From: Anaerovibrio lipolyticus LB2005
GTDB taxonomy: Bacteria; Bacillota; Negativicutes; Selenomonadales; Selenomonadaceae
Assembly (NCBI RefSeq): GCF_000621545.1
Contig: NZ_JHYA01000007.1
Coordinates: forward strand, 1-64,000
Length of the DNA stretch: 64,000 bases
Direction: 5' to 3'
Within the stretch, counting starts at the first letter, position 1. The number at the start of each line of letters is the position of its first letter. Position numbers and translations under genes: made by a program. Below are positions 1 through 64,000 of this stretch, one piece after another. Under the pieces are notes generated by a model that searched no databases, was not told the origin of the DNA, and saw only the letters and a program-made list of their open reading frames with translations.

Positions 1-143
1 TAAGCGTGAAACCCGCCTTGAGATGAGATCTCTCACAGAGTAATCTGGTAAGACTCCTTATAGACGATAAGGTAGATAGGCTGGAAGTGGAAGCGTGGTG
101 ACATGTGAAGCGGACCAGTACTAATAAGTCGAGGGCTTAACTT
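1..143 (+). rRNA. 23S ribosomal RNA, 3' end (partial)
   Basis: The stretch carries the conserved 3'-terminal part of bacterial 23S rRNA, including the segment ending in GTACTAATAAGTCGAGGGC near position 136. The gene enters from the left edge. It is followed by 5S rRNA and a tRNA cluster, the normal end of a ribosomal RNA operon. The exact 3' end is estimated. Confidence 0.93.
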
Positions 144-221
144 AAAAAGCGCTTACTAAGATGGTTCTTGTTTCTGTATAGTTTTGAGAGTACATATAAA
201 AATGTATTTTCTGATTGTATA

Positions 222-337
222 TCTGGTGATGATGGCTATGTGGTCCCACCTGTTCCCATTCCGAACACAGTAGTTAAGCACATAAACGCCGAAAGTACTT
301 GGCTGGAGACGGCCTGGGAGGATAGGAAGTTGCCAGT
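222..337 (+). rRNA. 5S ribosomal RNA
   Basis: The segment has the 5S core with CCCACCTGTTCCCATTCCGA and GAACACAG, about 116 nt long. Terminal strands TCTGGTGATGATGG and TTGCCAG pair to close the molecule. It lies about 80 nt after 23S rRNA and only about 5 nt before tRNA-Asn, so all were probably processed from one transcript. Confidence 0.93.
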
Positions 338-342
338 TACAT

Positions 343-418
343 TCCTCGATAGTTCAGCCGGTAGAACGACGGACTGTTAATCCGTATGTCGTAGGTTCGA
401 GTCCTACTCGAGGAGCCA
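343..418 (+). tRNA. tRNA-Asn (GTT)
   Basis: Cloverleaf with anticodon GTT in loop CTGTTAA, acceptor TCCTCGA pairing with TCGAGGA, T-loop GTTCGAGTC and an encoded CCA. It is the first tRNA of the post-5S cluster. Confidence 0.96.
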
Positions 419-436
419 TTTTACCCCTGGGGTGAT

Positions 437-513
437 TGGGGTATAGCCAAGTTGGTTAAGGCACGGGACTTTGACTCCCGCACTCGTTGGTTCGAGTCCA
501 ACTACCCCAGCCA
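437..513 (+). tRNA. tRNA-Gln (TTG)
   Basis: Cloverleaf with acceptor TGGGGTA pairing with TACCCCA, anticodon TTG in loop CTTTGAC, T-loop GTTCGAGTC and encoded CCA. A second glutamine tRNA (CTG) lies near 41.2 kb on the other strand. Confidence 0.95.
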
Positions 514-517
514 AAAC

Positions 518-593
518 GGTTCACTAGCTCAGTTGGCAGAGCACCTGACTTTTAATCAGGGTGTCCCGGGTTCAAATCCCGGGTGAGCCACCA
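518..593 (+). tRNA. tRNA-Lys (TTT)
   Basis: Acceptor GGTTCAC pairs with GTGAGCC. The anticodon loop is CTTTTAA (TTT), the T-arm is CCGGGTTCAAATCCCGG, and CCA is encoded. Confidence 0.96.
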
Positions 594-622
594 TGAGTTC
601 TGTTTTGGAAAGTTAATATTAT

Positions 623-698
623 GACTCACTAGCTCAACTGGTAGAGCATCTGACTCTTAATCAGCAGGTTCGGGGTTCGAGTCCCCGGTGGGTCACCA
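623..698 (+). tRNA. tRNA-Lys (CTT)
   Basis: Acceptor GACTCAC pairs with GTGGGTC. The anticodon loop CTCTTAA gives CTT, and CCA is encoded. It is the second lysine isoacceptor in the cluster. Confidence 0.95.
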
Positions 699-705
699 TT
701 TATAT

Positions 706-781
706 GGGCGCTTAGCTCAGCTGGGAGAGCGTCTGCCTTACAAGCAGAATGTCAGCGGTTCGATCCCGTTAGCGCCCACCA
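706..781 (+). tRNA. tRNA-Val (TAC)
   Basis: Acceptor GGGCGCT pairs with AGCGCCC. The anticodon loop CTTACAA gives TAC, the D-arm is AGCTCAGCTGGGAGAGC, and CCA is encoded. Confidence 0.96.
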
Positions 782-788
782 TTATTAT

Positions 789-865
789 GGCCCGGTAGTT
801 TAGTTGGTTAGAATGCCGCCCTGTCACGGCGGAGGTCAGGGGTTCAAGTCCCCTTCGGGTCGCCA
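789..865 (+). tRNA. tRNA-Asp (GTC)
   Basis: Anticodon GTC in loop CTGTCAC, stem GCCGC/GCGGC, T-arm GGGGTTCAAGTCCCC, discriminator G and encoded CCA, all typical of tRNA-Asp. Confidence 0.96.
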
Positions 866-869
866 TTAT

Positions 870-945
870 GCCTCGGTAGCTCAGTTGGTAGAGCAGGGGA
901 CTGAAAATCCCCGTGTCAGTGGTTCGATTCCGCTCTGAGGCACCA
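870..945 (+). tRNA. tRNA-Phe (GAA)
   Basis: Acceptor GCCTCGG pairs with CTGAGGC. The anticodon loop CTGAAAA gives GAA, and CCA is encoded. Confidence 0.96.
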
Positions 946-952
946 TTTTTAT

Positions 953-1028
953 GCTGGTGTAGCTCAATAGGTAGAGCAGCTGACTTGTAATCAGCAGGTT
1001 GGGGGTTCAATTCCTCTCGCCAGCTCCA
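953..1028 (+). tRNA. tRNA-Thr (TGT)
   Basis: Acceptor GCTGGTG pairs with CGCCAGC. The anticodon loop CTTGTAA gives TGT, and the discriminator U is followed by encoded CCA. Confidence 0.95.
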
Positions 1029-1038
1029 TTGATCCTTC

Positions 1039-1112
1039 GCGGGTGTAGCTCAATGGTAGAGCCCCAGCCTTCCAAGCTGGTCACGTGGGTTCGATTCCCA
1101 TCACCCGCTCCA
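1039..1112 (+). tRNA. tRNA-Gly (TCC)
   Basis: Acceptor GCGGGTG pairs with CACCCGC. The anticodon loop CTTCCAA gives TCC, the D-loop is short as usual for tRNA-Gly, and CCA is encoded. Confidence 0.96.
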
Positions 1113-1127
1113 TAATAAAGTATTTTT

Positions 1128-1216
1128 GCCGGGGTGGCGGAACTGGCAGACGCACGGGACTTAAAATCCCGCGGTAGGAGACTACCGTACCGGTTCGATT
1201 CCGGTCCTCGGCACCA
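1128..1216 (+). tRNA. tRNA-Leu (TAA)
   Basis: Class II tRNA with a long variable arm (GCGGTAGGAGACTACCGT). Acceptor GCCGGGG pairs with CCTCGGC with one G-T pair, the anticodon is TAA, and CCA is encoded. It is the first of three consecutive leucine tRNAs. Confidence 0.95.
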
Positions 1217-1269
1217 CTAATAAAATGCTTGATTGTGCTAATTTAATATGCTATAATATTTGATGTTAT

Positions 1270-1356
1270 GCGGCCGTGGCGAAACGGCAGACGCGCTAGC
1301 TTCAGGCGCTAGTGGGGGTTGACCCCGTGGTGGTTCAAATCCACTCGGCCGCACCA
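1270..1356 (+). tRNA. tRNA-Leu (CAG)
   Basis: Class II tRNA with acceptor GCGGCCG pairing with CGGCCGC. The anticodon loop TTCAGGC gives CAG, and CCA is encoded. This tRNA reads CUG, the specifier triplet proposed for the leuA T-box near 30.0 kb. Confidence 0.94.
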
Positions 1357-1376
1357 TATATATTAAGCAATAACAT

Positions 1377-1462
1377 GCGGTTGTGGCGGAATAGGCAGAC
1401 GCGCTACTTTGAGGGGGTAGTGATCACAAGTCGTGTGGGTTCAAGTCCCACCAACCGCACCA
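1377..1462 (+). tRNA. tRNA-Leu (GAG)
   Basis: Class II tRNA with acceptor GCGGTTG pairing with CAACCGC. The anticodon loop TTGAGGG gives GAG, and CCA is encoded. It is the last gene of the cluster, just before a terminator. Confidence 0.94.
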
Positions 1463-1471
1463 TTAAAAAAT

Positions 1472-1497
1472 AACCGAGTTTATACTCGGTTTTTTTG
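1472..1497 (+). terminator. Terminator of the rRNA/tRNA operon
   Basis: Hairpin ACCGAGT-TTAT-ACTCGGT followed by a run of T, starting 10 nt after the last tRNA. It fits a factor-independent terminator for the whole rRNA-tRNA transcript. Confidence 0.85.
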
Positions 1498-1592
1498 TGA
1501 CTTTAAAAGGAATTTAGAGGTTTATGACGAAATATAACCGTACTAAGGGTGATTATGTTAGTTAACGTTTTACATTAATTTGGAGGGATTTT

Positions 1593-3662
1593 ATGGCAGA
1601 TTTTATGAAAGATTCCAGTGTTAAGACTAAATTGATGCTGGTAGCTGGAGTGACCATCTTTATAGCAATGCTGGTTATGGGTATTGTTCTTAACGGGATA
1701 ATTACCAGTAATCAGAAAGAATCATTCCAGGAAGAAACAAAACTTCAGGCTGTTCAGGTGGATAACACCATGCACATTTTCCTGGAGGGACTTCGTGATG
1801 GTTTAGTTAACATGAGTAATGACCCTGTTTTGCGTGCGGGCGGTAATATTACCGTCTATAGTGATGGTGAGGTTGATTCCAAGGGCATGATTGCTATGGA
1901 TCCTGCAGCCAAGGGCGGATATGAGCTTGCTGCATACGATGTTTTCCATCGCTTTGCTGAAGCTAATAAGGGTTCAGTGTCTGTTGTAAGTCTTGGTACC
2001 ACCGATGGCGGTTATCTACAGTATCCTGCTGTTAAGCGTAAGAAGGGCTATGATTCCCGTACCCGTGACTGGTATAAGGAGAGCATGGCAGCAATGGACA
2101 AGGTTCGTATTACTGCTCCATTTATGACATCCAAGGGTACTCCTACTATCGGTATTTTTATGGTACTTAAGGACAATGTAAATAATCCTATTGGTGTTCT
2201 TGGTATTAACATTGACCTTCCAGTTATTACTGATATGATCAGTGAGATTAAAATCGGTGAAAGTGGTTACATGGTAGTGGTTGATTCCGAGGGTACCATA
2301 TTTGCTGATCCTGCAAATCCAGATTTGAACTTTAAGAAGTTATCTGAGGTTGAAGGTGAGTTCAGTTCCCTGGCATCTGTAAATGATGGCATGGTAGAGA
2401 TTGAAATGGATGGTGTAAAAAAGGTTGTTTCTGTTTATACATCCCAGCAGACTGGTTACAAGTATTTGACTGTTGTTGATGAATCTCAGCTTCTAGCACC
2501 GGTTCGTCATATGCGTATTACCTTGGTTATTGTTCTTGTTGTAGCTCTTGCTCTTGTTCTTGGTATGATCTACATGATGTGTACTGCTCTCTTTAGACCT
2601 CTTAGAGTATTGGCTAATGCGTCTGAAGAGATTGCTGATGGTAATATTCGTCAGTTCCGTATGGATTATGATGCCAACGATGAAATTGGTCGTCTTTGTA
2701 CTGCCTTTGTCCAGATGACTGAGCATTTAAAGAGCCTTTTAGAGCAGATTCAGTCCAGCTCTCAGCAGGTTTCTGCGGCATCTAATGACCTGTCTGATGG
2801 TTCCGATCAGTGTGCAGAGACAATTACCCATGTTGCTGGTAAGGTTTCTGATATTGCCGGTGCTGCTCAGCAGCAGAATGATACCATGATTACTGTTGTT
2901 GATCAGATTCGTAACATGACTGATAATGTATCTTCCATTGCATCCAGTGCTGAGCGCATGAGCAGTGCATCTGCAAATGCAGGGGAGGCTGCTAATAAGG
3001 GTGAAGCCTCTATTAAGCGTGCAGTTAGTCAGATGAATCAGATTTCTACCACTGTGGAGCAGTCTGCTGGTGCAGTTGCTAACCTTGGTGTTCGTTCCCA
3101 GGAAATTGGCGAGATTATTAATACCATTTCCGGTATTGCAGATCAGACCAACCTGCTGGCTCTCAATGCGGCTATCGAGGCGGCAAGAGCTGGTGAGCAT
3201 GGTCGTGGCTTCGCCGTTGTTGCTGATGAGGTACGTAAGCTGGCAGAGCAGTCCTCCGAAGCTGCTGCTGAGGTTGCTTCCATCATCCAGGCCATCCAGA
3301 GTGAAACTCAGAAGGCTGTAAACAGCATGAAGGAAGGTACTGCTGCAGTTAGAACTGGTAGTGAAGTAGTGGCTGAGGCTGGTACTCAGTTCCAGCAGAT
3401 TGTAGACAACGTAAATGAGGTAGATGCTCTTATCAAGGAGGCTGCCAAGGCTGCAAATGCAACTGCTGATTCCAGTATGGCTGTACTGAATTCCGCTGAG
3501 GATGTTGAACAGGTTACCAAGACCGTAACCGCCAGCATAGATGCTATATCTTCTGCTACTGAGGAACAGTCAGCTACCATGGAAGAGATTGCTGCTTCTA
3601 CCCGCAATCTGTCTGATTTGGCTGATGAGCTTCAGAGAGAGCTTAAGAAATTCAGATTCTAA
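1593..3662 (+). CDS. Methyl-accepting chemotaxis protein with double Cache sensor
   Basis: This 689-residue membrane chemoreceptor senses an extracytoplasmic ligand and signals to CheA/CheW. The order is: TM1 at about residues 14-36; a large sensor with the RTRDWYKE signature of dCache_1 domains, to about 300; TM2 at about 306-332; a HAMP linker; and a long cytoplasmic coiled coil whose hairpin tip (DQTNLLALNAAIEAARAGE) sits near residue 515. A GGAGGG site precedes the ATG at 1593. It stands alone between two terminators with no chemotaxis genes beside it. The ligand cannot be told from sequence; many dCache receptors bind amino acids or carboxylates. The family call is certain. Confidence 0.95.
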   Translation: MADFMKDSSVKTKLMLVAGVTIFIAMLVMGIVLNGIITSNQKESFQEETKLQAVQVDNTMHIFLEGLRDGLVNMSNDPVLRAGGNITVYSDGEVDSKGMIAMDPAAKGGYELAAYDVFHRFAEANKGSVSVVSLGTTDGGYLQYPAVKRKKGYDSRTRDWYKESMAAMDKVRITAPFMTSKGTPTIGIFMVLKDNVNNPIGVLGINIDLPVITDMISEIKIGESGYMVVVDSEGTIFADPANPDLNFKKLSEVEGEFSSLASVNDGMVEIEMDGVKKVVSVYTSQQTGYKYLTVVDESQLLAPVRHMRITLVIVLVVALALVLGMIYMMCTALFRPLRVLANASEEIADGNIRQFRMDYDANDEIGRLCTAFVQMTEHLKSLLEQIQSSSQQVSAASNDLSDGSDQCAETITHVAGKVSDIAGAAQQQNDTMITVVDQIRNMTDNVSSIASSAERMSSASANAGEAANKGEASIKRAVSQMNQISTTVEQSAGAVANLGVRSQEIGEIINTISGIADQTNLLALNAAIEAARAGEHGRGFAVVADEVRKLAEQSSEAAAEVASIIQAIQSETQKAVNSMKEGTAAVRTGSEVVAEAGTQFQQIVDNVNEVDALIKEAAKAANATADSSMAVLNSAEDVEQVTKTVTASIDAISSATEEQSATMEEIAASTRNLSDLADELQRELKKFRF

Positions 3663-3678
3663 TTTTTCATTAATAAAA

Positions 3679-3710
3679 ACCAGTGTCTTTCGGGGCACTG
3701 GTTTTGTTTT
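3679..3710 (+). terminator. Terminator after the chemoreceptor gene
   Basis: Hairpin ACCAGTGTC-TTTCGG-GGCACTGGT followed by TTTTGTTTT, 18 nt after the stop codon. Confidence 0.85.
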
Positions 3711-3801
3711 GCCATAAAAAGGGTGACGTATAGAATTTTTCCATAAATATATGATACAATACCATTACTTTTAATTTATATATTAGTATAGAGGTTAGGC
3801 T

Positions 3802-4947
3802 ATGTTATTATTTTTCTCTATTTTATTTGTTGTGCTGACAGCAATTATAATGATTACTCAAAAAGCATTGGGAGTTATTATATCACCTGAAAAACTGGGT
3901 AAGGCACAGCGAAGACTGCTTTATGTTGATCTTATTTTAATAGTTGGCATGATTCTTGGGTTTACCAAGCTGCATGGTACAACAGCAGGTGGCATTATTT
4001 TACAGGTGTCCACCCTGATTTTTATGGCTCAAATTGTCTATGATTGGTTGGCTTTGGCCTATGTATTGGTAAAATATTTAAAGAAAAAGCTGTTTGATGT
4101 GCCGGAGAATCCGCAGCGCCGTAAATTTTTGAAGGGAGCTGCAGTCTTGCCAGCTGCGGCAGTGGCTGTTTCTGCTTATGGCGGACTTATCGAAAGACAT
4201 CAGACTGTGGTAAGACACTTTAATGTGCCAGTGGAAAATATACCTGATGATATAAATGGGTTCTCTGTAGCGCAGCTCAGTGATATTCATCTCGGACCTT
4301 TTATGGGGCTGGAGGAGTTGGATAATCTGCTGCAGCAAGTTAGCGGTTTGGAATGTGATATGCTGGCCATTACCGGTGACTTATTTGATGATAATAAAAT
4401 CAATTATAAGGCTGCCAAGCTGGTGGACAGCTATGTTGACAAATTTAAATACGGGATTTATTACTGCTGGGGAAATCATGAGCACATGCGTGGTATTCCC
4501 GCCATTGATATCGCAATAGAGGGAACCAGAATAAAGAAGCTGGAAAATTCCTTTGATATGGTTACAGGGGAAGCATTGCCAGTTTATGTTGCAGGAGTGG
4601 ATTATCCGATTAAACGGGATCAGTTTGATTTTTTGAAGGAAAAATATACGGAGCTTGCTCTAAAGGAGATTCCGGCAAACTCAGTAAAGATATTGCTGGC
4701 CCATCATCCTGACTTTATAGACTCAGCGGCTAAGTATAAAACCAATTTGGTACTTACAGGACATACCCATGGAGGACAGCTGGGCTTCTTTGGTATTCCT
4801 CTTGTACCGCCAATATTCAAATATTTGCGTGGTGTATATCATGTGGGAAATACTATGGGGTATGTGCATTCAGGAAATGGCAGCTGGTTCCCATTCCGTT
4901 TTGGCTGTCCACCGGAGATTGCTGTATTCACGCTTACAGAAAAGTAA
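3802..4947 (+). CDS. Membrane-anchored calcineurin-like metallophosphoesterase
   Basis: A 381-residue protein with three predicted N-terminal membrane helices (about residues 2-25, 40-56 and 62-90), then RRKFLKG at 106-112 and another hydrophobic stretch, and a C-terminal calcineurin-like phosphoesterase domain. The metal-site motifs are all present: DIH at 161-163, GDLFDD near 192, GNHEH near 224 and GHTHGG near 319. The layout matches YkuE-like membrane phosphoesterases. The RRKFLKG segment looks like a twin-arginine signal placed after membrane helices, which suggests the catalytic domain lies outside the cytoplasm; that is inference. Substrate unknown; lipid-phosphate substrates have been proposed for relatives. 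Start ATG at 3802 follows GAGG. No operon partner. Confidence 0.9.
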   Translation: MLLFFSILFVVLTAIIMITQKALGVIISPEKLGKAQRRLLYVDLILIVGMILGFTKLHGTTAGGIILQVSTLIFMAQIVYDWLALAYVLVKYLKKKLFDVPENPQRRKFLKGAAVLPAAAVAVSAYGGLIERHQTVVRHFNVPVENIPDDINGFSVAQLSDIHLGPFMGLEELDNLLQQVSGLECDMLAITGDLFDDNKINYKAAKLVDSYVDKFKYGIYYCWGNHEHMRGIPAIDIAIEGTRIKKLENSFDMVTGEALPVYVAGVDYPIKRDQFDFLKEKYTELALKEIPANSVKILLAHHPDFIDSAAKYKTNLVLTGHTHGGQLGFFGIPLVPPIFKYLRGVYHVGNTMGYVHSGNGSWFPFRFGCPPEIAVFTLTEK

Positions 4948-5032
4948 GAGAGAAAAGCAGGATTTTCATGACTAGGCGTCGTATTGAGAATATGATAGGT
5001 TCGTACTGGAAATATCATAGGAGGGATGCATC

Positions 5033-5884
5033 ATGAACATGAAAAAACTGGGTACTGTTTTGTTTGGCTGCATCATGGCAGGCGCGGTACTCGTTGGCTG
5101 CGGAGGACAGCAGGGTAATCAGGTAGGAACACATGATACTCAGATTAAGATTGGTACGTTGACTCATCTGAATGCCAGTGAAGAAAGAATCAACGAAGTA
5201 ATGAAGAAGATTGATGAAGAGACAGACGTTAACCTTGCCCATGATTATGCTTATTATGATAAGCTAACCTCCATGTTGATGGGGCTCGAATCCGGCAGTG
5301 TAAAGGAAGTGAGCCTCTACAATAGTGTGGCACAGTACCTGATGGGACGAAATGACAAGCTGGATATAGTAGAGCATCGTGGTATGAATTTGGAGGATTC
5401 CTTTTGTTGCGCTGTCCGCACGGAAGATAAACAGCTGAAGGCTGATCTGGATAAGGCAATTGGCGAGATGAAGGCGGATGGTACCCTTGATAAATTTGTG
5501 AAAACCTATATTACTGATTTAAAAAAAGGGGAGGAACCACCTGCAGTTACGATGCCGACTACTAATGGTAAAAAGCTGAAGATTGCAGTAACAGGCGATT
5601 TGCCTCCTTTGGATTTGGTTTTGGCAGATGGTACACCGGCAGGCTTCAACACAGCAGTGCTGTCGGAAATTGGTAAGCGCCTAAACATGGACGTGGAACT
5701 GGTGCAGATAGACAGTGCGGCACGTGCATCGGCTCTGGCCTCCAAGAAAGTGGATGTGGTATTCTGGGTAGCAGTACCAAAGGGAGACTCAAAGGTTCCG
5801 GCTGATATTGATAAACCACAGAATATGGAGATGACTACTCCATATTATCAGGACAAAATAGTTCACGTTGGTCTGAAAAAATAA
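5033..5884 (+). CDS. Solute-binding lipoprotein, SBP_bac_3-related, two half-modules
   Basis: A 283-residue lipoprotein with signal peptide and lipobox LVGC (Cys near residue 23). After the lipobox the first half (about 38-165) looks like the C-terminal lobe of an amino-acid solute-binding protein, ending in a helix with the usual ADGTLDKFV pattern. The second half (about 180-283) looks like the N-terminal lobe, beginning LKIAVTGDLPPLDLV and running to a VDVVFW strand and the TTPYY segment. The lobes are therefore in reversed order compared with a normal SBP_bac_3 protein. GGAGGG precedes ATG 5033; the ATG at 5039 is an alternative. No permease or ATPase gene is adjacent. It may bind amino acids or a related small molecule, or act as a sensor; the ligand is unknown. 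Confidence 0.8.
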   Translation: MNMKKLGTVLFGCIMAGAVLVGCGGQQGNQVGTHDTQIKIGTLTHLNASEERINEVMKKIDEETDVNLAHDYAYYDKLTSMLMGLESGSVKEVSLYNSVAQYLMGRNDKLDIVEHRGMNLEDSFCCAVRTEDKQLKADLDKAIGEMKADGTLDKFVKTYITDLKKGEEPPAVTMPTTNGKKLKIAVTGDLPPLDLVLADGTPAGFNTAVLSEIGKRLNMDVELVQIDSAARASALASKKVDVVFWVAVPKGDSKVPADIDKPQNMEMTTPYYQDKIVHVGLKK

Positions 5885-5917
5885 TTTAATATAGCTATAT
5901 TTGTAACAAATAAAAAA

Positions 5918-5955
5918 CAGGGCACCGATATTAATCGGTGCCCTGATATTTTTTA
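5918..5955. terminator. Bidirectional terminator between lipoprotein gene and tRNA-Ser genes
   Basis: A perfect 12-bp stem (CAGGGCACCGAT/ATCGGTGCCCTG) is flanked by A-rich sequence on the left and T-rich on the right. It can end the rightward lipoprotein transcript and the leftward tRNA-Ser transcript. Confidence 0.88.
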
Positions 5956-5959
5956 TACA

Positions 5960-6048
5960 TGGCGGAGTGGGAGGGGTTCGAACCCTCGCGGCCTTGCGAC
6001 CCTAACGATTTAGCAAACCGTCCTCTTCAGCCTCTTGAGTACCACTCC
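5960..6048 (-). tRNA. tRNA-Ser (GCT)
   Basis: On the minus strand: acceptor GGAGTGG pairs with CCACTCC, anticodon loop TTGCTAA gives GCT, a long variable arm is present and CCA is encoded. It is transcribed after tRNA-Ser(TGA). Confidence 0.95.
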
Positions 6049-6053
6049 ATATA

Positions 6054-6142
<89 letters not shown>

Positions 6143-6260
6143 ATAGCAATAAACATTATAACAAAATCAAATAATTCATGTCAAGGAAAGAACTCCATGA
6201 AATGAATATGGTTCGGTTAATCTGAAATTGGACTGGGAGTACGATGTTTTGAAAAAATTA

Positions 6261-6289
6261 TTGATAAATTAAGATTTATATAGTAGTAT
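6261..6289 (+). promoter_or_regulatory. Predicted promoter for the penicillin-binding protein gene
   Basis: TTGATA and TAGTAT separated by 17 nt, a good match to a housekeeping promoter, 50 nt before the GTG start. Confidence 0.55.
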
Positions 6290-6338
6290 TTGAAATCGAT
6301 GTACGATTTTTGATAGATAACTAGAAAGATGGACAGAT

Positions 6339-8117
6339 GTGAAAATTTCTACAGTTTTTATTATTGCTTTAATAGTGATGGGGATTGGTAGTGCCTGTGG
6401 ATTCTTGGTGGCTTCGGCCAATATTCCAAGCAACCTGCCGGATATTCAGCCAGCTCTTACATCACACATTTACGATATAAAAGGAAATGAAATAGCGGTT
6501 GTACATGCTGAGGAGGACAGGGAACCAGTCAAAAGTGAGGAAATACCGGAAAATTTAAAGAAAGCCTTTTTGGCAACGGAGGATGTGCGGTTTTACGAAC
6601 ATATAGGCATTGATTATCGTGGAGTTATGCGTGCTATGTGGGAGAATATTACACACCGTGCAGTTGCCGAGGGTGGCTCCACTATTACTCAGCAGCTGGC
6701 ACGAAATGCTTACTTAAATCAGGAGCGTACCTTTAGCCGCAAAATTCAGGAGATGTTTTTGGCACTTAAAATTGAACATAGGCATACCAAGGAAGAAATC
6801 TTGGAAATGTACCTTAATCAGATTTACTTTGGGCGCGGTGTTTATGGTATCCAAGCAGCATCAAAATATTATTTTAACAAGAACGTGAAAGACTTGGACC
6901 TAAATGAATGTGCTATGCTGGCAGGGATACCGAAAAGCCCTAATCATTATTCTCCTTTAAATAATTTGGAGGAAGCTCAGAAAAGGAAGGCTGTGGTTCT
7001 ACACCAAATGGCCAAATATGGTTTCATAAGTTCCTCAACTGCCCAAAAGACGGCTAAGCAGGAAGTACATTTAGTTCAGTCAGCTCCCAAAGAAGTAGGG
7101 GATGCTTATTATTTTATTAATTATGTAAAGCAGACAATCATAGATAAATATGGCGATGACGGATTATATAAGGGTGGGCTGAAGATTTATACCACCCTTG
7201 ACATGGATATGCAGCGGGCCGCTGAGGAGGCCATGAAAAATCTTCCAGAGATGAATGAGGCTAATGGACTGAAACAACCTCAGGGGGCATTGGTGGCTAT
7301 TGAGCCTCATAGTGGCTATATCAAGGCTATGGTAGGTGGTCGGGGGACAGATATGTTTAATCGTGCAGCATTGGCGGAAAGACAGCCTGGTTCTGCCTTC
7401 AAACCATTTGTTTATGCTGCTGCCCTGGAGTCTGGCTATAGGCCTGATTCAGTTGTTGCTGATACACCATTTACTAAGTATGGCTGGAACCCACAAAATT
7501 ATGACCGCAGTTTTTATGGAAGTGTTCCACTAAGCTCTGTTTGTGCTCAGTCATTAAATGTGGCAACGGTGCGTGTGGCAGATGATATAGGTATTGATAA
7601 GGTTATAAAGTATGCCAAGGATATGGGGATATCCACCTTGGTACTGGAGGGAGAACGTAATGATGTTAATCTTTCCACCGCGCTGGGCGGAATAACAAGG
7701 GGCGTAACTCCATTGGAGCTTACCAGTGCCTATTGCACCTTTGCCAACAAGGGAATTTACGCTAAGGGCACTCCTATAGTAAAAGTGCTGGACCGTGATG
7801 GCAATGTTCTGGAGGAATATCCTAATCCAAATAATTCCAGACGAGTGCTAAAGGAGGAGACTGCTGCAAATCTTGACAGCATGCTACAGGGAGTTGTCAG
7901 CCACGGTACAGGAACCAGAGCCAATATCGGCGGTCATGTGGCAGGAAAAACCGGTACCACCAGTGATTATCACGACGCCTGGTTTGTGGGCTATGTTCCT
8001 GATCTGGTGGTGGGGGTATGGATTGGTACAGATGACAACCAGCCTATGGGTTCAATGACTGGTGGTACACTACCTGCGGATATATGGAGAATTTTTATGA
8101 AGTCGACGGGACACTAA
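6339..8117 (+). CDS. Class A penicillin-binding protein (glycosyltransferase/transpeptidase, PBP1A type)
   Basis: A bifunctional peptidoglycan synthase of 592 residues with one N-terminal membrane anchor (about residues 4-27). The glycosyltransferase domain shows ATEDVRFYEH near 79 and EGGSTITQQLARN near 111. The transpeptidase domain shows the S-x-x-K motif in PGSAFKPF near 350, S-L-N near 405 and KTGTT near 537. All catalytic motifs are intact. It polymerises and cross-links glycan strands outside the cytoplasmic membrane. It is shorter than many PBP1A proteins and lacks an obvious OB insert or long C-terminal tail. The start is GTG at 6339 with a weak ribosome site; no ATG fits better. Confidence 0.95.
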   Translation: MKISTVFIIALIVMGIGSACGFLVASANIPSNLPDIQPALTSHIYDIKGNEIAVVHAEEDREPVKSEEIPENLKKAFLATEDVRFYEHIGIDYRGVMRAMWENITHRAVAEGGSTITQQLARNAYLNQERTFSRKIQEMFLALKIEHRHTKEEILEMYLNQIYFGRGVYGIQAASKYYFNKNVKDLDLNECAMLAGIPKSPNHYSPLNNLEEAQKRKAVVLHQMAKYGFISSSTAQKTAKQEVHLVQSAPKEVGDAYYFINYVKQTIIDKYGDDGLYKGGLKIYTTLDMDMQRAAEEAMKNLPEMNEANGLKQPQGALVAIEPHSGYIKAMVGGRGTDMFNRAALAERQPGSAFKPFVYAAALESGYRPDSVVADTPFTKYGWNPQNYDRSFYGSVPLSSVCAQSLNVATVRVADDIGIDKVIKYAKDMGISTLVLEGERNDVNLSTALGGITRGVTPLELTSAYCTFANKGIYAKGTPIVKVLDRDGNVLEEYPNPNNSRRVLKEETAANLDSMLQGVVSHGTGTRANIGGHVAGKTGTTSDYHDAWFVGYVPDLVVGVWIGTDDNQPMGSMTGGTLPADIWRIFMKSTGH

Positions 8118-8157
8118 TGTGATAATCTAAATATGGTAACAAAGAGGAGTGAAGGTA

Positions 8158-8730
8158 TTGGCTAAGTTTTGTAAAAAATGTGGCAAAAAAATTGATGATG
8201 ATGCGGTATTTTGTGATAATTGCGGCACAAAAGTGGCTAGTGGTGGCTCGTTGCCAGCACCATCAGCACTTTTTTATAATAGTAATGGACAATCTCTGGG
8301 ACCGGACTATGCAACCGAAGATGAGGCGTTAAGCTGGTGGAATTGTAGAGGTAGGTTAAATAGGCAAAGATTTATATTTAGATATCTTATACTTATGGCA
8401 ATTACTGTTGTGGTTGGAATTATACTTTTTGGGGTGACTAGTTTGTTAGGAACTAATGTAGTGATGAGCGGCCACAACGAGGATACCGTTATTGGAGTAA
8501 TAGTTATTCTGCTATTATGTGTATTGTTTTTTTTCTTACCACTTACTGTATTAAGTATTTTCATATCCATAAAGAGAGGACATGACTTGAATATTCCTGG
8601 TTGGGTTGTTGTAATTATTAGTTTGTTAGGTGCCTCTTTTTTCCTTTCAATATATTTGGCCGTTGCCGAGGGGAATGATGGAACAAACCAGTATGGTGAA
8701 AACCCACTTAAATATGCTGGCTCCATATAA
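8158..8730 (+). CDS. Zinc-ribbon protein with DUF805 membrane domain
   Basis: About 190 residues. An N-terminal zinc ribbon (CKKCG at 5-9, CDNCG near 19) is joined by a short linker to a DUF805 domain that begins SWWNCRGRLNRQRF and contains three to four membrane helices. DUF805 proteins (YhaH group) have no firm function. The start is taken as TTG at 8158, which sits 8 nt after GAGGAG and gives MAKFCKKCG; the GTG at 8149 overlaps that site and is less likely. A second zinc-ribbon membrane protein lies at 34.6 kb. Role unknown. Confidence 0.85.
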   Translation: MAKFCKKCGKKIDDDAVFCDNCGTKVASGGSLPAPSALFYNSNGQSLGPDYATEDEALSWWNCRGRLNRQRFIFRYLILMAITVVVGIILFGVTSLLGTNVVMSGHNEDTVIGVIVILLLCVLFFFLPLTVLSIFISIKRGHDLNIPGWVVVIISLLGASFFLSIYLAVAEGNDGTNQYGENPLKYAGSI

Positions 8731-8832
8731 AGTGTATTATTTGACTAAGATTTAAGAAGTTTAGGAAAAATATAGACTGAGTAATAGCTGATCGTAGTGA
8801 TTATGGTAGCTTATACAATAATACGTTATTCG

Positions 8833-8867
8833 GAACTGTCGCATATATTGCGGCAGTTCTTTTTTAT
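8833..8867 (+). terminator. Terminator before phoH
   Basis: Hairpin GAACTGTCGC-ATATATT-GCGGCAGTTC followed by TTTTTT, about 100 nt after the DUF805 gene. Confidence 0.82.
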
Positions 8868-8966
8868 TTCATTTGATTACTCAATAAAATACCATTGTGT
8901 TAGGATACCAGTTGCGGTAAAATAATATGACTGAGTATTTGAAGCATTTTATAAGCGAGGTGAAAA

Positions 8967-8995
8967 CACCGTAGTTGGCAGATTAGGCTACGGTG
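8967..8995 (+). promoter_or_regulatory. Inverted repeat covering the phoH ribosome-binding site
   Basis: Perfect 8-bp arms CACCGTAG and CTACGGTG with a 13-nt loop. The right arm contains most of the GGTGA site used by the TTG start at 9001, so folding of the mRNA would hide that site. Structure is seen; a regulatory role is inferred. Confidence 0.45.
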
Positions 8996-9000
8996 AATAG

Positions 9001-9975
9001 TTGCAGAATATAGCAGAAGAAATTATTGAATTTGCCGATAGAAGCGAAGCCATGGCTTTGCTGGGAGAAAGAGACGAATATGTTCGTGTACTGATGGAGA
9101 ATTTTGACGCGCGGTTCATTAGCCGTGGAGAGGTGCTGGAAATCAGCGGTGAGTCCTCACAGGTGGAGCCGGCTGCCAAAATTATGCGGGAGCTGCAGTA
9201 CCTGTACAGACAGGGCAATGCCATCACCATGCACGAAGTAAGATATAGTATAGGCTTGGTAAAGGGTGGCAAGGGCGAGGCCCTTCACAGCTTATTTGGG
9301 GATACCATTTTGGTAACCTCCCGTGGCCGTCATGTACGCCCTAAGACTTTGGGTCAGCGTGTTTATGTGGATGCTATTAAAAGAAATTCCATCACCTTTG
9401 GTGTGGGGCCTGCGGGAACGGGAAAAACATATCTGGCGGTGGTTTTGGCCTGTGCAGCCCTTCGCAATCGTGAGGTGGAAAAGCTGATTCTTACCCGCCC
9501 GGCGGTGGAGGCTGGAGAAAAGCTGGGCTTTTTGCCAGGAGATTTGCAGGAAAAGGTTGATCCATATCTTCGTCCTCTTTACGATGCCTTGCAGGATATA
9601 TTGGGGCAGGACACATATCAGAAGCTGATGACCAAAGGGGTTATTGAGATTGCTCCCTTGGCCTATATGCGTGGCCGTACTCTGGAAAATGCCTATGTTA
9701 TTCTCGATGAGGCACAGAACACCACTGCCAAGCAGATGAAAATGTTTTTGACACGTCTTGGCTTTGGCTCCAAGATGGTGGTAACCGGTGACCCAGGGCA
9801 GATTGACTTGCCAAGGGGAGTTACCTCAGGCTTGATAGAAGCAACAAAGGTCCTTGAAAAGGTTAAGGGCATTGAAATAGTACGTATGGAAGCCATGGAT
9901 GTAATCAGACATGACGTTGTATCAAGAATAGTGGAGGCCTATGACCGTTATGAGGCTTCCCGCAAAGAAGATTAA
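9001..9975 (+). CDS. phoH: PhoH family ATPase (YbeZ type)
   Basis: A 324-residue PhoH-like P-loop ATPase with Walker A GPAGTGKT near residue 137 and Walker B with VILDEAQN near 233. An N-terminal region of about 100 residues looks like a small RNA-binding fold, as in YbeZ. The family is linked to RNA metabolism and ribosome maturation and is usually encoded just before ybeY, as here. The start is TTG at 9001, directly after an in-frame TAG and 4 nt after GGTGA; a shorter form from ATG 9052 would cut into conserved sequence. It leads an apparent operon phoH - ybeY-era - recO. Confidence 0.92.
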   Translation: MQNIAEEIIEFADRSEAMALLGERDEYVRVLMENFDARFISRGEVLEISGESSQVEPAAKIMRELQYLYRQGNAITMHEVRYSIGLVKGGKGEALHSLFGDTILVTSRGRHVRPKTLGQRVYVDAIKRNSITFGVGPAGTGKTYLAVVLACAALRNREVEKLILTRPAVEAGEKLGFLPGDLQEKVDPYLRPLYDALQDILGQDTYQKLMTKGVIEIAPLAYMRGRTLENAYVILDEAQNTTAKQMKMFLTRLGFGSKMVVTGDPGQIDLPRGVTSGLIEATKVLEKVKGIEIVRMEAMDVIRHDVVSRIVEAYDRYEASRKED

Positions 9976-9990
9976 TAGGAGAATTTGCCA

Positions 9991-11463
9991 ATGGATGTTA
10001 TTATCAGCCGTGAGCCTGAAGATTTAAAGCTGGAGCCGGAAATTGAGGAAATTGTGCGCAATGCTGCCGAGGTTACTGGGCCTCTTTATGGAGTGGAAAA
10101 TGGGGAGGTAAGCATTACCCTCACCAATAATGAATATATCCATGAGCTTAACAATAAATATCGTGGGCTGGACCGTCCTACTGATGTACTGTCCTTTGCC
10201 TTTGCAGATAGTCAGGAGGATGAGCCTGAGATAGAGGGCGGTCTGGAGACTGAGATTTTGGGAGATATTATTATTTCCGTGGAAAAGGCTCAGGAGCAGG
10301 CCAAGGAATATGGTCACAGCCTTAAAAGGGAGCTGTCCTTCCTTACAGTTCATGGCATGCTTCATCTTATGGGGTATGACCATATGGATGAGGAAGAACG
10401 CCTTGAAATGGAGGAGGAGCAGCGTTATGTAATGGGTAAGCTGGGTATAAGCCGGGATGACGGTGATGACAAGGATATGCAGCTTCCACTGGCTCAGGCC
10501 CCTGATGTTGTAAAGGGCAAGGGCGTAGAAATTGATATAAATTCTATTCCTAAAAACGAGCCAAAGAAATTGCCAAAGGATTATAAGTCCGGCTTTGTGG
10601 CAGTAATCGGCCGTCCTAATGTGGGCAAGTCCACTTTGATAAACAGCCTTATCGGCCAGAAAATCGCCATTATGTCCGATAAGCCTCAGACTACCCGCAA
10701 CAGAATTATGTGTGTGCTGACCAAGCCAGATGCCCAGCTGGTATTTTTGGATACTCCTGGTATTCATAAGCCTATTGATAAGCTGGGAGAATACATGGTA
10801 AAGGCTGCTGAAGGTACTTTGCAGGAGGTTGACGCCATTATTTTCGTGGTGGATGCCAACGAGAAGTTTGGTCCTGGTGAGCATTATATTCTTGAGCGCC
10901 TCAAAGCCACTAAAAAGCCTGTTGTGTTGGCTATTAATAAGGTGGACTTGCTGGAGGACAAGGAAGCGTTGCTGCCGATTATCACCAATTATAACGGTAA
11001 GTACGATTTTGCGGCTACCGTTCCTATTTCAGCTCTGGAGGAAAACAATCTGGAGGGTTTATTGGATGAGGTAAAGAAGTACCTTCCAAAGGGACCTCAG
11101 TATTATCCGGAGGATATGGTTACTGACCAGCCGGAGCGTTTGATTATTGCGGAAATGGTCCGTGAAAAGGTGCTGCATCTTACCCGTGATGAGGTGCCTC
11201 ATTCCATTGCTGTTGATGTGGATGAAATGAAGATTCGTGACAACGGGGATAATTATGTCCGGGTGACCATTTATGTGGAGCGTGATTCCCAAAAGGGTAT
11301 CATTATTGGCAAGAAGGGTGCCATGCTGAAGGAAATCGGTGCCCAGGCCCGTCAGGATGTTCAAATGCTCCTGGGAGGTAAGGTGTTCCTTGACCTTTGG
11401 GTTAAGGTAAAGAAGGATTGGCGTAACCGCGACAATATCCTTAAAGGATTCGGTTTTGAATAA
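9991..11463 (+). CDS. era: YbeY-Era fusion: rRNA-maturation endoribonuclease fused to GTPase Era
   Basis: One uninterrupted frame of about 490 residues holds two proteins that are normally separate. Residues 1-155 are YbeY, with the zinc-binding H-x3-H-x5-H motif in HGMLHLMGYDH near 120-130. After an acidic and then Pro/Lys-rich linker (about 155-198) comes a full Era: G1 GRPNVGKS near 207, G3 DTPG, G4 NKVD, then the KH domain with GIIIGKKGAMLKEIG near 437. YbeY acts in 16S rRNA 3'-end maturation and quality control; Era binds the same 3' end during 30S assembly. ATG 9991 lies 9 nt after AGGAG; a TTG 6 nt upstream is too close to it. No internal ribosome site is evident in the linker. The stop overlaps recO. 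Confidence 0.95.
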   Translation: MDVIISREPEDLKLEPEIEEIVRNAAEVTGPLYGVENGEVSITLTNNEYIHELNNKYRGLDRPTDVLSFAFADSQEDEPEIEGGLETEILGDIIISVEKAQEQAKEYGHSLKRELSFLTVHGMLHLMGYDHMDEEERLEMEEEQRYVMGKLGISRDDGDDKDMQLPLAQAPDVVKGKGVEIDINSIPKNEPKKLPKDYKSGFVAVIGRPNVGKSTLINSLIGQKIAIMSDKPQTTRNRIMCVLTKPDAQLVFLDTPGIHKPIDKLGEYMVKAAEGTLQEVDAIIFVVDANEKFGPGEHYILERLKATKKPVVLAINKVDLLEDKEALLPIITNYNGKYDFAATVPISALEENNLEGLLDEVKKYLPKGPQYYPEDMVTDQPERLIIAEMVREKVLHLTRDEVPHSIAVDVDEMKIRDNGDNYVRVTIYVERDSQKGIIIGKKGAMLKEIGAQARQDVQMLLGGKVFLDLWVKVKKDWRNRDNILKGFGFE

Positions 11464-12200
11464 TGGGACAGTATCAGACTGATGCCCTGGTGCTGGGGGT
11501 AAAGAACTGGGGCGAAGCAGATAAAATAATTACCCTGCTTTCCCGTGAGCATGGGAAAATAACGGCAACGGCCTTTGGCTGTCGTCGCCCTAAAAGCCCT
11601 TTGGCGGGAGCCTTGCAGATGTTCAATGAGGTGGATATCCAGCTTACCAAGGGCAATCGTCTGGATACCGTTCGCCAGGCTTCCTTAAAGCATGCCAACC
11701 GCACAATGAGTACGGATTTTTCAGCCATGGCCTATGGGGCTTTTGTGGCGGAGCTGGCCACAAACTTGGCGGTGGAGGGCTTTCCTCAGAGTGATATGTA
11801 CGATAAGCTGTTGGAGGTCTTTAACGCCTTTGGCAGCCGCAATCCAAGAATTGCGGCTCTGGCGGCGGCTTTTCAGATTCTGGAATTTTCCGGTATGCAG
11901 CTTTCCTATGAAAGATGTGTCAGAAGCGGTCTGGATATTGAGGGCGACGCCTTTTTTTCCATTCAGGAGGGGGGAGCATTGCTTCCGAAAATGGTGCAGC
12001 CAGATGATAAGGGGATTATGGAATACCCTGAAGCTATGCGGGTATTTATTGGCCAGCTTTTGAAGCTAAATTGGCTGGAAAAGCCAGCCTTTAAGGTTAG
12101 CGGCAGTATTATGGTCCAGGCTGAATCCCTGTTATTGGGGTATTTATACAGCATGTTTGGTAAGCCTATGAAATCCTTGAAATTTATTCAACAGCTGTGA
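11463..12200 (+). CDS. recO: DNA repair protein RecO
   Basis: A 245-residue RecO homologue with the N-terminal OB-fold (QTDALVLGVKNWGEADKI) and the helical C-terminal domain. RecO loads RecA on gapped single-stranded DNA together with RecR. Only one cysteine remains in the region where many RecO proteins have a zinc site (YERCVRSG), so zinc binding is probably lost, as in E. coli RecO. The ATG shares bases with the stop codon of the fusion gene (TAATG), implying coupled translation. The era-recO order is usual in Firmicutes. Confidence 0.92.
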   Translation: MGQYQTDALVLGVKNWGEADKIITLLSREHGKITATAFGCRRPKSPLAGALQMFNEVDIQLTKGNRLDTVRQASLKHANRTMSTDFSAMAYGAFVAELATNLAVEGFPQSDMYDKLLEVFNAFGSRNPRIAALAAAFQILEFSGMQLSYERCVRSGLDIEGDAFFSIQEGGALLPKMVQPDDKGIMEYPEAMRVFIGQLLKLNWLEKPAFKVSGSIMVQAESLLLGYLYSMFGKPMKSLKFIQQL

Positions 12201-12202
12201 TA

Positions 12203-12240
12203 CCTGCTCCGCCATTCGGGCACCCCAGAGGGGAAGGCTA
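12203..12240 (+). repeat. Short palindromic intergenic element, degenerate copy 1
   Basis: Directly after recO: two small hairpins in a row (GCC-ATTCG-GGC, then CCCC-AGA-GGGG) ending in GGGGAAGGC. A similar but longer sequence lies at 30200-30247. They look like degenerate copies of a dispersed extragenic element. Confidence 0.4.
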
Positions 12241-12250
12241 TTTTGCAAAA

Positions 12251-12297
12251 AAAGAGGGATGAACCCAAATATCACATTTGGGACATCCCTTTTTCGT
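12251..12297. terminator. Bidirectional terminator between recO and rubrerythrin
   Basis: Nested stems GGGATG/CATCCC and CCCAAAT/ATTTGGG, with A-run on the left and T-run on the right, lie between the convergent recO and rubrerythrin genes. Confidence 0.85.
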
Positions 12298-12301
12298 TTA
12301 A

Positions 12302-12850
12302 TTATTTACCGAAGTATCTCTTTAACAGACCTTCAAAGCCCTTGCAATGACGTGCCTCGTCCTTGCACATTTCATGAACGGTGTCATGGATAGCGTCAAG
12401 ATTCAGCTTCTTGGCATGAACTGCCAGTTTCTTCTTGCCCTCGCAGGCACCAAACTCAGCATCAACACGCATCTTTAGATTTTTCTCTGTGCTGTCGGTT
12501 AACACCTCACCCAGCAGCTCTGCAAATTTTGCTGCATGCTCAGCTTCTTCCCAAGCATAACGCTTGAAGGCCTCTGCTACTTCAGGATAGCCTTCACGGT
12601 CAGCTACACGGGACATTGCCAGATACATACCAACCTCGGTGCATTCGCCGTTGAAGTTCTGCTTCAGCCCTTCAACAATTTCGGAGTCAACACCCTGAGC
12701 TACACCCAGCTTGTGCTCATCAGCTAACTGCTGACCGCCTTCTTCCATTTTGTTGAACTTTTCAGAACCAACATGGCAGATAGGGCACTCATCTGGTGGA
12801 GCATCTCCCTCGTGAACGTAACCACAAACGCTGCATACATATTTAGCCAT
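12302..12850 (-). CDS. rbr: Rubrerythrin with N-terminal rubredoxin domain (reverse rubrerythrin)
   Basis: A 182-residue non-haem iron protein that reduces hydrogen peroxide in anaerobes. The rubredoxin-like iron site comes first (CSVCGYVH at residues 5-12, CPICH near 22), followed by a four-helix ferritin-like domain with diiron ligands in [16 protein letters not shown] and DEARH. In classical rubrerythrin the rubredoxin domain is C-terminal, so this is the reversed architecture. ATG 12850 on the minus strand lies behind AAGGAGGT. It is downstream of and in the same direction as the phytase gene, but with a 114-nt gap containing an AT-rich TATAAT-like stretch, so it probably has its own promoter. 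Confidence 0.95.
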
Positions 12851-12964
12851 ACTGTACCTCCTTAATAATAGTACACACACTCAGCTTCTTACATATAATT
12901 ATATCGAAAATGGTGCAAAAATAAAGAATAATTTGACATTTTTCACGAATCGTATTTGCTATTT

Positions 12965-13963
12965 TTAGGACTTACTTTTTTGAGCGTTATCTACTCTGCT
13001 ATTTTGGGCCTTCATCCATTGGGAGTAAGGCTGTGCATATTTATTTCTGTGATTGGCCTGTACATAAGCATAGAAGTTACGAACCTGTTGGGCACGTTTG
13101 CGAATTTCCTCGCCCTTCCAATTATTCTTTTTTCCTGGAGCGAACAAATTCGTGCCACCCAAAGCATGCTGCCGTGCCACAATATCATCCAAAGCTACAT
13201 CCGGATTGCATAGAATGTCATAGAATACCATGAAGGTTGTAGTACGTCCATGTCCTGCATGGCAATGAAAATGCAGCCAGGAATTGGAAGGAAGATTTTT
13301 GTAGAAGTTCATAAATTCATCTATATCCTCATCGCTAGGTGCACATTGGTCTGCAATAGGAATGCGTTTATAATGTATTCCCAGCCGTGCAGTGATTGCT
13401 TCCTCAGTTTCAATCTGCTCCACCTTTACAGTGGAAGCAGTAAACAGCTTTGTATCTGTTTTGCCCAAAGGAACAAAGGTTATTTCCTGGCCCATTATGG
13501 ATTGTAATGCTTTTTCCTCAGCCTGTGGTACTGCTGCGGAAGCCAGGTTACGGTTGCCTAAATTTTTTTTGAAGTAATGGCTTACGGCAAATTCACCGTT
13601 GACAAAGCCGTGGGATTCTTTCCGTAAATCCACCATATAGATGACCGCATTTTTGCCAGCATGCTCGTAAATTTTATCCCTGATCATGGAGAGTCCAAAA
13701 CCAGAAAATTCTGCACTGGCAGAACATCTTAGGGTGTCCATTCCCTTACGGGATGGCACAGAATTTAAATCCTGCGGAAATTCATCTGTCATAAATCTTA
13801 AGCTGCGGGGGAGTACGGCTCCTGGCTTGGAATCAAGTCGCCAAATAGGTGCCTCCTGTTTTTCAGCGGCCTGGGCTGTTGCCATTAGCATAATAAGCAG
13901 AGAACAGACCACAGCAAATATACTGCAAGCGGATTTCTCTATTCGATTTTTTTTCATTAACAT
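12965..13963 (-). CDS. Secreted PTP-like myo-inositol phosphatase (phytase)
   Basis: A 332-residue protein with signal peptide (cleavage likely after ATAQA near residue 33) and a cysteine-phosphatase P-loop HCHAGHGRTTT, matching HC-x5-R-T. This signature and fold region are typical of PTP-like phytases such as that of Selenomonas ruminantium, which remove phosphates from inositol hexakisphosphate outside the cytoplasm. The active-site Cys and Arg are intact. Minus-strand ATG 13963 sits 10 nt after AGGAGGT; an ATG two codons later is a less well-spaced alternative. Inositol polyphosphate as substrate is inference from the family. Confidence 0.9.
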   Translation of the reverse strand: MLMKKNRIEKSACSIFAVVCSLLIMLMATAQAAEKQEAPIWRLDSKPGAVLPRSLRFMTDEFPQDLNSVPSRKGMDTLRCSASAEFSGFGLSMIRDKIYEHAGKNAVIYMVDLRKESHGFVNGEFAVSHYFKKNLGNRNLASAAVPQAEEKALQSIMGQEITFVPLGKTDTKLFTASTVKVEQIETEEAITARLGIHYKRIPIADQCAPSDEDIDEFMNFYKNLPSNSWLHFHCHAGHGRTTTFMVFYDILCNPDVALDDIVARQHALGGTNLFAPGKKNNWKGEEIRKRAQQVRNFYAYVQANHRNKYAQPYSQWMKAQNSRVDNAQKSKS

Positions 13964-14073
13964 AAATTATGCAACCTCCTATCGTCTTGAATCTTCATTC
14001 GGTTTTGTACTTAGGTAAATTCCACATGTGCAGAAAAAATCCTGCTGCTACTTCAGTATGCGGGCGTTATAAT

Positions 14074-14102
14074 TTGTAGTTGCATGGCAAATATGATAAA
14101 AT
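14074..14102 (+). promoter_or_regulatory. Predicted promoter for tsaE-tsaB-rimI-tsaD
   Basis: TTGTAG and TAAAAT separated by 17 nt, about 60 nt before tsaE. It is the best match in the divergent phytase/tsaE gap. Confidence 0.45.
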
Positions 14103-14161
14103 TGCATGTTAGTATTATTTTGTAATATGCGTACAGAGCATGGAATTTCTAGGAGAAAACA

Positions 14162-14638
14162 ATGTTTGAAATAATTACAAAATCCCCTGAGGAAACGGCG
14201 GCCATAGGGGAGAAAATCGGCAGGCTATTTTCTGCCGGGACAGTAATTTGTCTATATGGTGATTTGGGAGCCGGCAAGACACTGTTTGTGCAGAATTTGG
14301 CCAAGGGCTTGGAGATAGATGAGGATGTTACCTCTCCTACATTTAATATAATGAATGTTTACGAAGGAAGGCTACCCCTTTATCATTTTGATTTGTATCG
14401 TCTGGAGCAGGAATATGAGCTGGAGGATATTGGCTTTTACGACTATGTGGATGATCCTGACGGTATTGTGGTTATTGAATGGGCGGACAAGTTTGCCGAC
14501 TGCCTGCCTGATGATTTTGTGTTGCTTACTATTGAAAGAACCGAAGCAGACGAAAATGAGCGTCGCCTGATTTTTGATATCAGAGGGGATGTTTATACAG
14601 ATATTTTCCGGGAGGTGGAAGGGCTGTGCCAATTTTAG
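14162..14638 (+). CDS. tsaE: tRNA t6A synthesis ATPase TsaE
   Basis: A 158-residue P-loop ATPase with Walker A GDLGAGKT near residue 37, then TSPTFNI and the IEWADKF segment typical of TsaE (YjeE). It works with TsaB and TsaD to put threonylcarbamoyl on A37 of tRNAs reading ANN codons. It is first in a compact run tsaE-tsaB-rimI-tsaD; tsaB starts inside it. Confidence 0.95.
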   Translation: MFEIITKSPEETAAIGEKIGRLFSAGTVICLYGDLGAGKTLFVQNLAKGLEIDEDVTSPTFNIMNVYEGRLPLYHFDLYRLEQEYELEDIGFYDYVDDPDGIVVIEWADKFADCLPDDFVLLTIERTEADENERRLIFDIRGDVYTDIFREVEGLCQF

Positions 14639-15345
14639 CAATGGATACTGCTACCATGGTTTCCAGCGTGGCAGTTGCAGATAATAAAAAATTACTGGCT
14701 GAATTAATTGTAGAAAATAAGCTGACCCATTCCGAGACATTGCTTCCACATGTGGAGCAGGTTCTCAATATGGCAGGGGTAAAAAAAGATGCCCTGGAGG
14801 CTGTGGCTGTAAGCGTTGGCCCAGGCTCCTTTACTGGCCTTCGTATCGGACTGGCTGCTGCAAAGGCTATAGCCTATGGTCTTAATATTCCTCTCATTGG
14901 TATTCCCACCATGGAGGGGCTGGCCTGGCATTACCCTGTTCCCGGAATAAGGGTGGCTGGCTTTATTGATGCCCAAAAGGGTAATGTATACACCGCCCAT
15001 TACATGTGGAACGGCAGTGATTTTGATGAGGTAAAGTCTATTGAGGTAGTATCTCTGGATAATGCAATTAAAATATGCAGTGATATTGATGGCCCAGTGG
15101 TGGCTGTGGGAGATATGGTTTCCAAGAAGATGACCAAGCTGGATAATCTGCCGGAAAATCTCATCATTCCACCTAAGCACACCATGATGCCGCGGGCAGC
15201 CAATATCGCCATGTCTGGTTTGAAGAAGCTGGCGGCAGGTCAGGTGGGCTCAGTGATGGATATGGAGCCTATTTATATAAGAAAGTCTGAGGCAGAGGTG
15301 CTTTGGGAAAAGCGTCAGGAAAAGCTGCAGCAGGAGGCAAAATGA
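14626..15345 (+). CDS. tsaB: tRNA t6A synthesis scaffold TsaB
   Basis: A 239-residue ASKHA-fold protein without the metal-binding motif of TsaD, starting PILAMDTATMVSSVAV and containing GPGSFTGLRIGLAAAKAIA. It dimerises with TsaD in the t6A complex. The GTG start at 14626 overlaps the end of tsaE by 13 nt. Its stop overlaps the rimI start (ATGA). Confidence 0.95.
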   Translation: MPILAMDTATMVSSVAVADNKKLLAELIVENKLTHSETLLPHVEQVLNMAGVKKDALEAVAVSVGPGSFTGLRIGLAAAKAIAYGLNIPLIGIPTMEGLAWHYPVPGIRVAGFIDAQKGNVYTAHYMWNGSDFDEVKSIEVVSLDNAIKICSDIDGPVVAVGDMVSKKMTKLDNLPENLIIPPKHTMMPRAANIAMSGLKKLAAGQVGSVMDMEPIYIRKSEAEVLWEKRQEKLQQEAK

Positions 15346-15791
15346 TTAGCTTTCGTAAAATGGTGCCTGAGGATGCTGATGCGGTGGCTGAGGTTGAAAA
15401 GCAGTGCTTTGCTACGCCATGGTCCCGCGAATCCTTCTGGCGTGATGCCTCCAGCAGTGATACCTATTATCTTCTTGCTGTTGATGAGGAAGCTGATAAC
15501 AAAGTAATCGGCTATGTGGGGTGCTGGATTTTGGCCTATGAAGGCAGTATTACCAATGTGGCCATAGCTCCAGACTATCGCCGTCAGGGAATTGGGCGGC
15601 AGATGCTCCTTAAGTTAATTGAGGAGGTTAAGGCCCGTGGGGTTACAGCTATGACTTTGGAGGCAAGGGTTTCCAATACTCCTGCTATTAAATTATATGA
15701 AGGCCTGGGCTTTAAAAGTGTAGGCCAGAGACCGAAATATTATACCAGTCCTGTGGAGGATGCCGAAATAATGTGGAATACCCATATTTAA
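15342..15791 (+). CDS. rimI: N-acetyltransferase RimI
   Basis: A 149-residue GNAT acetyltransferase with the acetyl-CoA loop RRQGIGRQ near residue 81 and the [13 protein letters not shown] segment typical of RimI, which acetylates the N terminus of ribosomal protein S18 in E. coli. ATG 15342 lies behind CAGGAGG and overlaps the tsaB stop. Its place between tsaB and tsaD is common in Firmicutes. Confidence 0.92.
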
Positions 15792-15817
15792 GGCTGGTTA
15801 TTGATATGGAGAAAAAT

Positions 15818-16858
15818 ATGGATAAGGTTAATAAGGATAAAGAAAAGATTGTTACTCTGGCCATTGAGTCCAGTTGTGATGAGACCTCGGCGGCTGTGCT
15901 GGTTGGTGGCAGAACTGTGCTTTCCAACATTATAGCTACCCAGATTCCAATACATAGAAAATTCGGAGGGGTGGTACCGGAAATTGCCTCCCGTAAGCAT
16001 ATTGTCAATGTGATGCCAGTTATTGATGAGGCTTTGGAAAAGGCCGGCGTTACTCTGCAGGATATCGATCAGGTGGCTGTAACCTACGGCCCGGGGCTTG
16101 TGGGAGCCTTGTTGGTAGGTGTATCTGCTGCCAAGGCGTTGGCCTTTACTTTGGGAGTGCCCCTTATCGGAGTAAATCATTTGGAGGGACACATTTTTGC
16201 CAATTTCCTCAGTGCTCCCGATTTAAAACCGCCATTTATGGCATTGGTAGTTTCCGGTGGACATACCTCTCTGGTTCATGTAAAGGATTATAATTCCTTC
16301 AGCCTTATGGGTCAGACCAGGGATGACGCGGCTGGGGAGGCCTTTGACAAGGTGGCAAGGGTTATGGGACTGCCATATCCTGGTGGCCCGCAGATAGATA
16401 AGCTGGCCCAGGAGGGTGACCCTATGGCCATTGACTTTCCTAGGGCATTACAGGAAAAGGGCAACTACGAATTCAGTTTCAGCGGTTTGAAGTCTGCGGT
16501 GCTTAACTATCTTAACAGCATGAAGCTGAAGGGTATTGAAGTAAATAAGGCTGATGTGGCAGCTTCTTTCCAGCATACTGTTATTGAGGTGTTGTTGGCC
16601 AAGGCTTTGGACGCTGTAAAGGAAACTGGCTGTGACACTCTGGTATTGGCCGGGGGTGTGGCCGCAAACAGCTCTTTGGAAAAGAGACTCCGTGAGGTAA
16701 CAGCCAAGAATAATATTAAATTCTATTTCCCGGATAAAATCCTTTGCACTGATAATGCTGCCATGATAGGCTGCCGGGGATACTATCAGTCCTTGGCGGG
16801 TAATTACTCAGACTTATATTTGAATGCGGTGCCGGGGCTGGCGTTACAGGATTTGTAA
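15818..16858 (+). CDS. tsaD: tRNA N6-threonylcarbamoyltransferase TsaD
   Basis: The catalytic subunit of t6A synthesis, about 346 residues, ASKHA fold. The opening [14 protein letters not shown], the metal-binding HLEGH motif and SGGHTSL are present. ATG 15818 lies 6 nt after GGAG; ATG 15806 in the same frame is possible and would add four residues. Last gene of the t6A cluster and closely followed by the histidine kinase gene (21 nt gap). Confidence 0.95.
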
Positions 16859-16879
16859 AATAACGAGGAGTTCTTTCTT

Positions 16880-18307
16880 ATGAGCCACAATGAAAGTGAT
16901 ACTTCAATATACAGACAAAATACGAATCTTACTGCGGTGCAGATAGAGCTGATACGGCGCATGAGCGGCTGCTTTGGCTTTATCGCTGATTTTGCCCACG
17001 CCCATCTTCTTTTGTATGTGAAAACCAAGAATCCTGATGTTTACATGATTATGAAGCATCATAAGCCCCATACCTTTTATAGTCAGGTGGAGCTCCCAAA
17101 GGTGGGAAGCACGGTGCAGGCCCAGATGGAGCCATTGGTGGCCTATGTTTTTGAGAAGGAAAAATCCATTCATGGCCGTAGGGAGTGGCGTTTGGGCATG
17201 ACCCTTGATATGTACGCTTATCCTATAAAGGAAGGCAATGAGGTTATTGGTGTTATTACCCTTGAGACAAGCAAGGAATATGCCTCCGGAAGTAATTATT
17301 ATCAGACTCTGGATACAGCGGAGCTCCTTATGCAGTATTCCAAACGGAATATTGATTTGGAAATGTTTAGCCCTATTTTTGCCGGAACTGGTGTGGTTAT
17401 TGCGGATAAGAAGAATCGCATTACCTATGTAAATCTTTCAGCCAAGAGAATATACCGGGCCTTGGGCATAAATCATCTTTTGGGGGCAAGGCTTCCGGAT
17501 CGTGAGATTAGTGCCATGCTTCATAGGGAAACCTTCGACAGCAGTCGTCCCTTTGAAAAGGAAATTCAGATAGGGGACATGATACTGCTTCAGCGGGATA
17601 TTAAGCTGGAGGAAGCCGGGGTAATGCAGCGGCGGATTTTGTTGCTTTCTGATGTTACGGAGGTTCGGAAAAAAGAGCGGGAGATTAAGATAAAAACAGC
17701 GGTTATTCAGGAGATACATCATCGTGTAAAGAATAACCTTCAGACCATTGCCAGCCTGTTGAGACTTCAGGGGCGGCGGTCCAAGTCGCCAGAGGTTAAG
17801 GCGGCCTTGCAGGAAAGTACCAACCGTATATTGAGTATGGCTGTGGCCCATGAATTTTTGTCCCAGCATGATACGGAAGAAATAAATGTCAATGAAGTTA
17901 CCAAGGGCATAATTGAGCGGGTGGTACCTAATATGGTGGACAAGGATTTTGTTCTTACCAGCAAAATAGAAGGCCCGGAGGTGGTGCTGCCATCCCAGAA
18001 TGCCAGCAATCTGGCAGTCATAATAAACGAGCTGATATTAAATGCCATAGAGCATGGCTTTGAAGGCCGCAGCCATGGTATGATTGGTCTTAGGACTGCC
18101 ATTGAGGAAGATGGCTATCTGATAGAGTTGTATGATGATGGCGTAGGTTTGCCTGATGATTTCGATATTAGCAAGTCCAAATCTTTGGGACTGCAAATAA
18201 TAAAGACTTTGGTGCAGGATGATATAGGTGGCAGCTTTGAAATGAAGAACAATCAAGGAACCCGTTGTATTTTGCGTATACCAGTAAGTAATGTGGGAGG
18301 AGAGTAA
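16880..18307 (+). CDS. Soluble sensor histidine kinase, PdtaS/EutW type (HisKA_2)
   Basis: A 475-residue kinase with no membrane helix. An N-terminal GAF-like sensor (about 1-160) is followed by a PAS-like region (about 165-260), then a HisKA_2 dimerisation domain with phospho-acceptor in HHRVKNNLQT near residue 280, and an ATP-binding domain (NELILNAIEHGF, DDGVGLP, SLGLQII). The layout matches PdtaS and EutW kinases, which pair with ANTAR regulators, as here. GAGG precedes ATG 16880. The gene ends 3 nt before its partner. The signal sensed is unknown. Confidence 0.92.
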   Translation: MSHNESDTSIYRQNTNLTAVQIELIRRMSGCFGFIADFAHAHLLLYVKTKNPDVYMIMKHHKPHTFYSQVELPKVGSTVQAQMEPLVAYVFEKEKSIHGRREWRLGMTLDMYAYPIKEGNEVIGVITLETSKEYASGSNYYQTLDTAELLMQYSKRNIDLEMFSPIFAGTGVVIADKKNRITYVNLSAKRIYRALGINHLLGARLPDREISAMLHRETFDSSRPFEKEIQIGDMILLQRDIKLEEAGVMQRRILLLSDVTEVRKKEREIKIKTAVIQEIHHRVKNNLQTIASLLRLQGRRSKSPEVKAALQESTNRILSMAVAHEFLSQHDTEEINVNEVTKGIIERVVPNMVDKDFVLTSKIEGPEVVLPSQNASNLAVIINELILNAIEHGFEGRSHGMIGLRTAIEEDGYLIELYDDGVGLPDDFDISKSKSLGLQIIKTLVQDDIGGSFEMKNNQGTRCILRIPVSNVGGE

Positions 18308-18309
18308 GT

Positions 18310-18885
18310 ATGAATCCCTTGAAAATCCTTATTGCCGATGATGAAGCCTTAATCCGTATGGATATGAAGGAGCTGCTGGAAGAAGCCGGCCACGAAGTGG
18401 TGGGTGAGGCTCCAAATGGCCGCAGAGCTGTGGAGCTGGCCAAGAAGCTAAAGCCAGACCTTTGTATATTTGATGTGAAAATGCCGGAAATGGATGGCAT
18501 TGAGGCGGCCAAAATAGTGGGTAAGGAAAAAATTGCCCCTGTGGTTTTGCTGACAGCCTTTAGCCAGCCGGAATTTGTAAAACGGGCCAGTGATGCCGGA
18601 GTGCAGGCCTATCTGGTAAAGCCGGTGCAGGAAGCAAATCTTTTCCCTGCCATCGAGGTGGCCATGTCCAGATATCAGGATTTGCAGGGCCTGGAGGATG
18701 AGCTTTTCAAGGTAAAGGATACTCTGGAAATGCGAAAGCTGCTGGACAGAGCCAAGGGAATTCTTATGGATGCCCATAATATCAGCGAAAGTGAAGCCTT
18801 TAATCGTATTCAAAAATACAGTATGGCAAAGCGAAAGACGATAAAGGAGGTTGCCGAGGCCATTATCAGGGCAGCAACCAAATAA
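18310..18885 (+). CDS. ANTAR-domain response regulator (PdtaR/EutV type)
   Basis: A 191-residue regulator with an N-terminal receiver (acidic pocket DDE, phospho-Asp in FDVKMPEMDG near residue 55, Lys in LVKPV) and a C-terminal ANTAR RNA-binding domain (about 125-188; LLDRAKGILMDAHNISESEAF). Proteins of this type act by antitermination, binding paired hairpins in leader RNAs. With the adjacent HisKA_2 kinase it forms a complete two-component system. Target genes are not evident in the window. Confidence 0.94.
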   Translation: MNPLKILIADDEALIRMDMKELLEEAGHEVVGEAPNGRRAVELAKKLKPDLCIFDVKMPEMDGIEAAKIVGKEKIAPVVLLTAFSQPEFVKRASDAGVQAYLVKPVQEANLFPAIEVAMSRYQDLQGLEDELFKVKDTLEMRKLLDRAKGILMDAHNISESEAFNRIQKYSMAKRKTIKEVAEAIIRAATK

Positions 18886-18907
18886 TTCAATAATATATGC
18901 ACATATA

Positions 18908-18947
18908 AACTTCGTTTCCACTTTGGGAACGAAGTTTTGTTTTTTTG
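18908..18947 (+). terminator. Terminator after the ANTAR regulator gene
   Basis: Hairpin AACTTCGTT-TCCACTTTGGG-AACGAAGTT followed by TTGTTTTTTT. Confidence 0.85.
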
Positions 18948-18956
18948 ACTTTTTAC

Positions 18957-18985
18957 TTGATTTTTTGCTCAAATAGATTTATCAT
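18957..18985 (+). promoter_or_regulatory. Predicted groESL promoter
   Basis: TTGATT and TATCAT separated by 17 nt. The expected start near 18992 lies just before the CIRCE element, as in known groESL operons. Confidence 0.6.
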
Positions 18986-18996
18986 AATACTCGGAG

Positions 18997-19023
18997 TTAG
19001 CACTCAACTATATGGAGTGCTAA
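18997..19023 (+). promoter_or_regulatory. CIRCE operator of groESL (HrcA site)
   Basis: Perfect inverted repeat TTAGCACTC-N9-GAGTGCTAA, the exact CIRCE consensus, 41 nt before groES. It binds HrcA, which represses groESL in the absence of heat stress. hrcA itself is not in the window. Confidence 0.97.
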
Positions 19024-19063
19024 CAAAATAGTTTACAAACTATCTTTTAGGAGGCAGATAAAT

Positions 19064-19348
19064 ATGATTAGACCATTAGGTGACAGAGTCGTTATTGAAG
19101 TTGCTGAGGCAGAAACCAAGACTGCCAGCGGTATTATCCTTGCAGACACTGCAAAGGAAAAGCCTATGAAGGGCAAGGTTATTGCAGCAGGCCCAGGTAG
19201 CATTGATAAGGACGGCAATCGTATTGCTATGGAGGTTAAGGCTGGGGACAGCGTTCTCTATTCCAAGTATGCAGGCACTGAGGTTAAGATTGATGGCAAG
19301 GATTATCTCATTATGCGCCAGAGCGATATTCTCGGCGTAATCGAGTAA
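19064..19348 (+). CDS. groES: Co-chaperonin GroES
   Basis: A 94-residue GroES starting with the typical [11 protein letters not shown] and carrying the mobile loop [10 protein letters not shown]. It caps GroEL during folding. An AGGAGG site precedes the ATG, CIRCE lies upstream and groEL follows after 63 nt. Confidence 0.98.
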
Positions 19349-19387
19349 TCACAATAAGCCTGAAACTATCGTTTATCTTATTTCTAA

Positions 19388-21046
<1,659 letters not shown>

Positions 21047-21069
21047 AAAAGTCGGATAGTATATAATAC

Positions 21070-21098
21070 TTGACTTAGATATATTAATAGTCTATAAT
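21070..21098 (+). promoter_or_regulatory. Strong predicted promoter upstream of glmS
   Basis: TTGACT and a perfect TATAAT separated by 17 nt, just after groEL. The expected start, about 21105, falls at the foot of the hairpin at 21101-21139, so transcripts would begin with that hairpin. Confidence 0.7.
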
Positions 21099-21100
21099 AC

Positions 21101-21150
21101 GTACCGTGATTTTGGCTTTAGGGTCAAAATCACGGTAATATTATTTTTGA
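21101..21150 (+). terminator. Terminator-like hairpin between groEL and glmS
   Basis: A 13-bp stem TACCGTGATTTTG/CAAAATCACGGTA with a 10-nt loop, followed by the interrupted T-run ATATTATTTTT. It would end groESL transcription, but also lies immediately after the glmS promoter. Confidence 0.7.
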
Positions 21151-21184
21151 AGTCTTTATGTTCATATTAATGAAAGAACTTATT

Positions 21185-21345
21185 GTTCTAGCGCATGGCC
21201 TTGTTTTGGAATAAAGCAAGGTGACGAGGAAGAGGTTGTCGATTTATCAGCGGATGCCTCTCGGCTTGCCGGTCGTTAGAATGCTGTTAAAACTGTTGGG
21301 TGACTGACAGGCCAGAGCGGTATTTGGGCAGGACATGGGACTTCC
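21185..21345 (+). ncRNA. glmS ribozyme (glucosamine-6-phosphate riboswitch)
   Basis: The leader contains the glmS ribozyme core: AGCGC at 21190-21194 with the expected self-cleavage between A21190 and G21191, then GACGAGGAAGAGG, TCGATTTATCAGCGGATG and GCCTCTCGG in the right order. Glucosamine-6-phosphate triggers cleavage and lowers GlmS production. It ends just before the glmS ribosome site. The 3' limit is approximate. Confidence 0.93.
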
Positions 21346-21370
21346 AGTTTTATATTGGAGGTTTTTTATT

Positions 21371-23200
21371 ATGTGTGGTATCGTTGGTTACATTGGTAGC
21401 AAGCAGGCTACCCCATTCCTTATTGAGGGTCTTACCAAACTGGAGTATCGTGGCTATGACTCTGCTGGTATTGCTGTTCTCAATGGGGAGAAGATTCGCG
21501 TAGAGAAGTCTGTAGGCCGTCTGGCTGCTTTGGAGGAAAAGATTGAAGGCAATGTTCCTGAGGGCAGCATTGGTATCGGTCATACCCGTTGGGCAACCCA
21601 TGGTCGTCCATCCGACAATAACTCTCATCCTCATACTGACTGTCATGGTGATTTTGCGGTAGTACATAACGGTATTATTGAGAACTACATGACTCTTAAA
21701 GAGGATTTGATTGCAAAGGGCCACAAGTTCCTGTCTGACACAGATACTGAGGTTTTGCCTCATCTTTTGGAAGAAGTTTATAACGGCGATTTCGAGGCAT
21801 CTGTTCGTGAGGTTATTAAGCGTATTGAGGGTTCCTATGCCATCGTATTCATGAGCAAGAATGACCCTGATAAGCTGATTTGCACCAAGCAGGACAACCC
21901 TATGGTAATTGGTCTGGGGGATGATGAGAATTTCATCGCTTCTGATATTCCTGCTATTATTTCCCGTACCCGTCGCACCTATATTGTAAATGATGGTGAG
22001 GTTGCTGTTGTAAAGAAGGATTCCGTATGGATTACCAATAGCTTGGGCGAGCCTATTACCAAGAAGGTATTTGAGGTTAACTGGAATGCTGAGGCAGCTG
22101 AAAAGGGCGGCTATGAGCATTTCATGCTGAAGGAAATTCACGAGCAGCCTAAGGCAGTTCGCGACACCTTGGCTTCCCGTATTGCCAAGGACAATTCTGC
22201 TGTAGTTCTTGAGGAGCTCAGCTGGACTGAGGAATATGTAAATTCCTTCTCCAAGATTTTCATTGTTGCCTGTGGTACTGCATACCATGCAGGTCTTGTA
22301 GGTAAGTATTATATTGAGCGTTTGGCCCGTATCCCGGTAGAGGTGGATATTGCCTCTGAGTTCCGTTATCGTCAGCCAATTATCGATGATAACACTCTCT
22401 GCATCGTGGTAAGTCAGTCCGGTGAGACTAGCGACACTATGGCTGCCATGAAGGAGGCTAAGCGTCTTGGTGCCAAGACCTTGGCTGTAACCAATGTTGT
22501 TGGTTCTTCTATTGCCCGTGAGGCAGATCAGGTTATTTACACCATGGCAGGTCCTGAGATTGCTGTAGCATCCACCAAGGCTTATACTACCCAGCTCATC
22601 GTTATGTTCCTGCTGGGTGCTTATATGGCAGGCCTCCGTGGCACCGTTGCTCCTCGTCGAATGAAGGAGCTTTTGGGTAAGCTGCGTGAGATACCTTCCC
22701 AGATCAGTGAGACTTTGGAGGATGTGGAGCCTATTAAGGTATTTGCCAAGAAGTATGGCTTCAATACCGACGTATTCTTCATTGGCCGTGCTTTGGACTA
22801 TGAGGTAGCTCTGGAGGGCTCCTTGAAGCTGAAGGAGATTTCCTATATTCACGCTGAGGCCTATGCCGCAGGTGAGCTGAAGCATGGTACTCTGGCTCTT
22901 ATCACCACAGGCGTTCCTGTAGTGGCTTTGGCTACCCAGAAGAGCGTTTATGAGAAGACCCTCAGCAACATCAAGGAAGTTAAGGCCCGTGATGCTGTTG
23001 TTATCGGTATTGCTGCCGAGGGGGATACCGAGCTGAAGAAGTATGCTGACCATGTTATCTCCGTTCCTAACACTGATGAGCTGTTGATTCCACTTTTGGC
23101 TGTTCTGCCACTCCAGCTCCTCAGCTACTATACCGCAATTACCCGTGGTGCAGATGTTGATAAGCCAAGAAATTTGGCTAAATCTGTAACAGTAGAATAA
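21371..23200 (+). CDS. glmS: Glutamine-fructose-6-phosphate aminotransferase GlmS
   Basis: A 609-residue enzyme making glucosamine-6-phosphate, the entry to cell-wall and outer-membrane amino sugars. It starts MCGIVGYIGS with the catalytic Cys next to Met, has an N-terminal class II glutaminase domain and two SIS sugar-isomerase domains (SQSGETSDTMAA in the first), and ends KSVTVE as usual. ATG 21371 lies 8 nt after GGAGGT. Regulated by the ribozyme upstream. Confidence 0.98.
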   Translation: MCGIVGYIGSKQATPFLIEGLTKLEYRGYDSAGIAVLNGEKIRVEKSVGRLAALEEKIEGNVPEGSIGIGHTRWATHGRPSDNNSHPHTDCHGDFAVVHNGIIENYMTLKEDLIAKGHKFLSDTDTEVLPHLLEEVYNGDFEASVREVIKRIEGSYAIVFMSKNDPDKLICTKQDNPMVIGLGDDENFIASDIPAIISRTRRTYIVNDGEVAVVKKDSVWITNSLGEPITKKVFEVNWNAEAAEKGGYEHFMLKEIHEQPKAVRDTLASRIAKDNSAVVLEELSWTEEYVNSFSKIFIVACGTAYHAGLVGKYYIERLARIPVEVDIASEFRYRQPIIDDNTLCIVVSQSGETSDTMAAMKEAKRLGAKTLAVTNVVGSSIAREADQVIYTMAGPEIAVASTKAYTTQLIVMFLLGAYMAGLRGTVAPRRMKELLGKLREIPSQISETLEDVEPIKVFAKKYGFNTDVFFIGRALDYEVALEGSLKLKEISYIHAEAYAAGELKHGTLALITTGVPVVALATQKSVYEKTLSNIKEVKARDAVVIGIAAEGDTELKKYADHVISVPNTDELLIPLLAVLPLQLLSYYTAITRGADVDKPRNLAKSVTVE

Positions 23201-23210
23201 GGTTAAATAG

Positions 23211-23245
23211 AGGACTGTCCTTACTGAAAGGACAGTCCTTTTTTT
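23211..23245 (+). terminator. Terminator after glmS
   Basis: A 10-bp stem AGGACTGTCC/GGACAGTCCT followed by TTTTTTT, 11 nt after the glmS stop. Confidence 0.9.
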
Positions 23246-23246
23246 G

Positions 23247-23275
23247 TTGACAAGGTGCATGGTTTGTACTAGTAT
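23247..23275 (+). promoter_or_regulatory. Predicted guaB promoter
   Basis: Perfect TTGACA and TAGTAT separated by exactly 17 nt, about 80 nt before guaB and directly after the glmS terminator. Confidence 0.75.
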
Positions 23276-23352
23276 AGTAACAATATCTTTTGACCCGACT
23301 GGGTTTAAAGGCTGAAATATATTTAAAAATTTACAGAAAAGAAGGGATTAAG

Positions 23353-24861
23353 TTGGCATTCTATTTTGAAGAACCATCACACACTTTTGGAGAGTATTTA
23401 TTAGTTCCTGGTTATTCTTCTGATAAGTGCATTCCTGCGAATGTTTCTCTGAAGACTCCTCTTGTAAAGTTCAAGAAGGGTGAAGAACCAAAGATTTCTA
23501 TGAATATTCCTATGACCTCTGCTATCATGCAGTCCGTATCCAACGACACTTTGGCTATTGCACTGGCTCGTGAGGGCGGCGTGTCCTTTATCTATGGTTC
23601 TCAGACAATAGAAGAAGAAGCAGCTATGGTGGCTAAGGTTAAGAACTTTAAGTCCGGTTTCGTTCGTAGCGATTCCAATATCATGCCTTCCACCACCCTG
23701 GGTGAGATTCTCGATTTGAAGGAGAAGACCGGCCATTCTACTATGGCAGTTACCGAGAATGGTGAACCAACAGGCAAGCTGCTGGGTATCGTAACCTCCC
23801 GTGATTATCGCATTACCCGCATGACTATGGACACTCCTGCTTCTGAGTTTATGACTCCTTTCGACAAGCTGGTTTATGCTGGTGCAAACACCACCCTGTC
23901 CGAAGCCAACGACCTTATTTGGGAGCACAAGCTGAACATGCTGCCATTGGTAGATGCAAATCAGCGCCTTGTATATATGGTATTCCGCAAGGATTATACT
24001 GCCAACAAGGAACACGAGCTGGAGCTCATTGATTCCAACAAGCGTTACATCGTTGGTGCCGGTATCAACACTCGTGACTACGCTGAGCGTGTACCTGCTC
24101 TGCTGAAGGCTGGTGCTGATGTACTGTGTATTGACTCCTCCGAGGGCTTCTCTGAGTGGCAGCGTATAACCTTGAAGTACATCCATGAGCACTTTGGTGA
24201 GGATGTAAAGGTGGGTGCCGGTAATGTTGTTGACCGTGATGGCTTCATGTTCCTGGCAGAGGCTGGAGCAGACTTTATCAAGGTCGGTATCGGTGGCGGT
24301 TCCATCTGTATCACCCGTGAGACCAAGGGTATTGGCCGTGGCCAGGCAACTGCTCTCATTGATGTTTGCAAGGCTCGTGATGAGTATTATGAAAAGACAG
24401 GTGTATACATTCCTGTATGCTCCGACGGTGGTATCGTACATGACCATCATATGACTTTGGCTTTGGCTATGGGTGCCGACTTCATGATGCTGGGCAGATA
24501 TTTCTCCCGCTTCGATGAGTCCCCAACTGACAAAATTAAGATTAATGGTACCTACTATAAGGAATACTGGGGCGAGGGTTCCAACCGTGCCCGTAACTGG
24601 ATGCGCTATGATCTGGGCGGTGCCAAGAAGCTGTCCTTCGAGGAAGGCGTTGACTCCTATGTACCTTATGCCGGTTCCCTCCATGATAATGTAGGTGTAA
24701 CCCTCAGCAAGATTCGCTCTACCATGTGCAACTGCGGTGCTCTTACCATTCCTGAGCTTCAGGAGAAGGCACGTCTGACTCTGGTATCTTCTACTTCCAT
24801 TGTAGAGGGCGGTTCCCATGATGTAATTCTGCGTGATCAGTTTACCCGTTCAAATGTTTAA
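23353..24861 (+). CDS. guaB: Inosine-5'-monophosphate dehydrogenase
   Basis: A 502-residue IMP dehydrogenase, the first step from IMP to GMP. The barrel carries the catalytic Cys loop [10 protein letters not shown], and two CBS domains sit between about residues 95 and 220. The N terminus ([16 protein letters not shown]) belongs to the longer 500-residue form seen in some bacteria. The start is TTG at 23353 behind GAAGGGA; upstream codons in frame do not look like IMPDH. It is a single-gene unit with promoter and terminator. Confidence 0.95.
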
Positions 24862-24872
24862 AAAGTAATTAT

Positions 24873-24908
24873 TACGGACTGTAACTGTAGTGGTTGCAGT
24901 CCTTTTTT
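24873..24908 (+). terminator. Terminator after guaB
   Basis: Hairpin with GGACTGTAAC pairing to GGTTGCAGTCC followed by TTTTTT, 12 nt after the stop codon. Confidence 0.82.
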
Positions 24909-25035
24909 ACATGGTGAAAAGTTACTTGTTATTTCATAAAGTTTTCAAAATATGATACTATTATTAGTACAGTGGAGCGGTGGCTCCATGGTGTTTAAAT
25001 AGATTATTTTGACAGATAACAATGAGGTGATATAT

Positions 25036-25710
25036 ATGCGGGTTTTGTTGGCAGAGGATGATATGAAGCTGGGAAAGCTCACCCAGTATATGCTGGAGCA
25101 GGATGGTATCAATACTGAGTGGGTTACCACTGGTGATATGATATATGAATGTGCAATGTACGATGATTATGATGTGCTGATTTTGGACTGGATGATGCCC
25201 AAGGAAACAGGCGTGGATGCCTGCCGTAGACTTCGTGCTGAGGGGTATCAGAAGGCGATATTGCTTCTTACTGCCCGTGATGCAGTGGAGGACAGGGTTA
25301 CCGGCCTTGATGCAGGTGCGGATGATTATCTGGTAAAACCATTTGAGTTTTCTGAGCTTATGGCCCGTCTGCGTGCTCTTAGTCGCCGCAGCAGCCAGAA
25401 GATTCAGCAGGATGTGGTGGAGTTAGGGGGATTTACCCTGGATCGCACATCCAAGCTGCTTTTAAAGGGAGAGCAGGAGATACAGCTTTCTCCAAGAGAG
25501 TTCCAGATTTTTGATTTGTTGGTGCAGAATATTGGCATCGTTGTGCCCCGTGAAATTATTTTGGACCGCATCTGGGGTATTGAGTCTGATGTTAGCTCAA
25601 ATAACATCGATTCCTATGTAAAACTTATTCGTAAAAAGCTGGATACTGCTGATGGTAAGATTATGATCAGCACGATTAGAGGTGTTGGCTATAAACTGGA
25701 AACAAAATAG
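25036..25710 (+). CDS. OmpR/PhoB-family response regulator
   Basis: A 224-residue regulator with a receiver domain (EDD pocket, phospho-Asp in ILDWMMPKETG near residue 51, Lys in LVKPFEF) and a C-terminal winged-helix DNA-binding domain ending TIRGVGYKLE. ATG 25036 follows GAGGTGA. It is paired with the histidine kinase that begins at its 3' end. Target unknown. Confidence 0.95.
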   Translation: MRVLLAEDDMKLGKLTQYMLEQDGINTEWVTTGDMIYECAMYDDYDVLILDWMMPKETGVDACRRLRAEGYQKAILLLTARDAVEDRVTGLDAGADDYLVKPFEFSELMARLRALSRRSSQKIQQDVVELGGFTLDRTSKLLLKGEQEIQLSPREFQIFDLLVQNIGIVVPREIILDRIWGIESDVSSNNIDSYVKLIRKKLDTADGKIMISTIRGVGYKLETK

Positions 25711-27028
25711 GTTAAAGTTTGGCGGCTTGTTTTCCCGCAGCCGCATGAGGCTCACCTTTGCCTATTCCCTGTTGATGTTTGGCTTGTTCATCATAATTAT
25801 TTTTTTGGCTCATCAGACAATGGAATGGGCAGTAACATCAGAGCAGGCCAGGGAGCTTTCTGAAACGGTACACGCAGTATCGGAAACGGAGTCCACAATG
25901 ATACGCAATGGCGTTTATGTGGGCAACGATGATCTGGGAAAGCGGGAGAGAATGTTTTTTTACACCTATGACAAAAATGGTAATCTGCAGAATTATTCCA
26001 GGGCACCGGAGCGTATAGAGGATGATGTGCTGGAGGTAATAAAGCATGGTGATGTGCCAACTGGTGAAGTGGCTATATACGTTCAACAGCAGGATGAGGA
26101 CAAGCCAAAGGTGCTGATGATGACTGCTTGTGATGTACGCCTGGTTACCGGCGAGAAAATCGGTATGGTTTATTTGGGCAAGGACGTGTCGGCTCTTTAT
26201 AAGGGTATAAAAAAGGCTACGTATTTTTATGGGGCCATTTCCTTTATTGCACTGCTTACGGCTATTATGCTGGGACATGTGGTTTCTGGCAGGGTTGTGG
26301 CCAATATGCAGCAGGCCTATATAAGGCAGCGTCAGTTTGCAGCAGATGCTTCCCATGAGCTTAGGACCCCCCTTAGTGTTATTATGGCGTCGGCGGACCT
26401 CCTTTCCAACGACAAATCCATTCAGTCGCCATTCCTGCAACAGGTAATTCAGGACATGAAGGATGAGGTTAAGAAGATGTCCAACCTTGTGGGCTCTCTT
26501 TTGCAGATTGCCCGGTCTGATAATAACGCTGAATCTCTGGACATCAAGGAGTTTGACATTATCGCCATGATGGAGCAGCTGGGCCGCAAAATGCAGCCAT
26601 TGGCGGAAAAGAAGAATATTACCCTTAATGTAAATGCCTCTGGTGAGGTTATGTACAGAGGGGATGAGCAGAAGATTCAGCAGCTAATGCTGATTTTGGT
26701 GGATAATGCCGTGAAGTACACTCCTGAAGGTGGAACTGTCACCCTGTCCTATGATGGTAAAGGGCTGGGCAATTTAGGCGGTATTCATTTTTCTGTAAGG
26801 GATAATGGTATTGGTATATCCGCTGAGGACCTGGATAAGCTCTTTCAGCGTTTCTTCAGGGTTGATAAGGCCCGCTCCCGCTCCATGGGGGGCAATGGAC
26901 TGGGACTTGCCATTGCCAAGACTATCGTTGATGCGCATCACGGTAATATAGACGTGGACAGTGAGCTGGGCAAGGGGACGGTTTTCAAGGTTACCCTTAA
27001 AAATTTGAAAATCCCTAAGAAAAATTAA
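25682..27028 (+). CDS. Membrane sensor histidine kinase
   Basis: Up to 448 residues: TM1 near residues 24-46, an extracytoplasmic sensor of about 135 residues with no recognisable domain, TM2 near 182-204, HisKA with ASHELRTPLSV (His near 224), and a HATPase domain (DNAVKYTPEGG, DNGIGI, GNGLGLAI). No clear HAMP linker is visible. The start is uncertain: GTG 25682 inside the regulator gene, TTG 25727, or ATG 25745 just before TM1. None has a strong ribosome site, which fits translational coupling to the regulator. Confidence 0.92.
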   Translation: MLAINWKQNRLKFGGLFSRSRMRLTFAYSLLMFGLFIIIIFLAHQTMEWAVTSEQARELSETVHAVSETESTMIRNGVYVGNDDLGKRERMFFYTYDKNGNLQNYSRAPERIEDDVLEVIKHGDVPTGEVAIYVQQQDEDKPKVLMMTACDVRLVTGEKIGMVYLGKDVSALYKGIKKATYFYGAISFIALLTAIMLGHVVSGRVVANMQQAYIRQRQFAADASHELRTPLSVIMASADLLSNDKSIQSPFLQQVIQDMKDEVKKMSNLVGSLLQIARSDNNAESLDIKEFDIIAMMEQLGRKMQPLAEKKNITLNVNASGEVMYRGDEQKIQQLMLILVDNAVKYTPEGGTVTLSYDGKGLGNLGGIHFSVRDNGIGISAEDLDKLFQRFFRVDKARSRSMGGNGLGLAIAKTIVDAHHGNIDVDSELGKGTVFKVTLKNLKIPKKN

Positions 27029-27044
27029 ATTATGATGCATAATT

Positions 27045-27091
27045 TAGAGCTGTTCTTTCTCAAAAGCAAGGAGAGGACAGCTTTTTTTTTC
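27045..27091 (+). terminator. Terminator after the two-component genes
   Basis: AGCTGTTCT pairs with AGGACAGCT across a loop of about 20 nt and is followed by TTTTTTTTT. Confidence 0.72.
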
Positions 27092-27102
27092 ATTTATCAT
27101 AA

Positions 27103-27141
27103 AAGTCAAAAAGTCTAAAATATTAATTGACTTTTTGACTT
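27103..27141. promoter_or_regulatory. Inverted CtsR-like operator at the clpB promoter
   Basis: A perfect 13-bp inverted repeat: AAGTCAAAAAGTC (27103-27115) and GACTTTTTGACTT (27129-27141). The right arm covers the clpB -35 box. Read on the minus strand, 27122-27141 differs at one base in 20 from the box at the ctsR promoter (44978-44997). This suggests CtsR control of clpB with an atypical 8-bp repeat period. Confidence 0.65.
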
Positions 27142-27154
27142 ATTAAGCTATAAT
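27127..27154 (+). promoter_or_regulatory. Predicted clpB promoter
   Basis: TTGACT and a perfect TATAAT separated by 16 nt, about 50 nt before the clpB start. Confidence 0.7.
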
Positions 27155-27204
27155 AACCTTAGAAGACTAAATATCACTTTCATGGAGAATGGAGGGAGCG
27201 GAAT

Positions 27205-29772
27205 ATGGAACAGGAAAAATACACTCAGAGAGTTTTAAATACCTTACAGTCCGCACAACAGAATGCGGCACTTCGTTATCATCAGGAAATCACATCATTG
27301 CATGTGCTTATGGCACTGGCTCAGGAGCCTGAGGGACTTCTTGGAACTATTTTCCAGGAGGCTGGCGTGGATAACAGAATGTTGCAGACCAGTGTTGAGG
27401 AACATTTAAAGAAGATTCCTAGCGTCAAGGGACAGGACCGTCTGACCATGAGCATTGAGCTGGGACGGGTTATGGCCAAGGCTGAACAGCTGGCTGGCAA
27501 GATGGGAGATTCCTATATCAGCACTGAACATCTGCTGCTTGCCATCTGCGAGGATGGTGGGGATGAGGCCAGAGAGATTTGCAAGAGCTTCGGACTTACC
27601 AGCGGCAAGGTGAAGGATTCCATCAAGAAAAACAGAAAGCAGAATGTTAACTCCAGCAACCCGGAGGAAAGCTATCAGGCACTGGAAAAATATGGCCGTG
27701 ATCTGACCCAAGTGGCCCGTCAGGGGAAGCTGGATCCTGTAATTGGCCGTGATGAGGAAATACGTAGAACAATTGAGATTTTGTCCCGTCGTACCAAGAA
27801 CAATCCTGTGCTTATCGGTGAGCCAGGTGTTGGTAAAACTGCCATTGTGGAGGGCCTGGCCCGTCGTATTGTGGCTGGAGATGTGCCTGAATCATTAAAG
27901 AGCAAGACCCTTTACTCACTGGATATGGGTGCCCTTATTGCCGGAGCCAAGTATCGTGGTGAGTTTGAGGAGCGCTTAAAGGCTGTGCTTAATGAGGTAG
28001 TAAAATCTGACGGCCAGATACTTCTCTTTATTGATGAGGTTCATACCGTTGTCGGGGCAGGGGCTTCCGAGGGCTCTATGGATGCAGGAAATCTCCTGAA
28101 GCCAATGATGGCCCGCGGTGAGCTTAGATGTATTGGTGCCACAACATTAAATGAATACCGCAAATACATTGAAAAGGATACTGCCCTGGAGCGTCGTTTC
28201 CAGCCGGTTATGGTTGGTGAGCCAAGTGTGGAGGATACAATTTCCATTCTCCGTGGCTTGAAGGAGCGCTATGAGGTTCATCACGGAGTAAGAATTCGTG
28301 ATGCGGCTCTGGTTTCAGCGGCAGTTCTTTCAGACAGATATATATCTGACCGTTTCCTGCCAGATAAGGCCATTGATTTGGTGGATGAGGCTGCGGCCAA
28401 GCTCCGTACAGAAATTGAGTCTATGCCGGCTCCTCTTGATGAGGTTCGTCGTAAGATTTTACAGCTGGAAATTGAAGAACAGGCCCTGCAGAAGGAAACA
28501 GATGAGGCTGGTAAGGAAAAACTGGCAGCTATTCAAAAGGAAAAAGCCCAGCTTCAGCAGGAGCAGGAGGCCTTACAGGAGGAATGGGATTCTGAGCACC
28601 AGGCCATTCTCCGTATCCGTGGTATAAAGAAGGAAATGGATGCAGTCCGCAGTCAAATGGAAGCAGCAGAGCGTGACTATGATCTTAACCGCCTCTCTGA
28701 GCTTAAATACGGCAAACTGCCGGAGCTGGAAAAACAGCTTAAGGAGCAGGAGGAGGAAATGGCTGCCAAGGCCGGTGATGAACAGCTTTTGAAGGAAGAG
28801 GTTGGCGAGGAAGATATTGCCAAGGTTGTCAGCCGTTGGACTGGTATTCCTGTTACCAAGATGATGACCGGCGAGCGTGAAAAATTACTGCATTTGGAAG
28901 ACAATCTGCATCAGCGGGTTATAGGTCAGGACGAGGCTGTAACGGTGGTAAGTGAGGCTATACTCCGTGCCCGTGCTGGTATCAAGGCTCCAGACAGACC
29001 AATTGGTTCCTTTATATTCCTTGGTCCTACTGGAGTGGGCAAGACTGAGCTGGCCAAGACACTGGCAGAGTCGCTCTTTGATTCTGAGCGTAGTATGATT
29101 CGTATTGATATGAGTGAGTACATGGAGAAGCATTCTGTGGCTCGTCTTATCGGTGCGCCTCCTGGCTATGTGGGCTATGAGGAAGGTGGACAGCTTACGG
29201 AAGCAGTTCGCCGTCAGCCATATAGTGTTATTTTGCTGGATGAAATTGAGAAAGCACATCGTGATGTATTTAATGTCTTGCTGCAGATTTTGGATGATGG
29301 CCGTCTTACTGATGGCAAGGGACGTGTGGTAAACTTCAAGAATACCGTAATAATTATGACCTCAAATTTGGGCTCCCATGAGATTCTTAATAAGGATTAT
29401 GAGGAGGCTGAGGCAGCTGTAAAGGAAATTTTGAAGGATTATTTCCGTCCTGAGTTCCTGAACCGTGTGGATGATATTGTGGTATTCAAGGCTTTGGCAA
29501 AGGCACAGGTAAGGGAGATTGCCGATCTGATGCTGAAGAACCTCAACGAGCGTGTAAGCAAGCAGGTTAAGATTACTCTCAGCTGGGATGATGAGGTATT
29601 GCAGTATCTTTCCGATGAGGGCTATGAACCAAACTTCGGTGCCCGACCTCTCCGCCGTCTGTTGACCCGTGTAGTGGAAACGGAGCTTTCCAAGGCTATA
29701 ATCCGAGGAGATGTGGCAGAAGGAGATAATGTAGCTATGACAGTGACAGATGGACATATTTCTTTTAAATAA
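27205..29772 (+). CDS. clpB: ATP-dependent disaggregase ClpB
   Basis: An 855-residue Hsp100 disaggregase. It has an N-terminal Clp repeat domain (1-145), AAA+ module 1 with Walker A GEPGVGKT near residue 206, a long coiled-coil middle domain (about 400-530, [13 protein letters not shown]), and AAA+ module 2 with [10 protein letters not shown] near 607. The middle domain and the lack of a ClpP-binding loop distinguish it from ClpC and ClpA. GGAGGG precedes the ATG. The CtsR-like box at its promoter suggests heat control. Confidence 0.96.
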
Positions 29773-29810
29773 GGTGGCTTGCAATGTAATAATTGCAAAT
29801 AGATAAACAA

Positions 29811-29857
29811 ATGGGTATTTGTAGAGGACAAAAACTTTACAGATACCCATATTTTTT
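29811..29857 (+). terminator. Terminator after clpB
   Basis: ATGGGTAT and ATACCCAT pair, extended by TGTA/TACA, and are followed by ATTTTTT. Confidence 0.78.
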
Positions 29858-29867
29858 ATAAAATTTC

Positions 29868-29896
29868 TTGAAAAACACCTATGGGTGTGATATATT
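29868..29896 (+). promoter_or_regulatory. Predicted promoter of the leuA leader
   Basis: TTGAAA and TATATT separated by 17 nt. The spacer holds a small palindrome ACACC-TATG-GGTGT. The start would be near 29903, just ahead of the T-box. Confidence 0.6.
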
Positions 29897-29904
29897 TAAC
29901 GGGT

Positions 29905-30190
29905 AAGTAAATATGAGAATGTGTTGATGAGGAATATTAGCATAAGGGAGCCTTTCAGAGAGCTGTCGGGAGGTGTGAGACAGCAGGTGAGCTTTTGTGA
30001 ACTGGCCTTTGAACAGCCAGCTGAATTCATCTTATAGGTGATAGTAGGTGACGCCGGGTCTGACCGTTATATCAGGGGGATATGAAGTCATGGTGTTTGA
30101 CCGTATCCGTTGAGTGCGTGCTTTGGCACGAAATTGAGTGGTACCACGAAAGACAGCCTTTCGTCTCTTTGGAGATGAGAGGCTTTTTTA
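29905..30190 (+). promoter_or_regulatory. T-box leader (leucine) controlling leuA
   Basis: The 5' half has Stem I features (AGAGAGCTGTCGGG, then GGTGTGAGACAGC). The specifier side reads GAA-CTG-GCCTTTGAAC, with the triplet CTG at 30002-30004, a leucine codon. The 3' half has the T-box sequence TGAGTGGTACCACG (30135-30148), close to the consensus AGGGTGGTACCGCG, followed by a terminator hairpin. Uncharged tRNA-Leu would favour the antiterminator and turn on leuA. Confidence 0.93.
30155..30190 (+). terminator. Regulated terminator of the leuA T-box
   Basis: AGCCT and GTCTC pair with GAGAT and GAGGCT around a short loop, followed by TTTTTTA. It competes with the antiterminator that includes the T-box sequence. 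Confidence 0.85.
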
Positions 30191-30199
30191 TTGCAAGCT

Positions 30200-30247
30200 G
30201 GCCTCATCCGTCACGCTTCGCGTGCCACCTTTCCCATAGGGGAAGGC
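30200..30247 (+). repeat. Short palindromic intergenic element, copy 2
   Basis: Two hairpins in a row (CACGC-TTC-GCGTG, then CCTTTCCC-ATA-GGGGAAGG) between the T-box and leuA. It ends in the same GGGGAAGGC as the element after recO at 12203-12240, with an aligned CTCCG/ATCCG segment before it. Confidence 0.45.
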
Positions 30248-30271
30248 AATACAACATAGGGGGAGAATATA

Positions 30272-31942
30272 ATGAAGAATTTTACAAAATATTCCAAGGG
30301 GTATTATATGCCACCAAAGCCAGATATGAGCTGGATGTACAAGGAACATCCGGAAAAGGCACCTAAATGGTGTTCTGTGGATCTTCGAGATGGCAACCAG
30401 GCCCTTATTATTCCTATGAGTTTGGATGAAAAGATAGAGTTCTTTAAGATGCTGGTGGAGGTAGGCTTTAAGGAAATCGAAGTTGGCTTCCCTGCTGCTT
30501 CCGAGACGGAGTACACCTTCCTGCGCAAATTGGTAGAGGATAATCTTATTCCTGATGATGTAACGGTTCAGGTGCTGACCCAGGCCCGTGAGCATATTAT
30601 AAAGAAAACCTTTGAGGCACTGGAAGGTGTAAAGAACGCCATTGTTCATGTGTACAATTCCACCTCTGTGGCCCAGCGTCAGCAGGTTTTCAGAATGTCC
30701 AAGGAAGAAATCAAGCAGATTGCCGTGGATGGTGCCAAGCTGTTAAAGAAACTGACGGAAGAGGCTGGGGCAGATTATCGCTTCGAGTATTCCCCAGAGA
30801 GCTTTACTGGCACTGAGCCAGAGTACGCTCTGGAGGTTTGTAATGCGGTATTGGATGTATGGCAGCCAACTCCTGATCACAAGGCCATTATTAATATCCC
30901 GGTAACTGTGGAAATGTCCATGCCCCATGTATATGCCATGCAGGTGGCATATATTTCCCAGAACCTTAAATATCGTGATGCAGTGGAGCTTTCACTTCAT
31001 CCGCACAACGACAGAGGCTGTGGCGTAGCAGATACAGAGCTGGGGCTGCTGGCAGGTGCTGACCGCGTTGAGGGTACTCTCTTTGGAAACGGCGAGCGTA
31101 CAGGTAACGTGGATATTGTCACTCTTGCCATGAATATGTTTGTTTTAGGAGTTGATCCTGAGCTGGATTTCACCGATATGCCAAAGCTGGTTGATCTTTA
31201 TGAAAAGGTAACCCGTATGCAGGTGCCACCTCGTCAGCCTTATGCCGGGGCTCTGGTATTTGCCGCCTTCTCCGGCTCTCATCAGGATGCTATTGCCAAG
31301 GGCATGAAGTGGCGTGATGAAAAGGATCCTGACCACTGGACTACACCATATCTTCCTATTGATCCACACGATGTGGGCCGCGAATATGATGGGGATGTTA
31401 TCCGTATTAACAGCCAGTCCGGCAAGGGTGGCGTGGCCTTTATTATGGAGCAGAAATATGGCATTACCATGCCTAAGAAGATGCGCGAGGATTTTGGCTA
31501 TTGCGTAAAGAGTGTATCTGACCACAAGCATAAGGAGCTTATGCCGGATGAAATCTATCAGATTTTCCATGATAATTATGTAAATGTGGAGACTCCATAT
31601 AAGCTCATTGATTTTACTTTGAGAAAGGATGTGGATGGCAGCCGCTGTGGCGTTGTTGATCTGGAAATCGACGGTAAGATGGTAACCTTCAATGCCCGCG
31701 GTAACGGCCGTCTGGATGCAGTGTCTAACGCTATTCAGGAGAATACCGATATAAAATACACAGACCTGACATACAGTGAGCATGCTTTGGAAATCGGTGC
31801 CAATTCACGGGCCATGGCCTATATTGGTATTACAGGCACAGATGGCAAGATAACATGGGGTGCTGGTATGGATACAGATATTATCACGGCGTCCATAATG
31901 GCTCTCTTTAGTGCCATGAACAGAATGAAGGCTGGAAAATAA
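30272..31942 (+). CDS. leuA: 2-isopropylmalate synthase (type 2, LeuA)
   Basis: A 556-residue enzyme for the first step of leucine synthesis: acetyl-CoA plus 2-oxoisovalerate gives 2-isopropylmalate. The catalytic barrel has VDLRDGNQAL near residue 35, metal-binding HPHNDRG near 242 and the NGERTGNVD segment. The C-terminal regulatory domain spans about 430-556. The opening YYMPPKPDMSWMYKEHP is typical of the longer type 2 form found in yeast and Corynebacterium. GGGGGAG precedes the ATG. Under leucine T-box control and apparently a single gene, with no leuB, leuC or leuD beside it. Confidence 0.95.
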   Translation: MKNFTKYSKGYYMPPKPDMSWMYKEHPEKAPKWCSVDLRDGNQALIIPMSLDEKIEFFKMLVEVGFKEIEVGFPAASETEYTFLRKLVEDNLIPDDVTVQVLTQAREHIIKKTFEALEGVKNAIVHVYNSTSVAQRQQVFRMSKEEIKQIAVDGAKLLKKLTEEAGADYRFEYSPESFTGTEPEYALEVCNAVLDVWQPTPDHKAIINIPVTVEMSMPHVYAMQVAYISQNLKYRDAVELSLHPHNDRGCGVADTELGLLAGADRVEGTLFGNGERTGNVDIVTLAMNMFVLGVDPELDFTDMPKLVDLYEKVTRMQVPPRQPYAGALVFAAFSGSHQDAIAKGMKWRDEKDPDHWTTPYLPIDPHDVGREYDGDVIRINSQSGKGGVAFIMEQKYGITMPKKMREDFGYCVKSVSDHKHKELMPDEIYQIFHDNYVNVETPYKLIDFTLRKDVDGSRCGVVDLEIDGKMVTFNARGNGRLDAVSNAIQENTDIKYTDLTYSEHALEIGANSRAMAYIGITGTDGKITWGAGMDTDIITASIMALFSAMNRMKAGK

Positions 31943-31955
31943 AACGAAACTATCA

Positions 31956-32142
31956 GGGACAAGGACAAGTATCTATCGCACAGTTTCGTTGCTAAAACTA
32001 TTGTTTTGCTTTTAATTAGTCATTGAGAAAAATCCAAACTCGCTTCGCTCAAACAATGGATGTTTTCTCAATGTGTAAGAATGCAAAAAATAGTTTCTTA
32101 ACGCACCGAAACTTAACTGCGCTATCTACTTGTCCTCGTCCC
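31956..32142. repeat. Long imperfect palindrome, copy A (about 187 bp)
   Basis: The left arm from GGGACAAGGACAAGTATC and the right arm ending CTACTTGTCCTCGTCCC pair over most of 80 bases each. The centre at 32037-32055 is AACTCGCTTCGCTCAAACA. Copy B at 47045-47230 has the same 19-bp centre, inverted, and related arm sequence (CTAAAACT, then TTGCT). The RNA would form a long hairpin. No gene inside; this explains most of the leuA-dtd gap. Confidence 0.8.
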
Positions 32143-32175
32143 ATATTATTCACTATAATTGTATTATGTACTTTT

Positions 32176-32198
32176 AAGAGGAGTATTTTGCTCCTCTT
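32176..32198 (+). terminator. Hairpin in the dtd leader
   Basis: AAGAGGAG-TATTTTG-CTCCTCTT followed by TATTATT, about 30 nt before dtd. It is a weak terminator or a leader structure. Confidence 0.4.
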
Positions 32199-32226
32199 TA
32201 TTATTGTCAGTAAGCAGGAGGAAAAA

Positions 32227-32676
32227 ATGAGAGCTGTTGTTACCCGTGTTAATTCTGCTTCCGTGGAAATTGATGGTAAAATTCATGGAGCTATAGATAA
32301 GGGCTTTTTGGTATTGCTGGGGGTTGGCCCGGATGATACAGAGGAGGATGCGGCTATTATGGCGGAGAAAATCTGCAACTGCCGTATCTTTCCTGATGAA
32401 GAGGACAAGATGAATCTTAATTTGGAGGCAGTGGGTGGGAGCTTGCTGGTGGTGTCCCAGTTTACCTTGTTTGCCGATGTGAAAAAGCGCCGTCCCAGCT
32501 TTTCAGGAGCAGGCAAGCCTGATATAGCCATACCTCTTTATGAGAAATTCATGTCCATTTGCCGGGAAAAGGGATTTAGGGTGGAGCATGGTGAATTCGG
32601 TGCTATGATGAAGGTTTCTTCCGAAAATGATGGCCCTGTAACCTTATTGTTTGATACTGCCGAATGGCGCAAATAA
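32227..32676 (+). CDS. dtd: D-aminoacyl-tRNA deacylase
   Basis: A 149-residue DTD enzyme that removes D-amino acids (and mischarged glycine) from tRNA. Both active-site motifs are present: SQFTLFAD near residue 78 and the C-terminal NDGPVTLLFDT. The start MRAVVTRVNSASVEIDG is typical. ATG 32227 follows CAGGAGG; open sequence further upstream in frame lies in the palindrome and is not coding. Confidence 0.96.
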   Translation: MRAVVTRVNSASVEIDGKIHGAIDKGFLVLLGVGPDDTEEDAAIMAEKICNCRIFPDEEDKMNLNLEAVGGSLLVVSQFTLFADVKKRRPSFSGAGKPDIAIPLYEKFMSICREKGFRVEHGEFGAMMKVSSENDGPVTLLFDTAEWRK

Positions 32677-32712
32677 TAGGCTAAATTAGTGATGCTTTAG
32701 CCCCTGCCTTCC

Positions 32713-32741
32713 TTGACACTATTTGCATATTTCAGTAAAAT
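32713..32741 (+). promoter_or_regulatory. Predicted rny promoter
   Basis: Perfect TTGACA and TAAAAT separated by 17 nt, about 90 nt before the proposed rny start. Confidence 0.65.
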
Positions 32742-32829
32742 AAAATAGTATGGCTGGGTAAACCATTCCAGTCAAAAATAATGATAATTAATGCTTAGAG
32801 AGGCTTAAAAATTAGTAGGGAGGTGTGTT

Positions 32830-34368
32830 ATTATCATTGAAATAGTTGGAGCAGCTGTTGTTGCCCTGGTATTGGGCGGCTTTGGCGGATATATGATGCG
32901 TAAGCAGGCAGCCGAGCAGCAGATTGGTTCTGCTGAGGAAGAAGCAAAGCGTATCGTTCGTGATGCTGAGGAAAAAGGTGAAGCAGCAAAGAAAATGAAG
33001 CTGCTGGAGGCGAAGGAGGATGTCCATCGTCTGCGTCAGGAGCTTGATAAGGATACTCGTGAGCGTCGCTCCGAGATTCAGCGCCATGAGCGCCGTATAG
33101 TTCAGAAGGAAGAAAATCTTGACCGCAAGATTGATGCCCTGGAGAAGAAGGAGGAGAACCTTGCTTCTCGGGAGGCCAAGCTGGAAAAGAGCCAGGCTGA
33201 GATTACGGAGCTGCATGAAAAGCAGAAGGAAGAGCTGGAGCGTATTTCCGGTCTTTCTCCTGAAGAGGCCAAGAACATGTTGTTGGCAGAGGTAGAGGAA
33301 GAGCTGAAGCATGAAAAGGCCATTATGATTAAGGAATATGAGCAGCAGACTAAGGACGAGGCTGAAAAGAAGGCAAGAAATATTATTTCTTTGGCAATTC
33401 AGCGTTGTGCTGCTGATCATGTTGCAGAGACTACAGTTTCTGTTGTAGCCCTGCCAAATGACGAAATGAAGGGCCGTATCATCGGTCGCGAGGGCCGTAA
33501 CATTCGCGCTCTTGAAACCATGACTGGTATTGACCTGATTATTGATGACACCCCAGAGGCTGTTATCCTTTCCGGTTTTGATCCTGTTCGCCGTGAGGTG
33601 GCACGTATCGCACTGGAAAAGCTAATTACCGATGGCCGTATTCATCCAGCAAGAATCGAGGAAATGGTTGACAAGGCCCGCCGTGAGGTGGAGCAGCGTA
33701 TTAAGGAAGCCGGCGAGCAGGCAACCTTTGATACTGGTGTTCATGGCCTGCACCCAGAGATGATTAAGCTGCTGGGTCGTCTGAGATATCGTACAAGCTA
33801 TGGTCAGAATGTACTGAATCATTCTATTGAGGTTTCTCACTTGGCTGGTATGATGGCTGCAGAGCTGGGCGTAGATGTTATGCTGGCAAAGCGTGCAGGT
33901 CTTATCCATGATATTGGTAAGTCTATCGACAATGAGGTTGAGGGTACTCATGTTACTATTGGTGCTGATATTGCCAAGAAGTACAGAGAGTCCAAGAATG
34001 TTATTAATGCCATCGCCGCTCATCATGGCGACGAGGAGCCTATGACTGTTGAGGCAGTTCTGGTGGCAGCAGCGGATGCTGTATCTGCAGCCCGTCCTGG
34101 TGCCCGTCGTGAAAGCCTTGAAACTTATCTGAAGCGTCTTACCCGTCTCGAGGAAATCGCTGAGTCCTTCAATGGTGTTGAGCGTTGCTTCGCCATTCAG
34201 GCTGGCCGCGAAATCCGCGTAATGGTTAAGCCGGATAAGGTTGATGATGTGGAAGCAGTTGCACTTGCTCATGATATCGTTAAGAAGATTGAGGCTGAGC
34301 TGGAATATCCAGGCCAGATCAAGGCAACCATCATCCGCGAAACCCGCGTAGTAGATTACGCAAAATAA
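32830..34368 (+). CDS. rny: Ribonuclease Y
   Basis: A membrane-bound endoribonuclease of about 512 residues that starts mRNA decay. It has an N-terminal membrane helix ([21 protein letters not shown]), a long coiled coil to about residue 200, a KH domain ([13 protein letters not shown]) and an HD domain with HSIEVSHL and HDIGKS. The start is unusual: the only standard codon nearby, TTG 32872, lies inside the membrane helix without a ribosome site, while GGGAGG (32818-32823) is 6 nt before an ATT codon at 32830. ATT (or the next ATC, or GTT 32827) is therefore the likely start. Confidence 0.95.
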
Positions 34369-34385
34369 TATTAAATAACAAAATT

Positions 34386-34432
34386 AAAACCGGTGTGGTT
34401 CATCAATAAATGATGCACTACACCGGTTTTTG
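34386..34432 (+). terminator. Terminator after rny
   Basis: AAACCGGTGTGGT and CATCA pair with TGATG and ACTACACCGGTTT, followed by TTTGG. A very stable hairpin 18 nt after the stop. Confidence 0.8.
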
Positions 34433-34570
34433 GTTGCGTTTATAATGCCATGGAAACCACGTCCCATGTTGTTAAAAATAATTAAAGGATTTATAGAAGT
34501 AATATCGAATAAAGAACAGAAAAAGAGTTTAATACTTATTATGTTACTTATGTAATTTGGAGGGATAAGC

Positions 34571-35845
34571 ATGGCGCAGTATTGTCATAAATGTGGAAAT
34601 AAACTCGATGAAGAAGCTGTATTTTGCCCAAAATGTGGAGCTAAAGTAGCTTCAACTGCTGCTGCAGGGTGGACTTGTTCTTCATGTGGTGCCAATAATG
34701 ACGAAAGCGACAGTTTTTGCAGTAAATGCGGTACTGCTAAAAATAGTGTTCCAGCGGTTCGTAATGTATCTATGGTTTCAACCAAGCCATCTCCGCCAGA
34801 AAACTACGATTACAATGATGAAGAACTAACAGGATTCCAGGCATGGCTGGCAGAAGGTAATAATAAACGCTTTCTTATAATAGGTGTAGTATTGACATTG
34901 ATTGTTGGTATAGCATCATTTTTATTTTTCCGTGGCATGAGTGAAGATGACTATTTAAAAAACTATGGTGCTGTTTCCAGAACTTTATCGGAATCTCATG
35001 ACATGCTTGTCAATAATGTAACAATGTCAAGTGTAAAAGAAGAACAGGTGGGGCAATTAAAGAAGGATTTGGAACAGGAAAAGCAGGAGATAGATGCCTT
35101 GGCAGAGACATTTGCCGGGATGAAACCGTTTAGAAATTACGAAAAACAACATAAAGATGTAATTGAGCTTCTTCAGAAAGAAAGTTCAGTTTTTGACAGT
35201 GTTATAACAATATGTTCAAATCCTATAACCCCAGATAATGATGCACTTTTGGAGAAGGTTAAGAATGATACAGATGCTATAAAGACATTGAGTGCTGATA
35301 TTTCTGTTCCTAATACAAGCTTGACTACAGCTTCTGATATTACAATGCTTTATCAGCATTTGCAGAATATTGTTACAGAACAACGCAAGATTAATAAGGA
35401 GAAAATGGAAAAACTTGAGGCAATGAAGAAATTCTTCAATGCCATGGATGATGCAATACAGAAATATGATACATCTAAAACTGATATGCATCAGCTACTT
35501 CAGACAGCCCGTAAAGGTGATATGCTTTGGATGGATTATTTCCGCCAGTTAGATAATGTAAAATCTGCAAGGCAAGGGGTAAAAAATAAGGTATCTGGTT
35601 TAAGTGCTCCGGCGGGAACCGAAGCATTGCGTTCTGAATTGATAGATATTTTAAGTGAATCAATTCGTTATTGTGAACAGATGCGTATCGCTGCTAATCT
35701 CCAATTCCGTGATTACTATGTATCCGCTGGCCGTGTGGAACAAAAGGCAAAGGAAATGGATCCACAGATTCAAGCTTCCTATGATAACTTCATGGCAAAG
35801 TATAAGGCTGAGAAAGAGCGACTTACAAATATTAAAAATTTATGA
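34571..35845 (+). CDS. Double zinc-ribbon membrane protein, unknown function
   Basis: A 424-residue protein with two zinc ribbons: CHKCG and CPKCG in the first 24 residues, then CSSCG and CSKCG at about 36-56. A linker leads to one membrane helix (about 97-117, LIIGVVLTLIVGIASFLFF), then about 300 mostly helical, charged residues with coiled-coil character and no known domain. By the positive-inside rule the ribbons are probably cytoplasmic and the helical part outside. GGAGG precedes ATG 34571. It starts an accessory block between rny and ymdB. The function is not recognised. Confidence 0.8.
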   Translation: MAQYCHKCGNKLDEEAVFCPKCGAKVASTAAAGWTCSSCGANNDESDSFCSKCGTAKNSVPAVRNVSMVSTKPSPPENYDYNDEELTGFQAWLAEGNNKRFLIIGVVLTLIVGIASFLFFRGMSEDDYLKNYGAVSRTLSESHDMLVNNVTMSSVKEEQVGQLKKDLEQEKQEIDALAETFAGMKPFRNYEKQHKDVIELLQKESSVFDSVITICSNPITPDNDALLEKVKNDTDAIKTLSADISVPNTSLTTASDITMLYQHLQNIVTEQRKINKEKMEKLEAMKKFFNAMDDAIQKYDTSKTDMHQLLQTARKGDMLWMDYFRQLDNVKSARQGVKNKVSGLSAPAGTEALRSELIDILSESIRYCEQMRIAANLQFRDYYVSAGRVEQKAKEMDPQIQASYDNFMAKYKAEKERLTNIKNL

Positions 35846-35917
35846 GAAGAGTGACTTTGGGGATGCAATGTATAGAGCCATATAGTCAAATATAAATTTC
35901 AAGTTTGGGGGTATATT

Positions 35918-35986
35918 ATGAAAGGACTACACGAGTTGATTGTGGTAAACCTTTTTTGCATTTCGTATGTCAATATAGAATGGTAA
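35918..35986 (+). CDS. Very short possible ORF (22 codons)
   Basis: ATG behind TTGGGGG opens a 22-codon frame (MKGLHELIVVNLFCISYVNIEW). It may be a remnant or a chance frame. It lies in the AT-rich gap between the double zinc-ribbon gene and the next small ORF. Low confidence that it is expressed. Confidence 0.15.
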   Translation: MKGLHELIVVNLFCISYVNIEW

Positions 35987-36029
35987 GCTAAATTACATTT
36001 CGTTGCTTTTATAATCTGGAGGGGTGAAC

Positions 36030-36203
36030 ATGGCACATTTTATGCCTATGGAAGAAGATAATGATACTACTAACTCCGAAAGACAGCATGAGATAATCGT
36101 TTTAAGGAAAAAAGTTATGACGGCGGAGCAGTACAGAATAGAAGGAAGTGAAACTATTTCCATAGCCGAAGCTAAGGAACGATTATATAGGCGTTATAAG
36201 TAA
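36030..36203 (+). CDS. Small hypothetical protein (57 residues)
   Basis: A small charged protein, not recognised. ATG 36030 has a strong GGAGGGG site 5 nt upstream. The 57 residues start MAHFMPMEEDNDTTN, contain MTAEQYRIEGSETISIAEAK and end RLYRRYK. There is no membrane helix or signal peptide. The second half, with predicted short helices and a basic end, could bind nucleic acid or a partner, but nothing firm can be said. It lies 84 nt before the acetolactate decarboxylase gene. Confidence 0.6.
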   Translation: MAHFMPMEEDNDTTNSERQHEIIVLRKKVMTAEQYRIEGSETISIAEAKERLYRRYK

Positions 36204-36287
36204 AATAAATAATCAAAATAGAGGAATGTTTACGGCTAATGGCGAAATTAACGGAAGTTAATAACTGTATTGTGGAGGTTGAGTATT

Positions 36288-37106
36288 ATGAGTATAAAGA
36301 AAAAGATAGCAGTTACCCTGTTAGCCGGTCTTTTAGCTGGAAGTGTGGTAAATGCCACTCCGTCTCTTGTGGAGCGGGAAAGCATTAATCAGGTAGCTCT
36401 CCTGCAATCCTTGGCCCAGGGCTATTTAGGGGGCACAATTAAAGTAAAGGATATAAGAGCCGTCGGGGATACTGGTATCGGAACCTTTGAAGGGGTAAAT
36501 GGCGAAATGATTGTATTGGATGGAACCGTTTATCAGGCTTTGGGGGATGGCAGAGTCGTTGTGGCTGATGATAAGGTGGTAGTGCCATACGCTACTGTGA
36601 CGATGTTTGATGATGATGTAGCCTTAGATTTAACCAATGTTGCAGATAAAACTGCCTTTGAAAATGCCTTGAATAAGGCCGTAAAGGAATACGGTGAAAA
36701 TAGCTTCTACATGGTGAAAATGCATGCTGAATTTTCTTCCATACTGTTTCGTAGTGAGTATGGCAGCCAGCAACCTTATCCAACATTATTGGAAGCCCTA
36801 AAGGGAAAGCAGACGGAATTTACGGCAAAGAATATTAAGGGTACTTTGGTTGGTCTGTATTGTCCAAACTATATGGGCGGCCTTAATACACCTGGATGGC
36901 ATTTCCATTTTATCTCCGATGATAAAAAACAGGGTGGACATATTTTGGAGCTGTCATTGAATAAAGGCACTGTACATTTTGATAAAACCGACAAATTTAC
37001 CATGATGTTGCCTGATGATAAGCATTTTCATGAATTTAACCTGGCAAAGGATATGAAAGAGGAAATCCGAAGTGCGGAGCAGGATAAACAGGCAGGCATG
37101 AAATAA
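36288..37106 (+). CDS. budA: Alpha-acetolactate decarboxylase with signal peptide
   Basis: A 272-residue enzyme turning alpha-acetolactate into acetoin. The family motifs are GTFEGVNGEMIVLDG, YATVTMF, and the zinc site GWHFHFISDDKKQGGH with two His in H-F-H and a third downstream. Unlike most members it begins with a clear signal peptide (SIKKKIAVTLLAGLLAGSV, cleavage likely after VVNA), so it should act outside the cytoplasmic membrane. ATG 36288 follows GGAGG; an in-frame TTG/ATG further up precedes that site. No acetolactate synthase gene is adjacent. It is followed after 54 nt by another exported protein gene. Confidence 0.9.
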   Translation: MSIKKKIAVTLLAGLLAGSVVNATPSLVERESINQVALLQSLAQGYLGGTIKVKDIRAVGDTGIGTFEGVNGEMIVLDGTVYQALGDGRVVVADDKVVVPYATVTMFDDDVALDLTNVADKTAFENALNKAVKEYGENSFYMVKMHAEFSSILFRSEYGSQQPYPTLLEALKGKQTEFTAKNIKGTLVGLYCPNYMGGLNTPGWHFHFISDDKKQGGHILELSLNKGTVHFDKTDKFTMMLPDDKHFHEFNLAKDMKEEIRSAEQDKQAGMK

Positions 37107-37160
37107 AATGCAAGGTTTTGGTAAAATAGCAATAGTATATGCAAGGATAGGGAGGATTAT

Positions 37161-37844
37161 ATGCGTTACTTAAAGGTTTTTATGACGATGTCTCTGGTAT
37201 TTTTGCTCTGTGTGATGTTGCCTATGCCCGTATATGCGGCCAATAATGATAATGGTACAGAAACGGTAACGACCAACACGTCAAAAGAACAAAAGGAACT
37301 TGATAAAAAAGCTGAAAAGGAACGCAAACAGCTTGAAAAGGCTCAAAAAGAGCGGGCTGAAATTGATGAGCTGTCACAAAAAGCCTTGGAACGCCTATAT
37401 GAAAAGGTTCCATCGGCCCAGCGGGTTATTGGCGAATCTTACGCCTATGCCACTCTTAGTAATACCGGTATGAAGCTGGGACTTTTCGGAAGTGCTCACG
37501 GACGAGGGGTGGCCATCAACAATAATACCGGAGAACGGGTATATATGCGGATGAGTGAAGCGGGGGTTGGCATAGGACTCGGCGTAAAGGAATATGATCT
37601 GGTATTTGTCATTGCCAATGAGCAAGCCTGGAACTCCTTTACCAAGGATGACTGGAAGGTTGGCGGTTCTGCAGAAGCAGCTGCTAATGACGGCGAAGAT
37701 GGTGCCTCACTGGAAGGTGCCACTGTTATAGATGATGGATTGTGGGTTTACCAGATAACCAAAAAGGGATTGGCATTGGACGCATCCATTAAGGGGACCA
37801 ATATTTATCCAGACAAAAAGTTAAATGATGTAAAAAATACATAA
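37161..37844 (+). CDS. Exported SYLF-domain (YSC84-like) protein
   Basis: A 227-residue protein with signal peptide (cleavage after VYAA near residue 27), a Lys/Glu-rich coiled coil (about 40-75), and a SYLF domain (about 78-227) with SYAYATLSNTGMKLGLFGSAHGRGVAINN and the VFVIANEQAWNSF segment. SYLF domains bind lipids in eukaryotes; bacterial roles are poorly known. AGGGAGG precedes the ATG. It may be co-transcribed with the decarboxylase upstream. Location probably periplasm or envelope. Confidence 0.82.
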   Translation: MRYLKVFMTMSLVFLLCVMLPMPVYAANNDNGTETVTTNTSKEQKELDKKAEKERKQLEKAQKERAEIDELSQKALERLYEKVPSAQRVIGESYAYATLSNTGMKLGLFGSAHGRGVAINNNTGERVYMRMSEAGVGIGLGVKEYDLVFVIANEQAWNSFTKDDWKVGGSAEAAANDGEDGASLEGATVIDDGLWVYQITKKGLALDASIKGTNIYPDKKLNDVKNT

Positions 37845-37894
37845 AGCTCTGGGGAAATATGGTATAATATAAGAGTATTGTAAGTAGAAATAAT

Positions 37895-37928
37895 TGAGCC
37901 GGCATTAGCCGGCTCTTTGGAGTTTTTT
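37895..37928 (+). terminator. Terminator after the SYLF gene
   Basis: Perfect 8-bp stem GAGCCGGC-ATTA-GCCGGCTC followed by TTTGGAGTTTTTTT. Confidence 0.82.
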
Positions 37929-37957
37929 TATACTGTTTTGCAAAGGAGGCGGGAAAT

Positions 37958-38476
37958 ATGGATTATTCTAACGGCACTGAGAGTGAAGTGAGCATGGATA
38001 GCGTACAGCTGGTGGCAGGGCTTCTTATCTGTTTCCCTGAATTTTCCAAGATTCGCCTGGACTCCAAGGAGAAGGCTGTTATTATGGAGATTTCCGTAAG
38101 GGAGGCTCCTGAGAAAGAAAAATTTGAAGAGGCTGAACGACTTATTGAAGACAGCCTTATGCTTTATCATAATATTGAGCATACCAGTGGTGGAAAATTG
38201 GGATTTACATACGAGAATTTTTCTCTGCAAATATATAGAGATATTGCCAGTCTTTCCAGAGGAGAGGTTGGTCTGATTGTTAGCTTGCTAAAGGAAAAAT
38301 TTGCTGATATTATCATAACCGATGAGGTGAGAAATCCTGATGAGGATTTGATCTACATGCAGTCGGAAATGATAGATCATCGCATCAGATTCCTAAAGGA
38401 AAACAAGATTCCTGAGTCCATGGTGGGAGTCCGTGAAGAGGGCAGGGTCATGGTTTATGACAATGATTTAATATAA
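37958..38476 (+). CDS. Conserved-looking hypothetical protein upstream of ymdB
   Basis: A soluble 172-residue protein with no domain that I recognise. It is rich in Glu and Lys and is predicted alternating helix and strand (AGLLICFPEFSKIRLDSKEKAV, GEVGLIVSLLKEKFADIIITDE). AAGGAGGCGGG precedes ATG 37958. It ends 14 nt before ymdB, so the two are very likely co-transcribed. Steady codon use and tight spacing argue that it is real. A link to RNA decay or to YmdB is only a guess from position. Confidence 0.75.
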   Translation: MDYSNGTESEVSMDSVQLVAGLLICFPEFSKIRLDSKEKAVIMEISVREAPEKEKFEEAERLIEDSLMLYHNIEHTSGGKLGFTYENFSLQIYRDIASLSRGEVGLIVSLLKEKFADIIITDEVRNPDEDLIYMQSEMIDHRIRFLKENKIPESMVGVREEGRVMVYDNDLI

Positions 38477-38490
38477 ATGAGGTATTGTCT

Positions 38491-39267
38491 GTGAAGATTT
38501 TAATTGTTGGTGATGTGGTGGGACGTCCAGGCCGTAAGGCTTTCAAGAAGTACACCAAGGAGCTTCGCGAAAAAAATAATATAGATGTAGTTATTGTAAA
38601 TGGTGAAAATTCTGCTGCTGGAAAAGGGGTAAGCCGTAAATCCCTTGATGAGCTTTATGCGGGTGGAGCAGATATTGTGACCTCGGGCAATCATATTTGG
38701 GATAAGCGTGAGGTATATGAGGTTATAGATACTGATCCTTATCTTGTTCGCCCTGCTAATTATCCTGAGGGGGCTCCTGGCAAGGGCTGGTGCCTGTATC
38801 CGTTTAAAGCAAAAAATCTGGCAGTGATTAATATGTCCGGACGCGCTTTTATGCCTGAGATGGACTGCCCGTTCCAGAAAATTGAGGATGTGTTGTCTGA
38901 GATTGGGGATCAGGCGGATATAAAGATTTTGGATTTCCATGCGGAGACTACTTCGGAAAAGATGGCCATGGGCTTTTATCTCGATGGCCGTGTGCAGGTG
39001 GTGGTGGGGACCCATACCCATATCCAGACTGCTGATGAGCGCATTTTGCCTGAGGGTACAGCCTATATTACCGATCTGGGAATGGTTGGACCGTGGAATT
39101 CCGTACTGGGGGTAAAATCCGATATTATCATCAAGAAATTTACCACCTGTATGCCTGCAAGATTTGATTTGGCAGATGGACCAGCTGTGTATTCGGCCAT
39201 TGTGGTGGAAATTGATGATGCTACCAATAAGCCAGTGGGCGTTGAGCGGATTCTGATTAAAGAATAA
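38491..39267 (+). CDS. ymdB: YmdB family metallophosphodiesterase
   Basis: A 258-residue calcineurin-like phosphodiesterase of the TIGR00282/YmdB group, with VGDVVGRPGRK at the start, NGENSAAGKG, SGNHIWDK, DFHAETTSEK and GTHTHIQTADE metal-site motifs. YmdB of Bacillus cleaves 2',3'-cyclic nucleotides and affects colony and biofilm development. GTG 38491 lies 8 nt after GAGG; a TTG six bases earlier is too close to that site. In many Firmicutes it directly follows rny; here 3.6 kb of other genes intervene. Confidence 0.93.
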   Translation: MKILIVGDVVGRPGRKAFKKYTKELREKNNIDVVIVNGENSAAGKGVSRKSLDELYAGGADIVTSGNHIWDKREVYEVIDTDPYLVRPANYPEGAPGKGWCLYPFKAKNLAVINMSGRAFMPEMDCPFQKIEDVLSEIGDQADIKILDFHAETTSEKMAMGFYLDGRVQVVVGTHTHIQTADERILPEGTAYITDLGMVGPWNSVLGVKSDIIIKKFTTCMPARFDLADGPAVYSAIVVEIDDATNKPVGVERILIKE

Positions 39268-39338
39268 GTATTTTAGCAGGATATTTAGTTCTTTTCTACG
39301 AATATATTATGCTAAAGTATGTTATGGGGAGAAAAATC

Positions 39339-40166
39339 ATGTCTAGTGATTTACACATGCATACTACCAGTTCTGATGGTCATTTGACTCCTGAGGAGCT
39401 GGTTGATGCAGCTAAGGCTGCTGGCCTTAATTATATTGCAGTAACTGATCATGATACTGTTGATGGTATCCGTCAGTTATATGAGGCAGGTCTATATCCT
39501 GCCAAGGGTATAAAAATTATTCCGGGAATTGAATTCAGTGCTCATCACGAGCTACATGAAATTCATATTCTTGGTTATAACATTGATATTTATGACAAGG
39601 TGCTGGCTGATAGGCTTAATGATGTGGTGGAGGCCAGATGGTTGCGCTTTTCCAGTATAGTGCAGAAATTACAGGAGCTGGATTATGATATTTCCGAGAC
39701 GGATGTTTTGGAAATCGCCGGCGACAGCACCTCTATAAGTCGCTCCCATATTGCACAGGCGCTGATGAAGAAGGGAGCCTTCGGCTCAGTGAAGGAGTGC
39801 TTTGACAAGGTGTTGGGCAAGGGATGTCCTGCTTATGTTTCGCATTTCCTGTTGGAGCCTGAGGAGATTATTGATTTAATAAAACAAAGCGGCGGAATTC
39901 CCGTATTGGCTCATCCAAGATTGATTCACGATGATGAGCTGGTGGAGGAGCTGCTTAAGAAAGGCATTGAAGGGGTAGAGGCCATTTATCCAAAGCATAG
40001 TCCTGAGGATACTCAGCGTTATATAGATATGGCCAATAAATACAATCTTATGATTACTGGCGGTTCTGATTTTCACGGTATTCCTGGCCGTTTGCCTGAA
40101 AATTTAGGCGAGTTTGTTATTGAGGACAGCTATGCAGCTGAGATTTATCGCGAACCAGGGATGTGA
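39339..40166 (+). CDS. PHP-domain metal-dependent phosphoesterase
   Basis: A 275-residue PHP-domain protein with the metal motifs DLHMHTTSSDG, VTDHDTVDG, GIEFSA, LAHPRLIH and GSDFHG. Members hydrolyse phosphate mono- or diesters such as nucleoside 3',5'-bisphosphate in E. coli (RnmA, formerly YciV/TrpH). ATG 39339 follows GGGGAG. Exact substrate unknown. Its stop overlaps a GTG upstream of the next gene, so they are likely in one operon. Confidence 0.92.
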   Translation: MSSDLHMHTTSSDGHLTPEELVDAAKAAGLNYIAVTDHDTVDGIRQLYEAGLYPAKGIKIIPGIEFSAHHELHEIHILGYNIDIYDKVLADRLNDVVEARWLRFSSIVQKLQELDYDISETDVLEIAGDSTSISRSHIAQALMKKGAFGSVKECFDKVLGKGCPAYVSHFLLEPEEIIDLIKQSGGIPVLAHPRLIHDDELVEELLKKGIEGVEAIYPKHSPEDTQRYIDMANKYNLMITGGSDFHGIPGRLPENLGEFVIEDSYAAEIYREPGM

Positions 40167-40192
40167 ACAAGCCGTTAAATAGGGGTGGTTAC

Positions 40193-41062
40193 ATGGACGT
40201 TATTGCATTTGTTGGTCCCAGCGGGACAGGAAAAAGTCATAGAGCTCTTTTGGTAGCCCACAATAATCAGGCCGATGCCATTATTGATGATGGTCTTTTC
40301 ATTAAAGATGGCAAGATAATTGCTGGTACTTCTGCCAAGAAGGAGCAGAATAAGGTGCTGGCTGTTAAAAGGGCTATTTTCGTATTGCCAGGCCATGCCA
40401 AGGAAGTAAGCAGGGCTATTGAGGAGACCCAGCCAAAGCGGATTCTCATTTTGGGAACATCGGAAAATATGGTTATTAAGATTGCCAAGGCCCTTAAATT
40501 GCCTGAGATATCCAAGTTCGTTCACATTGAGGATATTGCTACCCAGGGAGAGATGGATAAGGCCAGAAAGCATCGTTTGGAGCAGGGCAAGCACGTTATT
40601 CCGGTGCCTACCATTGAACTGAAGCCTCATTTTTCCGGGTATTTAGTGGATTCTTTGAAGTCCATGGTAAAAAGAGAGGATGAACAGAAGCGTCGTCAGC
40701 GCCACCTGCTGGGAGAAAAATCCATTGTCCGCCCGGTATTCAGCTATTATGGCAAGCTGATTATTGATGATTCCTGTATTGAGGCCATCGTGCGTCGTAT
40801 TCTCACAGATAGCGGAAATGTTACCAAGGTGGCTGATGCAGAGGTGCGTCATGTGTATCGGGGGGATGGTGCAGTGGGATATGAATCTCAAGGTATAGAG
40901 CTTGATTGTGCAGTTATCATATCCTTTGGCAAGCACATACCTACTTTGGTTCAGCAGATGCAGATGGAGATTAAGAAAGAAGTAGAGCGACTGACAGGTA
41001 TGGCAGTGAAAAAGGTTAATATCACCATTAAAGCACTGTTTGTACAGCCGAAAAATATATGA
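40193..41062 (+). CDS. P-loop protein fused to Asp23/Gls24 domain
   Basis: A 289-residue protein with two parts. Residues 1-170 have a Walker A motif FVGPSGTGKS near 5-14 and alternating strand/helix, but no obvious Walker B acidic pair. After a basic linker (KREDEQKRRQRH) comes an Asp23/Gls24 (DUF322) domain from about 185 (YYGKLIIDDSCIEAIVRRI through to CAVIISFGKHIPTLVQQMQ). Asp23 proteins are linked to envelope stress and membrane-associated networks. ATG 40193 has GGGGTGG before it; a GTG at 40163 overlaps the PHP gene stop. Function not established; a nucleotide-dependent envelope-stress protein is a guess. Confidence 0.85.
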   Translation: MDVIAFVGPSGTGKSHRALLVAHNNQADAIIDDGLFIKDGKIIAGTSAKKEQNKVLAVKRAIFVLPGHAKEVSRAIEETQPKRILILGTSENMVIKIAKALKLPEISKFVHIEDIATQGEMDKARKHRLEQGKHVIPVPTIELKPHFSGYLVDSLKSMVKREDEQKRRQRHLLGEKSIVRPVFSYYGKLIIDDSCIEAIVRRILTDSGNVTKVADAEVRHVYRGDGAVGYESQGIELDCAVIISFGKHIPTLVQQMQMEIKKEVERLTGMAVKKVNITIKALFVQPKNI

Positions 41063-41085
41063 AATGTTCAATTTTTAGAAAGCAA

Positions 41086-41121
41086 AAAAGGGTTCTGCAT
41101 TAGCAGAACCCTTAAGTTTTT
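41086..41121. terminator. Bidirectional terminator between Asp23 fusion gene and tRNA-Gln
   Basis: An 11-bp stem AAGGGTTCTGC-ATTA-GCAGAACCCTT has an A-run on the left and a T-run on the right. It serves the rightward gene and the leftward tRNA-Gln. Confidence 0.88.
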
Positions 41122-41125
41122 TATA

Positions 41126-41201
41126 TGGCAGGGGTAGCAGGACTCGAACCTACGAATGCTGGATTCAGAATCCAGTGCCTTACCAACTTGGCGATACCCC
41201 T
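41126..41201 (-). tRNA. tRNA-Gln (CTG)
   Basis: On the minus strand: acceptor AGGGGTA pairs with TACCCCT, anticodon loop TTCTGAA gives CTG, T-loop GTTCGAGTC and encoded CCA. It is downstream of the DUF4127 gene in the same direction. Confidence 0.94.
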
Positions 41202-41264
41202 ATGCTGTTTTCACAACGATAATTAGTATAAGTGAAAGAAAGGGGATTGTCAAGAATAATTTAC

Positions 41265-42905
41265 TTATTTTTTACGAAGAGTTGGGGAAGCCTTTAGATT
41301 TATTTCGAAGGTCCTTGGCCAAGGGAAATATGAGCTTATCTGCATATCAGTTACAGTATACTCAGTGTTTTTTAGCCAAAAAGATTTGGTGAAAGCATCT
41401 GAAGTCTTATATTGAACAAGCCGTTGATTCATGGCGGCTTCCATCATATCCACTGCCCATTTATAATTGTGCTCCAAATCCAGATCGTATACGTTGCTGT
41501 AACCCTTTTTCTTAAGGTTGATGTTCACCAGATCAATTACATCTTTCAAATAATAATAGTCTTCGCAAATTCGATTGTTGAGATTGTTTATGTTGCTATA
41601 TACTACGCTATCTTGTTCCAAGCCTTGATTAAGTGCAGTAAGATATATTTCTGCCTGGGATACGGCTGTGCCTATGGAGTTGCTGGCAGTGTTCCATCCA
41701 GCGTAGGCTATTAGGGAATTTACGGGATAACCTTCCTTTATGAGGATAGGCAAAAGTGCCTCCTGAGCTATGAAGTTTTTGCTTAAATCCACTAATGCCA
41801 CTGGCTTTCCTCTTTGCTGATAGTCTAACAGCTTTTCTGCGTTGTAGCGTCGCCTATCCATGGTTTCTTCATCTGTGGCACTTATAAAGAGAATATAATC
41901 TGCTTCTTCAGGGGTGCTTACAATAACGTCGTGATGAAAATTCAAGCGTTCGTGGGCTGTATCCTGATTGCAGATAGCCATATAGGGCATCACTTTCGTG
42001 GCGGCTTTTTCACTGCTGTAATCCACATATACCTTGAAGCTGTTTGACCTCGATATAATGTTGGTCAGTATGGACAGGGCAACCTCGTCGGCACCGTGCA
42101 AAATGGCCAGCTTGTCTTTAGCAATCTGATTTTTGTGGAGATAGTGCATGAATTCCTTTAGCTTCAGATTTGGCAGGCTGTAGACTTCGCCGTCGTCCTG
42201 TCCAAAGGTCAGATCCTCAAGTGTTCCGTCAGCTACAAGATTTGCCAGCAGGCAGTTAAGACGTAGATTTCTGTTATATATTTCAGTATATGCTTTTATT
42301 TGCTCTGATGGAATTTCTCTCTCCAGTATTTGGATTTTCTCAGCAGTTTCAGACAGGGGATTATCATCGTATTTGTGAACCAGACGAGACCATTCCATTA
42401 GCTTTTTGCGGTCCTGATATTTTTCCACAAAATCAGGAGGGTTCATGCGAGGGAGAATGGAAAAGGCATGTATTTTTATGTTAGGGTTATCTCCATGCAG
42501 CTTTTTCAGATATTCTGCCAGAGCAGTGATATCCTCATCCTTTATGGTCTTATTTCTGGATGCTATAAGCCCTCCGTAAAGGAGCTGGTCGATGGAAATA
42601 ATGGCTTCGTCGCAGTTCTTTATTTCGTCGTAAAGCCACTTCCGCATTTTTGAGGTATCTCCCGGCAGGGTGTAAAAGTCCATGGTTTCACTTGGGGGGA
42701 GGATAATTTCAACGCCGGCGGTGCGGCCGTTGTCTGCCACCAGCTGTCCACATGGTGGGCGGCTGTCCAGAGGTACCAGTAACACCTTCTTGGTGGTTGC
42801 TGGCATCTGATCTATTATTTCTCCCTGTTGCTTTTGTGACATGAGGAATCCTGATCCAAGCAAAATACATATTATTGTTAGATATATAGGAATGTATCTT
42901 TTCAT
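41265..42905 (-). CDS. DUF4127 family protein, membrane-anchored or exported
   Basis: A 546-residue protein with an N-terminal hydrophobic anchor (about residues 4-22) and a DUF4127 domain starting VLLVPLDSRPPCGQL, with DFYTLPGD, SIDQLLYGGLIASR, ILPRMNPP and HGADEVALSIL. The family has no established enzyme activity; its conserved Asp, Arg and His clusters suggest a hydrolase or binding protein. Minus-strand ATG 42905 follows GAGG. It stands alone, with tRNA-Gln 64 nt downstream. Confidence 0.88.
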   Translation of the reverse strand: MKRYIPIYLTIICILLGSGFLMSQKQQGEIIDQMPATTKKVLLVPLDSRPPCGQLVADNGRTAGVEIILPPSETMDFYTLPGDTSKMRKWLYDEIKNCDEAIISIDQLLYGGLIASRNKTIKDEDITALAEYLKKLHGDNPNIKIHAFSILPRMNPPDFVEKYQDRKKLMEWSRLVHKYDDNPLSETAEKIQILEREIPSEQIKAYTEIYNRNLRLNCLLANLVADGTLEDLTFGQDDGEVYSLPNLKLKEFMHYLHKNQIAKDKLAILHGADEVALSILTNIISRSNSFKVYVDYSSEKAATKVMPYMAICNQDTAHERLNFHHDVIVSTPEEADYILFISATDEETMDRRRYNAEKLLDYQQRGKPVALVDLSKNFIAQEALLPILIKEGYPVNSLIAYAGWNTASNSIGTAVSQAEIYLTALNQGLEQDSVVYSNINNLNNRICEDYYYLKDVIDLVNINLKKKGYSNVYDLDLEHNYKWAVDMMEAAMNQRLVQYKTSDAFTKSFWLKNTEYTVTDMQISSYFPWPRTFEINLKASPTLRKK

Positions 42906-42977
42906 ATTAGCCTCTGTTATTTAATAAAAATTCTTGCTATATTATACCCTATCTGTGTAAAATATACCCTTTAAAAG

Positions 42978-43014
42978 CAAAAGAAAAGGAAGCCACGGGC
43001 AATGGCTTCCTTTT
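42978..43014 (-). terminator. Terminator-like hairpin upstream of the DUF4127 gene
   Basis: AAAAGGAAGCCA-CGGGCAA-TGGCTTCCTTTT. Read leftward, the stem is followed by TTTTCTTTTGCTTTT, a good terminator. No gene lies upstream on that strand, so it may be an attenuator of the DUF4127 gene or end an unseen RNA. Read rightward the T-run is shorter. Confidence 0.5.
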
Positions 43015-43192
43015 CGAGGGATGGAATATGAAAAAATGGGTTGTATAGCGATTTGCTATGGTCATATAATACTAAAGAAATATGGAAAAACCATGGAAGA
43101 CTATGGAAATAACATGAAAATTTTAATATTTTTTTGTGGCAGTATTTTGTGTTAGAATTATGAAGGAAAAAATAATGTAATGAGGTTTCTAT

Positions 43193-43759
43193 ATGCGTAT
43201 AATTACTGGCTCGGCCCGGGGATGCAATTTAAAAACACCCAAAGGAATGAATACCCGCCCAACATCTGACAGGGTAAAGGAGTCACTGTTCAGTATTTTG
43301 GGGCGCGAGGTCGTAGGCAAGAGAATACTTGATATATTTGCCGGTACTGGAGGCTTGGGGCTGGAGGCACTTAGCCGTGGGGCGGAGCATGCCTGCCTGG
43401 TCGATAAGGCTACAGCAGATATTTTGAAATACAATGCAGAGCATACACATTTGGCGGACAGAACAGAGATTTATAAAGGTGATGTATTTGCCATAATGCA
43501 ACGTCTTTCCACTCAGGGAAAGGAGTTCGATGTGGTATTTTGTGATCCGCCATATCATTTGGGGCTATGGGAGAGGGCTCTTTTATGGCTGGATTCCAGT
43601 GATATTCTGGCAGATGATGCTTTGATTATTGCCGAGATGGGTGGGGATGAGAATAATATTCCGGAGCTTCCCCACATGAGAATTTTGAGAAATCAGAAAT
43701 ATGGCAAAACAACCCAGATTTATATTTTCGAGTACAAGAAGGCAGGTGCGGACAAATGA
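43193..43759 (+). CDS. rsmD: 16S rRNA (guanine-966-N2)-methyltransferase RsmD
   Basis: A 188-residue SAM-dependent methyltransferase. RIITGSARG at the start, TRPTSDRVKESLFSIL, the SAM loop LDIFAGTGGLGLEALSRGA near residue 47, and the catalytic FCDPPY near 116 mark RsmD. It methylates G966 of 16S rRNA. Its stop overlaps coaD (ATGA), the common rsmD-coaD pair. Confidence 0.95.
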   Translation: MRIITGSARGCNLKTPKGMNTRPTSDRVKESLFSILGREVVGKRILDIFAGTGGLGLEALSRGAEHACLVDKATADILKYNAEHTHLADRTEIYKGDVFAIMQRLSTQGKEFDVVFCDPPYHLGLWERALLWLDSSDILADDALIIAEMGGDENNIPELPHMRILRNQKYGKTTQIYIFEYKKAGADK

Positions 43760-44235
43760 GTTCAGCAATTTTTCCAGGAAGCTTTGACCCAGTTACCAAT
43801 GGTCATATCGATATAATAAAAAGAGCTGCCAAAATATTTGACCGGCTGGTGGTAGGGGTATTTAACAATATCAGAAAGCAGTCATTTCTGCCGGTGGAAG
43901 CCAGGGTGAAAGCCCTTAAGGAAGCAGTAGCGGATATGGAAAACGTGGAAGTGGTTTCCTTTGATGGGCTTTTGGCGGATTATATGATTGAGAATGATAT
44001 CCAGGTTATTGTACGTGGCCTTCGTTCCGTTACTGATTTTGAGTATGAGCAGGGACAGGCACAGATTATAAAGAGCATGCACCCTGAGCTGGATACATTT
44101 TTCCTGTTGACAAAGCCCAAATTGTCTTATGTAAGTTCTTCAGTGATAAGGGAAATGCACAAATTCGGTGGCGATATTAGCACGTTAGTACCAGAATCGG
44201 TCTTAATAGCTATTGAACATTTTAACAATAAATGA
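43756..44235 (+). CDS. coaD: Phosphopantetheine adenylyltransferase CoaD
   Basis: A 159-residue enzyme of coenzyme A synthesis, making dephospho-CoA from ATP and 4'-phosphopantetheine. The nucleotidyltransferase motif GSFDPVTNGHIDII is at the start, RGLRSVTDFEYE near residue 91 and VSSSVIREM near 127. Overlaps rsmD by 4 nt. Confidence 0.96.
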   Translation: MSSAIFPGSFDPVTNGHIDIIKRAAKIFDRLVVGVFNNIRKQSFLPVEARVKALKEAVADMENVEVVSFDGLLADYMIENDIQVIVRGLRSVTDFEYEQGQAQIIKSMHPELDTFFLLTKPKLSYVSSSVIREMHKFGGDISTLVPESVLIAIEHFNNK

Positions 44236-44280
44236 TATCCTAATAAGGTAGATTATAATTAAGAAAGTGGGTTTGGGCTC

Positions 44281-44799
44281 ATGGAAATGGAAATAGATAA
44301 GATCTTAGAAGAAATTGAGAATTTGGTTGCTTCTTCCAATCGAGTTCCTTTTTTGGATAAAGTTATGATAGATGACGTAGAGCTGTTTCGCCTGATGGAT
44401 GTTTTGAGGAGTGAGCTTCCTCGGCAGATTCAGGAGGCAGGAGATATTGTCAATCGTCGTGATGAGATTATCAGTGCAGCTCAGATGGAAGCAGAGCGTT
44501 TGGTAGATGGTGCGAAGCGTGAGGCTGAGCAGACCATTGAGCGTGCTAATGCTTATGCCCAGAAGGCAGTTGACGAGAATGAAATCGTTGTGAGAGCCAA
44601 GGAACAGGAAAAGGCTATTATGGATCAGACTATGGCTGCCGCTCAGCAGATGAAGGATGAAACTGAGCAGTATGCTACTCAGCTCAGAACCAGTGCTGAT
44701 GATTATGCCAACCAAATTTTTGACCATGTACTGGAGACTGTGGGCAGTGCCCTGCAGGCTGTTCAGGAGGCCAAGGGTCAGCTTAATAATCAGCAGTAA
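44281..44799 (+). CDS. Coiled-coil hypothetical protein downstream of coaD
   Basis: A 172-residue protein, predicted mostly coiled coil from about residue 45 to 165 (AAQMEAERLVDGAKREAEQ), with a short N-terminal helical cap. It resembles ATP-synthase b-type or DivIVA-like coiled coils often annotated after coaD in Firmicutes, but it has no membrane helix and no certain family. It lies 45 nt after coaD. Function unknown. Confidence 0.75.
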   Translation: MEMEIDKILEEIENLVASSNRVPFLDKVMIDDVELFRLMDVLRSELPRQIQEAGDIVNRRDEIISAAQMEAERLVDGAKREAEQTIERANAYAQKAVDENEIVVRAKEQEKAIMDQTMAAAQQMKDETEQYATQLRTSADDYANQIFDHVLETVGSALQAVQEAKGQLNNQQ

Positions 44800-44819
44800 T
44801 ATAGAATATGTTTTGATTA

Positions 44820-44848
44820 GGATGTCGCAGATGCGGCATCCTTTTTTG
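44820..44848 (+). terminator. Terminator after the coaD cluster
   Basis: GGATGTCGCA pairs with TGCGGCATCC around a GA loop with one offset base, followed by TTTTTT. Confidence 0.82.
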
Positions 44849-44853
44849 GTTTT

Positions 44854-44973
44854 GACAGAGGTAATTTTGCTTATGGCAAAATTTGAACAATTGCGTTATG
44901 TCGAGTCTAATGCCTCGACGAAACGATGACAGAGGTAATTTTGCTTGTGGCAAAATCTGAACAATTGCGTTAT
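44854..44973 (+). repeat. Two 46-bp direct repeats upstream of ctsR
   Basis: Copies at 44854-44899 and 44928-44973 differ at two positions. Each contains a small hairpin, ATTTTGC-TTRTG-GCAAAAT, and ends TTGCGTTAT. The second copy runs into the ctsR -10 box (TATAAT, 44971-44976). Between them lies a small hairpin GTCGAG/CTCGAC. Confidence 0.85.
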
Positions 44974-44997
44974 AATAAAGTCAAATAGTCAATTAAT
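44971..44997 (+). promoter_or_regulatory. ctsR -10 box and CtsR-like operator
   Basis: TATAAT at 44971-44976 is followed by AAGTCAAATAGTCAATTAAT at 44978-44997, which would cover the transcription start. The 20-mer matches the clpB promoter box (minus strand 27141-27122) at 19 of 20 bases. Position and sharing support autoregulation by CtsR. A good -35 box is not visible. Confidence 0.7.
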
Positions 44998-45024
44998 CAA
45001 TTAATTGTATAAGAAGGTGAGCTT

Positions 45025-45474
45025 ATGAGCAATATTGCAGATTTAATTGAAGAATATATCCTGCGTCGGCTGGCTGAACAGCAGAATGGTCAGGTGGAAC
45101 TGAGGCGTACCGATATAGCAGACGAAATATCCTGTGCGCCTTCCCAGATTAGCTATGTTCTGAATACCCGCTTTACTCATGACAAGGGGTTTGCCGTAGA
45201 ATCCCGCCGTGGGCTTGGTGGCTTTATCCGTATTGTGCGTGTGCCTTTGCAGAATATTATTTATGAGGACATGATCAGCAAGATTGACGCTGATACAGAA
45301 TTTATAGAAATAAAGGGCATGGTACGTTATCTTATTCAACATCAGATGATTAATTCCCGTGAGGGAGCTCTGGTTATTCAGGCGGCAAACTGTGCCTATG
45401 ATGGTATGGAGACTAAGGACAGGGTAAATATGCTAAAGACGTTGTTTATAACCCTGGCGGAATTTTCCCGTTAA
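45025..45474 (+). CDS. ctsR: Transcriptional repressor CtsR
   Basis: A 149-residue CtsR, the class III heat-shock repressor of Firmicutes. The DNA-binding domain (SNIADLIEEYILRRL, CAPSQISYVLNTRFT, VESRRGLGGFIRI) and the C-terminal helical dimerisation domain are present. The wing loop that is GGGG in Bacillus, where it senses heat, reads GLGG here (about residues 65-68). The ATG follows AAGGTGAG. Downstream, mcsA, mcsB and clpC are missing; a small ORF and radA follow instead. Confidence 0.93.
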   Translation: MSNIADLIEEYILRRLAEQQNGQVELRRTDIADEISCAPSQISYVLNTRFTHDKGFAVESRRGLGGFIRIVRVPLQNIIYEDMISKIDADTEFIEIKGMVRYLIQHQMINSREGALVIQAANCAYDGMETKDRVNMLKTLFITLAEFSR

Positions 45475-45493
45475 ATGACTTCGTGATAAGCTT

Positions 45494-45646
45494 ATGGGCA
45501 GAAACAAATTGGCTCCCACAGAAGGGGGCATTCTAAAGGGGATTGTTAATTTTTTGCTTAGCTTTGGCATAGCGGTGGTATGGTTATTCAGATCACTTCT
45601 TAAGCTGTTGGCTAAGCCGTTTATCGGGAAAGGGAAGCAGCGGTAA
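45494..45646 (+). CDS. Small membrane protein (50 residues) between ctsR and radA
   Basis: A 50-residue ORF reading MGRNKLAPTEGGILKG, a hydrophobic helix near residues 17-33 (IVNFLLSFGIAVVWLF), then a basic tail (RSLLKLLAKPFIGKGKQR). Its TAA stop shares a base with the radA ATG (TAATG), a sign of real, coupled translation. It lies 19 nt after ctsR. The ribosome site is weak (GATAAG). No family recognised. A single-span protein with a basic, inside-facing end is the natural reading. Confidence 0.6.
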   Translation: MGRNKLAPTEGGILKGIVNFLLSFGIAVVWLFRSLLKLLAKPFIGKGKQR

Positions 45647-47025
45647 TGGCAAAATCAAAGACCATGTTTGTTTGTCAGGAGTGTGGCTATGATACTCCTA
45701 AATGGCTGGGAAAGTGTCCTGGCTGCGGTCAATGGAATACATTGGTGGAAGAGGTAATAAAGCCTGATAATACAAAACAGAGAGGGCTAAATTTGGGCCT
45801 TTCCAATCAGAGCAAGCCTTGTCCCATCAGCGATGTGGTGCTGGAAAAAATGCCCCGCATCACCACTGGTTCTGCTGAGCTGGACAGGGTGCTGGGAGGC
45901 GGTTTGATACCGGGCTCCATGGTGCTGATTGTAGGTGATCCTGGAATAGGAAAGTCAAGTCTTACGCTTAGAGTATGTGCCAATGAGGCCAGAGATGGCC
46001 GAAAGGTGCTGTATGTCACAGGCGAGGAAAGTGTACAGCAGGTTCGTATGCGTGCCGACCGTATTGATGCGGTTTCGGATACTTTGATGGTGGTAAGCGA
46101 GACAAATCTTGAGGTTATAGAAAAGCATATTCTTGATCTTAAACCAGATGTATTGGTTATTGACTCTATTCAGACCGTATTCCGCCCGGATATTCAAAGT
46201 GCTCCGGGCAGTGTCAGCCAGGTGCGGGAGTGTGCTGTGGAAATCCTGCGTGTAGCAAAAACAAATGGTATTGCAGCCTTTATCGTGGGACATGTGACCA
46301 AGGATGGGACCTTGGCTGGGCCAAGGGTTCTGGAGCACATTGTGGATACGGTGCTTTATTTCGAAGGTGGTAATAATGCCGAATACCGTATGCTGCGGGC
46401 CATAAAAAACCGTTTCGGCAGTACCAATGAAATTGGTGTATTTGAAATGCGTGATGTAGGCCTTGTGGATGTTTCCGATGCCTCGAAGCTGTTTTTGTCT
46501 GAGCGTCAGGATGATAATGGCAGCGTAATTGTGCCAACGGTGGAGGGAACACGACCTTTGTTGGTGGAGATTCAGGCCCTGGTGGCCAAGACACCCTATG
46601 TGCCACCTAAGAGAATTTCCGATTCAGTGGATCTAAAAAGACTGCAGCTTTTGTTGGCGGTCCTTGAAAAGAAGGTTCATCTTGCCATGGGGGCATGTGA
46701 TGTATTTGTAAAGGCTGCGGGGGGAATCCGCATCGATGAGCCGGCAGCTGATTTAGGGATTTGTGTTGCCATGGCCTCCAGCTTCGCCAGCAGACCCCTT
46801 CGCCCCGCTACTGTGGCCTTTGGTGAGGTAGGGCTCTCTGGAGAAATTCGCGCTGTAAGTCAGGCCGAAAACAGAGTTCGGGAGGCAAAACGCCTTGGCT
46901 TCAAGAGTATCGTACTGCCTCAGAAAAATTATGAGCAGCTTTTGGCTGATAAAAAGTTTACTGATATGACACTTTATGGAGTATCAAATATAACGGAAGC
47001 ATTATCAAGTGCTATGCCAAGATAG
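45646..47025 (+). CDS. radA: DNA repair protein RadA/Sms
   Basis: A 459-residue branch-migration helicase of recombination. It has an N-terminal zinc finger (CQECGYDTPKWLGKCPGCG), a RecA-like core with Walker A GDPGIGKSS near residue 97 and the RadA-specific KNRFG motif near 255, and a C-terminal Lon-protease-like domain lacking protease activity. The usual neighbour disA is absent downstream. Confidence 0.95.
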   Translation: MAKSKTMFVCQECGYDTPKWLGKCPGCGQWNTLVEEVIKPDNTKQRGLNLGLSNQSKPCPISDVVLEKMPRITTGSAELDRVLGGGLIPGSMVLIVGDPGIGKSSLTLRVCANEARDGRKVLYVTGEESVQQVRMRADRIDAVSDTLMVVSETNLEVIEKHILDLKPDVLVIDSIQTVFRPDIQSAPGSVSQVRECAVEILRVAKTNGIAAFIVGHVTKDGTLAGPRVLEHIVDTVLYFEGGNNAEYRMLRAIKNRFGSTNEIGVFEMRDVGLVDVSDASKLFLSERQDDNGSVIVPTVEGTRPLLVEIQALVAKTPYVPPKRISDSVDLKRLQLLLAVLEKKVHLAMGACDVFVKAAGGIRIDEPAADLGICVAMASSFASRPLRPATVAFGEVGLSGEIRAVSQAENRVREAKRLGFKSIVLPQKNYEQLLADKKFTDMTLYGVSNITEALSSAMPR

Positions 47026-47044
47026 CAAATATATACGGATAAAA

Positions 47045-47230
47045 GACACAGGGGCGGTTGCCTGGAGCAATTAGGAACCGTAACGTATAGAAACTTTTAT
47101 TGCTTTTCTTCTGCTTTAGCGGAAAAAATCATCTGTTTGAGCGAAGCGAGTTATGATTTTTTTCGCTATTGTTAATAGCAATACAAAGTTTTAGTTACGG
47201 TGACGTGCGACAGGGAATTGCCCCTGTGTC
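47045..47230. repeat. Long imperfect palindrome, copy B (about 186 bp)
   Basis: Ends are perfect: GACACAGGGGC (47045-47055) and GCCCCTGTGTC (47220-47230). The inner arms pair imperfectly (AACCGTAAC/GTTACGG, AAACTTTTATTGC/GCAATACAAAGTTTT, AAAAAATCAT/ATGATTTTTT). The centre TGTTTGAGCGAAGCGAGTT (47134-47152) is the exact reverse complement of the centre of copy A. It fills most of the radA-carD gap and contains no gene. Confidence 0.82.
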
Positions 47231-47235
47231 GTTTC

Positions 47236-47264
47236 TTGACATATTTTTTTTTATATGATAAAAT
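47236..47264 (+). promoter_or_regulatory. Predicted promoter 1 of carD-yacL
   Basis: Perfect TTGACA and TAAAAT separated by 17 nt, just after palindrome copy B. A second possible -10 with TG extension (TGGTATAAT, 47291-47299) lies closer to the gene. Confidence 0.65.
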
Positions 47265-47333
47265 TCATTCTTTTTTATTGACGAAATTTTTGGTATAATT
47301 TTACGTGTAGAGATGTCGATAGGGGGTGAATGT

Positions 47334-47825
47334 TTGCTGCAGATTGGTGACCGGGTAGTGTACCCGATGCATGGTGCTGGAGAAATCACTGGCATTGAAG
47401 AGTACGATGTTATGGGGCAAGGACAGATGAAGTCGTATTATGTCATGGAGATGCCCATCGGCGGAATGAGAATTATGCTTCCTGCTGATAATATTGATAA
47501 GGTTGGTTTGCGAGAGGTCAGCCCAACTGACATGGTGGATAAGATCGAAGAAGTGCTTAAGGGCGACCCTGTCAAGGCTGTAGGAAGCTGGAATAAAAGG
47601 TTTCATGCAAACCTGAACCGTTTAAAGACTGGTGATATTTTGGAAGTAGCCGCTGTCCTTCGTAATCTTGCGCTTCAGGACAGGATTAAAAAAATATCCA
47701 GCGGCGAACGTCGCCTATTAGATACGGCGAAGCAGATTTTTTTGACGGAAATGGTATATGTCCTGGATGGCACCATGGAGACGACTGAAGCATGGCTTCA
47801 GAAGATGTTAGAGCGAGAAAATTGA
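47334..47825 (+). CDS. CarD/CdnL family RNA-polymerase-binding regulator
   Basis: A 163-residue CarD-like protein. The N-terminal RNAP-interacting domain (IGDRVVYPMHGAGEI, YYVMEMPIGGMRIMLP) is followed by a helical DNA-binding domain (LEVAAVLRNLALQDR, SSGERRLLDTAKQIF). CarD proteins stabilise open promoter complexes, often at rRNA promoters. The start is TTG at 47334 behind GGGGGTGA; the ATG 21 nt upstream lies ahead of this site and is less likely. Firmicutes often carry this gene near yacL and ispD. Confidence 0.92.
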   Translation: MLQIGDRVVYPMHGAGEITGIEEYDVMGQGQMKSYYVMEMPIGGMRIMLPADNIDKVGLREVSPTDMVDKIEEVLKGDPVKAVGSWNKRFHANLNRLKTGDILEVAAVLRNLALQDRIKKISSGERRLLDTAKQIFLTEMVYVLDGTMETTEAWLQKMLEREN

Positions 47826-47935
47826 TTTTATGGTTGCAATGGAAAGATTTAGGCTGCACTGCCATAGCGTTGGGTAATGGTATCGCAGCCACTTTTCATT
47901 TTATATTAAATTATGTGGTAAAGGAGGTGAGAAAG

Positions 47936-49105
47936 ATGTTGGAAAAAGTTTTAAGAGTATTTGTGGTTGCATTGCTGGCGATTATTGGCGGTATTGCAAT
48001 GCATATTGCCAGCCCGTTTTTGACGGAGTTTATCAGTACAGAGGTATTAAAGAGTGAGCTCGGCCTCTTCAAGATGACAGCGGCTCATCTGATATTTCTA
48101 GTGTTGGGTATTGCAGCTGGTGCAGCAATAGGTTACACCACATCACCTTATTTCGCTTCAAAGCTTCAGAGATTTTCAGTCTGGGTTGAGGGGCAGCTAA
48201 ACAAAATGCCATTGCATGATGTTATAGCTGGACTTATTGGCCTGGCAATAGGACTTATAATTGCTAATTTGTTAGGTATAGCATTTTCCAAGATACCAGT
48301 TGTGGGAGATTATATTCCTGGTATCTTCAGTATCGTTTTTGGTTATTTAGGGATTCATATAGTTATTCGTAAGCAGAAGGAATTAGGTGACCTTATTGGC
48401 AAGCTCCCTAGATTTTTCAAGGAAACCAGCCAGCATATGGAACAATCTCGCAACAATAAAAAGATTAAAGGGGCAGGCCTTGATGCCATTAAGGAATTTG
48501 CTTCATCTCAGATTCCTTGCAAGCTGCTGGATACCAGCGTAATCATCGATGGACGCATTGCAGATATTTGCCGTACTGGGTTTATAGATGGCAAGCTGCT
48601 GATTCCGGTTTTTGTGCTGGAGGAATTACAGCATATAGCTGATATGTCAGATTCCCTTAAGCGAGTTCGTGGAAGACGTGGACTGGATATTTTACAGCAG
48701 CTTCAAAATGAATTCGGTTCTCAGGTTGAGATTGTAAATCACGATTTTGATGATATTACTGAAGTGGATTCCAAGCTGGTGGAGCTGGGGCAGCTTACTG
48801 GGGGAAAAATCATAACCAATGATTATAACCTTAATAAGGTGGCAGAGCTTAGAGGTGTTTCCGTTCTTAATATCAACGAGCTGTCAAATGCCATTAAGCC
48901 AGTGGCTATTCCAGGTGAGAGCATGAAGGTTCAGATTGTTCGTGAAGGAAAGGAACAAGGCCAGGGCGTGGCTTACTTGGAGGATGGTACCATGATCGTG
49001 GTGGAAAATGGTCGTCGGTACATTAACGAAAACATTACGGTGGAGGTTACTTCTGCTCTGCAGACTGCTGCTGGCAGAATGATTTTTGCCAAACCGGTGG
49101 TTTGA
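47936..49105 (+). CDS. PIN/TRAM domain membrane protein (YacL type)
   Basis: A 389-residue protein with four predicted membrane helices in the first 140 residues (VFVVALLAIIGGIAMHIA; LIFLVLGIAAGAAIG; IAGLIGLAIGLIIANLLG; IFSIVFGYLGIHIVI), a PIN nuclease domain from about 195 (LLDTSVIIDGRIADI, then TNDYNLNK), and a C-terminal TRAM RNA-binding domain (about 325-389). The PIN acidic residues are present, so it is probably an RNase tethered to the membrane. ATG 47936 has AAGGAGGTGAG before it; longer frames reach back into carD without a site. Follows carD by 110 nt. Confidence 0.93.
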   Translation: MLEKVLRVFVVALLAIIGGIAMHIASPFLTEFISTEVLKSELGLFKMTAAHLIFLVLGIAAGAAIGYTTSPYFASKLQRFSVWVEGQLNKMPLHDVIAGLIGLAIGLIIANLLGIAFSKIPVVGDYIPGIFSIVFGYLGIHIVIRKQKELGDLIGKLPRFFKETSQHMEQSRNNKKIKGAGLDAIKEFASSQIPCKLLDTSVIIDGRIADICRTGFIDGKLLIPVFVLEELQHIADMSDSLKRVRGRRGLDILQQLQNEFGSQVEIVNHDFDDITEVDSKLVELGQLTGGKIITNDYNLNKVAELRGVSVLNINELSNAIKPVAIPGESMKVQIVREGKEQGQGVAYLEDGTMIVVENGRRYINENITVEVTSALQTAAGRMIFAKPVV

Positions 49106-49134
49106 TTATTGTTTGATTCAAAAACTAAAGGTTT

Positions 49135-49158
49135 AGGGCTCCTTTGGAGCCCTTTTCT
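49135..49158 (+). terminator. Terminator after yacL
   Basis: GGGCTCC-TTT-GGAGCCC followed by TTTTCTG, about 30 nt after the stop. The short T-run may allow read-through to ispD. Confidence 0.6.
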
Positions 49159-49184
49159 GATATTTCGGTAATTCTGGAGGTACT

Positions 49185-49943
49185 ATGGTTACAGTTATTT
49201 TTCCTGCCGCCGGCAAGGGGAGCAGAATGCAGGCCGGCATGAATAAAGTGTTTATGCCATTAGGTGGTGTACCAATACTCATCAGAACACTGTTGCGGTA
49301 TTCCAGCTGTTCTGAAATTGATCAGATGGTGGTCGTTGTGGCTGCTGCAGAGGTGGATTTTGTTAAATCCGTACTGAGTAAGGTGCAGGGGTTGAAGCCT
49401 TATAATGTTGTGGCGGGAGGCAGTGAAAGGCAATACTCTGTACTGAATGGTATAAAAAGCGTCAATGGAAGTGATGATGATATTATTCTGGTCCATGATG
49501 CAGCCCGTCCTCTTATCAGCCATGAAACCATAACTGCAGTAATTGATGGTGCCAAAAAGTATGGCGGTGTAATTGCGGCGGTGGCTGCCAAGAATACCAT
49601 TAAGGTCTGTGATAATGAAGGGGTGGTCAAGGAAACACCGGACCGTTCAACTTTGTGGGAAATACAGACACCTCAGGGCTTTACGAGGAAAATACTTCTT
49701 GAGGCCAATGACAGGGCCCAAGCTGATGGCTTTTTGGGAACAGATGATGCCAGTCTGGTGGAGCGTATTGGTCATTCGGTTCATATAGTAAAAAGCGATT
49801 ACAGGAATATAAAGATTACCACACCGGAGGATATAATTGTCGGTGAGGCTTTTATTAAGAGCCAGGGGCAAAGCCCGCTCATTGAAGAAAATAAACAGAT
49901 TATGGCTGAAATAAATGATTTAATTAAGGATTGCTGGCAATAG
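49185..49943 (+). CDS. ispD: 2-C-methyl-D-erythritol 4-phosphate cytidylyltransferase IspD
   Basis: A 252-residue enzyme of the MEP isoprenoid pathway, attaching CMP to MEP. The nucleotide-binding PAAGKGSRM near residue 7, VHDAARPL near 104 and the QTPQGF segment are present. It is a little longer than most IspD (about 230), with extra C-terminal helix residues. GGAGG precedes the ATG. Paired with ispF 12 nt downstream. Confidence 0.94.
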
Positions 49944-49954
49944 GAGGCGGTTTT

Positions 49955-50428
49955 ATGACAAGATTTGGTATGGGATATGATGTTCATCAGCTTACTGAAA
50001 ATAGAAAACTTATTATAGGTGGCGTGGAAATTCCCTTTGAGAAGGGGCTTTTGGGACATTCTGATGCCGATGTGCTGCTTCATGCCATTGCAGATGCCCT
50101 GTTGGGGGCGGCGGCCCTGGGAGATATTGGCAAGCATTTCCCGGATACAGATGATCGCTACAAGGGAATATCAAGTATTATTCTTTTGGAACATGTGGGC
50201 AAGCTCCTGAATGAAAAGGGCTATTCCGTTGGCAATGTGGATGCCACCATTGTGGCTCAGCGTCCAAAGATGTTGCCGCATATTCCACAGATGCGGGAAA
50301 ACATTGCCAAAGCCCTGAATGTGGATGTGGACAGAATCAATGTAAAGGCCACTACGGAGGAGCATCTTGGCTTCACTGGCAATGGACAGGGGATTTCCTC
50401 TTACGCAGTTGCAGGAATAGAGGGCTAA
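49955..50428 (+). CDS. ispF: 2-C-methyl-D-erythritol 2,4-cyclodiphosphate synthase IspF
   Basis: A 157-residue MEP-pathway enzyme that forms the cyclic diphosphate. GMGYDVHQL with metal-binding Asp and His, [22 protein letters not shown], and [12 protein letters not shown] are all typical. ATG 49955 follows AGGAGG. Catalytically two steps after IspD. Confidence 0.96.
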
Positions 50429-50484
50429 TGATAAAATGAGATTTATTCAGTTGAATTTACCCATCAAAGGAGTATATATAGGTT

Positions 50485-51924
50485 ATGTTGAAAGTTTATA
50501 ATACCTTAACACGCAAAAAAGAGGAGTTTATTCCACAGGAGCCTGGAAAAGTAGGCATGTATGTCTGTGGTGTAACTCCTTATAACTATCCTCATATTGG
50601 TAATGCCCGTCCCTTTGTGACTTGGGATGTTATCAAGCGTTATTTGAGAAATCGTGGCTTTGAGGTAAAGCACATTCAGAACTTTACTGACATGGATGAC
50701 AAGATTATCAAGGCTGCCAATACCGAGGGCGTTTCCTGGGAGACCATTACCGAGCGCTATATTGACGGCTATTTCAAGTCTATTGATGCCCTTAATGTTC
50801 AGCGTGCAGATATCTATCCTAAGGTTACGGAGCATATTCCTGATATTATCAATATGGTTCAGCGAATTATTGACAACGGCTTTGGCTATGTCATTGACGG
50901 GGATGTATACTTCAGTGTTGAGAAATTCCCTGAGTATGGTAAGCTCTCCGGCCGCAAGCTGGAGGACATGCAGGCGGGAGCCAGAGTAGAGGTGGACAGC
51001 CGCAAGCATAATCCAATGGATTTTGCCCTTTGGAAGTCTGCAAAGCCAGGGGAACCATTCTGGGAAAGCCCATGGGGCAAGGGACGTCCAGGCTGGCACA
51101 TCGAATGCTCCACCATGTCCCTTAAGTATTTGGGAGAAACCTTTGATTTTCATGGTGGTGGCAGTGACCTTATCTTCCCTCACCATGAGAATGAGATTGC
51201 CCAGTCCCAGTGCTGCTGTGGTAATTATAAGAGTTTTGCCCAGTATTGGCTTCACAATGGCTTTATTACCATTGATAACGAGAAAATGAGCAAGTCTTTG
51301 AATAACTTTATTACTGTACCAGATATTTTGAAGCAGTATCCTGGTGAGGTTGTTCGCTTCTTCATTTTGCGTACCCATTACAGAAGTCCGTTGGATTTCA
51401 GTGAGGAGCGTATCAAGGAGGCCCAGGCTGGTCTTTTGCGCCTGAAAAACGCCTTTGACCTTGGTAATGAGGTGCTAAAGAAGGCAGGCACTACGGAACA
51501 GGATACTCAGCTGGAAGAAATTGCTGAAAAGGCAATGGCTGATTTTTATGAGGCCATGGATGATGACTTCAATACCGCTCTGGCTATTGGCTATATGTTT
51601 ACACTGTCCAAGGAAATTAATACCTATGCCAACAATGTAATTAATAAGGGAACTGAGTTTGATGCAGTTCACTTTGGTAAGCTGATGCAGGTTTATAAGG
51701 ATATGGCGGCTGTAATCGGTATTTTTGAAAGCTCCCTTGAAATGCCTGAGTCTGATGACGGGGCTGGAATTTCTTCAGAGGAAATCGAGGCGCTTATTGC
51801 TGAAAGAGCTGAGGCCAAGAAAAACAAGAATTGGGGACGTGCTGATGAAATTCGTGACAGTTTAAAGGCACAGGGAATTATTCTTGAGGATTCTGCAGCC
51901 GGAACCAAATGGAAGAAAGCGTAA
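50485..51924 (+). CDS. cysS: Cysteinyl-tRNA synthetase
   Basis: A 479-residue class I aminoacyl-tRNA synthetase. It has the HIGH-type motif PYNYPHIGNAR near residue 32, zinc ligands including VCGVTPY and WHIECS, and KMSKSLNN near 268, then the helical anticodon-binding part. Charges tRNA-Cys. Followed after 3 nt by mrnC, as in Bacillus. gltX and cysE, which precede cysS in Bacillus, are not here. Confidence 0.97.
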   Translation: MLKVYNTLTRKKEEFIPQEPGKVGMYVCGVTPYNYPHIGNARPFVTWDVIKRYLRNRGFEVKHIQNFTDMDDKIIKAANTEGVSWETITERYIDGYFKSIDALNVQRADIYPKVTEHIPDIINMVQRIIDNGFGYVIDGDVYFSVEKFPEYGKLSGRKLEDMQAGARVEVDSRKHNPMDFALWKSAKPGEPFWESPWGKGRPGWHIECSTMSLKYLGETFDFHGGGSDLIFPHHENEIAQSQCCCGNYKSFAQYWLHNGFITIDNEKMSKSLNNFITVPDILKQYPGEVVRFFILRTHYRSPLDFSEERIKEAQAGLLRLKNAFDLGNEVLKKAGTTEQDTQLEEIAEKAMADFYEAMDDDFNTALAIGYMFTLSKEINTYANNVINKGTEFDAVHFGKLMQVYKDMAAVIGIFESSLEMPESDDGAGISSEEIEALIAERAEAKKNKNWGRADEIRDSLKAQGIILEDSAAGTKWKKA

Positions 51925-51927
51925 AAT

Positions 51928-52416
51928 ATGACATTTGAGCATTTAAAGAAGCTAGTTGATATGATGTTCGTGGATGATGGCAATGGTGGTGTTCAGCAGA
52001 GATATGATTCTGTTGACCCCAAAAGCCTTAATCCCTTGGTGTTGGCCTATATAGGTGATGCCTATTTTCACCTGTTTGTAAGGGGACGAATTCTTTCCTA
52101 TGAGCAGAGCAAGGTTCAGGTGCTGCATCAGTTCAGCGCCCAGATTGTATCTGCTGTGTGGCAGGATAAGGCATATCGTGGTATCGAATCCATGCTGACA
52201 GAGGAAGAAAAGACTGTCTACAAGCGTGGTCGCAATGCAAAAAGTCATGCCCCAAGAAGTGCCAGTGTAGCCCAGTATCATTCCAGTACAGGCTTTGAAG
52301 CCTTATTGGGATATCTGTATCTCATGGAAAGAAGCGAACGCCTTTATGAGCTGGCGGAAGAGTCATTTAAGATTATTTCCAAGGCCATGATGGATGAAAT
52401 ATCAAATAAGAAATAA
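51928..52416 (+). CDS. mrnC: Mini-ribonuclease III (MrnC)
   Basis: A 162-residue RNase III catalytic domain without a double-stranded RNA-binding domain, matching MrnC, which matures 23S rRNA ends. LNPLVLAYIGDAYFHLFVR (with catalytic acidic residues), NAKSHAPRSASVAQYHSSTGFEALLGYLYL are the expected segments. The N-terminal extension of about 30 residues is longer than in Bacillus. Tight 3-nt spacing after cysS. Confidence 0.94.
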   Translation: MTFEHLKKLVDMMFVDDGNGGVQQRYDSVDPKSLNPLVLAYIGDAYFHLFVRGRILSYEQSKVQVLHQFSAQIVSAVWQDKAYRGIESMLTEEEKTVYKRGRNAKSHAPRSASVAQYHSSTGFEALLGYLYLMERSERLYELAEESFKIISKAMMDEISNKK

Positions 52417-52446
52417 ATTTTGTGTATATATTATTGGAGAAAAACT

Positions 52447-53136
52447 ATGATAAAGGTTAAATTATTGGAGCATACTCCTGAGCCAGAGCGTGTTGTGGCT
52501 ATGTCTGCAAGGCTTTGCTATTCTGCCTCTGGTGCTGAGGAGCTGTCAGAGCGAATGACTGATGAGCAGGTTCAGAAGCTGCTGGCCAAGATTATTAAAA
52601 TGGGTCATGCCTCCACCATGGAGCATGTTTCTTTTACATTTGGCATTGAAGGTGTATCCCGTGTGCTGACTCATCAGCTGGTACGCCATCGTCTGGCATC
52701 CTATAGCCAGCAGTCACAGCGTTATGTGGCAGAGCATGATTTCGAGTATATCCTGCCACCAAGTATTGAGGAAAAGCCTGAGGCCAAGGAGCGCTTCCAG
52801 AGTTTAATGGATGATATTCAGAAGGCTTATAATGAATTGGCTGATATGGGAATTCCTAAGGAGGATGCCAGATATGTGCTGGCAAATGCCACTGAAACCA
52901 AGATTGTGGTAACCATGAATGCCCGTTCTTTGATGCACTTTTTTAATCTTCGTTGCTGCAACCGTGCTCAGTGGGAAATTCGTGAGCTTGCTTATAAGAT
53001 GCTGGAACAGGCGAAGAAGGTTGCACCGCTTCTGTTTAAAAATGCAGGAGCCTCCTGTGTGGCCACTGGCCATTGCCCTGAGGGTGCCATGACCTGTGGT
53101 AAATTTGCTGAAATGATAAAGATGAGAGAAGACTGA
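52447..53136 (+). CDS. thyX: Flavin-dependent thymidylate synthase ThyX
   Basis: A 229-residue ThyX making dTMP with FAD and methylenetetrahydrofolate. The ThyX signature RHR-x7-S is seen in [15 protein letters not shown] near residue 79, along with [18 protein letters not shown] 52447 follows GGAG. The operon position between mrnC and rlmB is known in other anaerobic Firmicutes. Confidence 0.96.
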
Positions 53137-53137
53137 T

Positions 53138-53908
53138 ATGGATAATAAAAAAAGTCCTGAACGAGAAATGCCCGAGGATATGGTGGCTGGACGCAATGCG
53201 GTTATGGAAGCATTAAAGGGCAGTCGCAGCGTCAATAAAATTATGGTGGCCAAGGGCAGCAATGAAGGTTCCATTAAGGAAATAATTGCTGTGGCCAAGG
53301 AGAAGGGCGTTAATATTATGTACATGGAGCGCAGTAAAATTGACTCCATGGCCCGGGGAATCCGTCATCAGGGTGTACTGGCCCAGGTGGCACCAGTTCA
53401 GTATGTGGAGCTGGAGGATATCTTACAGATTGCCCGGGATAAGAATGAGCCTCCATTTATCCTGTTATTGGATGAACTGGAGGACCCGCATAATTTGGGA
53501 GCTCTCCTTCGTACTGCCGATGCAGCCGGTGTTCATGGGGTGCTGATTCCTAAAAGGCGTAGTGTGCCTTTGTCTGCAACTGTGGCCAAAACCTCTGCCG
53601 GTGCAGTGGAATATGTGCCAGTGGCCCGTATCGGAAATATGGTACAGACTATTCGTCGTTTAAAGGATGAGGGACTGTGGGTAGCTGCTGCGGATATGGA
53701 TGGCACTGACTATTATGAGGCTGATATGACAGGGCCGTTGTTACTAATCGTGGGCAGCGAGGGCCATGGTGTTGGACGTCTTGTAAAGGAACAATGCGAT
53801 TTTGTTGTGCGTATACCAATGATGGGAAAAATCAATTCCCTGAATGCATCTGTGGCAGGCTCAATTCTCATGTATGAGGCCATGAAGCAGAGAATTCAAA
53901 GGGGCTAG
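53138..53908 (+). CDS. rlmB: 23S rRNA 2'-O-methyltransferase, RlmB family (SpoU)
   Basis: A 256-residue SpoU-type methyltransferase. An N-terminal L30e-like substrate domain (residues 12-90, VAGRNAVMEALKG) precedes the knotted catalytic domain with motif 1 DELEDPHNLGALLRTADA, motif 2 IVGSEGHGV and motif 3 IPMMGKINSLNASVAGSI. RlmB methylates G2251 in E. coli 23S rRNA; the exact target here is inferred. Starts 1 nt after thyX ends. Confidence 0.93.
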   Translation: MDNKKSPEREMPEDMVAGRNAVMEALKGSRSVNKIMVAKGSNEGSIKEIIAVAKEKGVNIMYMERSKIDSMARGIRHQGVLAQVAPVQYVELEDILQIARDKNEPPFILLLDELEDPHNLGALLRTADAAGVHGVLIPKRRSVPLSATVAKTSAGAVEYVPVARIGNMVQTIRRLKDEGLWVAAADMDGTDYYEADMTGPLLLIVGSEGHGVGRLVKEQCDFVVRIPMMGKINSLNASVAGSILMYEAMKQRIQRG

Positions 53909-53913
53909 CTATA

Positions 53914-54444
53914 ATGAAGAAAAAGCCAAGAGAATATTATATTATTGATGGCTATAATGTAATCAATTCCTGGCCGGAGCTCATGAAGCTAAGAAATAAT
54001 CTGGCTGAGGCCAGGGATACCCTTGTCCATCTTTTGTCAGAATATGGTGCTTATGAGCGTTACGAAATGATAGTGGTTTTTGATGCCCTGTTTACCGATT
54101 CCGAGGAACATGTGGAAAAGGTGAATGAACACTTTACGGTGGTATATACAGGCAAGGGGGAAACTGCTGACAGCTACATTGAGCGCAATGCCTATGAGTA
54201 TGTTCGTTTGGGTAAGGAGGTCCATGTGGTCACCTCTGACGGGGCGGAGCAGTCTGTTATTTTGGGTGCCGGAGCCTATCGTCACCCTTCCAAGGAATTT
54301 CATCGTATATTGAAGCGGGCCAAGAAAGAATTACGGCGTGAGTATCTGAATAAGCCGGTATTCCCTATTTCCCGCAATGAAATCAGCAGCCATCTTGATG
54401 CTGATACTTTGGCAAAATTAGATGCACTTCGTAAAATGAAATAG
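53914..54444 (+). CDS. NYN-domain ribonuclease, YacP (Rae1) type
   Basis: A 176-residue NYN (YacP) domain protein with DGYNVINSWPEL near residue 10, conserved acidic residues in VFDALFTD and TADSYIER, and VVTSDGAEQ near 103. Bacillus YacP (Rae1) cuts mRNA in the ribosomal A site. It follows rlmB by 5 nt, as in Bacillus. Confidence 0.92.
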   Translation: MKKKPREYYIIDGYNVINSWPELMKLRNNLAEARDTLVHLLSEYGAYERYEMIVVFDALFTDSEEHVEKVNEHFTVVYTGKGETADSYIERNAYEYVRLGKEVHVVTSDGAEQSVILGAGAYRHPSKEFHRILKRAKKELRREYLNKPVFPISRNEISSHLDADTLAKLDALRKMK

Positions 54445-54584
54445 GCAAAATAAATATCAATTATAGTTAATTTGGGGAAATAGTTGTAACTCTTGATTAT
54501 TTTTTTGCTGGGCTGTATAATCAATTTGTGGGCTGTATATAAAGATATTAAACAGTCTGACAGTTTATAGGGGGCAGGGGCTTA

Positions 54585-55331
54585 ATGGAAAACAGCTTGT
54601 TGACCTGGGATGAATCCTTTGATGATTACATTGATCTTCCCGATGAAGATGTGATAGTAAAAATTCAGGATAATCAAGATGGCGTGGCCATGGATTATCT
54701 TATAAATAAGTACAGAAATTTTGTCAGAGCCAAGGCACGTTCTTACTTTCTTATTGGTGCTGACAGGGAGGATATTATTCAGGAGGGCATGATTGGTCTT
54801 TATAAAGCCATCAGGGACTTCCGTAATGATAAGCTGTCTTCGTTCAGAGCTTTTGCTGAGCTGTGTGTTACCCGGCAGATTATTACTGCTATTAAGACCG
54901 CTACCAGACAGAAGCATATTCCGCTTAACTCCTATATTTCGTTGAATAAGCCAATTTATGATGAGGACTCTGACCGCACCTTATTGGATGTTTTGTCCGG
55001 TGCCAAGGTAACCGATCCTGAGGAACTGGTTATCAGCCGTGAGGAGTTTATTGATATTGAGGCCAAGATGGAAGACATCCTCTCTGATCTGGAGTGGTGT
55101 GTTCTTATGGCATATCTCGATGGAAAGTCTTATCAGGAAATAGCGTTGGACCTGGACCGTCATGTTAAATCCATAGATAATGCTTTGCAGCGTGTTAAAC
55201 GCAAGCTGGAGCGCTATATGGAAATGAACGGAAATGAAGTAGATATTGGAACTATATATAAGGGACTTACGACAATTAAGCGTAGGGGCCGTATTTTCTC
55301 TGAGATTAAAAAAGGAGAAGGGGTGCAGTGA
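54585..55331 (+). CDS. sigH: RNA polymerase sigma factor SigH type
   Basis: A 248-residue sigma-70 family factor of the SigH group. Region 2 reads LINKYRNFVRAKARSYFLIGADREDIIQEGMIGLYKAIRDF; region 4 has the helix-turn-helix YQEIALDLDRHVKSIDNALQRVKRKL. SigH controls early stationary-phase and sporulation genes in Bacillus. The C-terminal 35 residues, including a basic KRRGR stretch, extend beyond the standard end. Its place after yacP is the Bacillus order; rpmG-secE-nusG do not follow here. Confidence 0.93.
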   Translation: MENSLLTWDESFDDYIDLPDEDVIVKIQDNQDGVAMDYLINKYRNFVRAKARSYFLIGADREDIIQEGMIGLYKAIRDFRNDKLSSFRAFAELCVTRQIITAIKTATRQKHIPLNSYISLNKPIYDEDSDRTLLDVLSGAKVTDPEELVISREEFIDIEAKMEDILSDLEWCVLMAYLDGKSYQEIALDLDRHVKSIDNALQRVKRKLERYMEMNGNEVDIGTIYKGLTTIKRRGRIFSEIKKGEGVQ

Positions 55332-55347
55332 TGCGCCTCTTTTTTTA
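55320..55347 (+). terminator. Terminator overlapping the end of sigH
   Basis: GGGGTGCA-GTGA-TGCGCCTC followed by TTTTTTTAT. The left arm overlaps the last codons of sigH. This ends the ctsR-to-sigH block. Confidence 0.8.
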
Positions 55348-55476
55348 TATATAAATATTTTTTATAACGTCATTGTTAAAATTTTTCCTTTCTATATAGA
55401 AATAACATACTGGGGTACTTTTTTTTAAGAGAAGTACAATTTGAAAGTATAACGGGCTTTACAGTGGGCCTTTTTG

Positions 55477-55505
55477 TTGACAAGTTTACAATCAGTATAT
55501 TATAC
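55477..55505 (+). promoter_or_regulatory. Predicted nuo operon promoter
   Basis: Perfect TTGACA and TTATAC separated by 17 nt (an alternative -10 TATTAT lies 2 nt earlier). The leader before nuoA would be about 85 nt. No known riboswitch motif is seen in it. Confidence 0.6.
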
Positions 55506-55596
55506 TCTTTATTAATGGCGTTTATTGTAACATAAATGTAATCTTTACAAGATACAATTATGTTAAAACGCATAAAGGGGTTAAGGAGGGGTTTAT

Positions 55597-55950
55597 ATGG
55601 ATGGTTATGCAACACTGGGAATTTTTTTCATCATGGCTTTGGGCTTTCCTATTGCGCCAATTATTATTGCCAATATTATTCAGCCTAAACAACCAACCAA
55701 TGAAAAAGATATCCCCTATGAATGTGGTGTAAATACCATTGGAAAGAACAATGTGCAGTTTCATATAGGCTATTTTATGTACGCACTTGTCTTTCTGCTG
55801 TTTGATGTTGAGACAGTATTCCTTTATCCATGGGCTGTAAAATACAGCCAGCTGGGCCTTTTTGCACTGGTGGAAATGCTGGTGTTTGTGGGGATATTAA
55901 CAATAGGTCTCTGGTATGCGTGGAAGAAGGGGGCGCTCTCATGGAAATAG
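55597..55950 (+). CDS. nuoA: Complex I subunit NuoA
   Basis: A 117-residue membrane subunit with three helices and the conserved [11 protein letters not shown] loop and [15 protein letters not shown] segment. It sits at the joint between the peripheral and membrane arms. A strong AAGGAGGGG site precedes the ATG. Its end overlaps nuoB by 10 nt. Confidence 0.96.
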
Positions 55951-56513
55951 TAGATATCGTGCCACCTGAGCTGAAAAATAATGTTATTGTTACCAGCGTG
56001 GATGCACTTTTTAAATGGGGTAAATCCAACTCCATTTGGCCGTTGTCATCTGGCCTGGCCTGCTGCTCCATTGAAATGATGTGTGCTGCTGCTTCCAGAT
56101 TTGACTTGGCCCGTTTTGGTTACGAGGTATTTCGTTCCTGTCCTCGCCAGTCTGACCTTCTTATCGTTGCAGGAACCTTAACATGGAAGATGACACCACC
56201 GCTTATTCGTCTCTACGAGGAGATGCCTGAGCCAAAGTATGTTATTGCCATGGGCAACTGTAATATAGGTGGCGGACCTTTCGCAGATTCCTATTCGGTG
56301 GTGACGGGGCTGGATAAAATTATGCCGGTGGATGTATATCTGCCTGGTTGTCCTCCAAGACCAGAGGCTCTTATTGATGCTATGCTTAAGCTGAAAAAGC
56401 TGATTCGTCATCCTGAGCTGGGCCGCGATGCCGCGGATGCCAAGGCTCTCAGCAGAGCTAATCTGGAGCTGATGACCCGTCCTGTATGCAATGTGGAAGA
56501 AAGGGCGGAATAG
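55941..56513 (+). CDS. nuoB: Complex I subunit NuoB
   Basis: A 190-residue subunit holding cluster N2, the last iron-sulfur cluster before quinone. The four ligands are the pair in ACCSIEMM, the Cys in MGNCNIGGG and the Cys in [12 protein letters not shown] 55941 follows GGGGGCG; longer readings in frame overlap nuoA heavily and are rejected. Confidence 0.97.
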
Positions 56514-56514
56514 T

Positions 56515-57015
56515 ATGGGAACTTATTTTGAATTAGATAAGCTGGACCTTTTGAAGGCCCAGTTTGATACAGCTGAATATGATGCAGAGCAGGCTGAGCC
56601 AGCTCTATATATTGGTAAGGAACAGCTCTTGGACTTGATGCGTGTGTTAAGGGAGACTCCTACCTACTCCTTCGACCGTATGGGTATGCTGACGGCAGTG
56701 GATTATAAGGATTATATTGAAATGGTATATAGCCTTTATTCCCGTCGGTATGACAAGTGGGTTACGGTAAAGGTAAAGCTTGACAGGGATAACCCAGAGG
56801 TGGAATCCATGACTCAGATTTGGGAAGGCACCAATTTTGAGGAAAGGGAGACCTATGATCTCATGGGGGTTAAATTCTTGCATCATCCGGATCTTCGTCG
56901 TATTTTGATGCCGGATAACTACGAGGCACATCCTTTAAGAAAGGATTTTGTACCTCTGGAGCCTAGAATCGAAGGAGGAGTGCTGACATGGCACAAACAG
57001 AGAAGTATGTCTTAA
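56515..57015 (+). CDS. nuoC: Complex I subunit NuoC
   Basis: A 166-residue peripheral subunit with the typical FEERETYDLMGVKFLHHPDLRRILMPD signature and the HPLRKDF end. It starts 1 nt after the nuoB stop and overlaps nuoD by 28 nt. NuoC and NuoD are separate proteins here, not fused as in E. coli. Confidence 0.95.
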   Translation: MGTYFELDKLDLLKAQFDTAEYDAEQAEPALYIGKEQLLDLMRVLRETPTYSFDRMGMLTAVDYKDYIEMVYSLYSRRYDKWVTVKVKLDRDNPEVESMTQIWEGTNFEERETYDLMGVKFLHHPDLRRILMPDNYEAHPLRKDFVPLEPRIEGGVLTWHKQRSMS

Positions 57016-58085
57016 ACATGGGACCTCAGCATCCAAGTACCCATGGTGTACTTCAGGTTCAGGTGGAGCTTGACGGTGAAAATATCGTTGGCGCAAAGCC
57101 TGTAATGGGTTACCTCCATCGTGGTATTGAAAAGCTGATGGAATCCCGCACTTATGTTCAGTGTGTCCCATTTACCGACAGACTGGATTATGTGTCCGCC
57201 ATGAATAATAATCTTGGTTTCTGCATGGCTGTGGAAAAGCTGGCGGGGATTGAGGTGCCTGAGCGGGCAGAGTATATAAGGGTAATTTGTGCTGAGCTTA
57301 ACAGAATTGCCAGCCACCATGTATTTATCGGTTCTTTGACCAATGACCTTGGTTCTGCCACCGGTATGATTTACGCCTTCCGTGACAGAGAAAAGATTCT
57401 GGATTTATTTAATATTATCTGTGGCGCACGCATGACAGCCCACTACATTCGTATTGGTGGTGTGGCAGCTGATGCCCAGGACGAATTTTTAAGGGATACC
57501 CAAAAGTTTATTGATTATGTGCCGGAAATGCTGGATGAGTACAATAAATTGTTCAGTGGCAATGAAATTTTCCAGGCCCGTATGAAAAAGACTTCTATTA
57601 TAACTAAGGAAATGGCCCTGAAGTTTGGCATGTCTGGTCCAAATATCAGAGCCAGCGGTGTGGATTATGATATCCGCAAGATAGATAAGTATGGTGCCTA
57701 TGGCAAATTTGATTTTGATGTACCTTTGGGTAAGCGTGGCGATAACTGGGATCGTTATATGATCCGCATGAAGGAAATTGCTGAAAGTGCAAAGATTATT
57801 CAGCAGGCACTGGATAATATGCCAGAGGGACCTTATATGGCCAAGGTGCCAAAGGTTCTGCGTCCACCTAAGGGCGATGCATATCACCGCGTGGAGAATA
57901 CCCGTGGTGAGCTTGGCTTCTATATTGTAAGTGATGGCTCCACCAAGCCGTACCGTGTTCACATCCGTCGTCCATCCTTTGTAAATCTTCAGGCACTGGA
58001 CACCATGTGTAAGGGAATGCTGCTGGCTGATGCCGTTACAGCATTTGCTACCATTGACCCTCTCATGGGCGAGGTAGATTGTTAA
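56988..58085 (+). CDS. nuoD: Complex I subunit NuoD
   Basis: A 365-residue 49-kDa-type subunit forming the quinone pocket with NuoB. The conserved GPQHPSTHGVL loop with quinone-contact His is at the start; GYLHRGIEKL and RVENTRGELGFYIVSDG follow. The ATG is behind AAGGAGGAG within nuoC. The next gene is nuoH; nuoE, nuoF and nuoG, normally between D and H, are missing. Confidence 0.97.
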   Translation: MAQTEKYVLNMGPQHPSTHGVLQVQVELDGENIVGAKPVMGYLHRGIEKLMESRTYVQCVPFTDRLDYVSAMNNNLGFCMAVEKLAGIEVPERAEYIRVICAELNRIASHHVFIGSLTNDLGSATGMIYAFRDREKILDLFNIICGARMTAHYIRIGGVAADAQDEFLRDTQKFIDYVPEMLDEYNKLFSGNEIFQARMKKTSIITKEMALKFGMSGPNIRASGVDYDIRKIDKYGAYGKFDFDVPLGKRGDNWDRYMIRMKEIAESAKIIQQALDNMPEGPYMAKVPKVLRPPKGDAYHRVENTRGELGFYIVSDGSTKPYRVHIRRPSFVNLQALDTMCKGMLLADAVTAFATIDPLMGEVDC

Positions 58086-58106
58086 TACAGATAGGCAGGT
58101 GGAAAT

Positions 58107-59144
58107 ATGCATAGCGGAATTCTTTACTCTTTGGGGCAGTCCCTTAGAGAAATTCTGACGTCATTGATAGGCGTTCCTATTTTAGTAGATCTTCTTATGA
58201 CGATAATATGCGCAACGATTCTCCTTTTAATTATGGCTACCTCAGCCTTGGTATTTACCCTTGGAGAAAGAAAAATCTGCGCATTTATCCAGGTCCGTAT
58301 CGGACCAAACCGGGTAGGCCCCGGTGGTTTGCTTCAGTCTGTGGCAGATATGCTTAAGCTGATGGACAAGGAGGACATAGTTCCTCGTGGTATTGATACT
58401 TGGCTTTGGGTGTTATCCCCAATCCTTTTGTTGGTACCATCTGCATTGATTTATGCCTTCTTCCCGTTTGATGATGGTGTTATATTGGCAGATGTTAATG
58501 TGGGCTTGTTCCTGCTTATTGCCATTACGTCCCAGACCGTTTTGCCATTTCTCATGGGCGGCTATTCCTCAAACAGTAAGTACGCCCTGATAGGTGGTAT
58601 GCGTACTGTAGCTCAGATGCTGGGCTATGAGGTACCTATGGTATTCGCCCTTATGGGTATTGTAATGATTACTGGTTCTTTGAAAATGAGTGCCATTGTG
58701 GAGGCACAAAGCGACGTTTGGTTTATCGTGCTGCAGCCATTGGCATTCCTCATTTATATTATTACTGCTCTTGTAGAGAGCAACCGTCCTCCATTCAACA
58801 TTGTAGAGGGTGAATCTGAGATTATTGCCGGTCCATTTACGGAGTATACTGGTATGCGCTGGGCACTGTTTTTCCTGGCTGAGTTTTCAAATCTCATGTG
58901 CATCGGTATTTTAACCACCACCCTGTTCCTGGGAGGCTGGCATGGCCCTGATTTCCTGCCGGGATTCTGCTGGTTCTGGATAAAGACCTTTTTATGTGTA
59001 CTGTTTTATCAGTGGGTTGGTTGGACCTTCCCTCGTGCCAGAGTGGACAGCATGCTGTCCTTCGGCTGGAAGGTGCTGCTGCCAATCGCTCTTATTAACG
59101 TACTGCTGACTGGTGTTGGTATCTATGTTTACAATGTAATGTGA
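58107..59144 (+). CDS. nuoH: Complex I subunit NuoH
   Basis: A 345-residue membrane subunit with about eight helices and conserved loops (ERKICAFIQVRIGPNRVGP, ALVESNRPPFNIVEGESEI, EYTGMRWALFF). It forms the entrance of the quinone chamber and links to the proton channels. AGGTGG precedes the ATG. Confidence 0.97.
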   Translation: MHSGILYSLGQSLREILTSLIGVPILVDLLMTIICATILLLIMATSALVFTLGERKICAFIQVRIGPNRVGPGGLLQSVADMLKLMDKEDIVPRGIDTWLWVLSPILLLVPSALIYAFFPFDDGVILADVNVGLFLLIAITSQTVLPFLMGGYSSNSKYALIGGMRTVAQMLGYEVPMVFALMGIVMITGSLKMSAIVEAQSDVWFIVLQPLAFLIYIITALVESNRPPFNIVEGESEIIAGPFTEYTGMRWALFFLAEFSNLMCIGILTTTLFLGGWHGPDFLPGFCWFWIKTFLCVLFYQWVGWTFPRARVDSMLSFGWKVLLPIALINVLLTGVGIYVYNVM

Positions 59145-59158
59145 TAGGAGGCTTCATT

Positions 59159-59566
59159 ATGTGGGGCAAAGGACTTATTACAGGAATGAAGGTTACCTGG
59201 GGCCACTGGTTTGGCAAGAAGGAAACCGTTTATTATCCTGAAGAAAAGCTGCCAATGACTGAACGCTTCCGTGGTGGTCATCTGGCATTTGATGAAGAAA
59301 AATGTATCGGCTGCAAGCTGTGTGCCATAGGCTGTCCAAATGCGGCACTGGATCTTACAGTGTCTGTGGACGAAAATAAAAAGCGTCACATGGAATCCTA
59401 TGTTCATCAGATCGGCCGTTGTATGTATTGTGATTTGTGTATTGAGGCATGTCCGACCAAGGCAATTTCCTGGGATAAGAACTATGAATTCGCTTCTTAT
59501 TTCAAGGAGGACATGACCTATGATGCATTGGTAGAGGCTCGGAACAGGAGGGGTAATAATGAATGA
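59159..59566 (+). CDS. nuoI: Complex I subunit NuoI
   Basis: A 135-residue ferredoxin-like subunit with two 4Fe-4S motifs, CIGCKLCAIGCP and CMYCDLCIEACP, holding clusters N6a and N6b. ATG 59159 follows TAGGAGG; the ATG 18 nt upstream lies before that site. In a complex without NuoEFG this subunit would be close to where the outside donor delivers electrons. Confidence 0.96.
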   Translation: MWGKGLITGMKVTWGHWFGKKETVYYPEEKLPMTERFRGGHLAFDEEKCIGCKLCAIGCPNAALDLTVSVDENKKRHMESYVHQIGRCMYCDLCIEACPTKAISWDKNYEFASYFKEDMTYDALVEARNRRGNNE

Positions 59567-60062
59567 AATGATTAGTACCCTGGTGTTCTATGTACTGGCC
59601 ATGGTGATTTTGGGCACAGCCTTAGGTGTTGTGATGAGCCGTAATCTGGTTCACAGCGCACTTTTGATGACTGCCTGCTTTATCGGTGTTGGTATTTTGT
59701 TCTTCTATCTTGACGCTGATTTTCTGGGCGCCATGGAGTTTATGCTGTACTCAGGCGGTGTAGCAATTCTGGTGGTAATGGGTGTAATGCTTACCAAGCG
59801 TCATGACGGACCTCCGGGGAACCCGTTTAACAACAATACAATTCTGGCATTAGGCGGTGCCGGACTGTTTGTTCTGGTTATGATTGGTGTGGTAATTTCT
59901 ACACCAGCTCCTGCCGGTGGCTACGTTTCTCCTGATACTGTCAACGAGCTGGCGGATATGATGCTGAACAAGTATATCCTGCCATTTGAAATTGCAGCAA
60001 CGCTGCTGTTGGCTGCCCTTGTGGGAGCTATTATCTTGGCGAAGGGGGATGGAGAAGCATGA
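59559..60062 (+). CDS. nuoJ: Complex I subunit NuoJ
   Basis: A 167-residue membrane subunit with about five helices, beginning NEMISTLVFYVLAMVILGTALGVV and containing FYLDADFLGAMEFMLYSGGVAILVVMGVM, the conserved NuoJ helix 3 region. It starts inside nuoI and overlaps nuoK by 4 nt. Confidence 0.95.
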   Translation: MNEMISTLVFYVLAMVILGTALGVVMSRNLVHSALLMTACFIGVGILFFYLDADFLGAMEFMLYSGGVAILVVMGVMLTKRHDGPPGNPFNNNTILALGGAGLFVLVMIGVVISTPAPAGGYVSPDTVNELADMMLNKYILPFEIAATLLLAALVGAIILAKGDGEA

Positions 60063-60370
60063 GTATCGGATTAGGTCATTGCCTGCTCCTGGCTGCAATG
60101 CTGTTTTCCATTGGCCTTTACGGAGCGCTGGCAAAGCGTAATATTATTGCAATTCTCATGGGTATTGAGCTTATGCTTAATGCTGTAAATATCAATTTTG
60201 TTGCCTTCAACCGCTTCACTGTTGTTTCAGACCTGACAGGTCAGCTGATGACAGTTTTTGCCATTACCGTGGGCGTAGCTGAGGTGGCAATTGGTGTGGC
60301 ACTGGCTTATCGCATCTACAATGACAGATTAACTATCAATGTGGATGAGCTGGATAATATGAAGGGATAA
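60059..60370 (+). CDS. nuoK: Complex I subunit NuoK
   Basis: A 103-residue three-helix subunit with GLYGALAKRNIIAILMGIELMLNAVNINFVAF, which carries the conserved membrane Glu (in GIELML). Its acidic residue belongs to the E-channel of proton transfer. AGCATGAG overlap with nuoJ. Confidence 0.96.
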   Translation: MSIGLGHCLLLAAMLFSIGLYGALAKRNIIAILMGIELMLNAVNINFVAFNRFTVVSDLTGQLMTVFAITVGVAEVAIGVALAYRIYNDRLTINVDELDNMKG

Positions 60371-60383
60371 GGGGGAGTTTAAG

Positions 60384-62282
60384 ATGTTTTATGATTTTGC
60401 ACTTGAACATGCCTGGTTGATTCCTCTGTTACCGGCAATGGCCTTTGTCATTATTGGCATGATAACCCGCTCCTACGGAAAGCTGTCAGCGGCTATTGCT
60501 GTTTGCATGAGCTTTATCAGCTTTTTGCTTTCCTCTGGTGTTACCTATGCTTTGGTAAATTATGGAATCAGTGTTGAGCAGCCTTTTGTGCAGCAGTTGA
60601 ACTGGATGCATATTGGTAGCGTCAGCATTTCCATGGGTGTTCTTATTGATCCGCTGACGGCCATGATGCTGATGGTGGTTTCCACAGTATCATTGCTGGT
60701 TCAGATATATTCTGTGGGATATATGAAAGGAGATAAGGGCTACGGACGGTTCTTTGCATTCCTTTCGTTGTTTGCTGCTTCCATGCTGGGGCTGGTATTG
60801 GCAGTAAACTTCCTTCAGATGTATGTATTCTGGGAGCTGGTTGGTCTTTGCTCCTATCTGTTAATCGGTTTCTATTATTACAAGGTTTCTGCAAGGGAAG
60901 CTGCCAAGAAGGCCTTTATGACTACCCGTGTGGGTGATTTTGGCCTGCTCCTTGGTATTCTCCTGTTACAGATTAACTTTGGAACTCTTGATTTCATGGA
61001 GCTTAGGGAGATAATTCCAGCCTACATTTCTATGGCTGGCACTGGCTTGATGACAGTCATTGCCCTGCTGGTATTTGTTGGTCCTATTGGCAAATCTGGT
61101 CAGTTCCCACTTCATGTGTGGTTGCCTGATGCCATGGAGGGTCCTACTCCCGTATCTGCACTGATTCATGCAGCAACCATGGTTGTTGCCGGTGTATATT
61201 TGGTAGGACGTGCCTTCTTCATGTTCACCGAGCTGCCTTGTGTTATGAATGTTATAGCCTGGGTGGGCGGCTTTACAGCCTTCTTTGCTGCCAGCATAGC
61301 CTTTACCCAGACTGCCATAAAGCGTATTTTGGCATATTCCACTATAAGTCAGCTGGGCTACATGATGTTGGCTCTGGGAGTTGGTTCCCTTACTGCCTCC
61401 TTCTTCCACTTGATGACCCATGCTTTCTTTAAAGCACTGTTATTCCTCTGTGCTGGTGCAGTAATGCACGCCATGGCGGATGAGGCAAATATCTTTAAAA
61501 TGGGCGGACTCAGAAAGAAGATGCCGATAACCTTTGCCACCATGACCATTGGTGTGTTGGCTATTGCCGGTATCCCGCCTTTTGCAGGCTTCTTCTCCAA
61601 GGATGAAATCCTGCTGGCTGCAGCTCAGGTGAGCACACCTCTTTATGTGCTGGCTACGTTAACAGCTTTTATGACGGCCTTCTATATGGCCCGTCTGCTG
61701 TTTGTGACCTTCTGTGCTGAACCTGCCAACGAGGAATCTTATGAGCATGCCCATGAACCATCAAAGTTTATGCTGTTCCCATTGATTGTTTTGGCTGCCT
61801 TGGCAGTTGTCAGCGGTCTTTGGGGTCATCTGGAGGGCTTTGGGGAGTGGGTACGCTTCGGCCATCCTCATGAAGCCGGTATTGATATGACTATTGCGGT
61901 TTCATCCACTATTCTTTCCTTCATTGCTTTTGGTATCGCATGGAACATTTATGTGGCTAAGCGTTGGAGCTCTGATACAATAGCGGAGAAAACGGGTATT
62001 CTTTACAAATTAAGCTATAACAAATTCTATATTGACGAAATCTATGAAGCCCTTATCAAGGTATTTGTAGATGGCGTTGCCAAGGTATTCTACTGGATTG
62101 ATATCTACATCGTTGATGGCATTGTCAACGGTCTGGCTCATCTGGTAGGGGGCATCAGCTGGATTTTAAGCAAGGCACAAAATGGACAGGCTCAGCATTA
62201 TTCCGGAGTCTTCATCTGTGGTGTGGTAATCCTTGTGGCTTATAGCCTCTACTATTTGGCAGTTCTGGGAGGTGCATTGTAA
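60384..62282 (+). CDS. nuoL: Complex I subunit NuoL
   Basis: A 632-residue antiporter-like subunit with about 14 core helices plus the long lateral helix region at the C terminus. LQMYVFWELVGLCSYLLIGFYY with the key Glu, PLHVWLPDAMEGPTPVSALIHAATMV, and LAYSTISQLGYMMLALG are typical. It is the most distal proton-pumping unit. GGGGGAG precedes the ATG. Its stop overlaps nuoM (TAATG). Confidence 0.97.
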   Translation: MFYDFALEHAWLIPLLPAMAFVIIGMITRSYGKLSAAIAVCMSFISFLLSSGVTYALVNYGISVEQPFVQQLNWMHIGSVSISMGVLIDPLTAMMLMVVSTVSLLVQIYSVGYMKGDKGYGRFFAFLSLFAASMLGLVLAVNFLQMYVFWELVGLCSYLLIGFYYYKVSAREAAKKAFMTTRVGDFGLLLGILLLQINFGTLDFMELREIIPAYISMAGTGLMTVIALLVFVGPIGKSGQFPLHVWLPDAMEGPTPVSALIHAATMVVAGVYLVGRAFFMFTELPCVMNVIAWVGGFTAFFAASIAFTQTAIKRILAYSTISQLGYMMLALGVGSLTASFFHLMTHAFFKALLFLCAGAVMHAMADEANIFKMGGLRKKMPITFATMTIGVLAIAGIPPFAGFFSKDEILLAAAQVSTPLYVLATLTAFMTAFYMARLLFVTFCAEPANEESYEHAHEPSKFMLFPLIVLAALAVVSGLWGHLEGFGEWVRFGHPHEAGIDMTIAVSSTILSFIAFGIAWNIYVAKRWSSDTIAEKTGILYKLSYNKFYIDEIYEALIKVFVDGVAKVFYWIDIYIVDGIVNGLAHLVGGISWILSKAQNGQAQHYSGVFICGVVILVAYSLYYLAVLGGAL

Positions 62283-63817
62283 TGACTAGCTTTCCTTTGT
62301 TATCAGCAGTCCTGCTGGCACCTATCTGCGCTGCTGTAATTCTGTGCTTTGTCTCTCCAAAGGCAGCACAGTCCGTAAGGGTTATTGCTGCTTCAGCCAT
62401 GACTGTGGCATTGGCTCTTACCTTGTATGCTTTCTTTAGCTATGATATGACAGCAGGGGGCATGCAGTTTACCGAAAGTATTCCCTGGATTAAGGATTTA
62501 GGTGTTCACTACGCATTAGGTGTAGATGGAATTTCCCTTCCTATGCTGTTGCTCACAGATCTCATTGGTTTGGCGGCAGTGTACAGCTCCTGGAATATTA
62601 CCAATCGCCCAAAGGAATTTTACATTCTGCTGATGATTCTCATTGCGGGTGTAACGGGTACCTTTATTGCAACTGATCTGTTTATATTCCTTCTTTGCTA
62701 TGAGGTAGTGGTTATTCCTATTTACATCATGGTAATTATTTGGGGCTCCACCAAGAGGGTTTCCAAGGAATATGCGGGTATGAAGCTCACCATATATCTT
62801 TTGATGGGATCTGCTTTTATGCTGGTGGGTGTAGTTGCCCTTTATCTTACTGTTGGTGATGTGGTTGGCTTCAGAACCTTTGATATGCAGGCATTGGCTG
62901 TGGCAGGGCAGAATGGTCTTCTCAGTGAGGAATTCCAGATTTTTGCGTTCCTGTTGTTGCTCCTGGGATTTGGTTCACTGCTTTCCATGTTCCCTTTCCA
63001 CAGCTGGTCTCCAGATGGTTATGCTGGTGCACCAACTGCGGTTTCAATGATTCATGCTGGCGTACTTAAGAAAATCGGTGGCTATGGTCTTATCCGTCTT
63101 GGCCTTCTGGTGCTTCCATTGGGTGCCAGATTCTGGGCTCCGGTTATTGCGGCTCTGGCCATCATAAATGTAATGTATGCCGCATATATAGCACTTGCCC
63201 AAAAGGATTTGAAGTATGTAATCGGTTATTCCTCTGTATCACACATGGGTTACGTTCTTCTTGGTTTTGCCTGCCTTAATGTGGTATCTGTAAGCGGTGC
63301 TGTTGCCAATATGGTGGCTCATGGTGTAATGAGTGCCCTGTTCTTCTCCATGATTGGTTTTGTATATGAAAAGACTCATCTGAGAAGCGTTACTGAGCTC
63401 CGCGGTCTGGCTCATCAGATGCCTCGTGTAGCCACCGGCTTTATGCTGGCTGGTATGGCATCTTTGGGGCTGCCAGGACTCATCGGCTTCATTCCGGAGT
63501 TTACGATTTTCGTCGGTTCCTTCAGTGTATATCCTGTTTTTGCTATTCTGGCAATTTCCGGTATCATCTTCACCGCCCTTTACACCCTGCGTGTATTGGC
63601 GAAGGTGCTGTTTGGACCTAGGGATTCTAAATTTGACAGATATAAGGATGCCAGAGGCGTGGAGATGATGCCACTGGTAATTCTGGGTATTGCACTGGTT
63701 GGCTTTGGTATATTCCCACAGTTGCTCATGGGAATGGTTGGCTCCGGCACGGAGCAGCTCATGCCATTGCTTGATCGTATTGCAGAAGTACCTGGGTTCA
63801 TAGGAGGGATCAGATAA
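62282..63817 (+). CDS. nuoM: Complex I subunit NuoM
   Basis: A 511-residue antiporter-like subunit with about 14 helices. YALGVDGISLPMLLLT near residue 77, FLLCYEVVVIPIYIMVIIWG with the channel Glu, and PFHSWSPDGYAGAPTAVSMIHAGVLKKIGGYGLIR are conserved. Start and stop overlap nuoL and nuoN (TAATG both times). Confidence 0.97.
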   Translation: MTSFPLLSAVLLAPICAAVILCFVSPKAAQSVRVIAASAMTVALALTLYAFFSYDMTAGGMQFTESIPWIKDLGVHYALGVDGISLPMLLLTDLIGLAAVYSSWNITNRPKEFYILLMILIAGVTGTFIATDLFIFLLCYEVVVIPIYIMVIIWGSTKRVSKEYAGMKLTIYLLMGSAFMLVGVVALYLTVGDVVGFRTFDMQALAVAGQNGLLSEEFQIFAFLLLLLGFGSLLSMFPFHSWSPDGYAGAPTAVSMIHAGVLKKIGGYGLIRLGLLVLPLGARFWAPVIAALAIINVMYAAYIALAQKDLKYVIGYSSVSHMGYVLLGFACLNVVSVSGAVANMVAHGVMSALFFSMIGFVYEKTHLRSVTELRGLAHQMPRVATGFMLAGMASLGLPGLIGFIPEFTIFVGSFSVYPVFAILAISGIIFTALYTLRVLAKVLFGPRDSKFDRYKDARGVEMMPLVILGIALVGFGIFPQLLMGMVGSGTEQLMPLLDRIAEVPGFIGGIR

Positions 63818-64000
63818 TGAATTTTGAAGCTATTAGTACAGAAATTTTCATTTTGGTCCTTGGCCTTTTTGCTATTGTTATGGACCTGGTATTACCTAAG
63901 AATGAGTCCCGCAAGAGCATTGGTGGGGTTCTGGTATTTGCCCTCACCGGATGGGTTCTGTATATGTTTTCCATGTATGTGCCAGAGACTGCCGTGGCCG
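63817..64000 (+). CDS. nuoN: Complex I subunit NuoN (start only, cut by window edge)
   Basis: The first 61 codons are present, reading MNFEAISTEIFILVLGLFAI and on into a second helix. Position after nuoM, the TAATG overlap and the hydrophobic opening with an E-I-F-I-L pattern fit NuoN, the third antiporter-like subunit. The rest lies beyond the window. Confidence 0.9.
   Translation, partial: MNFEAISTEIFILVLGLFAIVMDLVLPKNESRKSIGGVLVFALTGWVLYMFSMYVPETAVA

Follow-up and report, generated by a model that had tools for sequence, protein, structure and literature searches.

Our analysis of the window, the whole stretch of 64,000 nucleotides examined from Anaerovibrio lipolyticus LB2005 (contig NZ_JHYA01000007.1, positions 1 to 64,000 of the forward strand), shows that YbeY and Era are encoded in this bacterium as one protein; the uninterrupted frame with both complete parts confirms the main claim of an initial annotation of this DNA. 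Judging from its sequence, the protein is very probably a bifunctional 30S assembly factor, in which YbeY, a probably flexible linker of 43 residues and Era make up one 55-kDa polypeptide encoded in a phoH-ybeY::era-recO cluster. The YbeY-Era fusion is already known, and the present one is an instance in an order already named. The features of the region are as follows.

9001 to 9975, plus strand: phoH/ybeZ, 15 bases upstream of the fusion (PF02562, 2.5e-95)
9977 to 9981, plus strand: AGGAG, Shine-Dalgarno-like sequence for the fusion (read from the sequence)
9991 to 11463, plus strand: ybeY-era fusion gene, one open frame of 490 codons plus stop
9991 to 10455, plus strand: YbeY part, residues 1-155 (PF02130 and TIGR00043)
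10456 to 10584, plus strand: linker, residues 156-198 (43 residues), with no family of its own
10477 to 10479, plus strand: Met163, sole in-frame ATG in the linker, a weak candidate internal start (anti-SD -3.1 kcal/mol)
10585 to 11460, plus strand: Era part, residues 199-490 (NF000908, TIGR00436, Pfam, PDB)
11463 to 12200, plus strand: recO (RecO_N 4.8e-24, RecO_C 2.8e-14)

The frame (9985/9991-11463, plus strand) contains no internal stop. ATG at 9991 is preferred as the start because AGGAG sits 9 bases upstream; TTG at 9985 is a less likely alternative. At the other end, the start of recO overlaps the stop of the fusion by one base (TAATG, read from the sequence). The translation has 490 residues and a computed mass of 55.3 kDa, in agreement with the product of about 55 kDa expected earlier, and its closest named match is a protein of Anaerovibrio sp. 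RM50, with 97% identity across residues 1-490. Elsewhere in the window, 8149-8730 (plus strand) encodes a small protein in which an N-terminal zinc ribbon is joined to a DUF805 domain, and 12965-13963 (minus strand), downstream of recO, encodes a PTP-like phytase of the inositol hexakisphosphatase family (PF14566, 7.7e-26). A row of TsaE, a TsaB-like protein (TsaD family match), a GNAT acetyltransferase and TsaD, whose listed frames overlap one another, occupies 14162-16858 (plus strand).

The YbeY part matches PF02130 of Pfam at residues 18-150 (1.3e-44; 151.6 bits against a cut-off of 25) and TIGR00043 of NCBIfam at residues 17-154 (154.6 bits against a cut-off of 45). The motif HGMLHLMGYDH is present in the translation and includes H121, H125 and H131; these histidines and R58 are invariant across 12 fused sequences. 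We take H-x3-H-x5-H (H121/H125/H131) to be the zinc site of YbeY and R58 to be its conserved arginine. The profile matches, together with the three histidines, bear out the claim of a complete YbeY with an intact zinc motif. The Era part is covered by the full length of NF000908 (residues 198-489, model 1-291 of 291, 402.2 bits against a cut-off of 237) and of TIGR00436 (model 1-270 of 270, 328.1 bits against a cut-off of 116.25), and it matches Era in the PDB (9jkp_B) at 3.3e-112. Within it, Pfam places the GTPase domain (MMR_HSR1) at residues 203-317 (2.4e-28) and KH_2 at residues 401-478 (2.3e-21), and GRPNVGKS, DTPG, NKVD and IIGKKG all occur in the translation. The first three are G motifs of the Era GTPase, with the KH domain after them. 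The full-model match, the motifs and KH_2 thus agree with the earlier description of a complete Era.

We searched the whole genome of the organism, which comprises 31 contigs totalling 2.68 Mb and has a listed completeness of 100%, for further copies. The fusion was the one YbeY match genome-wide, and it gave the one full-length Era match, the partial Era matches resembling other GTPases; the presence of an additional, unfused copy of YbeY or Era was therefore rejected. A search of the same genome for DgkA (PF01219) gave no match, while the control search was positive in 8 of 14 well-known genomes, and a relocation of DgkA to another place in the genome was accordingly discarded.

One could suspect that a stop codon between the two genes was removed by an assembly or sequencing error, since many of the relatives are represented by draft assemblies and in one relative (G052) just one TGA separates the two genes, which share a frame. 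However, each of the 16 genomes of the window's genus, its own included, gives one full-length match, the linker shows a coding type of evolution, and the architecture has already been published (PMC10582724, PMC6738653). The agreement of the 16 genomes led us to reject assembly error as the source of the fusion, and we give this explanation practically no probability.

The linker measures 43 residues, close to the length of about 45 first estimated, and profile searches against Pfam and NCBIfam found no family of its own in it, although an alignment to a paralogous GTPase can start inside it (RsgA, from residue 177). Across 11 pairs within the genus its pN/pS was 0.23 (pS 0.54, pN 0.125), compared with 0.11 in YbeY and 0.05 in Era for the same pairs. 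Synonymous change was equally frequent in all three segments, pS being 0.54 in the linker and 0.54 and 0.60 in the two domains, and third codon positions held 81 of the 133 linker changes in the six pairs tabulated. The ratio fell to 0.03-0.09 in the three pairs among G000 (the window's own genome), G077 and G176 and rose to 0.56 in single distant pairs. Our results show that the linker evolves as protein-coding sequence under purifying selection, and this selection supports the idea that cells would produce the fusion as a single polypeptide. Furthermore, the linker shows no shortage of synonymous change. This argues against the conservation of a ribosome-binding site inside it, and nothing pointed to any conserved signal at the DNA level there. 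Alternatively, the polypeptide might be cut in the linker after translation, so that the working proteins are separate. For such a cut it may be said that the linker has no domain of its own and is the least conserved part, with a pN/pS reaching 0.56 in one pair; however, its length and sequence vary between the fused groups, so that no common site is obvious, and we regard cleavage as highly improbable.

An internal translation start in the linker had been pointed out as a thing to look for, and the result was divided: Met163 of the window lies near the median of the null, whereas some congeners have a good Shine-Dalgarno sequence at this place. The window's linker offers two start candidates, a TTG (-2.2 kcal/mol for anti-SD pairing) and the ATG of Met163; the null, drawn from 1326 in-frame start-like codons inside Era, had a median of -2.6, and 14% of its members reached -5. 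In split relatives the best Era start had a median of -7.45 kcal/mol, and 45 of 48 loci were at or below -5. Compared with this median, the best linker start of the window (-3.1) gives no indication of the usual Era ribosome-binding site. Start candidates were found in 24 of 27 fused loci, 16 of these 24 being at or below -5, a count helped by the presence of several candidates per locus. A shorter Era is thus a possible additional product in some relatives, as their sequences suggest, and one may ask whether two products, the full fusion and a free, N-terminally extended Era from Met163, are made in the window's organism as well. The methionine is kept in 17 of the 18 sequences of the window's group (16 of g1, the window's genus, and two of g13), and 7 of these 17 have a Shine-Dalgarno energy of -5 or lower, compared with 14% of the null, with values of -10.6 in G176, -10.9 in G253 and -6.8 in G251, although the protein of G251 is 99% identical to that of the window. 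Moreover, the separately placed G371 has an ATG six codons before KSGF at -8.3, as if a former Era start survived within the fused frame. However, the window's own Met163 is close to the null median, the methionine is lost in G258, and synonymous sites of the linker are not conserved. On balance, the production of two proteins here seems rather improbable, and a single full-length product is preferred.

Mapping the fusion in Negativicutes, which had been proposed earlier, upheld its placement. One full-length match (E <= 1e-170) was obtained in 29 of 189 Selenomonadaceae genomes; in two of them (G052 and G266) stops lie between the parts, and the other 27, the window's own included, carry in-frame fusions. 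By genus, these are 16 in g1, two in g13, two in g8, one in g19 and six in g2. The 27 are a lower bound, as 37 of the 160 other family genomes were checked by frame. All 37 were split, which with G052 and G266 makes 39 split family loci, and in 36 of these the YbeY and Era matches are at most 100 bases apart (the exceptions being 148, 314 and 508). The fusion is thus patchy within Selenomonadaceae. No member of the window's genus occurred among the 20 genomes listed of the 160 without a match. The stretches extracted for L066 and L084 showed no YbeY, and for the genomes of L038-L040 shorter loci were used in their stead. Two individual loci may be mentioned. In G261 (L098, oriented 1579-1581), codon 27 in the YbeY part of the fusion is a TAG, which may reflect faulty sequencing of this draft genome. 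In G052 (L046), where ybeY and era share a reading frame, one TGA alone parts them and the matches lie 72 bases from each other; such an arrangement could yield a fusion by stop loss.

Outside Selenomonadaceae, 18 loci and three more from class members (L094-L096, left out of the later steps) were all split. Tight spacing is not specific to the family, since several loci outside it, e.g. L087, L088, L143 and L144, have gaps of 39-114 bases. An open reading frame between ybeY and era, named by eye, was cytidine-deaminase-like in L093 and DgkA-like in L090. Because a threshold of 1e-142 was too stringent to reveal distant fusions in 398 genomes of the phylum, the search was run again at 1e-103, which gave a match in 164 of the 398. 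Among the matches listed, which leave out the weakest, only the window's genome and its congener G077 had one uninterrupted match; several other matches joining both parts, or part of the linker, carry internal stops (e.g. G732, G405 and G759), and all nine phylum genomes read by frame were split. No clostridial fusion was found among the phylum matches listed, although one of lower similarity or with a longer linker could have escaped notice. Long open frames had hinted at larger fusions in class and phylum relatives, and these were rejected, all chosen regions being split.

Trees of PhoH, YbeY and Era were made for 74 of 84 loci, leaving out nine phylum loci and L089, and a tree of 38 rows (14 fused, 24 split) was made from a choice of the 74. 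The fused rows fall in four groups: g1 with g13, the two g8 genomes (G125/G250), G371, and the six g2 genomes. The fused/split label requires four changes on the 38-row tree, three of them forced by well-supported branches, and a single clade of all 14 fused rows was rejected on this tree (lnL 133 lower, p 2e-112). In AU tests with eight g1/g13, two g8, one g19 and three g2 rows, in groups named after the trees were seen, the joining of g1/g13 with g2 (p 0.0099), of G125/G250 with g2 (p 0.003), of g1/g13 with G371 (p 0.023) and of all of g1/g13, G125/G250 and G371 (p 0.012) was rejected; that of g1/g13 with G125/G250 (p 0.147) and of G125/G250 with G371 (p 0.15) was not. The linkers also differ by group, being about 43 residues in Anaerovibrio and shorter and rich in Lys, Ala and Pro in the Selenomonas-like group. 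LPL-A/G-Q is common to the g8 linkers and most g1/g13 linkers, and these two groups may therefore go back to one event. Because of the four groups and the rejection of one clade, we consider it fairly likely that YbeY and Era became fused on three or four separate occasions in Selenomonadaceae, with linkers that differ.

Change counts alone cannot separate gains from losses, and one possible explanation of the same pattern is a single older fusion in part of the family that was split again later. The LPL-A/G-Q shared by most g1/g13 and the G125/G250 linkers and the two joins that the AU test did not reject are in accord with it; however, the other four joins and the single fused clade were rejected, and re-splitting would require that a stop and a ribosome-binding site both arise anew, which makes repeated fusion the simpler reading. 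We consider the older fusion unlikely, though less so than the alternatives discussed above. In a history of repeated fusion, ybeY and era would have started as the close neighbours that they are in most of the family, at most 100 bases apart; likely, the ybeY stop was then lost, the frame adjusted and the ribosome-binding site of era lost. If true, repeated fusion implies recurrent selection for the co-delivery of YbeY and Era and offers a natural series for testing the required proximity of the two on the 30S subunit.

Interactions of YbeY with its partners Era and uS11 are described for E. coli and for human mitochondria (PMC5101352, PMC7515705), and the interaction in E. coli stated in the initial annotation is thus in print (PMC5101352); in S. 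aureus the YbeY-Era interaction is weak (PMC6738653). The annotation further held that both proteins act at the 3' end of 16S rRNA and that the fusion would place a nuclease beside the GTPase that binds its product end. The partnership of the two stands and such a placement is possible, but a 2023 review (PMC10582724) argues that Era has no direct role in final 3' processing, so that the 3'-end role is disputed; the review argues instead for cooperation of Era with YbeY in installing uS11, and it lists the working of fused Era proteins as an open question. In the fusion, the KH domain of Era would bind the 3' end of 16S rRNA, the tethered YbeY would act at uS11 and the platform, and the single polypeptide would supply the maturing 30S platform with both factors in a 1:1 ratio. 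The existence of natural fusions favours a joint action of YbeY and Era at one step of 30S assembly. Furthermore, fused and split close relatives can be paired, so that linker swaps or a separation of YbeY from Era could show what the tether does and how much its length and sequence matter.

The initial annotation left it in doubt whether the fusion had been described, and it is already in print (PMC10582724, PMC6738653). Fusions of Era are extremely rare according to PMC10582724, which gives an N-terminal YbeY as by far the commonest and names it in several Clostridia, some Selenomonadales and Thermoleophilum album. No count of origins or analysis of the linker was found in our searches of open-licence papers, and no open-licence paper joining Anaerovibrio and YbeY was found. 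The window's protein resembles the published fusions (PMC10582724, 2023; PMC6738653, 2019) in combining YbeY with a complete Era within a single chain, with YbeY N-terminal as described in PMC10582724, and no architectural difference was found from these accounts. The S. aureus operon (PMC6738653) has the same two families clustered with YbeZ/PhoH and RecO; however, ybeY and era are separate there and DgkA and Cdd are also encoded, whereas in the window they form a single fused gene and no further gene separates them. The Era-RNase III fusion of some Rickettsia (PMC10582724) likewise joins Era to a ribonuclease of rRNA processing, but its nuclease belongs to another family than YbeY.
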